Of a DNA stretch of 64,000 bases, positions 1-64,000 are shown in pieces; position 1 is the first letter of the stretch; each line of letters opens with the position of its first letter. The notes below the pieces were generated by a model. The model did no database searches. It was not told the DNA's origin and was given only the letters and a program-made list of their open reading frames with translations. Location of the stretch: NCBI GenBank assembly GCA_907165275.2, contig OU015662.1, positions 5,897,501 to 5,961,500 of the forward strand, in the 5' to 3' direction. A program made the position numbers and the translations under genes. Source of the DNA: Zygaena filipendulae. Its lineage: Eukaryota; Arthropoda; Insecta; Lepidoptera; Zygaenidae.

Positions 1-408
1 GTCTCTCTGTCTCTCTGTTCGCGATGAATTCAAAAATTACTGAACGGATTCTCATGCGGTTTTCACCAATAGATAAAATCATGAAAGATTTTTTTTTATT
101 TACGAGAAAATTCAGTTTCCGATGTTATTTTTGCATGAAAACTTACTAATTAAGAAATTTCGGGAATTGCTTAGCTTATATAAAACTGAAATTGGCGGGA
201 AAGTTATTTAGATGGATTAGGCGTCAGTTGCGAAAGCTTTCTCATCCCAGAGTTCTCGAGGGATTTTTTTTTTAGCTGGGATGAAACCACGGGGAACGAG
301 TTATAGTTACTAATGCATCTCATAAAATAATAAAATAAATAAACAAATAAATAAATCTCCTGATAATTATCGGAATCGTTTTCTAGCGTGTGCTCCAGAC
401 AGTTCACA
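1..408. other. Non-coding, with a worn dispersed-repeat remnant
   Basis: The first 300 bases resemble the 3'-to-5' order of the window's main dispersed repeat: a line about an unspaced Ser/Thr-type primer region is absent, but an 'actgaacggattctcatg' stretch and a late 'gatgaaaccacgggg' are present, much diverged. A TATATAAA lies near 177 and a TCAGT initiator-like pentamer near 222, but their spacing is too wide for a standard core promoter. No gene is supported. Confidence 0.35.
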
Positions 409-603
409 ATGATTCATAAAGTGAAAGCGACCTTCGCATTTCTTGCAGTGCTGGCACTAACGGTCAAAACAAACGAGCCACTGAATGTACCTATATGTAG
501 TTACAACCAGTCATATTCACTGATTCACTACAAACAAATTTCCGCAACTCATATTATGTCGGATCTTTCATATAATGAGAGCTGCATACAATTTATTTAC
601 TAA
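409..603 (+). CDS. Candidate small secreted protein or signal-peptide exon
   Basis: The 64-residue reading frame starts at the ATG at 409, inside a longer frame beginning at a non-ATG codon at 388. It opens with MIHKVKATFAFLAVLALTVK, a good signal-peptide shape: basic n-region, hydrophobic core, then a polar stretch (TNEP). Two Cys and an NES sequon follow before the stop at 601. It could be a short secreted peptide, or the first coding exon of a longer gene read past its donor, but no strong GTAAGT-like donor is present. I do not recognise the product, and no poly(A) signal is evident close behind. A chance ORF remains likely. Confidence 0.22.
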   Translation: MIHKVKATFAFLAVLALTVKTNEPLNVPICSYNQSYSLIHYKQISATHIMSDLSYNESCIQFIY

Positions 604-1526
604 CTTATTTTTTTTTAATCTACGTGTTTATTGTTGTTAATTTTACTAACTATTAATTTCCCTCGAAATCTCTACATTTTTCTAAGATAAAATAACCCAA
701 TGTTCTATACCAAAATTAAAAGTAAACACAATATGTCTATGTATATCCAGCCGTAACGGAGTTGAGTGGAAACACAAAAATGCACATAAAAACTTTCGCA
801 TTTCAATAATAATTAATTTTGGTAATATTTGCCTGAAGCTTCACCTACATGAACTTTATTTAAAAACAGAGATGACTTATGTAAGTAGATGTGTAAATGT
901 CATAAATGCAAAACTAATCTAACTAACCAAGAAAAATACTCTACATGAATTTCTATCCTCTTACCGATTGAAGAACCAACAGCAAACATTAACCAATTAA
1001 ATCTATCCGTTGTTTGTAAAGTCATTCTTTTCATTCATCATTAGGCGAAAGACATTCAGAGATAGACTCACAATTAGAGGAGTGCTAATGTATTAAAGTG
1101 GGCATCAGTTACCAGTAGATTTAAAAATCTAAGATCCAATGTAGAAGTTACTGAAAAAAATGCGATATTTTGCAATGGTACCTACCTAGTTATTGTATTG
1201 AAATTCGTGCGGGACAAACCACACGGATTTGATCCCGGAACCGTAGTGGAACTGTCGAACTATTCGCGTAATTTCCGTTCATGGTCTAATGCAGTTTTTT
1301 TTTGTAATCCTAATCTTAATAAGCGTGCAATTAGATCGACAATCGATATTCGCTCAGTTGACTATTTTGTTTTGATCGTATGAATAGTTTGACGCGTGCC
1401 GCCCACTTTAATGTTTTCCGAATGAATCATAATAATATTTTACGCACATATTTTTCAAATGTGTCAAAAATGTTATTGCTTTACGTGATTCAAGGCGCAG
1501 GGATGCAAAAGTTCACTTTTATTTCT
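604..1526. other. Intergenic, no gene seen
   Basis: AT-rich sequence. The only structure noted is a pair of inverted 12-mers (ATTAAAGTGGGC at about 1092 and its complement near 1401), which could be the ends of a roughly 320 bp degenerate element. The open frame across 1198-1383 has no ATG start and no splice context. Confidence 0.4.
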
Positions 1527-1715
1527 GACTAGCTGTCCCCCGCGGTTTCACCCGCGGTAATTTCAGAGTTCCCGCGGGAATTTCAGTATAAACTATAAAT
1601 ATAAACCATCCTCTTGAATCACTCTATCTATAAAAAAAATCCGCATCAAAATCTGTTACGTAGTTTTAAAGATCTAAGCATACATAGGGACATACAGACA
1701 GCGGGAAGTGACTTT
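1527..1715 (+). repeat. Dispersed CCGCGG-core repeat, copy A
   Basis: It begins AGCTGTCCCCCGCGGTTTC and continues with the CCGCGGTAATTTCAGAGTTC block, then 'aaaatctgttacgtagttt' and a run with 'catacagacag'. The same order of blocks recurs more than fifteen times in this window in both orientations. I do not assign a named family; a LINE or non-autonomous retroposon 3' part is likely. Confidence 0.75.
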
Positions 1716-2505
1716 GGTATAATACTATTTAGTGAAGTCAAAGCAAATTGTTTTTGTTGGCACAGATTTGGTATGCGCGATATGCGCGCATATTCATTCA
1801 TTGGCATAGGAGATTTATGGAGACATTACTACTATCTCAGTAACTATTCAATTGGTCTTATTAGCAAAATCCGCATAGAGTCTCCTCGACCTAGTTCAAT
1901 GCTCTAGTGTCAACTTTGTCGCCACGTGGAACAACCTCGCTCAAGGCCTCGGTTCATTCAGCAATTCCACTTCATTGATGAAATTCTGCGTCGGTGTGCG
2001 TGAGTTAACTACACGCTTTGGATCAGATTGCGTGACGATACGTAATACGTATGTGACGGCGTTAGTGATTACTCACTTGGTATGAATAGGAGGGAAAATT
2101 GAGGATTTGGGTACATTCTTTGACGTGATTTCATTTCCGAAAATATTTGGGTTCACTGTGACCATTGACCATGTTCTATTGGAGTTTTTGTGATACAAAA
2201 TCCAGATTATCTACAGTAAGTTACAGTGATTCTCTTAGTGTATTTTATCATCTAAACGATTTGAGCGATTGAGATCGTTTTCACGAAATATATTTATCTG
2301 TTTTGTAGCGACGATGATTCTTATAAATCTAGTCTAATTTCCTAGAAAAATCACACGGCTCGTGGATGAAACCACGGAAGCTAACGCCCAATCATTATCA
2401 CTATAGTTATTGTATGAAACAAAAGTAACTAACGAGTATAATATACTATCTATGTCTTGTTTCCCATAAATACAAATATTATTGAATAAAATAGGTAATG
2501 ATCAT
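1716..2505. other. Intergenic, no gene seen
   Basis: No splice-flanked open frame, RNA gene or complete repeat was recognised. A 'gatgaaaccacgg' scrap near 2362 suggests another eroded copy of the dispersed repeat. Confidence 0.4.
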
Positions 2506-2700
2506 TATAATAAAGTGAAAGTTTGGATGGATGATGATGAATGTTTGTTACTCAATCACACCAGAATAGCTGAACGGGATTAGATGGAATTTGGCACATA
2601 GCTAGGATATAGTCTGGATTAGGACACAGGATACCTTTCATTCTGGAATTTCCGCAGGAACTCGGAAATTACTGCGGGTGAAGCAGCGGGGAACAGCAAA
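2506..2700 (-). repeat. Dispersed CCGCGG-core repeat, copy B
   Basis: Minus orientation: it ends (its 5' side) with 'ttactgcgggtgaagcagc' and 'ggggaacagc', and begins with the 3' block 'gtgaaagtttggatggatg'. Confidence 0.7.
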
Positions 2701-2877
2701 TACAGTGTTCATTTTCTTCATGTCACTTATATCTCTCCTTTCAAATAAATTTCAAATCTAAAAACATAATTACATGTAAGAATATACCTAAATACCGAAG
2801 TATATATACCTAGTGGATTATATTTTTATTTGACCTAATGGTATGCAGGTATAATGTATTGTGCATACGCTTGTGGT

Positions 2878-3018
2878 ATGGTGACAGGATGCATCGACAA
2901 TAGCCGGAATAGGAAGACACAACGGCAAACTAAATGGATGCCCGCAGACATACTCTCCAGACAGATCCGTAAGCGGGTTCTTGCCACGGACGGAATCATT
3001 GCTTTTTATACTGTATAA
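2878..3018 (+). CDS. Unrecognised 46-codon ORF, possible exon
   Basis: An ATG-to-TAA frame of 46 residues (starts MVTGCIDNSRNRKTQRQTKW, ends DGIIAFYTV) sits in a GC-richer patch with mixed, coding-like composition. An AATAAA overlaps just after the stop (ATAAATAAAC), which could fit a terminal exon. There is no clear acceptor close upstream and no recognisable domain; the centre is basic. It is reported only because its composition differs from the surrounding AT-rich DNA. Confidence 0.15.
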   Translation: MVTGCIDNSRNRKTQRQTKWMPADILSRQIRKRVLATDGIIAFYTV

Positions 3019-3595
3019 ATAAACAATGCCATCAGCCTATTCGAGCGGTTATACGCGTATTCTTCGCTCTAATAGAATTGGATACAAATTATGCAACGGA
3101 AATCCTGGTTCATTCAGTGTTATAAAAGTTCATTTTTGGCGAGTGGTACGACGGTACTTTTCGGTGTAACTTTTAAGATAGTAACTAATTAATATATTTT
3201 AATCAATTCAATATAAAATAATAGACATAAGCTATTAAGATTAAAGGGAAAAAGCCGATATTGATTGTATGACATTTAATATCCATTAAAATATTTTATG
3301 ATAAAAATAATTTTATATTCTACCTATGTAGGTATATAGATATTAAATTAAATTAATATATACGTATTTAATTTCACTTCTCTCATTTTACAGATAGTTT
3401 TTATATTACCTAAAAGTTCATATGTAAATTGCCAGAAGTGTACTTTATTACGTATTTTTGAGTAGGTATTATATAGATGCGTACAATACTTTATACTCCA
3501 AAAAAATTACCTATGTAGTTATAAAAAATGTTATGTACCAAAATGCGCAAGAGTGAAACCGAAGGATTACCTAGTAACTTAATCTGATCATCTTT

Positions 3596-3735
3596 ATAAT
3601 ATTTAAATTGGTGTTCGTTTGTCTCGAGAATTGCTGGATCGAAGTTCAGGGAAGGTTTATGAAGTAAATTAGGCTATACTTTGGAGTACCTGCGGGAATT
3701 CCGAAACCCACACAGGTGAAACCGCAGGGCACAGC
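3596..3735 (-). repeat. Dispersed CCGCGG-core repeat, copy C
   Basis: Minus copy ending 'caggtgaaaccgcagggcac' then 'agctag', with the 'ttgtctcgagaattgctgg' block on the other side. Confidence 0.7.
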
Positions 3736-5339
3736 TAGTAACGAATAAAATTAAAAAATAATTGTACCTATTGTATGCTCCCATCTATGTATATAAATGA
3801 TGGCAAGTAGTTAGATCAGGTCTGTTCTGTTATTGTTGTTGACGTAATATTAATGTGATGGTCAGTACGTTAGGTGCCAGGCAGAAATTTGAAACAGAAC
3901 CGTTTTATCAGTAAATAATTTTAATTTGTGCGAATATTGTGTTTGACGTACGTACCTAAACACACATTTTCTTTTGCAAAACACGCAAAACATGCGTGAT
4001 AATTGACTATCTGTGAGCACGACGCCAGTGTTAATTAATAATTTTGTTGCAATGTTCCATCACAACAACAAAACAAATATGCATTCCAGTTATGATTATT
4101 TTTCACATTAATTTTACTAAAAATATTTGTGTAAATAGTGCATGAGGTAAAAATAAGAGCGATAAAATGAACACTTAACTTTTTTTTATTGGTTTACAAA
4201 TAATATAAATAAGAACAAAACAGGATAGCGAGGAACTGCCCGCTTCTCGTTTCTATCTACAGCTCTTCAAGGCAACCGTCCGGTAACACTTGACGGCTGC
4301 CTTGAAAAGATTGCCTCTAACAATTTATCTTTTATGCTGTTTATTTGTCTAATGTATATTGCGTTTCTTTTGGGGCAATAAAGTATATTTGGCTTAGAAT
4401 TTGAGAAAACGATCATGGATTAGGCAGTCTGTTATTTAGTATTAGTATTTTTATTATTACCCTTATTTAAAAATATTTTATTTAAATTTTACAGCACCTT
4501 AACGAAGCACCATAAAACAATGCTTAGACTTGAAATCAGAAATCTGTGTTTATCACACTAAAGTACGAAATCGAACCCGAAACCATATTGATTGTGGTGC
4601 GGCGTGATGACCTCATAACTAATTTAATTACTTATAATTAATTTAATTAAAATTTGTGTAGTGTAAATTTCTAGTTTACCCTTGTCTTATCTCTAGAAAT
4701 GAGATATTATTATGACAGGGTGTAATTTTATTAATCGGTAATGATCAAAGTTTGATAGTTCTACGATTTTTGACTGAGAATTTTATTTAAATTGGTCTGT
4801 AAGGTCTAGACTCTAAAGTGTATCATTGAATGAGTCTGAATCAAAATTACCACATTTGCATAATATTTCTTATGGAGGAAAGACCTAGGTCACGTAAGAT
4901 TGCTAGCAGCCTCAGGCTCATATTATCTTATTAGTTACTAAATTATATTCAAATTGTAGAGAGACTGAATATTACGATAGAGTTTTAACAAAAACAGCCA
5001 ATTATATATAATATTTATCACGTTTGCATATATTTTTTTTTTTATATTAGTAAAATTGTACTAAGTAAAATTATTATAAATTAGTCGATTTCCCATTTCA
5101 TCCGTGGTCATTTTGGAATTCTCTGAGGAATCCAAGAATAAAAATTAAACTATATCACTCAGGAACACTGTAACATACTATAAATGTAATAATTTTGATA
5201 TTGGTTTAAGTAGGTATCTAATCGTAATATATCCGTTACAAAAAACCTACGAAAAATCATTGTCATGAATTATAGTCGTGAGGTCAATATATAAATAAAA
5301 ATATTTATGCGTAACTTAAAACAAAAAGATTGAAAGATT
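3736..5339. other. Intergenic; one retroposon-tail-like segment
   Basis: Around 4245-4390 a GC-richer stretch (ctcttcaaggcaaccgtccg... ttttggggcaataaagtata) looks like the 3' end of a retroposon with its own AATAAA. The rest is AT-rich with no supported gene. Confidence 0.35.
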
Positions 5340-5394
5340 TGAGGGTTCCCGAGTGAATCATTTCACAGAGGTGAAACCGCGGGTTTTCGGCTAA

Positions 5395-5720
5395 TGGGCA
5401 TGTTGACAATTTTTTTTTAGCCCGTCTTGTAGATTAATAAAAAATATTGGACACGTTTTTTTTCTTTTTTTATGTAATCAACAAATAACGGCGATACATT
5501 GAGTTGAAATTTCGCGTGACGTCACTATTCAGACAGTTTGTATGGCGGTTTTAGCGGTTAGTGACATCACGCCCCCTCACCCTAAACTTTATTGCGCTTT
5601 ATCTCTGTATATTTTAATTTATTTGAAAAGCAAAAAATACGTGTCTATTGTTTTTTTTATTTTCTAACTGATGGACTAATTAAAATTTGGATTTTCAAAA
5701 GTAGTCAACATCCCCATTCA
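5395..5720 (+). mobile_element. Palindromic MITE, copy 1, with CRE motif
   Basis: About 325 bp whose ends mirror each other: GGGCATGTTGAC at the left and GTCAACATCCCC at the right, with TTAGTCCGTC-type subterminal repeats. The inside holds TGACGTCA (5517-5524) and a second near copy (tgacatca). There is no ORF. Two further copies lie at 28788-29115 and 62476-62805, so this is a family and not chance. The superfamily is not assigned. Confidence 0.8.
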
Positions 5721-5816
5721 TAATAAGAAATTTTTAAAAGAGTATGAGACTAAAAAAGAAAAGTTTTAAAGATGTCGCTTATACTTCTTTTTAATAAGTA
5801 ATGTTATTATTTACAG

Positions 5817-5878
5817 GGAATCCAGCTTGAGCTACAAAGTGAAACTGAGCAAATACTGAGTTCTACATTGATTTCAAG
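5817..5878 (+). CDS. Candidate 62-nt internal exon
   Basis: It is flanked by a good acceptor (ttattatttacag|G) and a good donor (TTTCAAG|gtaaga), and is open in the frame starting at its first base (GIQLELQSETEQ..., ending in phase 2). It does not join in frame with the exon proposed at 6241, which has its own ATG, so it may belong to another transcript, be part of a 5' UTR, or be a chance pair of splice signals. No product can be named. Confidence 0.2.
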
Positions 5879-6040
5879 GTAAGATCTAAATACATTTAAC
5901 TAGTACGAGTAGCATGCCAAAAAATTATGTATTTGTATAAAAACTTACTCAAAAATTCTTTACAATGCTGACGACTTGTAATTAATTTTGCTTGACGCAT
6001 AAAATGACAAGTGACAAAATCAAAAATTGACATTACATGC

Positions 6041-6055
6041 TGATCTCAGTGCAGT
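6041..6055 (+). promoter_or_regulatory. Arthropod initiator-like TCAGT
   Basis: CTCAGTGCAGT around 6046-6050 matches the arthropod Inr. It lies about 190 nt before the candidate start codon at 6241, with no clear TATA box. It is weak alone. Confidence 0.2.
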
Positions 6056-6240
6056 TACATCGACTGTGTAAATTTCTAATTAGTTTTTGGAAATATTTTT
6101 CGTGAACTCTTATTTTTGAAGAAATTTTTTATTTGCACGAGGCCATGGTAACATATCATGTGTTGTAAATTGTTGACGAAAAAAGTGGACGTATTATCAT
6201 TAGTTAGGTGCGCGAGGAACAATATTCAAGTGTTATCATC

Positions 6241-6297
6241 ATGTTGAACGAATGGTTTCATCGAGGAATAGACAAAGTATACACAGAAGGTTTAGAG
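6241..6297 (+). CDS. Candidate first coding exon of an unidentified gene
   Basis: An ATG with favourable upstream context opens a 19-codon exon (MLNEWFHRGIDKVYTEGLE) that ends at GAG|gtgaaa in phase 0. The composition (mixed polar and aromatic, no low complexity) is protein-like, and an initiator-like TCAGT lies about 190 nt upstream. A short upstream ORF (ATG near 6143) is present in the putative leader. I found no downstream partner exon in this window. I do not recognise the peptide. It could be the 5' end of a gene with a very long intron, or chance. Confidence 0.28.
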
Positions 6298-8529
6298 GTG
6301 AAAATCTTGTATTATTATCATTAATGGAACGCTTATTTTAAATTTCTATTTAGATATTCTGTTATAATTATGTTATAGCTTACTTTATTTTTAAATGCTA
6401 AAAGGGTTTATTTGGATAAAAAAGATAAACTAACATATCCATGTTTGTCTTTAACACCACACAGACGCATTTCTTAATATACTCTACATAGAGTTACAAG
6501 TAGATAGGTTGTAGTTAGTCTCGGATATTATAAAATAGGAAAGTAAATTGCCACTGACCTGCTTTATCTAAAACTTAATAAAATACAGATCTAAAAAAAT
6601 TATAACCCTTTGGAATTACGAGTCATCGACATATATTTTTCGAAGCGATACAAAAGAGACGTTAAATAAAAAAAAATATTACTATCCTTTTTTGGTTTTG
6701 TCCTTAATTTTCGAGATTTTATCGGAAAATCTTTTTTTATACCGGAATAAAAGTGTCCTCGCCACGTACCCACCCACGTATCAAGTTTCATTTAAGACCT
6801 AGATTCTAAATGCTAGGCCTCCAACATATGAGATCACAATTATTAAAAAAAACCTTACAGATACGTCATACGATCCCGTGTATATGTATATGTATATAAT
6901 ATAGATTATATTACTGTAGAAATTTTTCCGCAATGTGGTACCGTTACGATAATCGTACCTATACCGCACATGTTGCCATGCGTCAATTCTCGATGTTGGT
7001 TTTCACACAGCCACCGTTTTCTTTGTAACAAAGATTAAATCACCCCGCAGATCGTCCTTATACTAATTTGACTTGTAAGTTATTGGGACCACCATTCCTA
7101 TCTACTACGATGAAATGAATTAACGTTGTTTCTTGCGGCAATCGATTCACGAATTGTCAAATCCGCGATCATATTATATCTATTTCATAATTTCAGATTT
7201 TACATAAACAGGCTGCACGTATTCGTGACCTATAATGACAGTATTTTCCCATTTTTTAGTCTGGAACCGTGTTTTGACATGATATTTACAAGACAGATGG
7301 TTTGATTCTTATTTCTTATGCCCGTATTTGATGCGCTCTCAAGAGATTGTGATTCTCGCTCATCGCCTTGAAAAGTTTTTGAGAGTGTATCGAGTCTGAG
7401 TTTCGTTTATAAATACAGGCCTTATATACGTACCCACTCCTTATAATATTATTTCATATAATTTAATTCATACCTATATTTTATCTCACCCTTCTGTGAA
7501 GTAAAAGTTCTATGATCGTGACAAAAAAGGGATCACTTCCCACTCTAGTTTTTACCACCATAATGACCACCGATTTTAATTGTCCAGCTAATTACGCCGT
7601 AATTTGACGACGACAAAGTAATGTTTTAATTGTGTGCTCTGTGTTTTCTTGCCAATTAAAACTCGTGATTTAATCATTATATCAGTACCATTCACGAACG
7701 AGTGAAATAAAATGGATCTTTGTCTATTATGCGAGACGGTTTTAAAGTTAAACGTTTAGGTGATAATATACAAAAGGAATTTATTGTGCTTGACGAAAAC
7801 TAGCGTACCACGGAACGTGTTTCGAATATCTAGTGTTCCCATCGATAGAGTAAAAGCGGTTTTGTGATTTAAATTGACTAAATAGGTAACAAAAAGAGCA
7901 GAGGGCTTAACCGGGCGATATTTGCCCACCCAGTGGGCACAATACAGGCTCCCTACGTCGGCGACGCGCGCTCCGCTGCGGTCGTTGGCGAATACCGCCA
8001 ATTCTTTAGCCATTCCACGTTCTTGACTATAAGACTTATGATCTCCATCGCTCACAAGCAATATAGAACACTATATCTGAAAAGTAGAAATTCAAAATAG
8101 AATGAATATATCTCAACTAATTTTCCAAAAGAGATAATGATTAAATTGTTTCGGTATGTCAAATCAAACGGAATTATGCTGTTATATCTTGTTTAATAGC
8201 GGTACGTTTATGTTTGTTTCGTACATACCTACCAAAGTGGATACCCTCAAGTGAGATTTCTCCTTTAGTGAATTCATTTAAAAATCTCAAGCTCTAGATC
8301 TTTCACTTCAACTCATAATTCATGTCGGGTTACTTTCATCTCAGAAAAATGAATTTCTCGAGGGAAACCCTAAATTCACAAGGAAACCGAAGAAAAAAGG
8401 TGGTGAAATTATTTAATTTTTTTATTTATAAATTTAGGGATTGACTGGGCGAATTTTTAAGGTAGAGCTCAAACAAGTGAAAAAGGAAACCAAAAAGAGA
8501 ATATGAGTTTCTTGCTATTTTATGTAAAA
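6298..8529. other. No gene supported; one GC-rich patch
   Basis: Mostly AT-rich. A patch at about 7910-8060 is clearly GC-richer (cggcgacgcgcgctccgctg) and is open on the minus strand as part of a 101-residue frame (GMAKELAVFANDRSGARVAD...). I see no splice signals or known domain, so it may be a fragment of an old repeat, or a conserved or CpG-rich element. Confidence 0.35.
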
Positions 8530-8752
8530 CTAGTTGTGCCCCGCGGTTTCACCCGCGTTAATTTCAGAGTTTCCGCGGGAATTCCGGGATAAAAAGTACC
8601 CTATGTGTTAATCTGATGTATAAGCTATATTATTGTATAGTTTCATTTAAATCCATCCTGTAGTTTTTGCGTGAAAGAGTAACAAACACCCATCCATCCA
8701 TCCATCCATCCATACATACTTACAAACTTTCGCGTTTATAATATTAGTAGGA
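8530..8752 (+). repeat. Dispersed CCGCGG-core repeat, long copy with CATC microsatellite
   Basis: This is one of the fullest copies: GTGCCCCGCGGTTTCACCCG, then 'gggataaaaagtaccctatg', then 'tagtttttgcgtgaaagag', then (CATC)n at about 8690-8713, then the 3' block 'tttcgcgtttataatattag'. It shows the order of the whole repeat unit. Confidence 0.85.
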
Positions 8753-9000
8753 TTAGCTGTGCCCCGCGATTTCACCCACGTGAGTTTTGGGATGAGGAAC
8801 CTTTGCGGACGCAGGCAGAACAATCCGCCAAAGTTTCATCACAATTGGACCAATAGTTTCGAAACGCATAGACAAACATTCATTTTTATTTATTAAGAAA
8901 AGATATGGCAATAGACGTTTTGAGTTGTGTATAAGTGTATTTTTGCCAATAGTGCTAGTCTGACGGGATGAGGTTCTGAAATTCGGAACCATCAAAACGT
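8753..9000 (+). repeat. Second, adjacent copy of the same repeat (degenerate)
   Basis: It starts again with AGCTGTGCCCCGCGATTTC directly after the previous copy's 3' end, then diverges ('ggacgcaggcagaacaatcc'). The abutment shows insertion of one copy at the end of another, or tandem arrangement. Confidence 0.6.
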
Positions 9001-12000
9001 TTACTCAGACGCGGGAAGAACACCGTTGTTATCAACTACAGTCAAGTAAATTAATAACTACCATAGCTAGTACGTATTGTGTATACATATTGGCAATTCC
9101 TGATAGCAAAATAGCAAAAAAGTACTGGTGCTTATAGCAAAATACAATGTGCATATACTATTAACACGTAATGTTTATGTATTTAAATTTTCTAGGTTTC
9201 ATATTACAGTCATGTGTCTCTCAGAATTCAAGTGTTTATTATGTAGGTAAGTACCTGTGTATGGTACTACGTGAGAAATTCCATGTAAACTTTATGCGAA
9301 CCAATTACTTCTGACTTATTTTTGAAATGCTTTCTCTTCATGTAATTTTTACTGTTATGATGAAGCTCAGATTTTTATAAGCTTGCTATTTAAAAAAATC
9401 TCTTTATAGGCCCATGTTTTTCTGCACGCAGAATTTTTATCTGGTTTTGGTACAGTCTTTGATAACCCTAGCCAAATATCTCATTGGGTATAACGCTAGT
9501 TGGCTACAACGTTGGCCTGCCGCTTATATAAAAATTAATTGCTGTTAGTTTGTCTCGCTAAAACTCGAGAATGGCTCGACCGATGTGAATAATTCTTTTT
9601 TGTTGGGTTGATAGTAAATCTCGTATTTCGAAACGTAACTGTCAACTAGGCAAATGAAGTAACAACGAATGATCTCTTTTGAATTGAAAACCAGCGGGTA
9701 AGAACGTGTGTGTTGAAATTTATTCGTATTTCGCATATACACTATACAGTCCATTACAACGGTACAGAAGCTGGTGTAATTGGTGTGAACTGGCTTGCCT
9801 CAAGTGTGTGTCTGAGGATTACCAGGGGCGCCCCGAGAAGAAAGCTCTTCTGTTATCGAAGTAAATGTATAAATGATACACTAAGTTTAAACACAAAATA
9901 AATATTTCAAGTCCATCTAATATTCTTAAATATGCAAAGATTGTACAACGGAATATTAATTAATTGTTTACATCTCATACGATGGCGTCAGGATCCTGTT
10001 TAAAAAAAGCACCGTGGTAGATAACTAGGCAGGAAACCAGATCGTGCCGTAATATTCAAACGTCACTGGTTTGCCCATGCGAGAGTCACTCTCGATCGAT
10101 TTCAATGTTTAAAAAGATCCAAACGATATCTCAGCCGAGGCCGCGTGAATCATTCTCATGCTACGTCACCAACTTGTAACGTATCTACTTGAATGCTCCG
10201 GCGGCCGGCGTCTCGCGTGCAGACGAACGAACGCTTTCAATGTTATGTAGATTGTAGAATATACATAGTTGCTCCTCCGATACACCGCCCATAAACAGTT
10301 AATGTATCGAGTAATCTAGGGTTCTACTACCATGTTTTTAACAGTCTTATTATCTTACATTCAAAGTTTTTCTATTGTAACATGGATTTGGATGGATGGA
10401 TTTATGTACATCACACAAAAATAAAGTCTTCTAAGATATTAGATTTAAAACAAATTGGTAGTAGAATTTGGTAAAAGTAAATACTGACTTTTGATGATAT
10501 ATAATATTCAGCAGCATTTAAACTTGATCAAAAAAAGTTTAATCACAAAGTGTTAATAGTACGGCCGTTTTATAAAACTTTTTCTTTTTACTTTTTTTAT
10601 GTTGCAATATTATTTTTTATAACTGGTGTTGGCATTTTCACTCTTGTATGCTTCTTAAATAAAAAACGGTTTACCTATATTTTCATGTACATCATATTAT
10701 AGTATCCTGGTGTGATGTGTACCTACAGTACACAGTGCAAAATTAAAAACGTTAAAATTCTTGGTACCGTTCAGCGTAAACTTTTACATAACATCATCTA
10801 CATTGACGTACAAAGTAACTGCGTAACGCAAGTGACCAAACGGTGCGTCTTCTAGAGATCCTGAATCCGTGTCGCGTTTTCGTTTCTTAATTAAACCACT
10901 TCACGTAATTAATACGCTTTATAATAATTCAACATAACATAACACTCACCACTTTAGTATGAGTGTTAAGCACAATAGAGTTTTTAAAAAAAATCACATA
11001 CTATGTTAATCATGACCCGTGAACCTAGATCTGTATTTTTACATGCAATAAAGTCTTCACACATCTGTACATTGGAAATAGTTAAAAAATATAGAAGGGG
11101 GCGAGAGGATTACCAATATATGAAATACCACTTAGGAAACTTTGGACAATTTTAGGTAAGGTAGTTTTTATCACCATACAACAAAAGTTTCGAAGGGGAT
11201 TTAGATTCAAGAACATAGATTATAATATATTTAATGAATAAATAAGTTGGATTAGTGTCAAAAATAATTTAATATGGTCATGTAACTTCTGAACGTTTTT
11301 TTCTGTAGTGACGATTTTCATAGTAGAGTTTGGAGATCCCAAGTGGAAAACAGTGAGAAACTATTTATCGGGAATAGGTTTATTTAGGAATATAATAAAA
11401 TTTGACACGAGTTTGTACGAACGGAAAAACTAGCGCATAATTGACAATTCATGAAAAACAAACAACCGTGTTGAGTGATTTATACAAGTAATATCTTGAC
11501 ATTACCTTTTGTTGTGTTCTAATTGTTCTGTATACAGTATCGGCTTCACTTTATTGTAGAGCTGCCGACGTACGGCTGACAATGAACAAGGTTTTAGTGC
11601 AGTTGCATGCTAGTTTTTTTTAGCAAATCTTTGTGGACCGCCTCGGAGAGGCTGTGTCCACTACCGTTAAAATAAAAACAAAACTTAAGCTATGTCCTTT
11701 TGGTATGCGGACGGCGGAAAACAATACCAAATTTTATAATGCCTTAAATAACTATAAGTGAAAGTCAAAAGACTTTTTTTTTAACTCCATTCGTTAACGG
11801 TATTATAAAACTTACAGTGAGGTTGTAAATCTATCATTCTTTGCAATTGCAAGTATAAACAATCATTTTGCAGTTTTCCCAGTTAATGGTTACCACACAC
11901 CATAGGTGACGAGATTATTTTAGTTTTTATCAATGATCGAACCACGCGAGCTATAATATATTATTACTGATTCGATTACCCATCATGTAAACATTAGGTA

Positions 12001-12812
12001 GGTATAGGTACATATGAATGCAGCAAGCAAGCAAAGCAGTATTAACATTACGACAATAAACGAAAACTCAACGAAAAGTTATTTTGAATTATATAAATAT
12101 ATATTATTACCTATATATAAAGCAGTTTTCAACATTTTTTTACGCTATAAAATTCATGTGTCCGGCATACTGTTCCCTAATTGAGATGATAGCAGTTTGT
12201 ACTTCGAAGTGAAAAATATGTTTCGGTAAATTTTATTTTTGTAAAACAATTCGAGAACGAATAATCTTTTAAACAAATACAATAAGTCTTGGGTTGAGGT
12301 GACGCTAACGCACAGCGGGGAGCCTCTCTCATTCAATCATACAATAGATCGACATATTCTTCTATTTTACGATTGTTTTATTTGTCGCCTTAAACACGCT
12401 TTATAATGTGTGAATACAGAACATTTTTTCGCAGATTCTATTCATCAAAGAGAAATTTAGACGCATATTTCTTGTTTATATTTGTCTGTATTTATTTTCG
12501 TTTCTTATCGGGTTCGGCAATATATGTATGTTGCGAATTGGAGGATTGGACCATTTGCGAATTGGACGAAATGCGCCTGAACGACTTGATGATTGTAAAT
12601 TAATAGTAAAAAAATCGTATTAGCCGCTGAACCATTTTACACACAATCATTACTTTATATGACATCATTAGTTTGCTTTGAAAGGATTGTATTGCGTGGT
12701 ATTTCTTTGATAACTGTTCCAAAAAAGTTTTCCTATACAAAATGTAAATATGTATATAACGGTATAAAAATAACTTAAAATAGGTATACAGGGGTAAGAA
12801 GTGTAATAAATA
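9001..12812. other. Intergenic, no gene supported
   Basis: AT-rich with scattered GC-richer scraps (9800-9845, 10195-10230, 11620-11665). Short open frames at 9710-9901 and 12406-12603 lack splice or domain support. No RNA gene was seen. Confidence 0.4.
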
Positions 12813-12861
12813 ATTGATGAGTGTGGTGTAGGTATTACGTAGGTACACCACACTCATCAAT
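12813..12861. repeat. Perfect 18-bp inverted repeat, 13-nt loop
   Basis: The left arm ATTGATGAGTGTGGTGTA (12813-12830) is exactly complementary to 12844-12861. It abuts a tRNA-SINE relic, so it may be the remains of a foldback or an insertion-associated inversion. Confidence 0.85.
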
Positions 12862-12874
12862 ATTTTACCGTGAC

Positions 12875-12950
12875 GCGTGTATCAAACCCGCAACGCCTGG
12901 CGTAGCAGTCAATTTAGTTAAGCACTAAACCAAAGGTGTCAATATTTTAA
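12875..12950 (-). repeat. tRNA-derived SINE head (minus)
   Basis: Read on the minus strand it shows TTTGGTTTAGTGCTTAACT (A-box side) and GCGGGTTTGATAC (B box). The same order is seen at 60688-60756 on the plus strand, so this is a family member and not a functional tRNA gene. Confidence 0.55.
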
Positions 12951-13569
12951 AAGAAGTTTTCGGGTAAAGTTGAAAATAGTTGAAAAGAGTGCAAGTCGCA
13001 CTTTGTTTATCCGTAGGGCAGCCGACTAATTTCAATTTACCTTATATGTAGAGACGCAAATTTCAAGAAGTACCGTAGACCGTTAATTTGCTGGATTTCT
13101 ATAAATGGTGTTTTGAGAATATATTTTGTTTTACGTCATTGTCGTTCGGTGATATAGTCATTCGCACTAAACAAATACCTAGTTCAAAATTCAAAGTCCA
13201 TGTAAGGTAATGTAATTCTAGCTAGTTCCAATGCTAGTTGGTCGGAGACGCTTCTCACAAAGTACGGGAATGGGAATGACGTACCTAAAGATTATAAGTT
13301 ATGAGAATCATTTATTAGTAGTTCTTTCTAAAATATTTATGAGTTATTTACGAAGCAAAATTGTTAACGTCATAATATTATGATACATTGTGACCCCCTT
13401 ACCTAAATATGCAGAATGTTAATAGTAATTGGTGCCAATGGAAAATTTAAGGACACAAAGGACTCAAATTACTGTTAGGATTAACAACTGCACGGGATAT
13501 TTGATTCGGATGTCATCTTCGTCGTTAAATTATTTTTATTATACCGTATTACGATAGCTAAAAGTCGTG
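12951..13569. other. Intergenic, no gene seen
   Basis: AT-rich, without any splice-flanked frame or recognisable element. Confidence 0.4.
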
Positions 13570-13795
13570 TCAATCTATACTAATATTATAAAGAGGAAAG
13601 ATTTGATTTTTTGGTAGTTTGTTGTTTTGGTTGTTTGTTACGATTGAACTCAAAAACTACTGGAACGATTTCAAAAATTCTTTCACCATTAGAATGTTAC
13701 ATTATCCCCGAGTAAAATAGGCTATATTGATATCCGGAATTCCCGCGGGAACACCACAATTACCGCGGGTGAAACTGCGCGGAACAGCTATTCTT
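13570..13795 (-). repeat. Dispersed CCGCGG-core repeat, copy next to mariner
   Basis: Minus-oriented copy from 'atactaatattataaagag' to 'ccgcgggtgaaactgcgcgg', ending 'aacagctatt'. The mariner lies about 45 bp farther on. Confidence 0.8.
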
Positions 13796-13841
13796 AAAAG
13801 AAATCATCCACATAAAGTTTTGGGACGGAGCTCATATTATA

Positions 13842-13868
13842 CGTGGGGCGCACTATAAGTTTCCGGAA
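13842..13868. repeat. Mariner left terminal inverted repeat
   Basis: It starts CGTGGGGCGCACTATAAGTT directly after the TA dinucleotide and pairs with 15106-15132, with mismatches at positions 2, 4 and 14. Confidence 0.9.
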
Positions 13869-13906
13869 TGAATATGAAAAAATACTATTAAAGGTACAAA
13901 ATAAAT

Positions 13907-14959
13907 TTATTGTTTTTCAAAATAATCTCCCTTGGCGTCTATGCACTTTTTCATTCGATGAAACCAGTTTTGAAAACTTTTGTGCCACTCCTCTGTGGTG
14001 ACCTCTGAAACGTGTTTTTCATACTCCTCGACAGCCTCTTCTGGTGATGAAAATCGTTGACCGCGTAATTGGTTCTTAATTTTTGGGAACAGAAAAAAGT
14101 CACAAGGTGCCAGGTCGGGACTGTATGCAGGATGACTCATGAGTTCTACATTTTTCGCCTTCAAAAAGTCGTTTGTCTGTCTGGCCGTGTGAGAACTAGC
14201 ATTGTCATGGTGCAGGATGATACGGCGTTTACGGTTATTTTTACGGAGTTCGTCAATAACTTCCGGCAAACAAATGGTCGTGTACCAGTCACTATTCACT
14301 GTACGACGATTCTCTAAAGCAACAGTAGCCACGTGTCCAGTTTTATTAAAAAAAGAAGCAATCATCCGCTTAGATGCACTTTTCACGCGCGCCACTTTGG
14401 TTGGTTTCGGCTCATCTTGAAAGACCCATACGCTCGATTGCTGCTTTGTTTTGGGATCGTAGCAATAAATCCATGTTTCGTCACCTGTTACTATGTCCCA
14501 CACCAAATTTGACGCACCTTCGTTGAATCTGGTAAGCATGGCACTGCACCAAGTGACGCGGTCCGTTTTTTGAGCCTCGGTCAAGTTGTGTGGGATCCAC
14601 CGCGAGCACAGCTTTCTCACACCCAAATGTTTGTGTAGGATTAATTGTATTTGACTCATGCCTATTTCTAAGGATGCGCGAATTTCATGGTAGGTCACAT
14701 GCCTGTCTGTTTCAATCATACGGCGCACAGCATCGATGTTTTTGTTGGTCACAGCGGTGGACGGCCGACCATCGCGAGATTCGTCACTGAGATTGATACG
14801 ACCACGCTTGAATTCTGCAAACCAGCTATAAACAGTTGTCTTGCATGGTGCTTCATTGCCAAAAGCTGTTTCAAGCCAAGCGATGCTCTGTTGAGCTGTC
14901 AAATTACACTTAAAATCGTAGAAAATCATACTACGAAAATTTTCCCGAGTTAAATCCAT
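13907..14959 (-). CDS. Mariner transposase, full length
   Basis: A 350-residue transposase that would cut the element out and paste it into TA sites. I chose the ATG at 14957-14959 (MDLTRENFRSMIFYDFKCNL) because this gives the usual mariner length of about 345-350; the frame is open for 29 more codons upstream, without family resemblance. The N-terminal third has the paired helix-turn-helix layout (AFG...TTVYSWFAEFKRG..., DGRPST linker), then WIPHNL. The catalytic triad is complete: Asp in GDETW, Asp in HHDNASSH, and Asp in YSPDLAPCDFF exactly 34 residues later (D,D34D). It ends GDYFEKQ, typical of the family. There is no frameshift or internal stop, so the copy may be active or recently so. 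Expression would need a host promoter or the 5' TIR promoter. Confidence 0.95.
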   Translation of the reverse strand: MDLTRENFRSMIFYDFKCNLTAQQSIAWLETAFGNEAPCKTTVYSWFAEFKRGRINLSDESRDGRPSTAVTNKNIDAVRRMIETDRHVTYHEIRASLEIGMSQIQLILHKHLGVRKLCSRWIPHNLTEAQKTDRVTWCSAMLTRFNEGASNLVWDIVTGDETWIYCYDPKTKQQSSVWVFQDEPKPTKVARVKSASKRMIASFFNKTGHVATVALENRRTVNSDWYTTICLPEVIDELRKNNRKRRIILHHDNASSHTARQTNDFLKAKNVELMSHPAYSPDLAPCDFFLFPKIKNQLRGQRFSSPEEAVEEYEKHVSEVTTEEWHKSFQNWFHRMKKCIDAKGDYFEKQ

Positions 14960-15105
14960 GTTGATGCAGATACACAATTTTTTAAATGGCGCCACAAGGT
15001 AAAAACAAAAGACAGTCAGATGAAACAAACTGCATTCTACAGCCAAAGAGTTCTATTTTCAAATGTTGCAATACATTTTTAAATATTGTTTATGTAAGTG
15101 GCCAG

Positions 15106-15132
15106 TTCCGGAAACTTACAGTGCGCCCTATG
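15106..15132. repeat. Mariner right terminal inverted repeat
   Basis: TTCCGGAAACTTACAGTGCG... up to CCCTATG, followed by TA. It is the complement of the left end with three differences. Confidence 0.9.
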
Positions 15133-15194
15133 TATTACGGCGCAATCTCCTTTTGCATACTACACGTTGTTAGGAGTACAGAGAAGGACATAGG

Positions 15195-15260
15195 GTAATT
15201 TTTGCTCCGGAATTCCAGCGGGAACTTCGAATTTCCCGCACCAAGGGGAACAGCTATTTC
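15195..15260 (-). repeat. Fragment of CCGCGG-core repeat
   Basis: 'ccggaattccagcgggaact' and 'caaggggaacagcta' match the 5' part of the repeat on the minus strand. A more degenerate scrap lies at 15450-15500. Confidence 0.6.
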
Positions 15261-18149
15261 TGGAAGCTCTATCTCTAAAGAAGTTTTCAATTCAAAAATA
15301 AAATATGAAACTGAATCAAGTTACTGATTTCTATTTGTGCGTCTGTTTGTAGGTAATCTTGTAACATCTCAATGACTTGATCGATTGAGATTAACTATAT
15401 TCACATGATATTTTTCAGTGGAGTCGATAGTTCATAGTTTTCCAAGTTTCCAAAAGGATTCCCGTGGGGATCCCGAAACACACGCAATTGAAACAACGGT
15501 AAAGGCTGGTTTAATAAATGTAGGTATAGGTATTTATAATATCCACATACAAAGATAAAATCGACCGTCCAGACTGCTCGGCGACGCGACGTTGAGGAAA
15601 AAATATCTTATCAATGTAATTCTACTTAATTCGTAATGTATATATTTATTAGTTTATTTATATACTGCTATAATAGTGCTATTATTCGTATTTATCAGCA
15701 GGAAGTGCCAGGTAAGCAGCAGGTGGGTAGGCAAAGAAATGTATGATGTGGATTCGTAGGAATTGTGCCTCGATGTAATGTTTCGTCCGGTTTAATTGGC
15801 GATATAGATGTCATTAACAATGCGACAACAAATTGATGGTGGCAACACAAAGTTTAAAGGACTTTGTAGATTAGGGAACGTATACTACGTGACCCGGTGA
15901 CCGCCCATGGTATATGCCAAGACCGCCGCCCTCCCCTCTAGTTTCCACGTAGCAGTTCATAAATATGACCATGGCCTACCAGTGGTATTTTGTAGATCCA
16001 CTCCCCTTCCCCCCTCCCCAACCTCCCTAACGCGTTACGTAGTATGGGTACTTTACCTTACTCCCTTTTCGCCCTAGCATTATAAAAATATATACTTAAG
16101 TTCATCTCATCATTTTACAAACTTTAAACTTTAATCATATATGTGGGGTGCCCATAAAAGATGTGTACTAGGAAATACCATTCTAGGTTAGGTTAGGTTT
16201 GTACTGCTGACGTAGTCGCACGAGCCGAGCGAGCGTAGCAAGCGTGCCGCGGCAGCGGCCGGCAATGCGCAAAGACAAATGATGACAACTACAATGATGA
16301 TTTACCATTTGATTTGGCATCAGGTAAAAAAAGTCAAAAAAATGCCTACATGAATTTGAAAAGTTTTAGCCACCTCGTGATAAGCAACCCTGCATTGCCT
16401 GTGCAGCATACTTCTCTACTACCTCTCTACGTATTTAACATAAATAGAGAGACCAAATCTTCATACGCTTTATTAGTAAAAAATATAATATGTGTATTAA
16501 TTCAGTATTTAATCTATACGTGTAGCAAATTTCATCGAAATCCGTTCAGTCATTTATGCGTGATTAAATAGGAAATACATGTTTACAACAAAAACATAAT
16601 TAAAAACGTATTGGGAATTAATCAAGCCAATGTAGAGTCCAAATAAAAATACATGATCACCTACATACCCAATTTAGTACTTTTTGTCTGTAGTATACTA
16701 GTGTCCTTTAATGAATTTAGAGGTTCTCTATAATGTGAAAAACAAACAAAAAAATTGCGGTTTCTTAATCTGGTCACTATATTATTATTGTCGACGGATT
16801 AAGTCATAAAAAATAAAAAAGGTAGCTTGAAGAAGCAACAATAAATGTAAAGTGGACATTTGTAAGACTTTGTTTACAGCTCATTATTACTATATCTCTA
16901 TAACAAAAGCTAAACTTACTGTAACGGTATAGTCTTATTGCTTTGTTCTTATAGTTTTACTTTGTTTATGGATTATCATTTTATTATATTACCTACTGCA
17001 GTCACCAAGGATGGTCAATTATATTGATTATGCTAAACCCTCTTTATTCAGTGCAATTGTTTACTGAGTTAATCTCCAGGCTGGCCCATTTCAATGAGAA
17101 ATTCATTGTTCATATTTAATTTTATTATTGATTTGTGGTGAAGTCTGTCTTTCTAAATGGGAGTTTTTTTCTGTAAGTAACGCCATTTTTTGTGTTGCTG
17201 GCGCCGGCTCAAGATTTTTGTTGGATCTATGGTATAACTTTGGTACGCATCGATCAAAGTTATTATTTAAAATCTCAACTCAATCTAGTTTTCACCCATG
17301 GTCACACACGGGACTATTGTTTCGGTATTCCCATATAAACTCTTTGTACCTGAATGAAAATTATCTTGTGCCAGTCCCGAACGTATTCCCAAATTTTAAG
17401 CCCTTTAATGCATGATTGAAGAAAGTATTGATTTAAAGTACTCATAATCCTATTTAGATTTTCACCGAATTCCGATAGTTATAAATATAAATCCAAATAT
17501 AAATTAGTAGGTATTCATACTATTATGATGATACAATAGTATTATGTAATAGGTCTATATAATGCGCACGCGTTCTCTACGGTTATTGATTAATCCGGTT
17601 TTTTTTTTATTCATAAACAAATCGTACGTATGAGTCGTCCACGCTGCGGATCTGAGAATTTGACGTCTTGTGCTAAAGAACTATTCAATGAAGTGCGAAC
17701 AAACAAATAGAAATACGTACTTCTTGAATAATTCATTAAATTATGGAGATTTCCTACCAAATATAGCGGCAATTGTGCAAAAAACAAATGTTTGGACATT
17801 ATTAAGCAGCGCCATCTGGTATTAATCTAAGCAGAGCTTGTAATATAGGCGCCAGACAAGTGATACTTACGATATATATTACCAGACTCAGAGTAGGTAA
17901 ACACAAATGTTCACCACACTGATTCGGGGATAAAACCTGCGACACCTGACTTATCTACCTACTGGACAGATTTATACGTAAACAAATGGTGCTGTTAATA
18001 ATGTTATAATGCGAACTATCTCATTTTGATAGGAGTTTAAAATTAATAAACCGTTGCTCCTAAATACTAAATCATGTTCTTTTGTTAGGTACATAATATT
18101 TTATAACTGTGATGTTTTTAAAATAAGCTAATACTGGTAGAACTTAATT
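15261..18149. other. Intergenic; scattered relics, no gene
   Basis: Noted inside: a polypyrimidine stretch near 16000-16030, a GC-rich patch at 16205-16270 preceded by GGTTAGGTTAGGTT, a partial CTCF-like word (GCGCCATCTGGTA, about 17808-17820), and a tRNA-SINE relic on the minus strand at 17905-17975. The frames at 16314-16571 and 17128-17415 have no ATG and no splice context. Confidence 0.4.
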
Positions 18150-18240
18150 TGTATAGGACGAAAAATACAATGCAATGCCGCAAGGCATTAAGTTCGCCAT
18201 TTGTACTTACTGTGCAATAAAGAATAATTAAATAAATAAA
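18150..18240 (+). repeat. Retroposon 3' tail
   Basis: 'aatgccgcaaggcattaagt', 'cgccatttgtacttac' and 'gtgcaataaag' run into (AAAT)n. This is the type of 3' end common to lepidopteran non-LTR retroposons, recalled from general knowledge and not searched. Confidence 0.55.
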
Positions 18241-18480
18241 TGCTGGAAATTGATATTTTTGTACAATATATACTAAGCGATACTGGAAATAAGATCTTAT
18301 TAACTCTCAGTATCTTACTCATAATACACAGGCATATGCTATAAGTATTTGTATATTATGCTAATAATGCAATATTGAAAAAAAATCAAGCGTCATTGTA
18401 ATTTCCCATGAGTTGTTACACGAACATTTCCACGCGGTAAGATTTTGAAACAGCGGAACTTTTATTAACGTCTCAATGTA

Positions 18481-18660
18481 AACTTTCCTACCCCCGAGTG
18501 GCGCGACCCCTATTTTATGTGGCTAAAGGCGGTAACAGAGCGGAGGGCGGAGCTCGACGCACCACGCTGCCATTGGCTGTAGGCGACGGCAGCACGTGCT
18601 CAGCCCCACATATATTTAAAACGCAACCAGTGCTTCATACATTTAGTCGTTCATCCGACA
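18481..18660 (+). promoter_or_regulatory. Likely core promoter of the cytokine-like gene
   Basis: GC-rich in contrast to its surroundings. It holds an inverted CCAAT box (CCATTGGC, about 18570), a palindromic E-box AGCACGTGCT (18591-18600), and a TATA-like TATATTTAAA (18611-18620). About 30-35 nt further on is an initiator-like ATTTAGTCGTTC (about 18641-18652). The first plausible exon follows at once. Promoter use is inferred from layout only. Confidence 0.5.
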
Positions 18661-18689
18661 CGAAGCGTGTGACATCACGGATTTTGAGC

Positions 18690-18731
18690 ATGATAATTGC
18701 GCTCACATACTGTTATGGATATACACATTAA
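18690..18731 (+). other. Upstream ORF overlapping a possible start
   Basis: The first ATG after the putative initiator opens a 13-codon frame (MIIALTYCYGYTH) that overlaps the ATG at 18715 in another frame and ends 55 nt before the ATG at 18787. If transcribed, it would lower initiation at 18715 and allow reinitiation at 18787. Confidence 0.4.
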
Positions 18732-18973
18732 CATACCGGCGTGTGCCTTATTAAGAAATATCGGAACTGTGATATATAGATTAAAAATGGAATTCACCTG
18801 CATCGATTGCCAACCGGAAGCTATCCCATCCAGAATGTACCCTATGGGTCTACATGAAGATAAAACGACAGGTTGTGACTGTTATAGGACTAGATCGTAT
18901 AGGCGTTACAGTGACTGTGATAGTGAAAGAAAAACAAGAAGTCGACCGTTTTCACATGCAGCAGTTAGAAGCA
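18715..18973 (+). CDS. Proposed exon 1: basic, Cys-rich N-terminal segment
   Basis: Open from the ATG at 18715 (MDIHINIPACALLRNIG...) or, in better context (AAAAATGG), from 18787 (MEFTCIDCQPEAIPS...). It ends at AGCA|gtaagt, a strong donor, after codon position 1. This matches the acceptor of the next exon, and the join gives Lys. The segment is rich in Cys (CIDC, CDC, SDC) and Arg (RTRSYRR, ERKTRSR), so with the hydrophobic stretch that follows it would make an inside-positive, type II topology. A weaker donor of the same phase exists at 18871 (ACAG|gttgtg). Without splicing the frame stays open to 19098. Another, more distant first exon giving a plain signal peptide cannot be excluded. Confidence 0.45.
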
Positions 18974-21564
18974 GTAAGTGGGACATTAATTGTACATTTA
19001 ATTACAAAAGTCTGAAATTGGAAATGATAGAAGTGACACTGCATCTTATTTTTAGATGCATTTGGGAACTCTCTGATTTATTAAAATCATCCCGTTAAAA
19101 ACGGCAAATCAAGATGTAGAAATGTATTAGTTCAGATCAACTAGTAATTATTATCAAACCATAACAAATTAGTTTTTCATATTTGTGTTAAGCTTTTTTC
19201 CTAAAACTTTTCTTTTTGCAATATTAGTGAGTCAAATTGCCTGTTTTTTCCGAATCGAAACCAGAGTTATTACATTAACAATGTATGAAAAATGATTTCA
19301 AACTGAAACACAAGAAAAATATTCGAACTCACTGAAAAAAGTTTTAGTTCGGTGCATTTGAAAAAAGTTTCAGCTAAGTTACCAATGCAATTCGAAGCAA
19401 CCCTCATGAATAAACTTTGACATGAGTAAGAAACTAATCGCAAATGTCATTTGGCGAATTATTTAATGTTAAAAACAAGTTTTAATGAAATAATGCAAAT
19501 ATAACGTAATACCTACATATTTATGTATCCATTCATTTGCATAAAAATAACAAAAATTTATAAAACTAAATTGAAATCTCACCAAAGTTATTTTATTATC
19601 ATTCGATTAATTAATCGTTATCCTCTTCTTCTATTTCTTATAACAAATTAGTTTCACTGGTGGATCAAAATAATGCGAGCACGGATAATGCCTCGACATC
19701 CGGTCTCTTGACAATCAACAGTTGGCATCCTAGATGTACCTACCTAATAGGCCGCGAATCCGTTTCTGTGCTTACAATTTAATTACGTGCAAAAACTAGC
19801 CCGCTCTCGCCTCCACAATGTTAAACACGGAGATCAGAACCATCTAACTAGGATTAAAGTGTAATTAAACTAATGTACTGTTACCGGCCTGACATATCTC
19901 ACTAAATGTTTCTATCCTTTAACAGTCTTATAGTTATGTCGGTCCGGACTCCGGGCCGACTTGTCTAGCGATAGTTTCGTAATTAGGTGTAGGTATATCA
20001 AAGTCTTCAGCTCTATATAGAGACGAGAAATGATTTAAGTGTAGTTTGAGAAAAAATCAAATAAAAGTAGTTTAACGAATAGGAACGTGTTCCGCAAGGC
20101 TAGAATGCTATGACAGACTGCTCTCTTTTTAATTTATTGCTGTAATATTAAATAACATACCTAGTTTGTCTTTATCTTATTATGCATATTTTAACCGTAA
20201 TTCGTGAACTATTTAAATTTTAATTTATAGACTCTTTTTTAGTTTTTATTCCTTAAATAAGTTATTATCTGTTTAGTCATATTATTTTTTGTTTTGACAT
20301 TGCTCGGAGATATCTCTATCGTAACTTGATTAATTTGAATCTATTAACGTGATTTGTATCAATTAGAAATTCAACTTATTATAATTTTTTGCTTCTATAC
20401 TGAAACCACGATACAATCAATTAAACTACAATTATAAATAGCAATAAACCTAAACATGATCTAAAAAATTAGGCCAAAATAATAATATGTACTAAAAAAC
20501 ACGTGATTTATTATAAATACTAAGTATTAAAAAGATAGATTGATTTAAGGATTTAAGTCACCATCGTCAAATTGAGTAACGACAATAAGCGAACTAGAAA
20601 TGCGTTAGGTTCTTTATCACAATACGTAAGTTTATAGATAGAGTTAATATCTATATTATTTATAAAAATAAATTAAGGAGTGATAGTGTCATTTTAAAGT
20701 TCGTTCAAAATTGAAGCATCTAACTAATCGATGTGTGAGTGGAAAAGCGTGAAATTACCTTCAGTGACACGCACACAAGGGCATAACATAAATAGCTTTA
20801 CGACATACTTGACTTTTTTTGCCTAACTTGAAATGACTTCACATTGCTTGCATCCACTGTCATTTTATGCCTATTAATTTCTATGGCTATTCATACTATG
20901 TGAATTTATTCCACATTAGTAAAGGAGAAAGAATTTTTATTATGCAAATAAAGATATATCAGATGTGTCACGCTTTGTTTAGTTGTTATACTGACTTCAT
21001 GCAACTGTTAAAACTCGTAGTTTTAACAAAGTAAATATTTTACCAATAAGATTTTTTTTAATCTATAATTGTTATCTATATATTTTTTGTAACATATTTT
21101 TTCCTTAAAACCGTTGTCTATTGAGGAGACATAATCTCACAGAATTACCCAAGATCCGATCAGATCTTGAGTTTTCAATTTTTTATAAGAGAAACTCGTC
21201 TTTTTTTTACTAAAACAAAAACATCGAAATTAGCTCATTTTGAATAATGTTTACTGTCCTATTTTCCATTCGCGATTGCAGCGTTATAAAGCTACTTGTA
21301 AATACACTTTGTAAGAGATGTTTCCGTCCCAAATCTCCAATCTTACAGGAGTCATCATTGCTATATTATTGGGCAAAAGAATATTTAAACAGTACCTAAT
21401 GCATCCTTATTCACGATTTCGTTTAGGATTATTGCCGGTTTACATTATAAAAAAGAATTGACATTGGTTTCAATCAACAGGTGACCACACCATTCACTCT
21501 ATAAATATACCTATAATATTCAATTAAGACCGAATTAAAATTATACAATAAGGCACAAAATACA

Positions 21565-21665
21565 GCTGGCGCACGAAACGCGGCGCTAAGGCTGCTGCGC
21601 ACAAGATCGAAAGGCGTGCGGTGCCTGCGCATGTACCGCGCGCTGATTACCCTAGGTACTTTATA
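21565..21665. other. GC-rich island of uncertain nature
   Basis: Roughly 60 percent GC or more in an AT-rich intron, bounded by AATACAG at the left and CCTAG|gtactt at the right. Two plus-strand frames and one minus-strand frame are open through it, which makes coding possible but does not point to one frame. It could be an alternative exon, a repeat remnant or an enhancer. Confidence 0.25.
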
Positions 21666-22260
21666 GCGTGAATTATGTAATTTTTTGTGATTCTTAAAAC
21701 CTCAATTTACTAACTGCATAGATTAATCGCAACAGTAAAAATAATATTGAGGTAACGCTACAAACAAATACCTACAATGAGAAAGAGGAGTGTCTCGTCT
21801 CATGCGCAAAAAAGGTAGGTAGGTACACGTGGAGATCGGCGCCTCGGACGCTTATTATATTTTGTCACACATGATTTCTATACAATTTAACAGAGCGCCC
21901 GGAACGCGACCTACGAACGCCAAATGCGCTTCGTGCCTAAAATTATCACTCAATAAAGCGCATAATTATTTTTTTTATATAGAACCAGCTTTTACGGACG
22001 TATCGCTTGCTAGGCGCTACCGTCAAAAAAATGCCGTTTCTAGTTTAATCTTCCATCATATTATACAAGTTTGTTACGTATTGGCAGCAAGCGAGCGAAA
22101 ACGGATAAAAATCAAGATGGAATATTACAATACATTTTAATTTTTAACCGCAATTATAATATACTCGTATCATCATCAAAAACTCAGCATCGAGTGAATC
22201 GAACGAATGCATAATGTGGACATTGTAGATTTATATTTACACATTTAAATATATTTAAAA

Positions 22261-23280
22261 TCTACATAATGGTTCCCGAATACAGGCGCCAGCCCCGTAT
22301 CGATGACGGTGCGAACTTTTCTTGGTTTTCGAGCCAAAATTCTAGTTAGCGGGCAAGCGGTTTCTTTTTAAAAAGGTTAACAAGGTGTTCTCGTTTGGGT
22401 CATTTTTCATGGCGCGAAGCCTCCTTTTGTACACTGGCGAGCTGTTAAAAAATAAACCAACTCTTTGTTTCTCGGGTAGTCAGACCGACCTCCGCCGCGG
22501 ACCCTACTTTTTTATGTCCCTTATAACCCGTGTATTACGTGTAGGTATCTAAAGTTTTTATGGTCGCCCGGTCAGCTCTTCAATGGGCTAAGGAATTCAA
22601 TCGAGTCTCCTTATTGTTCCCTTTAAATTTATTTTGATACAATTAGATTTTTATTTTGACACAAACAGTATTGTAAGGGGCAACGATTACTGTCGTATTT
22701 ATCGATTTCCCGAACGAGGTAGTTCTCCTTTATATAAGTACTTAAGTACATAGATGTTTTGAGGATGCGATTGAAAAAAAATATAAGATGGTTTTTATTT
22801 CAAAAGTAGGTATTATAAAGATGAATCATTTTGCACCGGACAATCAAAATTTTATTCCCATGGGATCTCTACATATTTTTTAATCTGACCTGTAACTAAC
22901 TTTTTTTTTGTTGAACTTTTGACGGCGCGGTGTTGCGGTTGCTTTTGACCGGCGCACTAATAAAATGTTATGATCGTATGTTTAACGCGTGTTGTGTGTC
23001 GGACCTTCCTTTTGACATGATCGTTATTGCCGGACTACACCTCCGCGGTCTCCTTTTGTGCCACAAACGTAACAATATTATTATTGTGTCAATTAAACGG
23101 GACTATATAACCGGTGTGTTATAGCTATATGAGTGCGAGCTAGTTAGCTCGACCGACTCGGTCGTGATGCATTTTGTGAGCGGTCCATGTTTGAGAGGTG
23201 CGGTCTGTATCGTCATCTCTTTCCATTTAAACGCGGAGGGCGTGTAGTTATCGGGATCTGTTCGGGGGTCTCTAGTTAAA
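22261..23280. promoter_or_regulatory. Candidate intronic enhancer block
   Basis: A kilobase with repeated GC-rich, low-repeat sequence containing SOX-like ATTGTT words, an ACCGGT word (about 23112), and two back-to-back short palindromes (GAGCTA-gt-TAGCTC, then CGACCGA-c-TCGGTCG, 23137-23165). There is no repeat-family resemblance and no convincing ORF. Regulatory function is inferred from composition only. Confidence 0.25.
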
Positions 23281-23956
23281 TAATAATAAACGGCAAAGCG
23301 CCTTATAACTATAATTTGCTTTTATTTAACTGCCGCAGCCGCGCCTGAAGGCAAGGGGAGCAAAATCACCGCAAACTCTACTAACGAGAGGCAATGATAA
23401 AAACACACGCACACGTTTGGTAATTTTAAACTTATTGAAGGCTCTGACTTTGAATTGAATCTCTTACGAGAATAACGAAAAGTAATAGCTCATTAATAAT
23501 ATGAATTAAATAACACCTAGGTACCCAAAAGAGGCATCCGAGATGAAATTCCTGAATGTAATCTGGAATTACAACATATAGCGTAAGAGATTTTTATCTT
23601 AGTCACTCTCTGAACAAATATCATATAGCGATTACTCACGCATATGTTGAGTCAAAACTCTGAAACCAAACACATAGGTGAATTTGGTGAGTAATAACTC
23701 TCATAATAAGTTTAAAAATTTGCAAGTAATTAAGATATTTGGTTTATGCATTATTTGCTTTTAAAAATCTACACAACTTCACTATACACTATCTAATAAA
23801 GGCGATGCCTTTTTTTTAAATAAACTGTATCAGCGTTAGGTAGAGTAATGATATTATGTATTTGTTTATATTGCCTTATACGTACAAGTACATAGTATAG
23901 TTTAATTGACACTTTAGAGATGTGATATAGTATTCGATATCGGAAGAATATCCGGT

Positions 23957-23972
23957 CGGTTATCGATAACCG
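23957..23972. promoter_or_regulatory. Perfect palindrome with DRE/CGATA core
   Basis: CGGTTATCGATAACCG is a 16-bp exact palindrome around TATCGATA, the word bound by DREF and related to the CGATA sites of BEAF-32 in Drosophila. Further CGATA/ATCGAT words at 24070-24095 make a cluster about 300 bp before exon 2. Confidence 0.4.
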
Positions 23973-24326
23973 TTAAGTTATACCACATTACTGATTCACA
24001 CACAAGTTCAGTGGACAATTAGCAAAGGCTGTCCACCTCTGGGGCGCAATGTATTTATTCATCGGATGTTCATCGATTACCATAATCGATAGTATCGCGC
24101 GTGCTGCATACTGTACAAGTGGCCTTTGGACAATTTCATTGATGAGATTCAACGAAAATTACTACCTACTCACTACTTTAAGTTTTTGAGCCTCCCCGCA
24201 ATCTGAAATCGGTTGGCCTTGTCCGACGTAAATTGAGATTTCAAACGTAATTTGCACCAAAAAAGAGGAATGTTCTCATTTTAATTTTGTTTTTGCTGAA
24301 ATCTTTATATTTTTTTTTTGTTGCAG

Positions 24327-24511
24327 AATACGTCAATCTTTGCGCGGCTGTGTGTCTCCTACTATTGGTCTGTAGTCTTTCGCAATCTTCAGCGGCACCG
24401 CACAAGAGTCGAAGCAGAATGGATAGACAGAAACGCGCCACGAGCACGGAAGAAAATCGGGAAAATCCTCTGTGGGGCAATCCCTGCGACTACAATGAAT
24501 CTAACGCAGAT
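24327..24511 (+). CDS. Exon 2: hydrophobic segment, furin site, mature N-terminus
   Basis: The acceptor is a long T tract plus TTGCAG; the donor is GAT|gtaagt in phase 0. The exon enters after codon position 1. It encodes YVNLCAAVCLLLLVCSLSQS-SAA, a signal-peptide or signal-anchor core, then PHKSRSRMDRQKR, ending in a furin-type RQKR, then ATSTEENRENPLWGNPCDYN-ESNAD with one Cys and one NES sequon. There is no in-frame ATG between the preceding stop and the hydrophobic core, so the start must lie in an upstream exon. Splitting the hydrophobic signal region from the start codon by a phase-1 intron is common in secreted cytokine genes. Confidence 0.85.
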
Positions 24512-24901
24512 GTAAGTAAACAAAAATATTATGCGGTCAGACTTCATACATATTATAATATGTCGTAATTGGCATAATATTGTATAATTTGGCCGTTTAC
24601 AAAGTTTATTAGTATTATTATGGTAGTTTGTATAATAGAAATTGAGTTTTGGTGGATATTTCGGGCATTAAAAATTAACTCTGTTCGGATAGTTTAAACC
24701 TTACCAAACCTAGAACTCCTGATAATCTAGATAGTGTGTCACATATACGTCATTGATTTGATGTCACAGTTAGTCCAGTGGTTAACGAACCTGATTGCTA
24801 CACCAGATATCATGGGTTCGATCCCCACATCAAATCAAGGTAGCACTAGGTGTACAGTAAACTTAAACGAACGTATTTTCAATTTCGTTCACTTTTTTCA
24901 G
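24512..24901 (+). other. Intron 2, holding a tRNA-derived SINE head
   Basis: 390 nt, gtaagt ... ttttttcag, phase 0. Confidence 0.85.
24758..24845 (+). repeat. tRNA-derived SINE head
   Basis: TTAGTCCAGTGGTTAACGAA (A-box side) and GGGTTCGATCC (B box, about 24814-24824) at tRNA-like spacing. It does not fold as a complete tRNA and sits inside an intron, so it is a retroposon head and not a tRNA gene. Confidence 0.6.
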
Positions 24902-25000
24902 ACAAAAATCACTATCCAATATTCGCCGTTACTTGCTGAGCAAGCAGCAGAACAAATAAGGCGTGTTGTGAGGTCAGCATCGGAATACCGAGACAGTGTT
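24902..25000 (+). CDS. Exon 3: first helix of the mature domain
   Basis: 33 codons between ttttttcag|A and GTGTT|gtaagt, phase 0 at both ends. Residues run TKITIQYSPLLAEQAAEQIR and on to RVVRSASEYRDSV, a long amphipathic helix with Leu/Ile/Val at helical spacing. There is no Cys. It joins in frame to exons 2 and 4. Confidence 0.9.
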
Positions 25001-25516
25001 GTAAGTATATTAAATATATATTGTTGTAGTATTTTCATAGATGCCTTGTAATTGTAGCTGTTACCTCTCGAGTACCGTGGCTTTCATTATTTCATTTGAT
25101 AGAATAAATTTAAGAGTCGAGACTATCTCCGTAGTATTTGCGTTCGCATTGTTATGCCCGCCGCGTCGCTCTAAATGAACGGACGAAGGCTGCAACCCAT
25201 CAATACTAAATAAAAATAAATACGTCATTACAGGCTCGCAGTTTAAAATGAATGAGTGTATGAATGAGTTTTAAAAACTATGGCATTCTAAATTTTAATG
25301 TTTTTTTTTTTAAACGTGAAATTTTCGCGTTAAATTCGACCCATTATGGATTCCGTACGAGTGCACTCTAGCGCCATTTTCTCACCGCGCGGGCGACGCG
25401 TAAGTAAGATCGTATCGTCGCAGGCGCCAGTTTTGTCTTTAGGAACGTCCGGCGCACGACGCTTCCTCTCGCCAGTACAAAATGTTTTATGTTGTTCAAT
25501 CGAAACTAAACTACGG

Positions 25517-25560
25517 CGAGCGTCTAATTAAAAATATGAAGATTTTTAATTAGACGCTCG
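25517..25560. repeat. Perfect 19-bp hairpin, 6-nt loop
   Basis: CGAGCGTCTAATTAAAAAT (25517-25535), loop ATGAAG, then its exact complement (25542-25560). The lack of any mismatch points to a young or selected structure. It is shorter than usual animal miRNA precursors. Confidence 0.9.
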
Positions 25561-27768
25561 TATTATCAATTATTGAGTGTTTTCTTATCTTTTATAACAA
25601 AGACTTCATTACTGGTCATGGTCGTTTGCGGAAATGGAAACGCCTCAACCTACATTCGTGGATTTATAAATCGTTCACGAATTATGAGAAACGATTGTTT
25701 GGCATGTTAATAAAGCGATTCATAATATGATAGTTCTCTCATTTCTGTCGTCTGAATAATTATTTCCGAATCGGAAGTAGGTAAGGTGGCTCGATCGACG
25801 CACAGTAATGCGTGGTCGTTGCCGTGTCTCGAATCGTTTATGGATGACTCTTCCATGCAGAGTGCGTCCGTGTGGTTCGTTCAATACGAACACTGTTCAT
25901 TTCTAGTGCAGTTCAACAATATTATTGATTGTATAAGATTCAGATGGACGGTGAAAAGGGAACAATGGGTGAGCGGGTACGACTCGCGGACTCTCGGTGG
26001 CATAGTAATAGGCTCGCCAGTCGTAACGTAACGACGGCGACGTCCTGTCCCCTGCCTCCGCGTCGTAAAACCACATTATCGACTCACAGTAGCCGGAACG
26101 AACTACAGGACGGTGCGCGTACGCATCGAATACTGATTGCGCATTAGTATTGCTCGGCACACCTGCCCGCCGATGTGTCTTCGATTTTTTTTTCTTCTGT
26201 CTCTCCCCTAATGTCGGTCATTCGCTGCTAATGTGTCATATTTTATTGCAATTCATATATGTACTGATTCGCTTATTACTGACATTCATGAAGGATCTCT
26301 GTACCTCATTTCAATTCGCCTCCTAATATCATTTAGTCCTGAAAATGTTATTGCTCTGAATTTTGAAATAATGGGCAATGAAATGTAGAAAGTAATATTC
26401 ATAAACAAAATGTAGCAAAGAATACATGAAAGTGGCCAGTAATGGAAAATATTTCGTTGTTTCGACCGAGTGAATTTTAAGAATTCCTCGAGAGCTCCGG
26501 GTGGAAAATGCTTTCTTACAAGACGTCTACTCCCCATAAAATCTTCCTGTTGAATATCACATTCATAGGTAGTTTTAGAGATTCCATGATTAGTGAGTGC
26601 AATGGTATTTAGTTTATATAAATGAATCAAACATCACACTAAGATCAATAACACCTGTTAAAAGATGATTTTTTTTAAATTCGATTTATGATTGAGTCAT
26701 TGCAAATGAGCATCTATTTGCCTTTTGACAATAATTGCATTGAAGTAACTGTTTATTATCTATTAATCATGAGAAACACAATCAAAAAGACACATTACTT
26801 GACAGATAAAAGGAGAATTATGAGTAACATTATGACGATAGGTATACTACCGCAGGTATATTTACGTATATTTGGATCGCCACACCTGTCGTCAACCCAT
26901 TCTGTGAGCACTAAACAAAACTGGCGTGTTGTACTAAGAACGCAATAATAAATTCAACGAACTCTACCGGTACTGTGTGACTGCGCACTCGCCACCGTGT
27001 GAACGTTTCGTAATATACCTTAGCTTTTTACCTCTCTTAAAAAGTATCTCATTACATTTTAAAACGGATTCTTTTGTTTCTGCATGTAGTAAAAAGTTTC
27101 AGTATAAAAGTCACTTAATATACGACATTTAAAAAATAAACGGAACTAGATAGGATATCTACTATTGACGTGGGTTATTCCAGAGATGTTGTTTTATAAC
27201 GTCACACAGTTCATATCTCGATAGCATAGAATGTCATAAACATCGAATAGATATTGTATAACATACAATATATTTTGTACAATAATTGTACGTACATAGC
27301 GCAGTACATGTAGGTAGAGTTGTTCGTACCGGCGACAGGCTGTCTGCTGTTGCGATCGTACGTGTGTTGTAAATACATGAAGTTGATATTGAGCATGAGT
27401 GGGTGCATGTTTACTTGATAAGCTTCCGACGTTTGAAGCTAGGCATTCGGATGCTATGTCATCGAATATCATGAGCGATGGCCGAGCCCACCCATGAGTA
27501 TTCCAAATGCAAACATTGTGTTTTATTTACTCATATCAATGCTTAATTAATAAATAAATTTTCTCTAATTTTATCATGCCAGTCAGGTCATGGGAAGCAG
27601 ATTAGTTATTTAACTTAGAACTTTTAACTTCACTAATCGAAGATAGGAGTTGGATCGGGCTGTTTTTGCCATTATTTTGATTCAGTTTATATGAAGCTGC
27701 CGATTTACAATTTTTTTAATCATTTGAATCTTTCAAATCAAAGTAGGTAAAGGTAGTTCAATAGATTA

Positions 27769-27802
27769 AACACAATTGTATACTTCTGTATACAATTGTG
27801 TT
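27769..27802. repeat. Perfect 15-bp hairpin, 4-nt loop
   Basis: AACACAATTGTATAC, loop TTCT, then the exact complement. Its flanks (ttaa / ctgtttaa) are also roughly symmetric. Confidence 0.85.
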
Positions 27803-28787
27803 CTGTTTAATTTTATTAGGTATTACGAAATATCTAGTTTGTTTTCTGATGAAATCAAATAAGACGTAGGTACTTAGGTATTGAGTAATGGTAGGTACTC
27901 ATACTATCTACTCACAATGTTTATTTAGGTTACAATATAGTCTAAATATAAGTGGATATTCGGAAATAATGGTGTGATAATAATATTATTATAGTGCAAA
28001 TAAGTATGTCCACCGGACGCACACCTGTGAGCTACGTGGCCAAGAGTCTGTCACAAACATTTGTACTTTTGACAACACAAGCACATTCCATCGCTTTAAT
28101 AGTGTCGTTACATTCCAAATGCATACCTACTACTCAAATCTTCAGAATATAATTTTTGGTGTAAATCAATGATAGAATCAGATCAGATAACTCCCAGCAA
28201 TATCATTTTTGCAATCAGAATACCTATAGAATTTCGAATGCTCAACGATATTTTTAATTGGTCGGTTATTGTTACGTGGATATAACAATATTATGTTGTA
28301 GTGTGGCCAGTAACAAAAAGAGACGTGTAATTTTCTATTACACGGCGTGCTTGCATCTGCCACCTAAACCTGTGAATGTGCCAAAGGCATTTGAACTCTA
28401 CGCGTGTTTGTCTACGCTAAGTTTTTGATTACGACTCGCTTGTCACGTATGCTCGACTGAAGTGTCAAATTTTTATGTCCAAATAGTTTAGTATACAGCG
28501 CGTCTGCTGGCTTGCACCCGCAATCTCATCTTTCACACAACCTTGACTGACCCATAAATTTATTCGCTGATTACATTGTACTCGTGCTGTTAAACGAATC
28601 CTTCTTCCTACTATCCTACTTTGTGGAAGTTTGTGAAAATGTTTGGATATTTGTTTCTCAATTACGCATTCATTTACTGTCTTATATTATTTATTGGTTA
28701 TCAAAGGGAATCCTTAAAATTCACTCGTTCTAATTAGTAAGCGATTCTATCTTTACATTCTTTTATCTTAAAATTCTTTATAAATAG

Positions 28788-29115
28788 GCATGTTGACTAA
28801 TTTTTATTTTTTAGTCCGTCTTGTAGATTATTAAAAAATATTGGACACGTATTTTTTCTTTTTTTACTTAATCAAAAAATAACGGCGATATATTGAGTTG
28901 AAATTTCGCATGACGTCACTATTCTGACGGTTTGTATGTCGGTTTTAGTGGTTAGTGACGTCACGACCCCCTCATCCTAAACTTTAATGCGCTTTATCTC
29001 TGTATATTTTAATTTATTTGAAAAAGCAAAAAAATACGTGTCTATTGTTTTTTTATTTTCAAACTGACGGACTAATTAGAATTTTGATTTTTAAAAGTAG
29101 TCCACATCCCCATTC
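28788..29115 (+). mobile_element. Palindromic MITE, copy 2, inside intron 3
   Basis: Same 325-bp element as at 5395. It starts GGCATGTTGACTAATTTTT and ends AGTAGTCCACATCCCCATTC. It carries two perfect TGACGTCA palindromes (28911-28918 and 28956-28963). It lies in an intron of the cytokine-like gene, so it adds CRE-type sites to the locus. Confidence 0.85.
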
Positions 29116-29619
29116 TTTTTATATCATCACACACTATAAATAAAAAAATATTTAAAAAGGCACATTTTAGAAAATCAATATTTAAGCGAATACGTTAGAG
29201 TTAGGTACGAATATGCATATCTCCAAAATTCTCAAAGAGACGACGTAGGATATCACCGTAACTCAATTAATTGTTCATATAAAATTAACACAAATATTTT
29301 GAAAAAATAAAAGTTAAAGCTTGCTAAGATTATTTGACAAAGCAATGTTCCACGGACTGCACTGGCGATAATGGACAAGTTCTAGGGGAACTATACACGT
29401 AATTTAGAGTATGGCTCGGTGTCTTATGGTTCAAATCAAATTGGTTCTGCGTTCACGTGCGCAACGTATATACCTACGTGATTTCGAGAAACGATCTATA
29501 AGTGGGAAGAGTGAACCTACGTATCGATACGTAGGCGTATTAGTTTAATTTGTCGACTCTATTATAAACAGGAAATTAACAGCTTTCCCTAATTAGGTAG
29601 GTAGGTATATGAAATGAAA

Positions 29620-29820
29620 TATAAGAAACGGATAAATTCTTCTAATATTACAAATGTAAAGTTTGTGTGTGTTGATACTACTAATCATGCAAAACCGCGT
29701 GAATGGATTTGAAAGAAATTCGGCACACGATTTATTACCTGGATTAACACATAAGATAGGTACTTCCTTTCCCGGGGAACTTTGAAATGATCTTGGGAGA
29801 GACCGCAGGGAACAGCTACA
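29620..29820 (-). repeat. Dispersed CCGCGG-core repeat in intron 3
   Basis: Minus copy from 'tctaatattacaaatgtaaa' through 'attaacacataagataggta' to 'gaccgcagggaacagcta'; moderately diverged. Confidence 0.65.
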
Positions 29821-30364
29821 CAAATCAACAGAAGAACAAAAATTGATCCATATAATCTATATCTATATGTTATGTCTATCTATAAGAATAAAATTATAGT
29901 GTCTGTTTGTAATTCCAAATTAACAGCTTTTCACTAAATGCATATGAAAGTATAAACGGTACTTTATAAAACAATAAATTTTTAAATTTTTTGTTGGCCT
30001 GTCTGTCTGTTTGTTCCGGCTCATTTGAAAGATGGCAGATCCATGCCATGGCAGATTCCTGCGGGAATTCCGAAACACTACGGGTAGGCATTTGTCGGTA
30101 AACTCAGGACCTTATAATATGCGGTACTAATAGAGATTTCTGTCCTATGAACTGATGACGTGGACTCATCTTCCGCTCGTTTGTTTTTCCTGAAAGCTAA
30201 TAATCGAAGTTATTTTTGTCGTTCAAGGAAAACGAGGAGATAGTAATCGTTTATTATTAGTTGAGTCATGTTTATAATGTTGGTACCTACCCTATAAAAG
30301 TGGTCAAAACATGTATAATAGTAATATTATTTAATATAAATATGGTATAACTGTATTGTTGCAG

Positions 30365-30523
30365 GCCTCCCGTCATAGTTATAAGAGCTTCGATCTGTTG
30401 CTGCAAACCTGGAAGGGACAGAAATACCTTCGCGACAGGGGCGAATGGTTCCGCGATGAGATTCTTCCAGAAGAAAAAGTTATCTTCAAGCCCATATCTG
30501 ATGAATACTTGACTCAGTTAATG
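30365..30523 (+). CDS. Exon 4: helical segment with Trp-containing motifs
   Basis: 53 codons between ttgttgcag|GCC and TTAATG|gtaagt, phase 0 at both ends. The start ASRHSYKSFDLLLQTWKGQK continues the first helix. Then come YLRDRGEWFRDEILPEEKV, an acidic/basic amphipathic stretch, and IFKPISDEYLTQLM, which starts the next helix. Codon use is mixed and GC-rich compared with the introns. No known domain motif was recognised. Confidence 0.92.
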
Positions 30524-31270
30524 GTAAGTTAAAAGTTCATAATATTAATAACTAGGCGTGCAGTGCGGTTTCACCTGTCACTGCGGTTTCACCTGCGTTA
30601 ATTTGGGAGTTTTGGCGGGAACTCTGTGAAATCCTTTCTTAGCTGACGTCTCTTAGCTATAAATTATCTACCTGCCAAATTTCAGTTTCGTAAGTCAAGT
30701 AGTTTTCGAAATTTCGTGTTTAGCATTGAGTCATTGACCTTTCGCTGTTTCTTTGACTAAAGTAGCTGTTTCACCGCAATTTCGTAAATTTCCCGATGAA
30801 TTCCTTGTTCCATGCAAGATAAAAAATATGCTATGCTACTTAGGAACACTATATCTATCAGTGAAAGAATATTCAGGATCGGTTTATTTGTTACAAATAT
30901 TACCTCTTACCCTTGCCTCCTACAGACAAGCTTTATTCGTTTTTATTATCAGTACGAGTACCTATATAGATTATTATTATACCTCTACGTCACGAGTACG
31001 AAGAGCATAATCAATTGGCGGCACATTCGTTGGTGCCGAAACGTGCATCCGCAACAATTTTTCAATCGATTTCAACGAAACGACTTCGTCGGTGGCTCCC
31101 ATTGTTAGCACCGACTATCACTTACGTGAGAACAATCGTTTTGCAACTAAGATATGGCTCAATTATGTGTATAAACAATGTTTGAATTAGGATGATGCAC
31201 GATACACAATCGTTTTTCATTCATTTTAACGAACAAAGGTTACTAGTGTGTTATATTCTCTTGTTCGCAG
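30524..31270 (+). other. Intron 4
   Basis: 747 nt, gtaagt ... gttcgcag, phase 0. It contains a relic of the CCGCGG-core repeat at about 30555-30760 (the 'tgcggtttcacctg' block twice) and nothing else recognised. Confidence 0.85.
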
Positions 31271-31453
31271 GGCAAGATCAAAGTGGATAACGAGATTTTG
31301 CCGCGAATGTATAAAAGTCTGAAGCTGATTGTTGCTTCGTTGCACGAATTCAGCAACTACCTGTCCACCGACAACGTCGCTCCCGATGACACGTTGAAAG
31401 ACAACATTTATAACACGATGCGCAGAGTGTGCCAGATTCTGTGCCAGTTTAAT
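31271..31453 (+). CDS. Exon 5: two helices with a CxxxC pair
   Basis: 61 codons between ttgttcgcag|GGC and TTTAAT|gtaagt, phase 0. GKIKVDNEILPRMYKSLKLI and VASLHEFSNYL form a long hydrophobic-heptad helix. A loop STDNVAPDDT follows, then LKDNIYNTMRRVCQILCQFN, a helix with Cys residues four apart on one face. Pairing of one of these with the single N-terminal Cys would staple the bundle, which is an inference. The minus-strand open frame over this exon is a shadow. Confidence 0.93.
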
Positions 31454-32010
31454 GTAAGTGTTATAATACAAATCGTTTCCTATTCTATACTATACTACTT
31501 CATCCTGCTCTAACAAATAACTTACTACAATGTGAAATTGGACATAGATAAGCCACATTGGAGAAATTTTGATTAAATTGTGTTTTAAAATTACATTGCC
31601 ATTTTGTATCAACATTTTTTTATGTTCAACATCTTGTTGGTATTTTAACAATGTAATAAGGTAAACATATAATTAAAAAAAACGTCCTATAACTCTCAAT
31701 AAAGTATTCTGTATCATAACTTAATTTTGTGGGTTAGCAAATTATTGCTAATCGGCATCCAATTATACCTACTGAGATTTGAAAAGTATTCACTTTCAAA
31801 ACTCCCTCAGAAACTCTTTTTATCGGTATGAGAGTGTCATAATTTTTTTTTTGTATCGGTTCAGCGGTTACCAAGATACCCCTTACAATTTCCTACAAAC
31901 AAACGAACATTTCCTTTTTATATATATTTTGTATCTCAATTTAAGTTGAAGTAGTTTCGGCTCTACGTTTACAAGTCAGTGTGCTCATACTATTTTTATG
32001 TTTGTTACAG
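31454..32010 (+). other. Intron 5, with a repeat shared with 62.8-62.95 kb
   Basis: 557 nt, gtaagt ... tttgttacag, phase 0. From about 31541 to 31690 it matches, in opposite orientation, the right part of the element at 62310-63040 (aattggacatagataagc, cacattggagaaattttg, aacaatgtaataaggtaaa). Confidence 0.85.
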
Positions 32011-32181
32011 ACTATATTAGAGAGTCGTAAACTACCAGTGCTGCCGTTGTTGGACTCTGAGGTGCCCAAAGTGAATGTGAACAACAAGTCGGAAATGGAA
32101 GTCCTCATTTACAGAGACACCCTCAACTATTTGGAGTATCTCGAACAGGTGTTCCGGAAGATGGCCGAAACGAAGGTTTAG
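32011..32181 (+). CDS. Exon 6: C-terminal helix and stop
   Basis: 56 codons plus TAG after the acceptor tttgttacag, phase 0. TILESRKLPVLPLLDSEVPK is a Pro-rich connector. VNVNNKSEME carries an NKS sequon. VLIYRDTLNYLEYLEQVFRK then MAETKV is a strongly amphipathic final helix (Leu/Ile/Tyr/Val/Phe on one face), as expected for the last helix of a helical cytokine. Codon use and composition match exons 3-5. Confidence 0.93.
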   Translation, partial: TILESRKLPVLPLLDSEVPKVNVNNKSEMEVLIYRDTLNYLEYLEQVFRKMAETKV

Positions 32182-33415
32182 ACCGACTCGGTTGTGCTAA
32201 ATATAATTAATATAAAGACTTTTGTCAGAAATAACAGACCTACACGAGCGTTTTACATTTTATCATTTTTATTTATTGTACTTAACTGTTGGTGCTTATA
32301 AAAACCGAACAAAATGAAACGATTCATGTTGCACGGTTGCTCACACGTCTCAGTTGTTTAGTTTTAGTTCAATTACATGTTATACATATTGTATTACGGC
32401 TGCTATATATGCTCTTACATAATTGTAATTATATAGAATAATTGTATTTGGCTGTAATTTGTTTTTTTTTTTCGAACACTACTCGAATTTGCCATCATAT
32501 TGCCATTCTTCTTTGGAATGTTAGTTCCTTAAATATTTTCATTTATTATTTTGTGTAAATAGGTGATGAATTTAAAATGTATTATTTATTGTATTTAATA
32601 GAAATCGGAACAATCTAAATTTTCCAATAGGTAGTCCTAGTCAAGGTAACTTATTTATTAAACATAACTGTAGTTTTTATTTAACGCTGTTCCGGTTTCC
32701 CAATAACTTATAATTGTAATTTTTCGATAAATAGGTACATATTATAACGAGGACTGAAGAAAATTCGCTTAGTCTTGTCGGACTGCCACGTTAGAGACGT
32801 AGCGTAGAGGTTGCTTATTATTCCTACAGGTGTCGTTTTAGATTACGACTTCGCCACTGAACTAGCTATCTATAACTATTTGTGAATCAAACTAACATCT
32901 TTTTAATCGACTTCCTAAAAAGGAGGAGGTTCTCAATTCGACGCGTATGTTTTTTTTTTTTTTAATTTTTTTTTTATAAACGAATGAACCACCTACAGTG
33001 CTACATAGGTGGTTAGTTCTATAGGAAAAAATATAATCAAAAGCAAAATAACTGTTTTTTTTTTCTTGATATTTACAATTAACTTTATAGAGCGTTTTTG
33101 TTGCACTTTGTGGAAAAATTCATGATTCGATAACAGAAAAGCGGCCATCTTATCCAGAAAAAAATTGTCTCTATCCAAGCTTTTTCGGCTGTTTGTCTTT
33201 ACTGTCTATCATAAATAATTTATTTCACGCGATCTTGATTAAATTCTTGTCATGTAATCTGAATCGCGATCAATAGCTACTTCATTAGTTTTAATTTCTT
33301 TGTTAACTATTTATATTCCCGTCGGTAATCGAATGAGACGAATTCATAGCTTTAACTTTACTAATAGTTTTGTTAATTATTACCGTAAAGAATAAAGCCA
33401 GTGTATTTATAATGT
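32182..33415 (+). promoter_or_regulatory. 3' UTR with AU-rich elements and poly(A) signal
   Basis: It runs from the stop codon to AATAAA at 33391-33396, followed by a GT-rich stretch (gtgtatttataatgt). Three exact TTATTTATT nonamers lie at 32269-32277, 32582-32590 and 32651-32659. In animals this is the class of element that drives fast mRNA decay of cytokine messages. The background is AT-rich, so enrichment needs testing. A scrap of the ACTTCC-type repeat lies at 32903-32960. Confidence 0.55.
32903..32962 (+). repeat. Fragment of CGACTTCC-ended repeat in the 3' UTR
   Basis: 'taatcgacttcctaaaaagg', 'aggaggttctcaattcgacg' and a T-run match the left ends at 39757 and 61530. Confidence 0.7.
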
Positions 33416-35684
33416 AAACATTATTTGTATAGTTCATATCATAGTATTTATAGACTTGGCAGCATTTTCTGACATTAAATTATTACAATGAAATTAATAT
33501 AGTTGTTTTTATTCATTACAACCCATTAAAATCAGATATTAAAACCTAGTTTAGATAAACATTTATCATTTAAGGTACAAATATAAAATATTATACACAT
33601 AGGTATAGCTGTTATGGTGGTATAATTATGTGTAAATAAATAAATAAAAATAAAATAATATTATATATTATATACGTATTTATATCCAGTCTTTCTTTTC
33701 TCACCACCTTCGTGGCTGGTGATTTGTATTCTCATCTTTTTATACCAGAAGTTATGGGGTTTAACTCCCACTATATCCAAAGTTCAAACCAAATTTGTGT
33801 GGAAACAATCTATGTCTTAGTGTTCAAATGCGTGTGTAGTGACTAGTCATCCTAGAACTACTTTGACTATGCAATCAACGAAATATATCTAGTTCCGATA
33901 ACTCGTGTGACGTCAAACGCCTACTGTGGTTCCCAATCATTTAAGATTGAGTCAACGTTAACAGAGACATCGTGAATGAAAGGAGAGCACACGATAAACT
34001 TAACGTCAAATCACGATTGTCAGACCCTATATCGAAACGATCGTGATCCAAAGTTGCTTCCATACACCTGGAAGTGATTAAAAAAGTAATGTCCTTAAAA
34101 AAAAGTAGTTAGAGATGAGGCAAGTTTATTATAAACTTAATATCTATTTAAATAACCCTTCACTTGGATTGGTGGTTTCTATACATATAACATTTTTAAT
34201 ATCAAATGGTGTGTATAATTATTATGAATCCATTCCTTAAATACGATGCATACTGCAAATATCTAACTCGCTACTGATCTTTCCGTGGTATGGGCAGTGA
34301 ATATGAGCCTTGACTTGGCCGGCGCTCTCACATTATGGATACATTTTTTTGATCCTTAACTAAAAATAAGAAGGTCGATGTAGGTAACACAAACATAATA
34401 GTTATCCCACTTATCACATTAGGCAGTCAAACCAGGCGACATAAAAAGTCAACGGCTATGTTATTACACGAACAGACGCATTCCTCCCTTGTTCGTCGCA
34501 TTTGTTCCCATGAGTTGAAACTGGAAACAATTTCATATCTTTACACAACATATTCACAGCGCGACGCATATATTTGCGTTGGTGACTTGGTCACTCTGAC
34601 AAATTAGAGCTGCCGACCACAGGAGTTAAAGAAATTTAAACGATATAATATATCATTTTTAAATATTATTCTAACATTTATGGTACTCTATTGAGATGAG
34701 TGAAGGTTTAAAGTCGTTTGCAGATGCATTAGTACCTATCTAACGCTTGATGTCTACAATGTTTTTAAGAGTAAGCTGCTACTGAGCTCATAGCGATTAC
34801 AAAGACGCAGCCGATATTGTGCGTGTTTATTTAATGTGTTAGTGATGGCCACACCGCTAGTATTGTCAAATTTGTCCACAGGAGATCCTTAGGCGCTAAG
34901 TTTAGTTTGGTCTGGTTAGTGCAAGCCGGCGTTCCGACAAAGTGTTCATAGTGATACGAAGCTAGTAGTCGACTACAATGAAAAATTATTATTATATCAT
35001 GCTCGGATGTTGAACGACTTGTGATAACTATTTATCAAAGCGCTGTAGAGTTTTGTGAAAACTATGTAGAGCTACGTGGCTATGATAGTTATAGTTAGGA
35101 TAAGTTCAAAGAGTCAAAACTAAAAAAGAGTCCTCGTCAAAACCAATCGTATGACCACAATTTGATGGAGCTATGCCGTTTGTTGTTACAAAGTTCCCAT
35201 GGCCAGCTTTCGGCTCCATCATCTGATCAACTATATGTCATAATAGTATTGCATTGTCATCCATATTATACATACAAAGTTTGAATTTAGGTACTTCTTA
35301 GATTTATTTATTACATTGTTAGTTACAAGTGAAGCTATTTATATAAAAATATTTTTGACTCAATTAACTATAATGTAGAATAATGTGTAGAGTTGGGTAA
35401 CAGCACATTACACGTGCACATTTTTTTATATGTAAATACCCCAATATCTGAACATGAAAAATTCTGACTCCGTATTTTTTAAAGATTTATGCTCACTAAG
35501 AGGTTATTAGGTATTTAATCAGTTTTATGCTGAGTAAAATTAACAATTAACTTATAATACACACATGTCAAGTGAAGTTAGAGCAAAGAAAAGGGAACTG
35601 GCGACGCAGCAGCCCCACGTGTATGTATTATTTGGAGCCAATTTTGACCCCTCGTAAGTGAAATTTTGTTAACTTATAATCTTA
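33416..35684. other. Intergenic, no gene seen
   Basis: Low-complexity AAAT/AATA near 33630-33665. A GC-richer stretch at 34830-34960 lacks an open, splice-flanked frame. Nothing else was recognised. Confidence 0.4.
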
Positions 35685-35687
35685 CTA

Positions 35688-35940
35688 TCTGTTTCCCGCG
35701 GTTTTATCCGCATTAATTTCGGAAATCCCGCAGCAATTCCGGGATAAAAGTACCATATATACTTTTCTGTATCCCCAAAACGTGTAGTATACAAAATTTA
35801 ATGCAGCTTCACACACATTATATCCTTGTCTACACCCCTCACATCGTGTATGTAAAATTTGATGATCGGTTGAGTCGTTGGGCGTTAAAACGTAACTAAC
35901 AAACAAACACACTTTCGCATAATAATATGTATTATTAGAG
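35688..35940 (+). repeat. Dispersed CCGCGG-core repeat
   Basis: It runs from 'gtttcccgcggttttatccg' through 'aattccgggataaaagtacc' to the 3' block 'cactttcgcataataatatg'. Confidence 0.8.
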
Positions 35941-36079
35941 ATTTGAGTCTGGATTTGATTCAAAGTATACATATAAGCGGTCGATATAGTCGTAACGTGA
36001 ATAAAGAAAAATAAAAAAAAACGTACAAATTAACTTCAAACCCATTTTGTTAACCCTAAAAAATGCACAAAATATTTCC

Positions 36080-36330
36080 ACATACGTTTTAACGATCCAT
36101 GCCGCGGCGGCGAGTGTACCTACAATGGCGTTTAGGGCGCACGGGGCGCGCATGGGCTCTTTATCTCGCTCACGTTCCCTTGTTTTATTTATTAGAAAGA
36201 TTTATTATTTACCACGGGGCTCGCACACGACGTGTCACGAATCCAGGACGAAAAAATCGGAGAGCCACGTTAATGCGCGAGCTGCGAGTACGCACGTGAC
36301 GTGATCCAGTGTGATCGTCGTAGCCAATCG
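36080..36330. other. GC-rich island, possible minus-strand first exon
   Basis: CpG-rich sequence with CACGTGACGTG near 36293-36303. On the minus strand an ATG at 36153 opens MRAPCALNAIVGTLAAAAWI then VKTYVE, a signal-peptide-like start, but no convincing donor or partner exon follows. It could equally be a promoter or enhancer. Confidence 0.2.
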
Positions 36331-36689
36331 ATTACGATTTAAATGAGGGCTGCACTTTGTCGCAAAAGTTCGTAACTAACGACGACTTAAAAAAAAATTA
36401 TCCGTAATGATATGGCAAAATTTAATAAATTCACAAAAGAGATTTATCAATACGATAAAAATTCTACTAGTATGGTACTATTTTAAATTTTATAATAATT
36501 AATTACAATGAATAATGTCTTAATGTAAACATTTGACCAAAGAATACCTAGTTGTACGCGTACCTACAATTGTTTAATTACCCGTGGTCTTACTCCGTAA
36601 TTTCTACCTTTATCCATTAATTGTTCCTTCAGTGATCTTACTAGCTGACTGTCTTTTAATATACATAATATGTCACTTTAATATATATA

Positions 36690-36885
36690 ATACTATCTGC
36701 GCCCCGTGGTTTCATCCGCGGGAGTTTCGGAATTTCCGCAGGAACTATTTTTCTTCTAAAATAAAAGTGGCCTAAGTTAGTCCATAAAATATCAGCTATC
36801 TGCCAGTGAAACTCCCGTTGAAATCGGTCCAGCCGTTTCAGAGATAGGCGTGGTGGGCGGAACAAACAGACAGACAGAAAAAAAA
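36690..36885 (+). repeat. Dispersed CCGCGG-core repeat
   Basis: 'gcgccccgtggtttcatccg', 'cgggagtttcggaatttccg', then 'aatcggtccagccgtttcag' and 'aacaaacagacagacag'. Confidence 0.8.
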
Positions 36886-37092
36886 AATGTTTTTTATGTA
36901 AATACGGTATATAATTTTATATCGTCCCTTAGCTTACAAATAAGAGACGAAAAAAAATGTCTATTTTAAAAAATCTGTGGAAATTTTCTATATTATGCGA
37001 TGCGATATGCATTTAGTGAAAAGTTGTTAATTTGGAATTACAAACATGCAGACAATCCAATTTAATTTATATATTTATATTATATATGTGTG

Positions 37093-37447
37093 TATACACC
37101 GTGTTAATGAATTAACTGAAAACTAGAAAGTAGTTTGCTCAGAATCTACTAGCGAATCTATCGCACTATGTTTTAATATAGGTTATATTTTTTCATTTTT
37201 ATCAGACCATGTCTAAATTGTTCATAATACAATATTTGGCGCGTACGCCGCCCGCAGCAAAAAAATTCGAACAGGTAGGCGCGGGCGTAGCGCTTGGAAT
37301 TTCGTAGATAGGTCACCTCCAAACTAATGGTGAATAACTTTTAAAGTATAAATTTTTTCGACATAAAATATATTTTCATCATATTATTGTTTATTTTTTT
37401 AAATGGGGTGTATCAGGTTTTCAGTTAATTCATTAACACGTTGTATA
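37093..37447. mobile_element. MITE with 31-bp terminal inverted repeats
   Basis: The left end 37093-37123 (TATACACCGTGTTAATGAAT..., ending CTGAAAAC) and the right end 37417-37447 are inverse complements with one mismatch. The 355-bp unit has no ORF. A GC-rich core (37238-37310, cgtacgccgcccgcagc) sits in an AT-rich body. It is flanked by TATATA tracts. Only one copy was seen here, so family status is unproven. Confidence 0.75.
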
Positions 37448-37557
37448 TATATATTATGTTTAAGTAATATGATGTATAATATAATATATAATATAATAAA
37501 ACACGGCATAGACAATAATCTTTTCATTACTCATACTCGGAAAGTAGGTCTGAAGTT

Positions 37558-38125
37558 GCGGGTCAAGAGAAGCGGGTTGAAAGTAACCCTTTTCAGCCCT
37601 AGGGAGAATCGCTTTCAACTGACAACTGTCAAATTATTAAAAAAAACTAGGTCTATTTTCACATTTCAATTGAACCATGTTTCAACTTTCTATACAGCCA
37701 GCGCGATGTAAAATTGAAATAACGTAAAGTTTAAGTAGGTATTAATTAAAATAAAATTCACTCACTTTTTCTTAAGCTAATTCCTATTTATATTTTTTTA
37801 TTTTCTTTAATTAATACTTAATAATTAAAGAAAATATTTTCTTTAGGTCGCCACAATGTAAATAAAAAATACTGGCTGAATAGCTAGCCGGCCAAAGAAA
37901 AAGAAATAGGTGGGAAAGTGTCAAGCGACTATCCGATCTTCACTCATTTTTTCTTTAGCTAATTCCTATTTTTATTTTAACTTTCCTTGCATTCGTAATG
38001 AAAAGCACAGTGTTACCCTCGGGAGAAAGACTTATTTAGTCCCTCGATCTATTGGCGCCCTCGCTACGCTCGGGCGCCAAACGCCGTCTCGGGACTACAT
38101 AAGTTACTTTCACCCCTAGGATAAC
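37558..38125. repeat. Unclassified repeat-like segment with internal palindromes
   Basis: It contains a perfect 14-bp hairpin (37800-37813 with 37822-37835), an imperfect direct repeat (gctaattcctattt near 37777 and 37959), and TTGGCGCCC ... GGGCGCCAA (about 38051-38079). CCCTAGG words near both ends hint at inverted ends. There is no gene. Confidence 0.4.
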
Positions 38126-38434
38126 AATGTACTATTACCGTTTTGAGACAATCATTTATCAAATACAAGGTTTTTCAGTCATTGCGATCTATCATGTAGG
38201 TCTGCCCACACCACGACTATACAGTACCTACGTGATCAACACTTGAAAGCTTCTTAAGTATCCTAGCTTTAGCTTTCCTCATGTCTTTTCCGAGTTTTGT
38301 GATTCAGTAGTGAAACAAAAAACAGTAATATAATAACAAAATAATAGACTAAAGTCGCTACAACTTATCGCAAATATTTTGAAAGAAAAAAAAAGGTTAA
38401 CTATACTATACTATATACTATGGTTTTTTAAGAA

Positions 38435-38478
38435 ATAAACTTATTACTTACTTACTTACTTATTACTTACTTACTGTA
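38435..38478. repeat. TTAC microsatellite
   Basis: Short interrupted (CTTA)n run. Confidence 0.85.
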
Positions 38479-38751
38479 TGTTCTTGATAAGACATAAGGG
38501 CAAAAATCAATAAGGAAAATCACATTTATTTCAGTTTTTCTCTCAACTAATGATTTTGAGCCATTTTATTTATTTATTTATTTTGGTGGTTTAAAAACAA
38601 ATTAGTCATCGTTGTATTTAAGTGAAGCAGATCTCGCAGGGGACTCATTAGTAAGGTCTATGCACCCCTACCATTCGATTCCGTTAACTCACTAACCCTT
38701 GCTGAAGGACTTCTGAATAGTCCGTAATATTTAGGGCTTATATTAAAAACT

Positions 38752-39215
38752 AGCTGTGCCCCGCGGTTTCACCCGCGGTAATTTCGGAGTTTCCGCGGGA
38801 ATTCCAGGATAAAAAGTACCCAAAACTTTTCAACCCTGACAACGTGCATGTCAAATTTCATCCAAATCCGTTCAGCCGTTTTTGCGTGATTGAGTGGTAT
38901 GCGAGGATAAGAGCTCAAAATCGCATTTTCATCCGACTTGCTTCAAATTTATCGTCACTGCTCAGCTCTTATATGTCTTAGCGTTATGTTATATAGCCTA
39001 TAACCTGCCCAGAAGTATGGCCTACAATCGTACCAAGATTGGTTAAAATCCCTTCAGTAGTTTTTGACCCATGCGTGCACATACAGACAGACAGACAAAA
39101 AATTTACTAATTGCATTTTTGGCATCAGTATCGATCACCATTCATCCTCCAATATTAATTTTGAATATATATTCAATGTACAGAATTGACCTCTCTACAG
39201 TTTTATTATAAGTAT
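38752..39215 (+). repeat. Dispersed CCGCGG-core repeat, near-complete copy
   Basis: It begins AGCTGTGCCCCGCGGTTTCA, is among the least diverged copies, and carries 'aaatccgttcagccgttttt' and 'cagacagacagac' blocks downstream. Confidence 0.85.
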
Positions 39216-39225
39216 AGATATAGAC

Positions 39226-39412
39226 TAGCTGACCTCCGCAGTTTTACCCTCGTCAATTTCGTAGTTCCTGTGAGAGTTTCGGAACAAAAAGTGCCTTATG
39301 TATTTTTTTGTACCTCTGATAACGTGTGTACAAAGTTTCATGATGATCGCTCGGGTGGTTAAAAGGCGTGAAAATGTAACAAACTCACTTTCACATTTAT
39401 AATAGTAAGGAA
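39226..39412 (+). repeat. Dispersed CCGCGG-core repeat, diverged copy
   Basis: 'actagctgacctccgcagtt' to 'ttcacatttataatagtaag'; it follows the previous copy directly. Confidence 0.7.
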
Positions 39413-39751
39413 AAATTATAGACTTTTAACATTTTTTATTAAATGAATATGGTATATGAAGTTCTATTTCGTTCACTTGGTTTACAATAGCTGAGTACCT
39501 ATACCTAATTTAAAAAAAAAAAACCGTATATAAACAAAATGAAAATTAACCGAGCTTAAAGGAAACCACAGGGTTTTTCCGTTTATTAACTCGTCTACTG
39601 ACGCACGAGCCTCGAGATTAAGGTTTTATGTATATCTGGAACTTGTTGCTACAATTTGGTATTACGCATGGGTGTAGATTACATAAAACTAAGTACTGTA
39701 TCACTTAATCACTCCTAAATGACATAATTTATTAAGAATATAATTTATATT

Positions 39752-40190
39752 TTTAATCGACTTCCAAAAAGGAGGAGGTTCTATGTTCGATTGTATGTAT
39801 GTTTTTTTTTTATGTATGTTCACCGATTACTCGAAGACGGTTGGACCGATTTCAAAAATTCTTTTTTTTTTGAAAGGGTATACTCCCAATTAGGTCCCAT
39901 TGCAACCAAGTCGGGATCTGATGAAATCTTGGATCTTGGCCAAATATGGAGGGTAGATGGACTAAGTCGACTCCCGCCACCAGCTCTTCGTGAGCACAAC
40001 CCAAGTGGGAGACACCAGCGGGCTTGTCACCGAATTCAAACCGATCAGTGGTAGCACAAACCAATAATAATATTATGCGTATTTTTGTCATTTGGATTAA
40101 TTCGATATTTTGTTATTTTTAGCTTTTTATTTAGCTTTTTATTAGTTTTGTGTTTTTGGAAGTCGGTTTTAATTTTTTTGTTAAAAATTT
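39752..40190 (+). mobile_element. Non-autonomous element with CGACTTCC ends, copy 1
   Basis: It starts TTTTAATCGACTTCCAAAAA and ends GTGTTTTTGGAAGTCGGTTT, so the ends are inverted. The inside shares GGAGGAGGTTCT, GAAAGGGTAT, GATCTGATG, CAAACCGATCAGTG and GCACAAACCAATAATAATAT with the copy at 61525. The short ORF over it is not conserved between the copies. Confidence 0.7.
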
Positions 40191-42210
40191 GTTTTTGGTG
40201 ATGTTATTGTATTTTTTATGTACTTAATATTGTAATTGGCTAATATAGTATATACTAATACTAATTTATATTTTTAATTAGGTGCGGTTTTATATTTTTA
40301 ATGAAATTTAAAAGACAGTCAATCTCATAATGTTCTTTTTTTTTTAATAATCATAACGTGTTTTTAGCCATTGATATCAAAAATTTTAGATTAAAAAAAA
40401 GAACCTTTAGTTGTTTATTCTTCAAATGGTGACTTTATTTTGTATACAGCGCGATACTACTTTGATTATTTTAAATAGTTATACTTATTTTGTTCCCAAA
40501 GTATTATAACAAAATTACAATTTTAAAGCAAAAAATCAAATTGTATTCACCAACTTGGGAGTGTTCACAGCAAAAATACGCGTTTGCCGTGACCGGGCGG
40601 GCAAACACTCATAACAAACACGAAGACGCTCGACAGTCCTTGTTTGACATTATCTGTGTGTTCTGTGAGCCCTTATTTCAAATATTGAGCATTGACACTT
40701 TGCCAGGTTAGTTACGTCCACGTAAAAGTAAAGTGTGCAATTTCCGTTGTGTACATACAACCTTTTTGCCGCACCATTTGTTGTTAAACTAATAATAAAA
40801 GCAAAAAAACGTAACAATATAATTATGTATACCTACAGTCTAATTGAGAACTTTTTTTTTGGGTTAAATAGAATTTTATTTTCATTTTATTACTAGAGTA
40901 GGTACATTTCGAACTCTATAAGTGTTATTATAAAATAGTAAAACACTAGTCTTAAAATTTTTAGTAGTTTTAAAAGATTTACATTACATTCTATAGTAAT
41001 TTTAAATATATTGTGTAGATACCTCAGTAACATAAAATCTAAAACACTCGAAACAGTTTTTAATTTTTTCATAGGAAATAATTAGCAGACACACAACACA
41101 ATTTGCGACTAGAAAAAGAAGAGTGTCTAACTGTTAAGGGTGAGTAAAGGTGACGTCGAAAATTTCATTAAAACATTTAAAGAGTCTAAAGTGGCAAAAG
41201 GATAACTAAATTGACGATTGGTCAAATTAATTAAATTTCAGACAAAATTTGAAACAAGTGATTGTGTGTGATCTTTTTGTCTCCAAAGGTCATACATGTT
41301 CCGTTTGTAGACTTGACCTCGATTGAGTTGACGGACAAAAAGACGTAACTGACACTTTATTCAATACAAAGATTGACATTATAGTATAACTTCAGTTGCG
41401 CACCGCTGCTCTCGTAACCAGACAGGAAGTGAGACGCGTGCCTTTCAGCATTTATCACCAACCTTTGGTTGTCAATTGATTCTTTTTGCTTAAATTTATT
41501 TAGACAACAATAATTGTTTGAAATATTTTTTATTTAATTCGCAACTTATTGGGGCATAAAACAAACTCAAATGTTGAATATCTTTCAAGTCAAACCTGTT
41601 GACTTATTTTGATACCCATTTTTTTTCATATATAAACAGATAGAAATTTACCTATTTGTATAAACTTTTAAACTTTTTAGGATATTCCATATAATTCTTT
41701 ATTCGTATTATATGTATATTTATTTCATTTAAGTCATTTTTGGTATGTCTATAGTGAAAATTGTTAGTGCTGGAAACCTGAAAGTCATCCCAACATCGAA
41801 CTGATAAGACGCAGAGATTTTGGTCCAGATATAGTAAGTCTGAGGGCCGAAAAGTGACATCTATTGCATCCAAGGAACATTAAAGGATTCCTCAGGGAAT
41901 CCTGAAAGTCACGTGACCAATTGTAAAAGCAACAGTTACCTGGGCGTGACACTAAATTTAGGTCAAATTGGTCCGGAAAGCTTAAAATTCCATCTGATAT
42001 GTATGTACTTAAACCTTACACCATTCTCACGTTCTCTTTACGACCTTTACCTAAGACATATTTGATACAACTGAAGGTTTAAGATGTGGTTTTCATATGA
42101 AATAATCATAGATCAGTTGGCAAGTTTTTATATTTCACATGAAAAAACAGAATGTTATAAACAACCTTTTAAGTCACTGGTCAAGGTGGTCAATTTTCTT
42201 ACCTAACCTA
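40191..42210. other. Intergenic, no gene seen
   Basis: AT-rich. The open frame at 40490-40711 lacks an ATG start and splice context. No element ends were recognised. Confidence 0.4.
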
Positions 42211-42214
42211 ATAT

Positions 42215-42345
42215 CCTAACTATTATAAATGTGAATGTGAGTTTATTTGTTTGTTACGCTTTCACGCTTTACCGGCTCAACCGATCGTCGTGTAATTTGG
42301 CATAAACCTTGTCAGGGATACACAAAAGTGCATAGAGTAGTGTTC
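42215..42345 (-). repeat. 3' part of the dispersed repeat (minus)
   Basis: 'aactattataaatgtgaatg', 'gttacgctttcacgctttac' and 'cggctcaaccgatcg' match the 3' half of the CCGCGG-core repeat. The 5' CCGCGG part is missing. Confidence 0.55.
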
Positions 42346-44324
42346 CAGAATTCAATAATAAGAATAAATCTACACGAAATTCTACTTGAGAAGGGTTTGT
42401 AAACAACATATCATAATTATTTAAATGAAAATAATTCAAGGATCTCAATAGGCAAATTTCAAAAAATTATACAGTATTTGTCTATCTGTATAGATACCTA
42501 AGCTTATCACGGAAAACCGGCAGAGCGAAATCGTACTAAATAGGTATTGTGCAAAAAAATATAGTGTAAGATTATACCTCAATTGATATTAAATACACTG
42601 CAACAAATTGTGGTATCCAACCTAATAATAGTCAACAATTATGCTTTAATACGTAATTTTATTTTAAATAGAATATAGAATCTATTAATTTTTGTTGTCC
42701 TATATATATGTATGTAATATATGTATTATCCTCGTAGTAAAATTCGTATTACGTTGCAATCATAACGAAAGTGAATCATATACAAGTCATTGAACCACAG
42801 CAAAAATAACTTTAATAAATAACTAGGTATAATGATATGATAAAAAACTATGCTAGAGCATAAAAAGATAAAATTACAGTTGAGAATTTTAATAGCGATG
42901 TTATTATCAAGAACATACGGTTATTTTTGGTGTGGCAGACATCTTTATTGATGACCACATTGGAATAAAGATCGACCTTGCCAGATACAAACAACTATGT
43001 TTCATATTTTATACTCGTAGTATACGTGGTGTCTATACGATGACTGGAATGATGTACGTAGCATAGAAGAATATTGTTATAGATAAGCCGTGCCCCGCTC
43101 TGTCATGTGTATGTCTGTCATGTCCAAATACAGAAACCACAGTTTCGACCAAAAAAAAATATGAATATGATCTCAATCGGTCAAGCAAGTTTGTTCCGAA
43201 GTTACACGAACATAAACAGACGCTCAGCTTAAGATTACTAGGTACCTACATTAAATTTAAAAAATCTCGACCTTAGCGCTACCTGTCTTATCCAGAATTT
43301 GCGGCTGCTAATGCCCGCAAATACATACGCAGGAGTTTCGGAATCCCTCAGGGACTCTTTAGTGTCGATATACAAAGTATCTTACATCTAAAAATTCTTT
43401 TTAAAGACGGCCCAGTCTGCTAGGTTACCTAGTAGACTGGGCCTACTTTAATTTTGTTAAAGTGATCGTTTATTGATATCGTAATGGTCTCTTTTGACAA
43501 ATTGATTATTTCAAGTGCTCTTGATGTTTGCTTTCCTGAGGTCATAGGTACTCATTATCTCGAATGTTTATTAGATAAATAATATTTTGCAGCTCCCGAC
43601 TGTCCCATTAATGTTCTCGCAATTTTTAATTATTATTTTATGTCATTAATTTAAGCATATGAATATGTAATTAAGATATCTTTTTAAGATTGTGGTAATT
43701 TTTTAACAGTTTCTATCTCACAGGTGACTCACAAATATATACGCTACGGTGGTTCCGGGTGAGTCACATAGGTAATTTTATAAAGTATATCCATTGGTAC
43801 CATTAGCTAATTAGCCGTGAAGAAATCATTTCACATAATTTTTATTGTGAAATATCTGAAGACTTTTTTTTTCATTTGGTCTCAAGTGGGATAAAATAAA
43901 AGAAAGCGATTTAAAGCCCTCATTCACTATGACCATAATTACGTCGGGCTAAAATAACGCGCCACGAAAATTGTATTCTCTTGGTGCTCTAAGAAGTTTA
44001 ATTTCAGAAAAAATCATTTATAACGTTTTTTATTACATTCAGAATATTCATTTATAATATTTTAGCTTCCGGAGCGTTTGCGATCTTGTTTTAGGGACGT
44101 GCGATATGAGCAAGGAATGTTGTTGTTCACAGTGAATATGGGTTCAGTTTCTGAGTCAATATGTAAATAAATATACGGAATCGATATTACAATTGGATAG
44201 TCAATCAAACTATAAATAAGCTTTTTAAGCAATATAACTATGTAATATTTTTATTACCTATCATAGTAAATTATATTCATCAACTAGCTGAACATTTAAA
44301 GTAGCTACCTACATTTTATACATA
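42346..44324. other. Intergenic, no gene seen
   Basis: A scrap of the repeat's 5' end lies near 43088. 'gcccagtctgctaggttacc' and its near complement 'ggttacctagtagactgggc' (about 43408-43442) form a short imperfect hairpin. No gene. Confidence 0.4.
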
Positions 44325-44515
44325 TACTAGCTGTCCCCCGAGATTTCATCCGCGGTAATTTCGGAGTTCCCGCAGGAATTCCGGGATAAAAACCATCCTA
44401 TCTTTTAAGTTGGACCATTTTATGAATGGTTACAAAATTTTATCAAAATCCGTTCAGTAGTTTCGGAGTCCATTGCGAACAAACAACGTGACACGTGATT
44501 TATATATATTAGATG
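44325..44515 (+). repeat. Dispersed CCGCGG-core repeat
   Basis: 'ctagctgtcccccgagattt' through 'ttccgggataaaaaccatcc' and 'aaaatccgttcagtagtttc'. Confidence 0.8.
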
Positions 44516-44877
44516 AACCGTTATCTCAAAAAAATGTATGTGAATGGAGCCTTAGTTAAGTCGTTCAGAAGTTACACTATCACAAACAAAATAATAATGA
44601 TTAATAACTTGACCACAGCGCTACTTTTTGGGTTCAGATTTAGCTTTATTAATAATCAATTTAATATAATAATATATCATCGTATATAACTGAAGTCTGC
44701 GGTTTCACTCGCCTTTTTTTTTTTAATTCGTTGGAACCTATTTTTCTCTCGAAACTAAGCATATGCTACGCGGTAGTAAACGTATGTGATGAGGGGTTTT
44801 TTTCTATCCTTAAGGTGTTTAGTAAGTATAAAATACATATGTGTTTACAAAAACTGTATATCTAATGGGTATATAAA

Positions 44878-45115
44878 AATCTCGTATTACACCTATTTGT
44901 TATTGAACTCCTCCGAAACGCCTTGACCGATTTTTATGAAGTTTTTGTGTATACTTATTTGGTAGGTCTGAGAAAAGATTGTAGGCTATTTTTTACACTC
45001 CTAGGTGATAAGGGTAGCTACCCAAAACTTTTATTTTTATTTTTTGGACAAAATTTTACTTTGGAGTTCCTGCGAAAACTCCGACTCACGCGGGTGAAAC
45101 CGCGGTATATACAGC
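44878..45115 (-). repeat. Dispersed CCGCGG-core repeat (minus)
   Basis: It ends 'cacgcgggtgaaaccgcggt'. The upstream part 'cgaaacgccttgaccgattt' matches the primer-like block of other copies. Confidence 0.7.
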
Positions 45116-45649
45116 ATATAATCAGATTATATGCCCTATATACTTTTTACCTTGATGTGGAGTCGAACCCGGGTAACCTACGCACACGTACATATACCTA
45201 TACTAACGCGTAGCATTGCATTGCAGTCAGGTTTATAAGACGCTAATAATATGCAACCACTGCTAGTGTAGACTTACTAAGAATTTTTTTTTTAAACCTA
45301 GCTCTAAGCAAATGATCCAGAATCGTCGGAAGAATGACGCCGAAAAATAAACATGTAGTCAGATGGTAATACCCCATTCTAACTGGTCATACTTTGCTGT
45401 CATCACGTTAACAATTACAATCGCTTCACCATTACAAGAACAATGTCACGGGGCCATATGAATCAGATCGCAATCTGTAATCGTAAAAAATATATTTACT
45501 ACTTACTACTCATCTAATGATTAAATTTGAACAGTAGCTGAATTTTTTTATTTATTTCACCAACTATTTTTTGATATGTCACAGTATTCTAACAAGACGT
45601 CGATTTAACCGCTTTAATCCATAGAAATACAATTGTTACCTACTACGCC

Positions 45650-45925
45650 AATCGGGTCTGATGACGGGTAGTAGGTCAACATTCCTACCCGCTAATCAAG
45701 AGGTTCCGGGTTCGATTCCCGGTGGGGGTGGACATTGTGTGACGAACACAGGGTTCCTTTCCAGTTTGGGCATGCTTATATATCTATCTTATAATATATA
45801 TGTAACAATATGTATTATATACCACGTTTGCTTGGTTTCCACGACACAAGCTTATAGCTTAGTGTGGGATCAAGCAGATCTGTGTGTTGTGAAGTGTTAA
45901 TATTATTATTATTATTTATTTATAC
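45650..45925 (+). mobile_element. tRNA-derived SINE with ATT tail
   Basis: It has a tRNA-like head with the B box GGGTTCGATTCC (45708-45719), an unrelated body of about 160 bp (GGACATTGTGTGACGAACAC ... GCAGATCTGTGTGTTGTGAA) and a (TTA)n tail at 45900-45922. The order head, body, simple tail is that of a SINE. It has no coding role. Confidence 0.75.
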
Positions 45926-46075
45926 AAATGCAAACGTAACTCTGTCTGTTACTTTTTCACGCCTTAACTATGCAACCAAACACTATAAAATTTTGGATAA
46001 ACGTTATCAAGCGTAAAATAAAAGTGTTTGCTACTTAGAATTTGACGTGGATGAAACCGCAAGGAAGAACAGTTA
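45926..46075 (-). repeat. Dispersed CCGCGG-core repeat, eroded
   Basis: 'atgcaaacgtaactctgtct' to 'ggatgaaaccgcaagg'. It begins where the SINE tail ends. Confidence 0.6.
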
Positions 46076-47700
46076 CCTACTAGTGTTTAAATAAATATCA
46101 GTCAAAGGAACTAAATTAATTATTATAATTTGGGTATATTATAGGTATCATATTTAATATAAGTATTGATAACCATTTGTAAAAATATAATTAAACCATC
46201 GATCATAAATTTGCTGACAAAAATTTTGAATAAATAAGTAACATTGTGCTTCAAAAGAATAAATCGCCGAATGCATCGGAACAAAAACTATCCCGTCAAA
46301 CTACCGTAACGTGTGTTGATCGTCAAACAAATTCCATTCCTGAGGACGCAAGACCTTTCCCATATCCCGAGTTTGTTTTGACCGCGTTAATTGATTCGTA
46401 ATCTGTGATCGTGTGACTGGCGGCTCTATGACAAGTCTTTTTTTTTCCTATGTTTATCTATAGGTTGTAGCATCACCGATAATGGTTGTTTTGTTAGGCA
46501 GCCAGTGTGCATTTTGTTTGTTATCATTTGGCACATTCAAATATCGGTGGTCCAATTTGTGAGAACTGGTAAAAAAAAAACAGCGATATAACTAATAATA
46601 TTCAACATAATATCAGAGAATATTAAGAATGGAAATCACGTTATAACTTCCAAAGAAGTTTTTTTTTTTTTTTTTTTAAGAAAATCTGAGGTTTATAAAC
46701 AAGATTTTTTTTTATATTTTGCTCATCCTATAGTTTATTTAGACGATAGAATTAGTCATAAACCCATAAAATCGCAGGTGAATAAGGCCGGAAGGTAACA
46801 TGATACTACAGTTATAGTACAATGACTGTAAGGGCAAATACACACAGACAATTTAATGATCTATCATTAAGGTAAACTATCGTATTGCGCGGGATCTACC
46901 TATAGCGGCGAGCTTTTGAGGGTGTAATGTGGCGAATATAATTCACTCGAGAAGCTTTTGATATTTTTTTATCAAGTTTTAAAAAGTTACTCGCAACCAC
47001 AGATAAATGACCATGTATAAAATTCGATCCACTCATGTGCTTTTAATTATTGGATTCTGTTTTTTTTTCTTCCATCAAATGGCTATGGTTTATTATATTA
47101 TAGTTATCATAAATCATTTGACAAAGTTCGACTACAATGGATGAAATACTTTTATTATAAAAGAGTCCAACGAGCGGCAAAACAGAAAATGTTGGTAGGA
47201 ATGTCGTATACCCCGTGTAGGTCAAATAAAAGAATTCGGTCCTTTAACAATAACGCGATCGAATGCGCCGGCGCCGCTTGGGCGACTGCTCGCCACCATA
47301 CCACGTAAAATATAAACGATACATCTAAACGTATTATTAAGTGAAATGATGAACGTGTGAAAATTTAATGGTTCACGGTTAACGAAGTGATAAATATAGG
47401 AGAGCTCTGCTTCATTGGATAACTGTAACAACAATTTGAATTCTCATCACTGAATAGCACATACAACCCCTTTTTAATATTTTTTCTTTATTAATAATTA
47501 TTCAATGTTAAAAAAAAATTATATCTAATAACTCACTGATCTACTTGATGCTTGTGATGTGTAATTTTTGGAAAACAAGTAAACAATTTTAAAATACCAT
47601 ATTTTTATCCATAATTTAATCAAAATTTATTTTCTAATGGTCTAGAGGCCAATTCTGATAAAAACGCAAACTGTAGGTACCTATAGACAGATTAAAAAAA
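46076..47700. other. Intergenic, no gene seen
   Basis: Two long T runs at about 46661-46678 and 46707. A small GC-rich patch (47256-47295, gcgatcgaatgcgccggcgc) lies within a minus-strand frame without support. Confidence 0.4.
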
Positions 47701-47790
47701 AAACATATCCGCCGGGAATCGAACCCTGGACACTTTGATTCTCGGTGGGACAAATTGACTACTTGTATCAAATTCCAGGTAATCGATCAT
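47700..47790 (-). repeat. tRNA-derived SINE head (minus)
   Basis: On the minus strand it has the B box GGGTTCGATTCCCGGCGG. The A-box region is poor. It is followed by no intact tRNA fold. Confidence 0.4.
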
Positions 47791-48435
47791 CATGAGCGTG
47801 TTTTAAATGAGAAACTTTGATTGAGATTCCAACAAAATAAGGTCCACCGTGTTGCAAATGGCAAAACAACTCATCGACATCGATAGCTCGTAACTAAATT
47901 AATTGGACATAATTAATAAAGCGTTTCAAAAGGACTTCTTCTTGCTCCCAACCAATTTCTTATATTGTTATTTTATTTGTTATACAACCAAAGAAAAAAA
48001 GAAACAGTTTCTTTTTCGTTATACCAACATCAACCATATCGCATTTGGGAAAGAGTATAAAATCAATTAACAGCAAGGTTTGGAAATAGTGAAGTAAGGT
48101 ATCTAATGCCTTTTTTGTTACAACATTCCGTACAAAACGCGCGTTGTAAAGAGGCTCCGACGGTACCACCCATTCATGAGGGCGCTGGTGACCCGTTGAG
48201 ATTTAATATCGTTATAATAACGTGGATAAGACCTACTTATTACTTTCTTAAATCTATTTTTTTGTTATTTCTGCTTAATTTTTCAGAGATCCTGAACCTA
48301 CAGGGTTTATGGTTGGGATTTTATAATTTCTATGGCATATGATTATAATTACTACGAGAAAATTATTAAATATGTACTTACAATTGATAAACACTTTTAA
48401 TAACATAAGATTGCGATTTAAGTAAAATTTATATG
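47791..48435. other. Intergenic, no gene seen
   Basis: AT-rich, except for 'gaggctccgacggtaccacc' and nearby at 48150-48195. Nothing was recognised. Confidence 0.4.
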
Positions 48436-48439
48436 ATTG

Positions 48440-48645
48440 CTAGCTGTTCCCCGCGGTTTCACCTGCGATAATTTCAGAGTTCCCGCGAGAATTTTGGGAT
48501 ACAAATTACCCTTTGTTCTTCTCTGTACCCCTAGCAACGTGTAGTATGCAAAATTGCACGGTGTTCGGTTGAGCCGTTAAGGCGTGAAAGCATAACAAAC
48601 AAACAAATAAACAAAAAAAATCATTATCGGATTTATAATAGTAAA
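48440..48645 (+). repeat. Dispersed CCGCGG-core repeat
   Basis: 'gctgttccccgcggtttcac' to 'atcggatttataatagtaaa', with both ends of the unit present. Confidence 0.8.
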
Positions 48646-51240
48646 GATGATTTCATTTGGCACTAAATGATCCATATATAACTGGTAAACCCTTTAATTT
48701 ACTAATCGATTGATTCGCGAGGACTGTGTCTATCACAGAAGGGACCGTGTTACGGTGTTAGACAGGAATAAACACACAACACATAATCAGCACGAGTTTA
48801 TGTTTTGGCGTGGTGCGTAAGTGTCAATTAAGTAGTTAATCAAAGAATAAAAATTTAGTCACTCATACACTAGCGATCAACAAAAAATAATTAGTAAAAA
48901 TAAAATAAAAATAAAGTGTCATATCTAGATATTTCCAATGCTCCAACAAGCCCACACGCGCGTCCCGTGCAGCCTCTTGTAAAATCGACTTTGGGTCTCA
49001 ACGACACTGGTCCTTTTGTTGTAATGCCCTTGAAGAGCCAAATTTACGATCACACCTAGCGCACATAATGATCGTCAGCGCTACAATTAACACTTTAACA
49101 CCAATCCTCAAAGACGATAAGAAATAGTGATAGCGAAATTTTTTTGTGTAGTCCATTGTGTAAAGAACAAGATAACATACACGCCAAAGATTATAAACGT
49201 TACAAATCGTTTTTGCTCATATTGGAATACATAACAAATATAATATAATACAATAGAATATATCTATTTCCAAATATCTATTCCAAAATTCGCTTGCACA
49301 CTACCTACTTATTTCTTGTAGTAAATATCTGAAATTAACAAAAAGAGCATAAAACCAAAGTATCAATGGATGATAAACATAGCATTGTTATACGAAATTT
49401 ATAATTAGCAAATAGGCCGCTTGGTCACAAACACAACGTGAACTCACACCTATCTTGTCACACATTCAATAAATTCACCGTCCAACAAAAGCCGTATATG
49501 ATTTTTAAAAGATTTTCTAACATTCAACCAGCAGAAAAAAAATCAACAATTTATGAGCACTTCACCCCCGCCGATGCCATTCAAAGCCCAATAATTGTAT
49601 ATTCTTTTACGGTAGTGTGCCGTTTATGTTGAACGGCCGATGAAGGCAACACCGAGAGAAAAAAAGGCATTCAACCAAAATCAGGCGCCTTTAATCAGAG
49701 CTATTGAGATCTAACCCGGGATCAAAGTGGGCGCGGCGCCATGACGAACTAGCCTCTCAAAATATTGACATAAGGTCCAGTTTGGGTGCGCGATTGGTCA
49801 CGCATGCTCACCTTTTTGTGGCCGAGCGGATGCTCGTGTCAAACGCTTTAGTATTTCGAGTTTGTTTTGAAAATTCTTTTATCTGATATATTATTTGCTG
49901 TTCCTTTTGTTATCGATTTGCAGGGTTGTTCATCTGCCCATGGCAGGGGGCGATTTGTTGGTGCGGAGGGGGCGGATTGCTTACTGAAACTGCCTTCTGC
50001 TCGCATAATTTAGACGTCAAATGTATGTTTTTTTATGTGAGCGCGCAGTTGACGTGACAATCATTTCAGGGTTATTTATGACTTTGCCAGCGTATTGTGT
50101 GAAAGAATTTGCGGCGACTTTGACGACTACGCTCAGCGGAGGCTCGTTGGTGGCATTTCCGTTACTGTGGAAATACAAAGATATTTTTTGTGGATTCGAG
50201 TCGCGAAGTTATAAGAGCGTATATTCTGAAGGGACTAATTAAAGGAAACTACGTTATGTCTATTATAAAAAAGAAGCCTAACTGACTCAAGTGACTGATT
50301 AAATCTGGCATGTTATATTCGTTTTATGCACAAGAGCAGTCCACTTACAGTCAGCATAAATAATGACATTATCAGCACTTGAATAGAAAACTATATTTCA
50401 CAATTGAAATAATGATATTATGAAAGAGTAACTACATATTTTATAGTGAAAAAAACATACATACAGCCAAATGCAGAACCTCCTCCTTTTTGAAAGTCAG
50501 TTGAAAATTAAAATTCCACGCCGATTAAACGAACGCTTTGACACCTAACTGTATGCAACTAGGTGTCAACAAAAGAGTTCAACGAGCACCGCGTAGCGTT
50601 TTGTAGAGGCCAACTTAATTTTATTACGAGCAACTATTACAAATGACCGCATACCAAACAATAAAAAAAATAATCATGTTAATACTTGTTTTAATTTATT
50701 TATTAGTTTTTCAAAATATTAATCAGAAAAAGTAAATTTTAATTCAACTTTTTTTTAAGAAACCAGGCAACTGATCCTGCTACATTAAATGAATAAAAGA
50801 AATGGTATGAGCAATCAAACGTAAGCCCTTTTAATCTTATCAAAATTTAAATCAAAACACGTCATTTGTGTGTCGTAAACGATCACGCGCATTTTGAATG
50901 TACAAAAGATGAGCATCTGTTGTGCGCATGCGCTAGACAGGTGGTTACAGACATGCAACACGCGGTTAGGGTGGTAGTAGTACTTATAGGTAGTTTAGGG
51001 GTCAAACCGACCGATTGGTAAACGATACGATGCTTAAGACAAAATAGATTTTCGGATATTTTGCAATTAAAATTTTCTCACACTACCACTGCCTTTTTGT
51101 AGCTAGAAGGTATAATTCTGATTAATTTGAAGTTTCATAATAGGACAAAATAACACTATTATGGTAGTTGGTATATGCATAAAAAGCCAATAGTGTTGGA
51201 AAATATATTTTAGTGTCGAAACTAAATTATGAAAGTTAGG
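48646..51240. other. No supported gene; GC-richer block at 49.55-50.2 kb
   Basis: The block at about 49550-50220 is less AT-rich and not repeat-like. Inside it TTTGCAG|GGT at 49923 is followed by a frame open for 29 codons to a TAG at 50011 (GCSSAHGRGRFVGAEGADCL...), a weak terminal-exon candidate. A minus-oriented CGACTTCC-type scrap lies at 50475-50515. Confidence 0.35.
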
Positions 51241-51244
51241 AAAA

Positions 51245-51440
51245 CTAGCAGTTCCCCGCGGTTTCACCCGTGTTAATTTCTAAGTTACCGCGGAAATTTC
51301 GGATTACAATATAGCCTGTCACTTAAGGATAATGTAGCTTTCTAATGGCGAAAGAGTTTTTGCAATCGGTCCAGTAATTTTTGAGTTAAATCCTAATAAA
51401 TAAACAAACAAAAAATCAAATCTTTCCTCTTTATAAGTTA
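51245..51440 (+). repeat. Dispersed CCGCGG-core repeat
   Basis: 'actagcagttccccgcggtt' to 'aaatctttcctctttataag'. Confidence 0.75.
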
Positions 51441-53740
51441 TTTAAAAAATGGTTAAGACATATAATTAGCTATTAGTCTCCGAGTGAGTAGGTATATGTA
51501 TTTATACTTCACCTATTTTCTTCATTTATTTATTATTATCATATTAAAATACCACCAATTAATTACCATAAAATACCAGTCAAATAAATAAATAGTTTGT
51601 CATCGTCGGCGATCAAACTCTTAACATTACTTACTATAAAAAAGTTTTTAGCAATCTTTTCACATAATCGAATAATCATAAAAATCCATAACAAAGCGCA
51701 TCCGATGAAAATATCATGTTACTAACCAATAAAAGTGCTGTCCAAATATTTGGTATCATAAAACTGATTAAAACATAATATATAGCACAATCTGCAAGCC
51801 ACATTTGTATTCATTCAGAATAAAAGTTATAAAAATATTATGTTCATCATTTTTAACTTTTTTGTTAAAGTTTTTAAAGGCGAGCGGTCGCTTAGAGCTC
51901 ATGTCACGTATGAACACGTTATAAACACTGCCTTCAATAAATTATCAGTATAATGCTTGTGTAAGATACGTTAATTTTTTCGTCGTGTCAATGACATTTA
52001 AAATCGCGGTAATTGAAAAAAACTAATAGTTTTGTTATCTGTATAATGCTACCTATCTCAAAATTAAACATTAATCACAGTTTTATGGGACAACGAAGTA
52101 AATTGTGGATAAGTACGTACTATATGTACACACTACACATCTTAAAATAGAAACATCTAAAAGGTCACTTGATAAACTCAATCAAATATATAATCGAATA
52201 GATTAGCATATGAAAACGTATTGGCAATAAAAATCATAAATCGATTACTGTTCACCATAAAAATTGTCATGAAAATCAATTTACGATCCAACACGAAATA
52301 ACTTAGAGCGGCCGCAACAGAGATGAGGTATTTGAGAGAAATGCATCATAATCCCAAACGCCACTTGTCAAACCGGAGGCTTTATAATATTATGACAATA
52401 AAAAGTATTCATTGAGACAATAGTGAAGTTAGGGCACACAATAAATTTTGACACAGTCCATTTATCACGTGAGATAATCATCGGTGGGAGGACGCGCGCG
52501 CACTCGGCTCTTGAATATTACGTTAAAGCTTTAAATTCACTCGATTTTATCTCATTTATACGTTACTTAATAAACTTTGATATAATTAGATTTTGTTGAG
52601 TCCCATACTAATACTGCATGTGTACCTAAATCATATTAGATACTGCCTGGCCACCCGCGTGACACCCTTCACCATTTAGGTTGAAATACAACAAACCCTA
52701 AAAGACGTGTACCTATATAGGTATTTGAAATTATGAACTTGAAGTTAGAGTCATGAAATATTTTCATTATTTATCGGTTTTTTTTTCAGCACGTTTCGAG
52801 TTGAATACCTACCTATTTAATTTTTTCGTAGATTATTATTTAAGTACCTTAATGTATTCACATACCTAATATATTGCTAAAACATTGTTGAAGCAAAATA
52901 ACCCGAGTCGCCAACAAAGGGGTAACAAATCAAACACAACGTGCATGGACCCCCTCCACCAATCGCGACTGTGCATATTCGGCACCTCAAACACAGCACC
53001 GCATTAACATTTTACGCCCAATTATATTCGATCTATTATCCTCATATAAACATGCTTATTTATGATACGTATGTGTTCACCGCGGCCGGATTTTATTGGC
53101 ACTAAAATATGAAATTGCGCATTAGTAAACCTTTCACATCCGAGGTTTCATATCAGTCCGGCCACATAACTGGAAGATTAAGTTTTAGCGGGTGGTTTGT
53201 GTTCCATCGAGATGTTGGGATGTGATATACGTATTTTTATGGAAACCCATTGTATAGTATTGTATGGCTAACGTTTTAGTTTTATTAACTTTTCAATACC
53301 TAATGTCTCAAAAATATTATCATCAAACTTAAGCTAATTATATTTTTATAACTTTAAATTTTATATACATATGTTTTTGGAAGGAATCCTGATTTTTACG
53401 CACGTAAACTGTAAGCAACAGGTAGTCAAATAAAAAATATTTTAAATTTTTATGGTATAAACATAAACGTAAATATCATAAGGTGATTAAAATTAGTCCA
53501 AATCATTTCTAATTAGACAATGTCATGGCGGCAAGAACAGAAACATAACATTGTCTCAAATTTAATTTATTCTATTCGTAAGTATTTGTAACTATATTAA
53601 AAAATGTAAACTTATTATGTTTGCAAACTTAAATTGTCTAGCCGTGACGCACAAAGCTTATACCGCGTTAATTTTGCTAAAATGCCTAACAGACACCGCT
53701 AATAATGTCTCAATTTCGAGAACGGACCTACCTATGTGTT
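51441..53740. other. Intergenic, possible conserved non-coding blocks
   Basis: No gene. 52300-52510 is non-repetitive with homeodomain- and bHLH-like words (ATCACGTGAGATAATC, GGCCGCAACAG). Whether it is conserved cannot be judged here. Confidence 0.35.
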
Positions 53741-53751
53741 ATGGCAAACAC

Positions 53752-53768
53752 ACCGCCCTCTGGTGGCA
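53752..53768 (-). promoter_or_regulatory. CTCF-type motif
   Basis: The plus strand reads CCGCCCTCTGGTGGCA. The minus strand TGCCACCAGAGGGCGG matches the published core CCASYAGRKGGCRS at every position. Insect CTCF shares this core in Drosophila. Binding is not shown. Confidence 0.55.
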
Positions 53769-55205
53769 TCCCACTGTGTGATCCCAGGTGCTTCGCGACT
53801 CGTCACTTAATTGCAGTTGCTTGGGTGCAATAAATTAATTGCGTGACAACAAAACTGTGAGAAGTAGAGGCTTGTTCGCGCGGTGGGCGAGACAGTCTCG
53901 GGGCCCGAGAGCCCCCGCTGGGAAAGACCTCACCGAGCGGCGGATGCGTTGTACACACTGCATTGTCACATCACGCCGGCTTTGTTCACCTAAATTTGCC
54001 TTCCCTTTTCGCCTCCCAAATTACAATAACAAATAAAAGAGACAAGCGATCGGCGGCGAAGCCTTTGCGTCGCTCTCATCATTTTTCACGTCTTATTTAA
54101 TAACTCGCATGCGTAGTCGTCGAGATAGTGATCGAGTTTGGAAATATTTCGATGGGAGAGCGTATAAGTCCCTTAGGTATACAAATATAATGTTACTTTG
54201 CGCACTCAACGACGGTTTTTAATTCAGCAAAATTATAACCACAGTTACTGTAATCATGCTAACAAATGCATACCTACAGCACCGCAAGCGTTAATATTAA
54301 CTGTAAAACTTGAGATAAACAAAACCACAAATCAAATTCATTTCACTCTCAATCGGGATACCTATATTCTAATCGATTTAAGATAAAAGAAGATTTTAGA
54401 TACGTATAATATTATGTGTGAATAGTAAACTAATTTGATTGCATTTGCACCATTGCACACGTTTTATGAGCAATGCAAGAGTGTTAAAGCGTTGCAAGTC
54501 TGTGTAATGTTATTTACTTATATTCAACAATGCATCGGCCATTTTACTTAAAACCCCTTTGTGCTGAACAGATGAAGCAAGACCCAGGGGCATTTTGTTT
54601 GCATTTACATTTGAAAAAAAATGATTATTCGCTGCTGTCGGCTACTTTAACGGATTAACGCTTTTGTCACAACTTTGGCATGCACCGAACTGAAGGTGTT
54701 CACAACATGTAAGTATTGTGTTCAATGGTTTTCCTCGCTCGGTACAGTTACATCCATTGAGTATTTCAAAACAGATGTTTATCAATAAAACAATGCAGCT
54801 TGGCCAAAACCGCTGGTTTTGTCGTTTACGATCGTGCTCATTGATATTATATTACTGCGGTGTGTTTGCGGCTTTATGAGTAGCTGCACTCGGCCGCCGT
54901 ATTGTTAGTGAGAGTTCTGTTATCTTGATCTTACACTTTCGGCGACATCCCCGTTCTGGGACACTGTGACCAACGTGTCACGTCTTCTAAGGGGACAATT
55001 ACTAAATTTTTGTTACTAACGAATGTCAAATCAGTTCCAAATAGTGATAGTAATACTAAGACAAGGTTATAAAGTAAGTAGATATACTGTGGTTAGAATG
55101 TACGATTGGTCTTAAGGTATTTTTGTAACAATTTACATATTATTCCAAACCTGTTTTTTTCAGAAGTTTTGGAAACATAGGTACGTACGTTAGAACGTAT
55201 TTAAA
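53769..55205. other. Intergenic, GC-rich at 53.87-54.13 kb
   Basis: A CpG-rich stretch (gggcccgagagcccccgctg) just downstream of the CTCF-type motif has open frames in more than one frame and no splice sites. Octamer-like ATTTGCA words lie near 54440. Confidence 0.35.
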
Positions 55206-55227
55206 GTTCTGGAAACGTTTCCAGAAC
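55206..55227. promoter_or_regulatory. Perfect 22-bp palindrome resembling a heat-shock element
   Basis: Each half reads GTTCTGGAAAC, and the two halves are exact complements. It contains TTCtgGAA and TTCcaGAA, separated by 4 bp (acgt), close to the alternating TTC/GAA units bound by HSF, but the middle gap is 4 and not 2. Confidence 0.5.
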
Positions 55228-56494
55228 GCAAAATATCTATGAAAATAATCCAATACAAACAAAATTTTACAATAAGTAGATATCACTATAATATCTAAGT
55301 ATACGTAGGTATGCAACTAAAAAATATCGAGGATAAAAATATCTTTTTACTTAATAACCTATAATAATAAGCACCTAATAACTAACTTATTAACGATTAT
55401 TGACTGAAATTTTGCATTTTAGCGCATATACCCTAGTATCATTAATCTGAAAGAAATTATCTAGAAATATCATGACTCACCAGAACCTGTATTTTTACCT
55501 GTTGCTAATTGCTGTAAGATGTAGAAAACCACAAGTATTTAAATCATTCATTTGCTAATAAGATAATATTGACAACTCTAGCACTAAAACACGACGACGT
55601 GCGTGCAATCGTTTTTAGTTATAGCCCTCAAGCAAAATCCGAAATCGAAACCTAAGTAAACTAACGTAGATTCAAAATTATACCCTGTCATACTTTGTTT
55701 ATACTCAGGAAATGATTGAAAATGCCGTGTTTTTAAAGTACTCAGTGTTTTTAAAGTGGGCGTGGTGCTTTCATTAAAAACAATTTAGGTATGAACTGCA
55801 AAAATGATAATATATTTTTTGTAAATAATAAAACTACTTAGCTGACCCAAAGAGCTAATCCATTCGAAATAAAAAAAAAATAAGGACTTTCAGTTTTTCC
55901 CGAACTACCAATTTTCCGATCAACTCTTCCAACTTTGCTTGTAATGTTATTTAGACTATAAAGAAACATAAAAAATGCCAAATCCGTCTAATCGCTTAAT
56001 TGGTATTTATATAAATAGATAATTAACGTTCCCATAACTTTATAAAAGTATGTTTGTTATTCACGTGGAAAACAAAATAAAATATTTTCGCGATAGGATA
56101 TACCAAATCAGCGTTGTGGACCCAATCGTCTTTCGTAGCATAAATTTGAATTGAGTCACAATCACCGCTCAATATTTTAAACACCCCGTTCTCGAAATAT
56201 ACTGTTGCTGAAAGGGAAAACTTTTTTAGAGAGGCGGCATCAAAACAATATTCGTTTTTGTAAACGCCCACATCCGGTGGCGCTTAGAGTTTATTTTTAT
56301 TTAGTAATAACGACGCTGATGAATGGTTTATAATCCGTTGCTTAAATCTTTAAAGATGCCGACAGTTATTAGCGGCATCGTCACATTTTAGTTCAAAACC
56401 TACCGATATTATAAATGTTAAAGTACCTACCTATATCTACTATGTTTGTTTTTTCTCATATTCGAAACTCCATGATTTGGTTTCTGTCCATTAC
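55228..56494. other. Intergenic, no gene seen
   Basis: AT-rich. The minus-strand frame 56023-56271 (82 codons) has an ATG but no recognisable domain or splice context. Confidence 0.4.
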
Positions 56495-56497
56495 TTA

Positions 56498-56735
56498 TCC
56501 TGCTAATATTATAAACGCGAAAGTTTGCAAGTATGTATGTATGTATGGATGGATGGATGGATGGATGGATGGATGTTTGTTACTCTTTCACGCAAAAACT
56601 ACTGGATGGATTTAAATGAAACTTTACAATAATATAGCTTATACATCAGATTAACACATAGGGTACTTTTTATCCCGAAATTCCCGCGGGAACTCTGAAA
56701 TTAATGCGGGTGAAACCGCGGGGCACAACTAATTT
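56498..56735 (-). repeat. Dispersed CCGCGG-core repeat, complete minus copy with GGAT array
   Basis: It mirrors the copy at 8530: 'tgctaatattataaacgcga', then TGTA and (GGAT)n at about 56526-56574, then 'ttcacgcaaaaactactgga', then 'gcgggtgaaaccgcggggca'. Confidence 0.85.
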
Positions 56736-57855
56736 AAGATAAATTCATTAGACATTTATGTTCATTATATATATTAATGTTTTTTATTATTATTCATAAG
56801 TGTAATTTTAAGATCTTTACATTACCTACGTATCGTTAGTTCACACCGCAAGAATTAGTTGAATTAGTTGCATTATGACGAAGACGAGTGCGCCTTAGGA
56901 CGAATATGTTATACCTAAAAGATAGTGCAAAAAGTTTAAAAAATAATCTGACCTAACTACGATAGACCGATAGGTAGGTACATGAGTCCATCCGACTGCG
57001 TTTGAGTTGAGCTTTAGTTTTAAAACGTCGTTATGCATGAACCCTAACACGCCATCTTGCGCCGAGTAGCAATACTTTTACAGCTAAAATCAATACAATG
57101 ATTTTTATATTTTTTACTATGGTACGTCATTATTAGATTATGTGATATTGATATCAAAATGATAATAAAGTACAAGTTCCATAATTATGAAAATTCAATT
57201 TTAAATAAATTAATCAATTGAGGTTTAAGATCGCAAATAACAGATGGCGTTACAGTTTTTAAAACTATAGTGCGCTATCCCGGAATAATTAATTAATTAG
57301 CTCTTCCATATCTTAGCTGTGATTGAGATTTTTCCTACATTAATTTACAAAGTCTTCTTGTTATGGCAAAATAACTTTAAGTAATCATTTTTTCTTGCTT
57401 CGGCGTCTCGGCACTGGTTGCTTCTGATTGATAGAAATAGCGATTATGCCTAGAATGTAAAATATAAATATTAAATGATCGAAAAACTTACACTAATTAC
57501 ATGGAAGACGGTTATCTTAGCAGAGTCAGAGCAGTAGAGTGTGTTTGTACATCCTGTCAATTTTACCTCCAAAAAACTAAAAAACAAAATGAGGCAAGAG
57601 TTTATCTTCAATCGGCACCCTGTTACCATGTGAAGGTTAACACCGATTCATTAAAAAACGAACGCCCGGTAGACCCCCAAAAGACTGAAAAACAAAAGAA
57701 AGAACTTACAAAAAGGCTACATTTGGTAACCATGCATGCGGCGCCTATCGGGTGCCGAGGCGGTGTCTGTGAATTTTTGCTACTTTTTATAAGATTCGAT
57801 TCGAGTTTATTGTAGGTACGTATACGATTTTGGAACAGAAATTAAAAAATCAAAT
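56736..57855. other. Intergenic; one weak ORF
   Basis: The ATG frame 57501-57815 (104 codons, MEDGYLSRVRAVECVCTSCQ...) has Lys-rich low-information stretches and no domain. I do not call it a gene. Confidence 0.35.
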
Positions 57856-57857
57856 TA

Positions 57858-58777
57858 CACACATCAAAAGTGTCTAGGGATCAACATATATTTTTGCAAT
57901 AACTTTTCTCCTGATTGATATTAATTAAAACTTTCTTTAAGGATTCATCAAATAAAGTGTTTTCGTTTGTCACAGTAACGATAAACCAAGTCACCTTTGC
58001 ATTAATAAAGAAATTTGCCATTTTCCTAATAAAGGGATTTTTGACATTTGAACCACTAACATTAAAGTTCGAAAAAAAGACTGAAATAACAGTTTTCTTT
58101 AAAATTTTATTGGGTAACTTAAACAATTAATAATCCGTGTTTCTACCGCGAACACTAACAACCCAAGAACATCGGTTTGGCATACTCAAAATGAGTTCAT
58201 CCAAATCACGCTGTGGAATGGCCGCCCATGTTCGTTGCAACAACAAAAAAAGGTCTTCTTGCGACTGGATACCCTCCATATTCGGCAGAGCTCTTCTCTG
58301 TAGCATATCCCATGCATGCTCAATTGGGTTCAAGTCTGGCGACTGAGCAGGCCAGGGCAGGACATTGATGTTAGCTGCGGCGAGAGTCTGTCTTACAACT
58401 CTTGCGGTGTGCGGTCGTGCATTATCATGCATTAACTGAAATAAGGGACCGATTTGCACTTGTAGAGGAACGATGACGTCTGATACAATCGTCTCAGCAT
58501 AAATTTGAGCGTTGAGGTTGCCTCTGATCCAAATCAACTCAGTTCTTCCGCCGATCCAAATACCCGCCCATACCATGATGGTTCCACCACTATAAGGATG
58601 GACTTCCTGGCAGGATTTTAATCGCTGTTGGCGTCCAGGGGTTCTCCAGTGTCGTATACGTCTTGTATCCGGTCTCATACCAAAACGAGACTCATCAGAA
58701 AAGCACACGAAACGCCACATCTCAATCTCAAGAAATCCGCATAAAAATGCTTGATCCCTAGACACTTTTGATGTGTG
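57858..58777 (-). mobile_element. Internally deleted Tc1-type element with intact ends
   Basis: The ends 57856-57884 and 58751-58779 are exact inverse complements over 29 bp (including TA on each side; inner part CACACATCAAAAGTGTCTAG). The unit is only about 920 bp against the usual 1.6 kb or so. The transposase N-terminal half is gone, and its remaining frame starts within a few bases of the right end. It could still be moved by a related transposase acting in trans. Confidence 0.9.
58127..58777 (-). pseudogene. Tc1-type transposase, N-terminus deleted
   Basis: The C-terminal catalytic part of a Tc1-like transposase is readable without a stop for about 210 codons. It shows FSDESRF (first Asp), the TIMVWAGI strand, LMHDNARPHTARVV (second Asp), and WPAQSPDLNPIEHAWD, with Glu exactly 34 residues after the second Asp (D,D34E). 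The N-terminal paired HTH/DNA-binding region is missing: the frame runs straight into the terminal inverted repeat at 58751. The nominal Met upstream at 58813 lies outside the element and is not meaningful. It is not expected to be a working transposase, since end recognition is lost. Confidence 0.92.
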
Positions 58778-58779
58778 TA

Positions 58780-59100
58780 TTATTGTGGTTAAAACTAGTG
58801 ATGTCATATACATATAATCCTCTGTAAAGAAAGAGCAAGATTTATGTTGACTTTTTAAATTGTTTTACTTTATGAATATGGGTAAGTATATTCAAAAAAT
58901 GTAAATAGATTGTAAATTAAAATAGCAGTGGAAGAATTATGTTTACAATTAAAATAATCTAATAATCGTTATTAATTCGGTAAGGCTTTTTAATTGGGTC
59001 GGATTAATAAACTAACAAAAGGTTTGGACTGTGGTATTCGCCGTTTAGATTGGGTTGATATTCGCCGGCGCAGGCGCGTACATAGTTTTGTTGAAGCTTT
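58780..59100. other. Intergenic spacer
   Basis: AT-rich, nothing recognised. Confidence 0.4.
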
Positions 59101-59165
59101 GTTGCTTGGCGCTCCTTTAATTTATAAGCGTTGTCTCCAACACGACGCGCTATTGCGTTTGCGCA
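59041..59165 (+). promoter_or_regulatory. Possible core promoter
   Basis: A GC-richer leader (gccggcgcaggcgcgtac), a TATA-like TTTATAAGC at about 59119-59128, and roughly 45 bp to an ATG at 59171. This is suggestive only. Confidence 0.3.
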
Positions 59166-59170
59166 TCTAA

Positions 59171-59374
59171 ATGTTGAGACATTTCGTTTTCATTTCTTTA
59201 CTTTGTTTTGTGTTTCTCAAAATAAAAAGTATTCTAATCGGTGATAGATGTTATGGAAATGTTTCATGTGAATTGACCGTATATTTCTTATCGATAATTT
59301 TACCTGGTGATTTATCTGTTTACGCTTTCGAGTTTAACGTGACCCAGACTTTCATTTGCAACTTGATTTTCTGA
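59171..59374 (+). CDS. Candidate signal-peptide exon or small secreted protein
   Basis: The frame of 67 residues starts MLRHFVFISLLCFVFLKIKS, a classic signal peptide (short basic n-region, Leu/Phe/Val core), then ILIGDRCYGNVSCEL with two Cys and an NVS sequon. The remaining part (TVYFLSIILPGDLS...) is hydrophobic and may be intron read-through, as possible donors lie at TCG|gtgata and CTG|gtgatt. A TATA-like box precedes it at a sensible distance. The DRC-x5-C start recalls the opening of small disulfide domains, but is too short to assign. No downstream exon was found in the window. Confidence 0.28.
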   Translation: MLRHFVFISLLCFVFLKIKSILIGDRCYGNVSCELTVYFLSIILPGDLSVYAFEFNVTQTFICNLIF

Positions 59375-60687
59375 ACGAAAAGAAAACAGCACCTATACTA
59401 TGGTATAGGTGCCTCTTTCTAACTAAACGCGGTCTAATTAATTATCCTATTAGCGAGGTGCTGCATCCAGTGTGTTCCTAAATTTTAACAAACTACGCCC
59501 CGCGTGTCTGCATGTCACCGCGCATTCTTCAAAGCATAACAGCAGACACAATATCGTAAAGTTTTGACAGATTATGAGTCTGACCGCAGACGCCGACATA
59601 TAAAATGTTAAAGATAGTCATCTGTGGTTAGCATCGGCTCGTATGAATGGACCCTTCAGATTCCAGATAAATCAACCTTAATAGGTATTCGTAACAGTGT
59701 GTGTTAACCCTTGTTTACATGAACGAAACAAAGCTGCGATAATATGACAAGCAATTTAGAAACCGACTTTGTTTAAATTGAATTTGGAATGATCTTTTTA
59801 CATAGGTATATTATCTTAGAGCGCAGCTAAGAAGTTTAAAATATTAGGTACCTGCTTAACGTTTACTTCGATCTTCAAAGGAATAGTCTTACTCCTTTGG
59901 AGTTGCAGTTGTAAGGCCTCTGTGTTTGCAAAATCCTTGTCTAGAAAGTCTGTATAGGTGCTATAGGTACTGAGCTCACTTACCTTAGTCTAAAAGAAGA
60001 CCCCTTGATAAATCATGTAAATCTATATGTCTACGTACACGTAAAATGCATTCTTATTTTTTGCAATGTCGTTATTAATTCTAAATATAGTTACGGTATC
60101 ATCAAATGGACACCTCACTATAAAGGCGAGTTGTAATAAATAAATGCATTTTGAAATGACATCGTATGTCATTAGAATCAATTATTTGTCAATTTACATG
60201 TCCGCAATATGTTGTGCACTCGTCAAGTCCTCAATGTAGATAATTTCAATGCGAATTGTATGTAAGCGTGTGATCAGTTTTTATATGTATAAGTTAGGTA
60301 CATACCTACATCGTGCAGTAATAAACCTTTGAGGAGTTAAGTATCTCAAATTACTGCAACGAAAATGAATTAGTATTCTAGATACCAACATCAGTCTAAG
60401 TATCGTTGTTGTTATTATTGAGAGAAGGTACTTAAACTTTGTTCAGCATGAAGAAATACAACATCCTAACCTCTCATCGAAAAACAAAAGAATCAACAGC
60501 CGATGAGATTGAAATGTTAAGTTAGCACAGTTTCACGCCTACGCTCGCCGATCCAGACTAAGGTGTGAGCCAAATTAGTGCGAATACTGCAATTAGACCG
60601 ATTACAATCGGGAACCGAACATCCTGTCAGCAGGAAGCACGTGGGCGAACAGTTTTATCTCAATCTACGTAGGTATCACTGTTATAG
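59375..60687. other. Intergenic, no gene seen
   Basis: A short inverted repeat CACCTATACTATGGTATAGGTG sits at about 59391-59412 (arms CACCTATAC / GTATAGGTG). Nothing else was recognised. Confidence 0.4.
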
Positions 60688-60765
60688 TATCATTGGTTTA
60701 GTGGTTAGTAATCCTGACTGCTGAGCCAAGTGTAGCGGGTTCAATCCCCGCATCATCATCAAAAC
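60688..60765 (+). repeat. tRNA-derived SINE head
   Basis: ATTGGTTTAGTGGTTAGTAA (A-box side) and GCGGGTTCAATCCCCGC (B-box arm, with a self-complementary T-arm) at tRNA-like spacing. The anticodon and acceptor stems do not form, so it is a SINE relic, related to 12875-12950. Confidence 0.6.
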
Positions 60766-61524
60766 GGGTTTGGATTTTTTTTTGCAAGTATTATTATTTG
60801 GTCAGATATCCACAAAACAAGGTCTGTTAAATCTGGGATCAGATAGCGTTGTGCGATACCTAATACCTATCCGAGTATTGTCATTTGTCCTTCCAGCCTC
60901 CGGATAAGTTGAAAAACTTATAAAATTCAGATTTGCAAATAAACAAATTTTTTATTTTTTTTTTATATCATATTGGTCTCGTTCCAAAAATCTGTGTCCA
61001 CTTCCATCGTATCCGTTCCCTCCACCTTAATTATGTATTCCAAAAACACTTTCTAACGTAAGATTATTATTCGATATTGAGTTGTAGGTAGGTTTGTACG
61101 TATTGTTACAAGTATATTAGTACAGAATCCAAAAATGTAGGTAGACAGGTCAGTGGCCGAATTTGCTGCAACTAGTCCTATGAAGAGCGCAAATGTGAAA
61201 GTGTGTAGGATTAATTACAATTTTACGCAGTTTGCAATAACAAAAATAATTAACGATGTCAACGGGTCGTGCGTGGGTGTCACTTAGCTGCCTCCTTTCG
61301 CTTTGCTTTGTTTAGTGTCTACAACCTATATATTTAGACTGTTATTAAAAATAACTTGCAATTTTTTCAAAAGCTTTTATTCAACTTGCAATGTATGTAT
61401 GTAACTAACTATGTATGTTTGTACGGGTGGAATCTTGCAAATCAATTTTTAAGCTGATATCTTCAACTGATGGAGCTGAAATTTTGTATACACGTTTAGT
61501 TTGGATGACAATGCGTAGTTTGTT
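60766..61524. other. Intergenic, no gene seen
   Basis: AT-rich with T/A runs near 60950. No element or gene was recognised. Confidence 0.4.
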
Positions 61525-61895
61525 CTTTTTAACCGTCTTCCCAAAAAGGAGGAGGTTCTCAATTCGACGCGTATGTTTTTTTTTTCTATGTTTGTTACCT
61601 CAGTACTCTGGACTGCGTGAACCGATTTTGATGATTCTTTTTTTGTTTGAAAGGGTATTTTTCCACTTAGATCCCATTGCCACCAAATCGAGGATCTGAT
61701 GGTGGGATCTTGGAGAAATCGAGGGAACTCTTCATAAATAAAAACTTCAGAAATAGGAATTCAAACCGATCAGTGATAGCACAAACCAATAATAATATTA
61801 CGTAAATTATTGTCTTTTGGATTAAATCGGTATTTTGTTATTTTTAACTTTTTAGTTTTATTTTTTTTGAAGTTGGTTTTTATTTTTTTGTTATT
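61525..61895 (+). mobile_element. Non-autonomous element with CGACTTCC-type ends, copy 2
   Basis: Left end 'ccgtcttcccaaaaaggagg' and right end 'tttgaagttggtttttattt', with the same internal blocks as 39752-40190 (GAAAGGGTAT, GATCTGATGGTGGGATCTTG, CAAACCGATCAGTG). The copies differ by indels. Confidence 0.7.
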
Positions 61896-62184
61896 AGCGC
61901 ATTTGAATATGAGATATTTTTATAAAAAAGTTCTATATAAAAGTTGTTTCTATCGAGATTTATTATTTCTATGCATCAAACTGAGTTTGCCTACACATAG
62001 ATAATTTTCTATGCAATGTAATATTACGTTCCTTTTAAGATTCATACATTCAATTTATCACATATTAAATTATATTGATCAGGCTTCGATTTTATTTCTG
62101 ATTTATTCTTTATATTCAAAAGTTCTCTTCAAACTCAACAATTGCTAATTTAAATGGGTTATGAATGTTAATACTTTTATTTTT

Positions 62185-62280
62185 ACATCCTTACTAATTT
62201 CTTTGTTTGTTTGTAACGCTTTCACACCTTAACTACTCAACCGATCCCCATAAAATTTTCCATAAATGTTGTCATGAGTG
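62185..62280 (-). repeat. 3' fragment of the dispersed repeat (minus)
   Basis: 'tttgtaacgctttcacacct' and 'taactactcaaccgatcccc' match the primer-like block of the CCGCGG-core repeat. Confidence 0.5.
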
Positions 62281-62309
62281 GCGAGACAAGGCCATACGGC
62301 TGCATTCGG

Positions 62310-63040
62310 TCGTTTTAATGATTACTTAATTTTTTAACAGAAGTACTTAGTTAATTAAATTTAACTCAATTAGTTAAATGCCAATTGGACGCAGATAAGC
62401 AATAACATGTTAACCCACAATATTAAGTTATTGATTCAAAACGCTTTATTGACAGTTAAAGAGCGTTTTTTAATAGGGATGTTGACAACTTTTGAAAATC
62501 AAAATTTTAATTAGTCCGTCTTTTAGAAAATTAAAAATCATTAGACACGTATTTTGTTATTTTTCAAAAAAATGAAAATACACAGAGATAAAGCGCATTA
62601 AAGTTTAGGGTGGGGGCTCGTGACGTCATTTACCACTACAAGCCGCCATACAAACTGCACTAGTTAGTGACGTCACGCGAAATTTCAACTCAATGTATCT
62701 CTGTTATTTTTTGATTACGTAAAAAAAAGAAAAAATACGTGTCCAATATTTTTTATTAATCTACAAGACGGACTAAAAAAAAAAAAATTAGTCAAATAGC
62801 CTATTATGCGTTATTTACCTTATTACATTGTTTAAATACCAAAAAGCATTTAGACATAAAAAAATGCTGAAACAAAATGACGATATGATTTTAAAACACG
62901 ATTTATTCAAAATTTCTCCAATGTGGGTTAACACACTATTGCTTATCTATGTCCAATTAACGTTAATTTAATTAACGTTTCTGAGTGTGGCAGTTTTGTT
63001 TTAAAGATATTTACTTAAAATTAAGTAATCATTAAAACGA
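62310..63040. mobile_element. TIR element split by a nested MITE
   Basis: 24-bp perfect inverted ends (62310-62333 TCGTTTTAATGATTACTTAA..., 63017-63040). A second inverted pair lies inside (AATTGGACGCAGATAAGCAA near 62392 against the complement of aattggacatagataagcaa near 62940). A copy of its right part occurs in intron 5 of the cytokine-like gene (31541-31690). The MITE at 62476-62805 interrupts it. Confidence 0.7.
62476..62805 (-). mobile_element. Palindromic MITE, copy 3 (minus)
   Basis: Starts AGGGATGTTGACAACTTTT and ends in TTAGTCAAATAGCCT. It carries two TGACGTCA words (about 62621 and 62670). It is in opposite orientation to copies 1 and 2. Confidence 0.8.
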
Positions 63041-63107
63041 TTCTGAGTACCTACGGCCGATAGAGTAGGTACTTTTTATCCAACTTATTCACATACCTAT
63101 ATATTTT

Positions 63108-63180
63108 ACTAACTGTGCCCCACGGCTTCACCCGCGTGAGTTTTGGAACTCCAAAGTAGCCTAATTTACTCCTCATAACA
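63108..63180 (+). repeat. 5' fragment of CCGCGG-core repeat
   Basis: 'actgtgccccacggcttcac' then 'gcgtgagttttggaactcc'. It passes into the LINE-like tail that follows. Confidence 0.65.
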
Positions 63181-63194
63181 TCAGCTAATTAGTA

Positions 63195-63312
63195 GTGAAA
63201 GGTTGTCTGGAAGAGATCGCTAGTAAAGCGATAAAACCGCCTTTTGAATGCTTTTAGTTATAAGTTTCTGTAAACACACTGTAACATTATTTTGGTGTAC
63301 AATAAAGTGTAT
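63195..63312 (+). repeat. LINE-type 3' end
   Basis: 'ggaagagatcgctagtaaag', 'cgataaaaccgccttttgaa', then 'ttttggtgtacaataaagtg'. From general knowledge, this is the typical 3' terminus of a common lepidopteran non-LTR family, ending in its poly(A) signal. Its pentamer tail TATTC continues as the microsatellite. Confidence 0.6.
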
Positions 63313-64000
63313 TCTATTCTATTCTATTCTGTTCTATTATGTTCTATTCTGTTCTATTCTGTTCTATTCTGTTCTATTCTGTTCTCTTCTGTTCTCTTCT
63401 GTTCTATTCCGTTCTTTTCTGTTCTCTTCTGTTCTCTTCTGTTCTCTCCTGTTCTCTCCTGTTCTCTTCTGTTCTCTTCTGTTCTATTCTATTCTATTCT
63501 ATTCTGTTCTATTCTGTTCTATTCTGTTCTATTCTGTTCTATTCTGTTCTATTCTGTTCTATTCTGTTCTATTCTGTTCTCTTCTGTTCTCTTCTGTTCT
63601 CTTCTGTTCTCTTCTGTTCTATTCTGTTCTATTCTGTTCTATTCTGTTCTATTCTGTTCTATTCTGTTCTATTCTGTTCTCTTCTGTTCTATTCTGTTCT
63701 ATTCTGTTCTATTCTGTTCTCTTCTGTTCTCTTCTGTTCTCTTCTGTTCTCTTCTGTTCTATTCTGTTATATTCTGTTCTATTCTGTTCTCTTCTGTTCT
63801 ATTCTGTTCTATTCTGTTCTATTCTGTTCTATTCTGTTCTATTCTGTTCTATTCTGTTCTATTCTGTTCTGTTCTGTTCTGTTCTGTTCTGTTCTGTTCT
63901 GTTCTGTTCTGTTCTGTTCTGTTCTGTTCTGTTCTGTTCTGTTCTGTTCTGTTCTGTTCTGTTCTGTTCTGTTCTGTTCTGTTCTGTTCTGTTCTGTTCT
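63305..64000. repeat. Long TTCTG/TTCTA microsatellite, runs off the window
   Basis: About 695 bp of pentamers. It is first TTCTA, then blocks alternating TTCTA-TTCTG and TTCTC-TTCTG, and finally pure TTCTG (from about 63870 to the end). Higher-order decamer blocks repeat, which points to expansion by slippage or unequal exchange. It is incomplete at the right edge. Confidence 0.97.

Follow-up and report, generated by a model that had tools for sequence, protein, structure and literature searches.

Surveys of the receptor Domeless and of its pathway are available for several insects. Domeless is present in the honey bee, where the available text of the survey refers to “a currently unrecognized ligand” (PMC1847501), and both Domeless and the pathway were reported from the pea aphid and from soft scales, with no upd gene found according to the accessible portions of these two surveys (PMC2872881; PMC11084805). 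Among Lepidoptera, Domeless and STAT are present in Ostrinia furnacalis, in a study whose main text does not contain the term “upd” (PMC3895045). For Bombyx, the consulted part of one review names DOME, HOP and STAT, presents Vago-like as a JAK/STAT cytokine and has Upd3 only in a figure legend (PMC12653786), and that of another refers to Upd ligands in general terms (PMC10899340).

We analyzed a stretch of 64,000 nucleotides of Zygaena filipendulae (contig OU015662.1, positions 5,897,501 to 5,961,500, hereafter the window), taken from a 366-Mb assembly of 56 contigs. It carries a gene with six coding exons, whose family is represented in no fewer than 35 species of Lepidoptera, including the silkworm and the tobacco hornworm. 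On the whole of the evidence presented below, we consider it probable that its product is secreted, cut at an RQKR site and a long-chain class-I cytokine of the IL-6/CNTF/IL-11 type, likely a Domeless ligand acting on Hopscotch/STAT.

Gene structure and conservation of the family

Mapping of splice sites and homologues gave six coding exons on the + strand, in a single frame and with intron phases 1, 0, 0, 0 and 0 (Table 1). All five introns have a GTAAGT donor and an acceptor ending in CAG. The sequence-only reading of this DNA had proposed five exons with consensus splice sites in one frame, and these are exons 2 to 6, which encode exactly what it had described: a hydrophobic signal or anchor, the RQKR site and a mature part of 228 residues (26.7 kDa), with three cysteines (Cys17, Cys165 and Cys169) and two N-glycosylation sequons (NES20 and NKS197). 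Exon 1a, which is rich in Cys and Arg, precedes the hydrophobic segment with 86 complete codons and ends in phase 1, giving a long-form precursor of 351 residues. Exon 3 was recovered through a profile search of the intron, carried out because the homologues have about 30 extra residues at its place; among the intron ORFs, the profile of this homologue segment matched at E 4.8e-5, with flanking splice sites in phase. A gene model lacking exon 3, with a mature part of 195 residues, was discarded in view of this extra segment.

Table 1. Coordinates of the features of the locus, numbered from the first letter of the window.
Feature	Position	Strand	Evidence
Exon 1b, alternative first coding exon MVSSRNRQSIHRRFR	6252-6297	+	tblastn with homologue P0018; in-frame join to exon 2
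Putative TATA box 5' of exon 1a	18611-18619	+	by eye only
Exon 1a, first coding exon	18715-18973	+	tblastn to homologue N-termini, E 2e-18; splice sites
Exon 2: signal peptide/anchor YVNLCAAVCLLLLVCSLSQSSA, pro-segment, furin-type site, mature start	24327-24511	+	
Furin-type cleavage site RQKR, predicted	24425-24436	+	
Exon 3: 33 residues, helix A	24902-25000	+	homologue-segment profile; splice sites, phase 0/0
Helix A	24926-24982	+	mapped from predicted model
Exon 4: A-B crossover region	30365-30523	+	
Exon 5: helix B and most of helix C, conserved Cys169 (mature numbering)	31271-31453	+	
Exon 6: end of helix C, C-D crossover, helix D with RDTL motif, stop codon	32011-32181	+	
Helix D	32086-32169	+	mapped from predicted model
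Second gene model, exons (outside the window)	128136-128515 and 134090-134563	+	

Queried with the 232-residue product of the model without exon 3, the protein database returned 33 proteins (best E 1.7e-62), 30 of them from named Lepidoptera and three unnamed. The protein searches combined gave 42 different proteins, four of which are unnamed and 38 named, the latter from 35 species that we take to be lepidopteran throughout. No named match outside Lepidoptera was obtained at E <= 10 in these searches, one of which scored the best 7997 candidates by shared words. Identity to the mature window protein is 28-50% for the 41 homologues aligned over at least 160 residues, the remaining one being a short fragment matched over 25 residues. 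Leptidea, Choristoneura and Leguminivora have two entries each, which we take for alternative models of a single gene, and the other species have one each, in a protein database clustered at 90% identity. The records are labelled uncharacterised, hypothetical or unnamed, and none of those inspected names the gene; a literature search by seven locus numbers, by title or by beginning of abstract, mostly outside subscription journals, found no mention of it either. The gene had been put forward as unrecognised, which holds for its function, although not for the gene itself, since public pipelines already predict an uncharacterised protein.

Several motifs are conserved among the homologues. An R-X-K/R-R motif follows the signal in 31 of the 42 by script (within 40 residues of AAP), and a furin-type motif was seen by eye in five more (P0024, P0026, P0030, P0037 and P0039), leaving six without it; the product of the gene is predicted to be secreted and cleaved by furin. 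A first conserved cysteine occurs as NPC or YPC in 40/42 homologues (missing in P0013 and P0031) and a second as VLC in 39/42, the exceptions being P0032, the fragment P0042 and P0038, which by eye carries LLC instead. These two cysteines map to Cys17 and Cys169 of the mature window protein and presumably form a disulfide; Cys165 is an extra one of this protein.

The window also contains mobile and repeated sequences. An open mariner/Mos1-type transposase frame (13907-15052, - strand; Pfam DDE_3 and HTH_48) lies in the intron between exons 1b and 1a, and a transposase frame with a DDE_3 domain (58127-58864, - strand) is, we assume, Tc1-like. From about 63250 to 64000 and on to about 66200 runs a simple repeat of great length and rich in pyrimidines, which is open in each of the three + frames, translates as SVLFCSILFY repeats and looks like a satellite rather than a gene.

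Two first exons and a downstream gene model

Exon 1b lies far outside the interval given by the sequence-only reading. It has a phase 1 donor (AGAG/GTGAAA), and translation from its start would give a precursor of 280 residues, in which a short n-region precedes the hydrophobic signal. The tblastn search with the short N-terminus of homologue P0018 reached only E 0.17, and this putative exon was called from its upstream position, donor, phase and start. Both kinds of N-terminus are found among the 42 homologues, 23 having a long, exon-1a-like one and 11 a short, exon-1b-like one; in the model of the Bombyx homologue most of the long N-terminus has a pLDDT under 50. The hydrophobic segment is conserved among homologues, and both isoforms contain it.

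Type II anchors are usually favoured by a long n-region. The start in exon 1a would put about 87 residues before the hydrophobic segment, which would favour a pro-form anchored in the membrane in type II orientation and released by furin, and the form starting in exon 1b would have a plain signal peptide, both starts leading to the same mature factor. The two starts may in this way provide an anchored and a secreted pro-form of a single factor. An upstream ATG precedes each of the two starts, at 18690 for exon 1a and at 6241 for exon 1b, and opens a frame overlapping the main start (18690-18731 and 6241-6297, respectively). Two homologue models (P0034 and P0035) begin with the same MLNEW reading as the frame from 6241, a hint that the upstream reading frame at exon 1b may be conserved.

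Over 264 kb around the gene, ORFs of at least 40 residues matched the family at E < 0.1 only where they correspond to the exons of the window. A single other gene model stood out in this region; it lies outside the window, on the same strand as the first gene and about 96 kb downstream of it. Its hydrophobic signal exon is entered in phase 1 and followed by a phase-0 junction to a helix-rich last exon, the helices being derived from propensity and hydrophobic moment alone. This last exon begins with FKYLIPKLYKSLK, whose LIPKLYKSLK motif resembles LPRMYKSLK at the start of helix B of the first gene. Sequence comparisons did not establish homology between the two genes, returning 14 aligned columns at a probability of 1% with hhalign, E 0.051 at best with BLASTP, and 2.5 bits with the family profile, a score reached by 10 of 500 shuffles. 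No match was obtained in Pfam with two raw ORFs and one provisional join, nor in a PDB sequence search, and the first exon of this gene model was not found. If this second gene encodes a cytokine, the locus would be a cluster.

Predicted fold

The fold was assessed on confident models of two presumed orthologues, one of which, P0010, aligns with the mature part of the window protein (44.6% identity over 224 residues). Both models are long-chain four-helix bundles with long A-B and C-D crossovers and a short B-C link, and both align sequentially with CNTF and IL-11 from helix A to helix D. An up-up-down-down topology is predicted for both, helix directions being taken from these CNTF and IL-11 alignments. 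Class-I cytokines, as judged by title, made up 50/50 listed entries among the re-aligned structural neighbours of each model, and Foldseek placed them in 41/50 listed rows for one model and 42/50 for the other; the best neighbours among the matches listed are gp130-family cytokines. The long-chain helical cytokine layout proposed from the sequence is supported at the level of the fold through these presumed orthologues, and neither of their models departs from a four-helix bundle.

No clear match to an unrelated known family came out of Pfam, NCBIfam or sequence searches: the gene product had no named Pfam or NCBIfam family match and no significant PDB sequence match. Weak sequence matches to NAD(P)H-quinone oxidoreductase subunit L, an antibody chain, KH-domain chains and a chain named GPX62 were judged to be due to chance, as were two NCBIfam matches far below cut-off and weak matches of the 33 homologues to DUF5063 and 16 other scattered Pfam families. 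In a viral structure library nothing reached E <= 0.001, and the viral homologues of IL-10 and IL-6 came up only at E > 1.

Candidate receptor and relation to known cytokines

The mature factor would likely bind the gp130-like receptor Domeless and thereby turn on the Hopscotch/STAT pathway. We infer Domeless, in preference to CRLF3, as the receptor, and a possible role in immunity, stress or growth; a Domeless ligand seems the most economical mechanism, with CRLF3 as the main alternative. The gene is a likely candidate for the missing JAK/STAT-activating signal in Lepidoptera. A more elaborate proposal, in which the moth JAK/STAT activator is an order-wide IL-6-like family distinct from Unpaired, expressed from two promoters as an anchored, furin-shed form and a plainly secreted one, and accompanied some 96 kb downstream by another, diverged cytokine gene, is tentative and appears somewhat unlikely.

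A chance assembly of exons, or a dead gene, could be suspected from the large introns and from the transposons in the sequence, such as the mariner-type frame at 13907-15052, but the exons show no frame breaks and are conserved in other species, which also speaks against a lack of spliced transcripts. With homologues down to E 1.7e-62 and the match of exon 1a to homologue N-termini (E 2e-18), the probability of this explanation is negligible. It is also quite unlikely that the product is a secreted helical protein peculiar to this lineage, with a carrier, structural or antimicrobial role and a resemblance to cytokines by convergence. In favour of this reading, the family was found in a single order, sharing a fold does not demonstrate a function, and bundles of helices are widespread, with a Z-score at rank 50 that helical models in general also reach; however, all 50 listed re-aligned entries belong to one superfamily for both models, with helices A to D covered, and the furin-type pro-site fits a signal. 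Erythropoietin is itself a class-I helical cytokine. A class-I cytokine addressing another receptor than Domeless, such as the orphan receptor CRLF3, would be in line with the accessible text of a study in which CRLF3 has no identified endogenous ligand in any organism, is activated by erythropoietin in insects and has a ligand circulating in locust haemolymph (PMC8063046). The same text infers that this ligand is conserved among insects, whereas no named relative of the moth family was found outside Lepidoptera, and the best structural neighbours among the matches listed are gp130-family cytokines, Domeless being gp130-like, which makes CRLF3 an improbable target.

True orthology with Drosophila Unpaired, masked by divergence beyond sequence recognition, is a serious possibility, to which we give a little less than an even chance; the gene would then encode no separate cytokine. 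The predicted molecule is of the same kind, fast divergence could hide orthology from the Pfam model, and the literature, in the parts consulted, yielded no lepidopteran Upd gene, two Bombyx reviews mentioning Upd ligands in general. The Unpaired profile PF15972 (273 positions) had no match in the whole Zygaena genome, but the 14 control genomes were likewise blank (14/14), so that this negative carries no weight as to absence. Against orthology, PF15972 did not match the window protein lacking exon 3 at E <= 10 and was not among the families matched by the 33 homologues at E <= 10, two negatives weakened by the HMMER filters, which drop most matches above E 0.1; nor did it match the 228-residue mature part at E <= 0.1. 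Moreover, the second secreted helix-rich gene model about 96 kb downstream could be the orthologue instead. In view of the missing PF15972 matches of the window protein and of the 33 homologues, the gene is not filed as Unpaired, and it may nevertheless work like Unpaired.

A conserved, IL-6-like and apparently secreted lepidopteran protein makes the question of the JAK/STAT trigger directly testable. If the cytokine reading is true, insects retain helical cytokines that sequence searches miss and that their fold can reveal. We regard this family as new, though of a kind already known, and situated where a gap has long existed; the reading is supported at the level of the fold, with a receptor and a function that we infer. 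Like Drosophila Unpaired (Upd1-3), as described in the sources partly consulted, the moth protein would be an insect secreted factor and a candidate Domeless ligand; it differs in having no match to PF15972. Prolactin and growth hormone had lower Z-scores than CNTF against the moth models. With the IL-6/gp130 family (CNTF, IL-11, LIF, G-CSF and IL-27 p28), identity is 8-16% in the rows listed for one of the two models. In contrast to that family, the moth protein has its named relatives only in Lepidoptera, as far as the database searches extend, and adds a furin-type pro-segment and an alternative long N-terminus.
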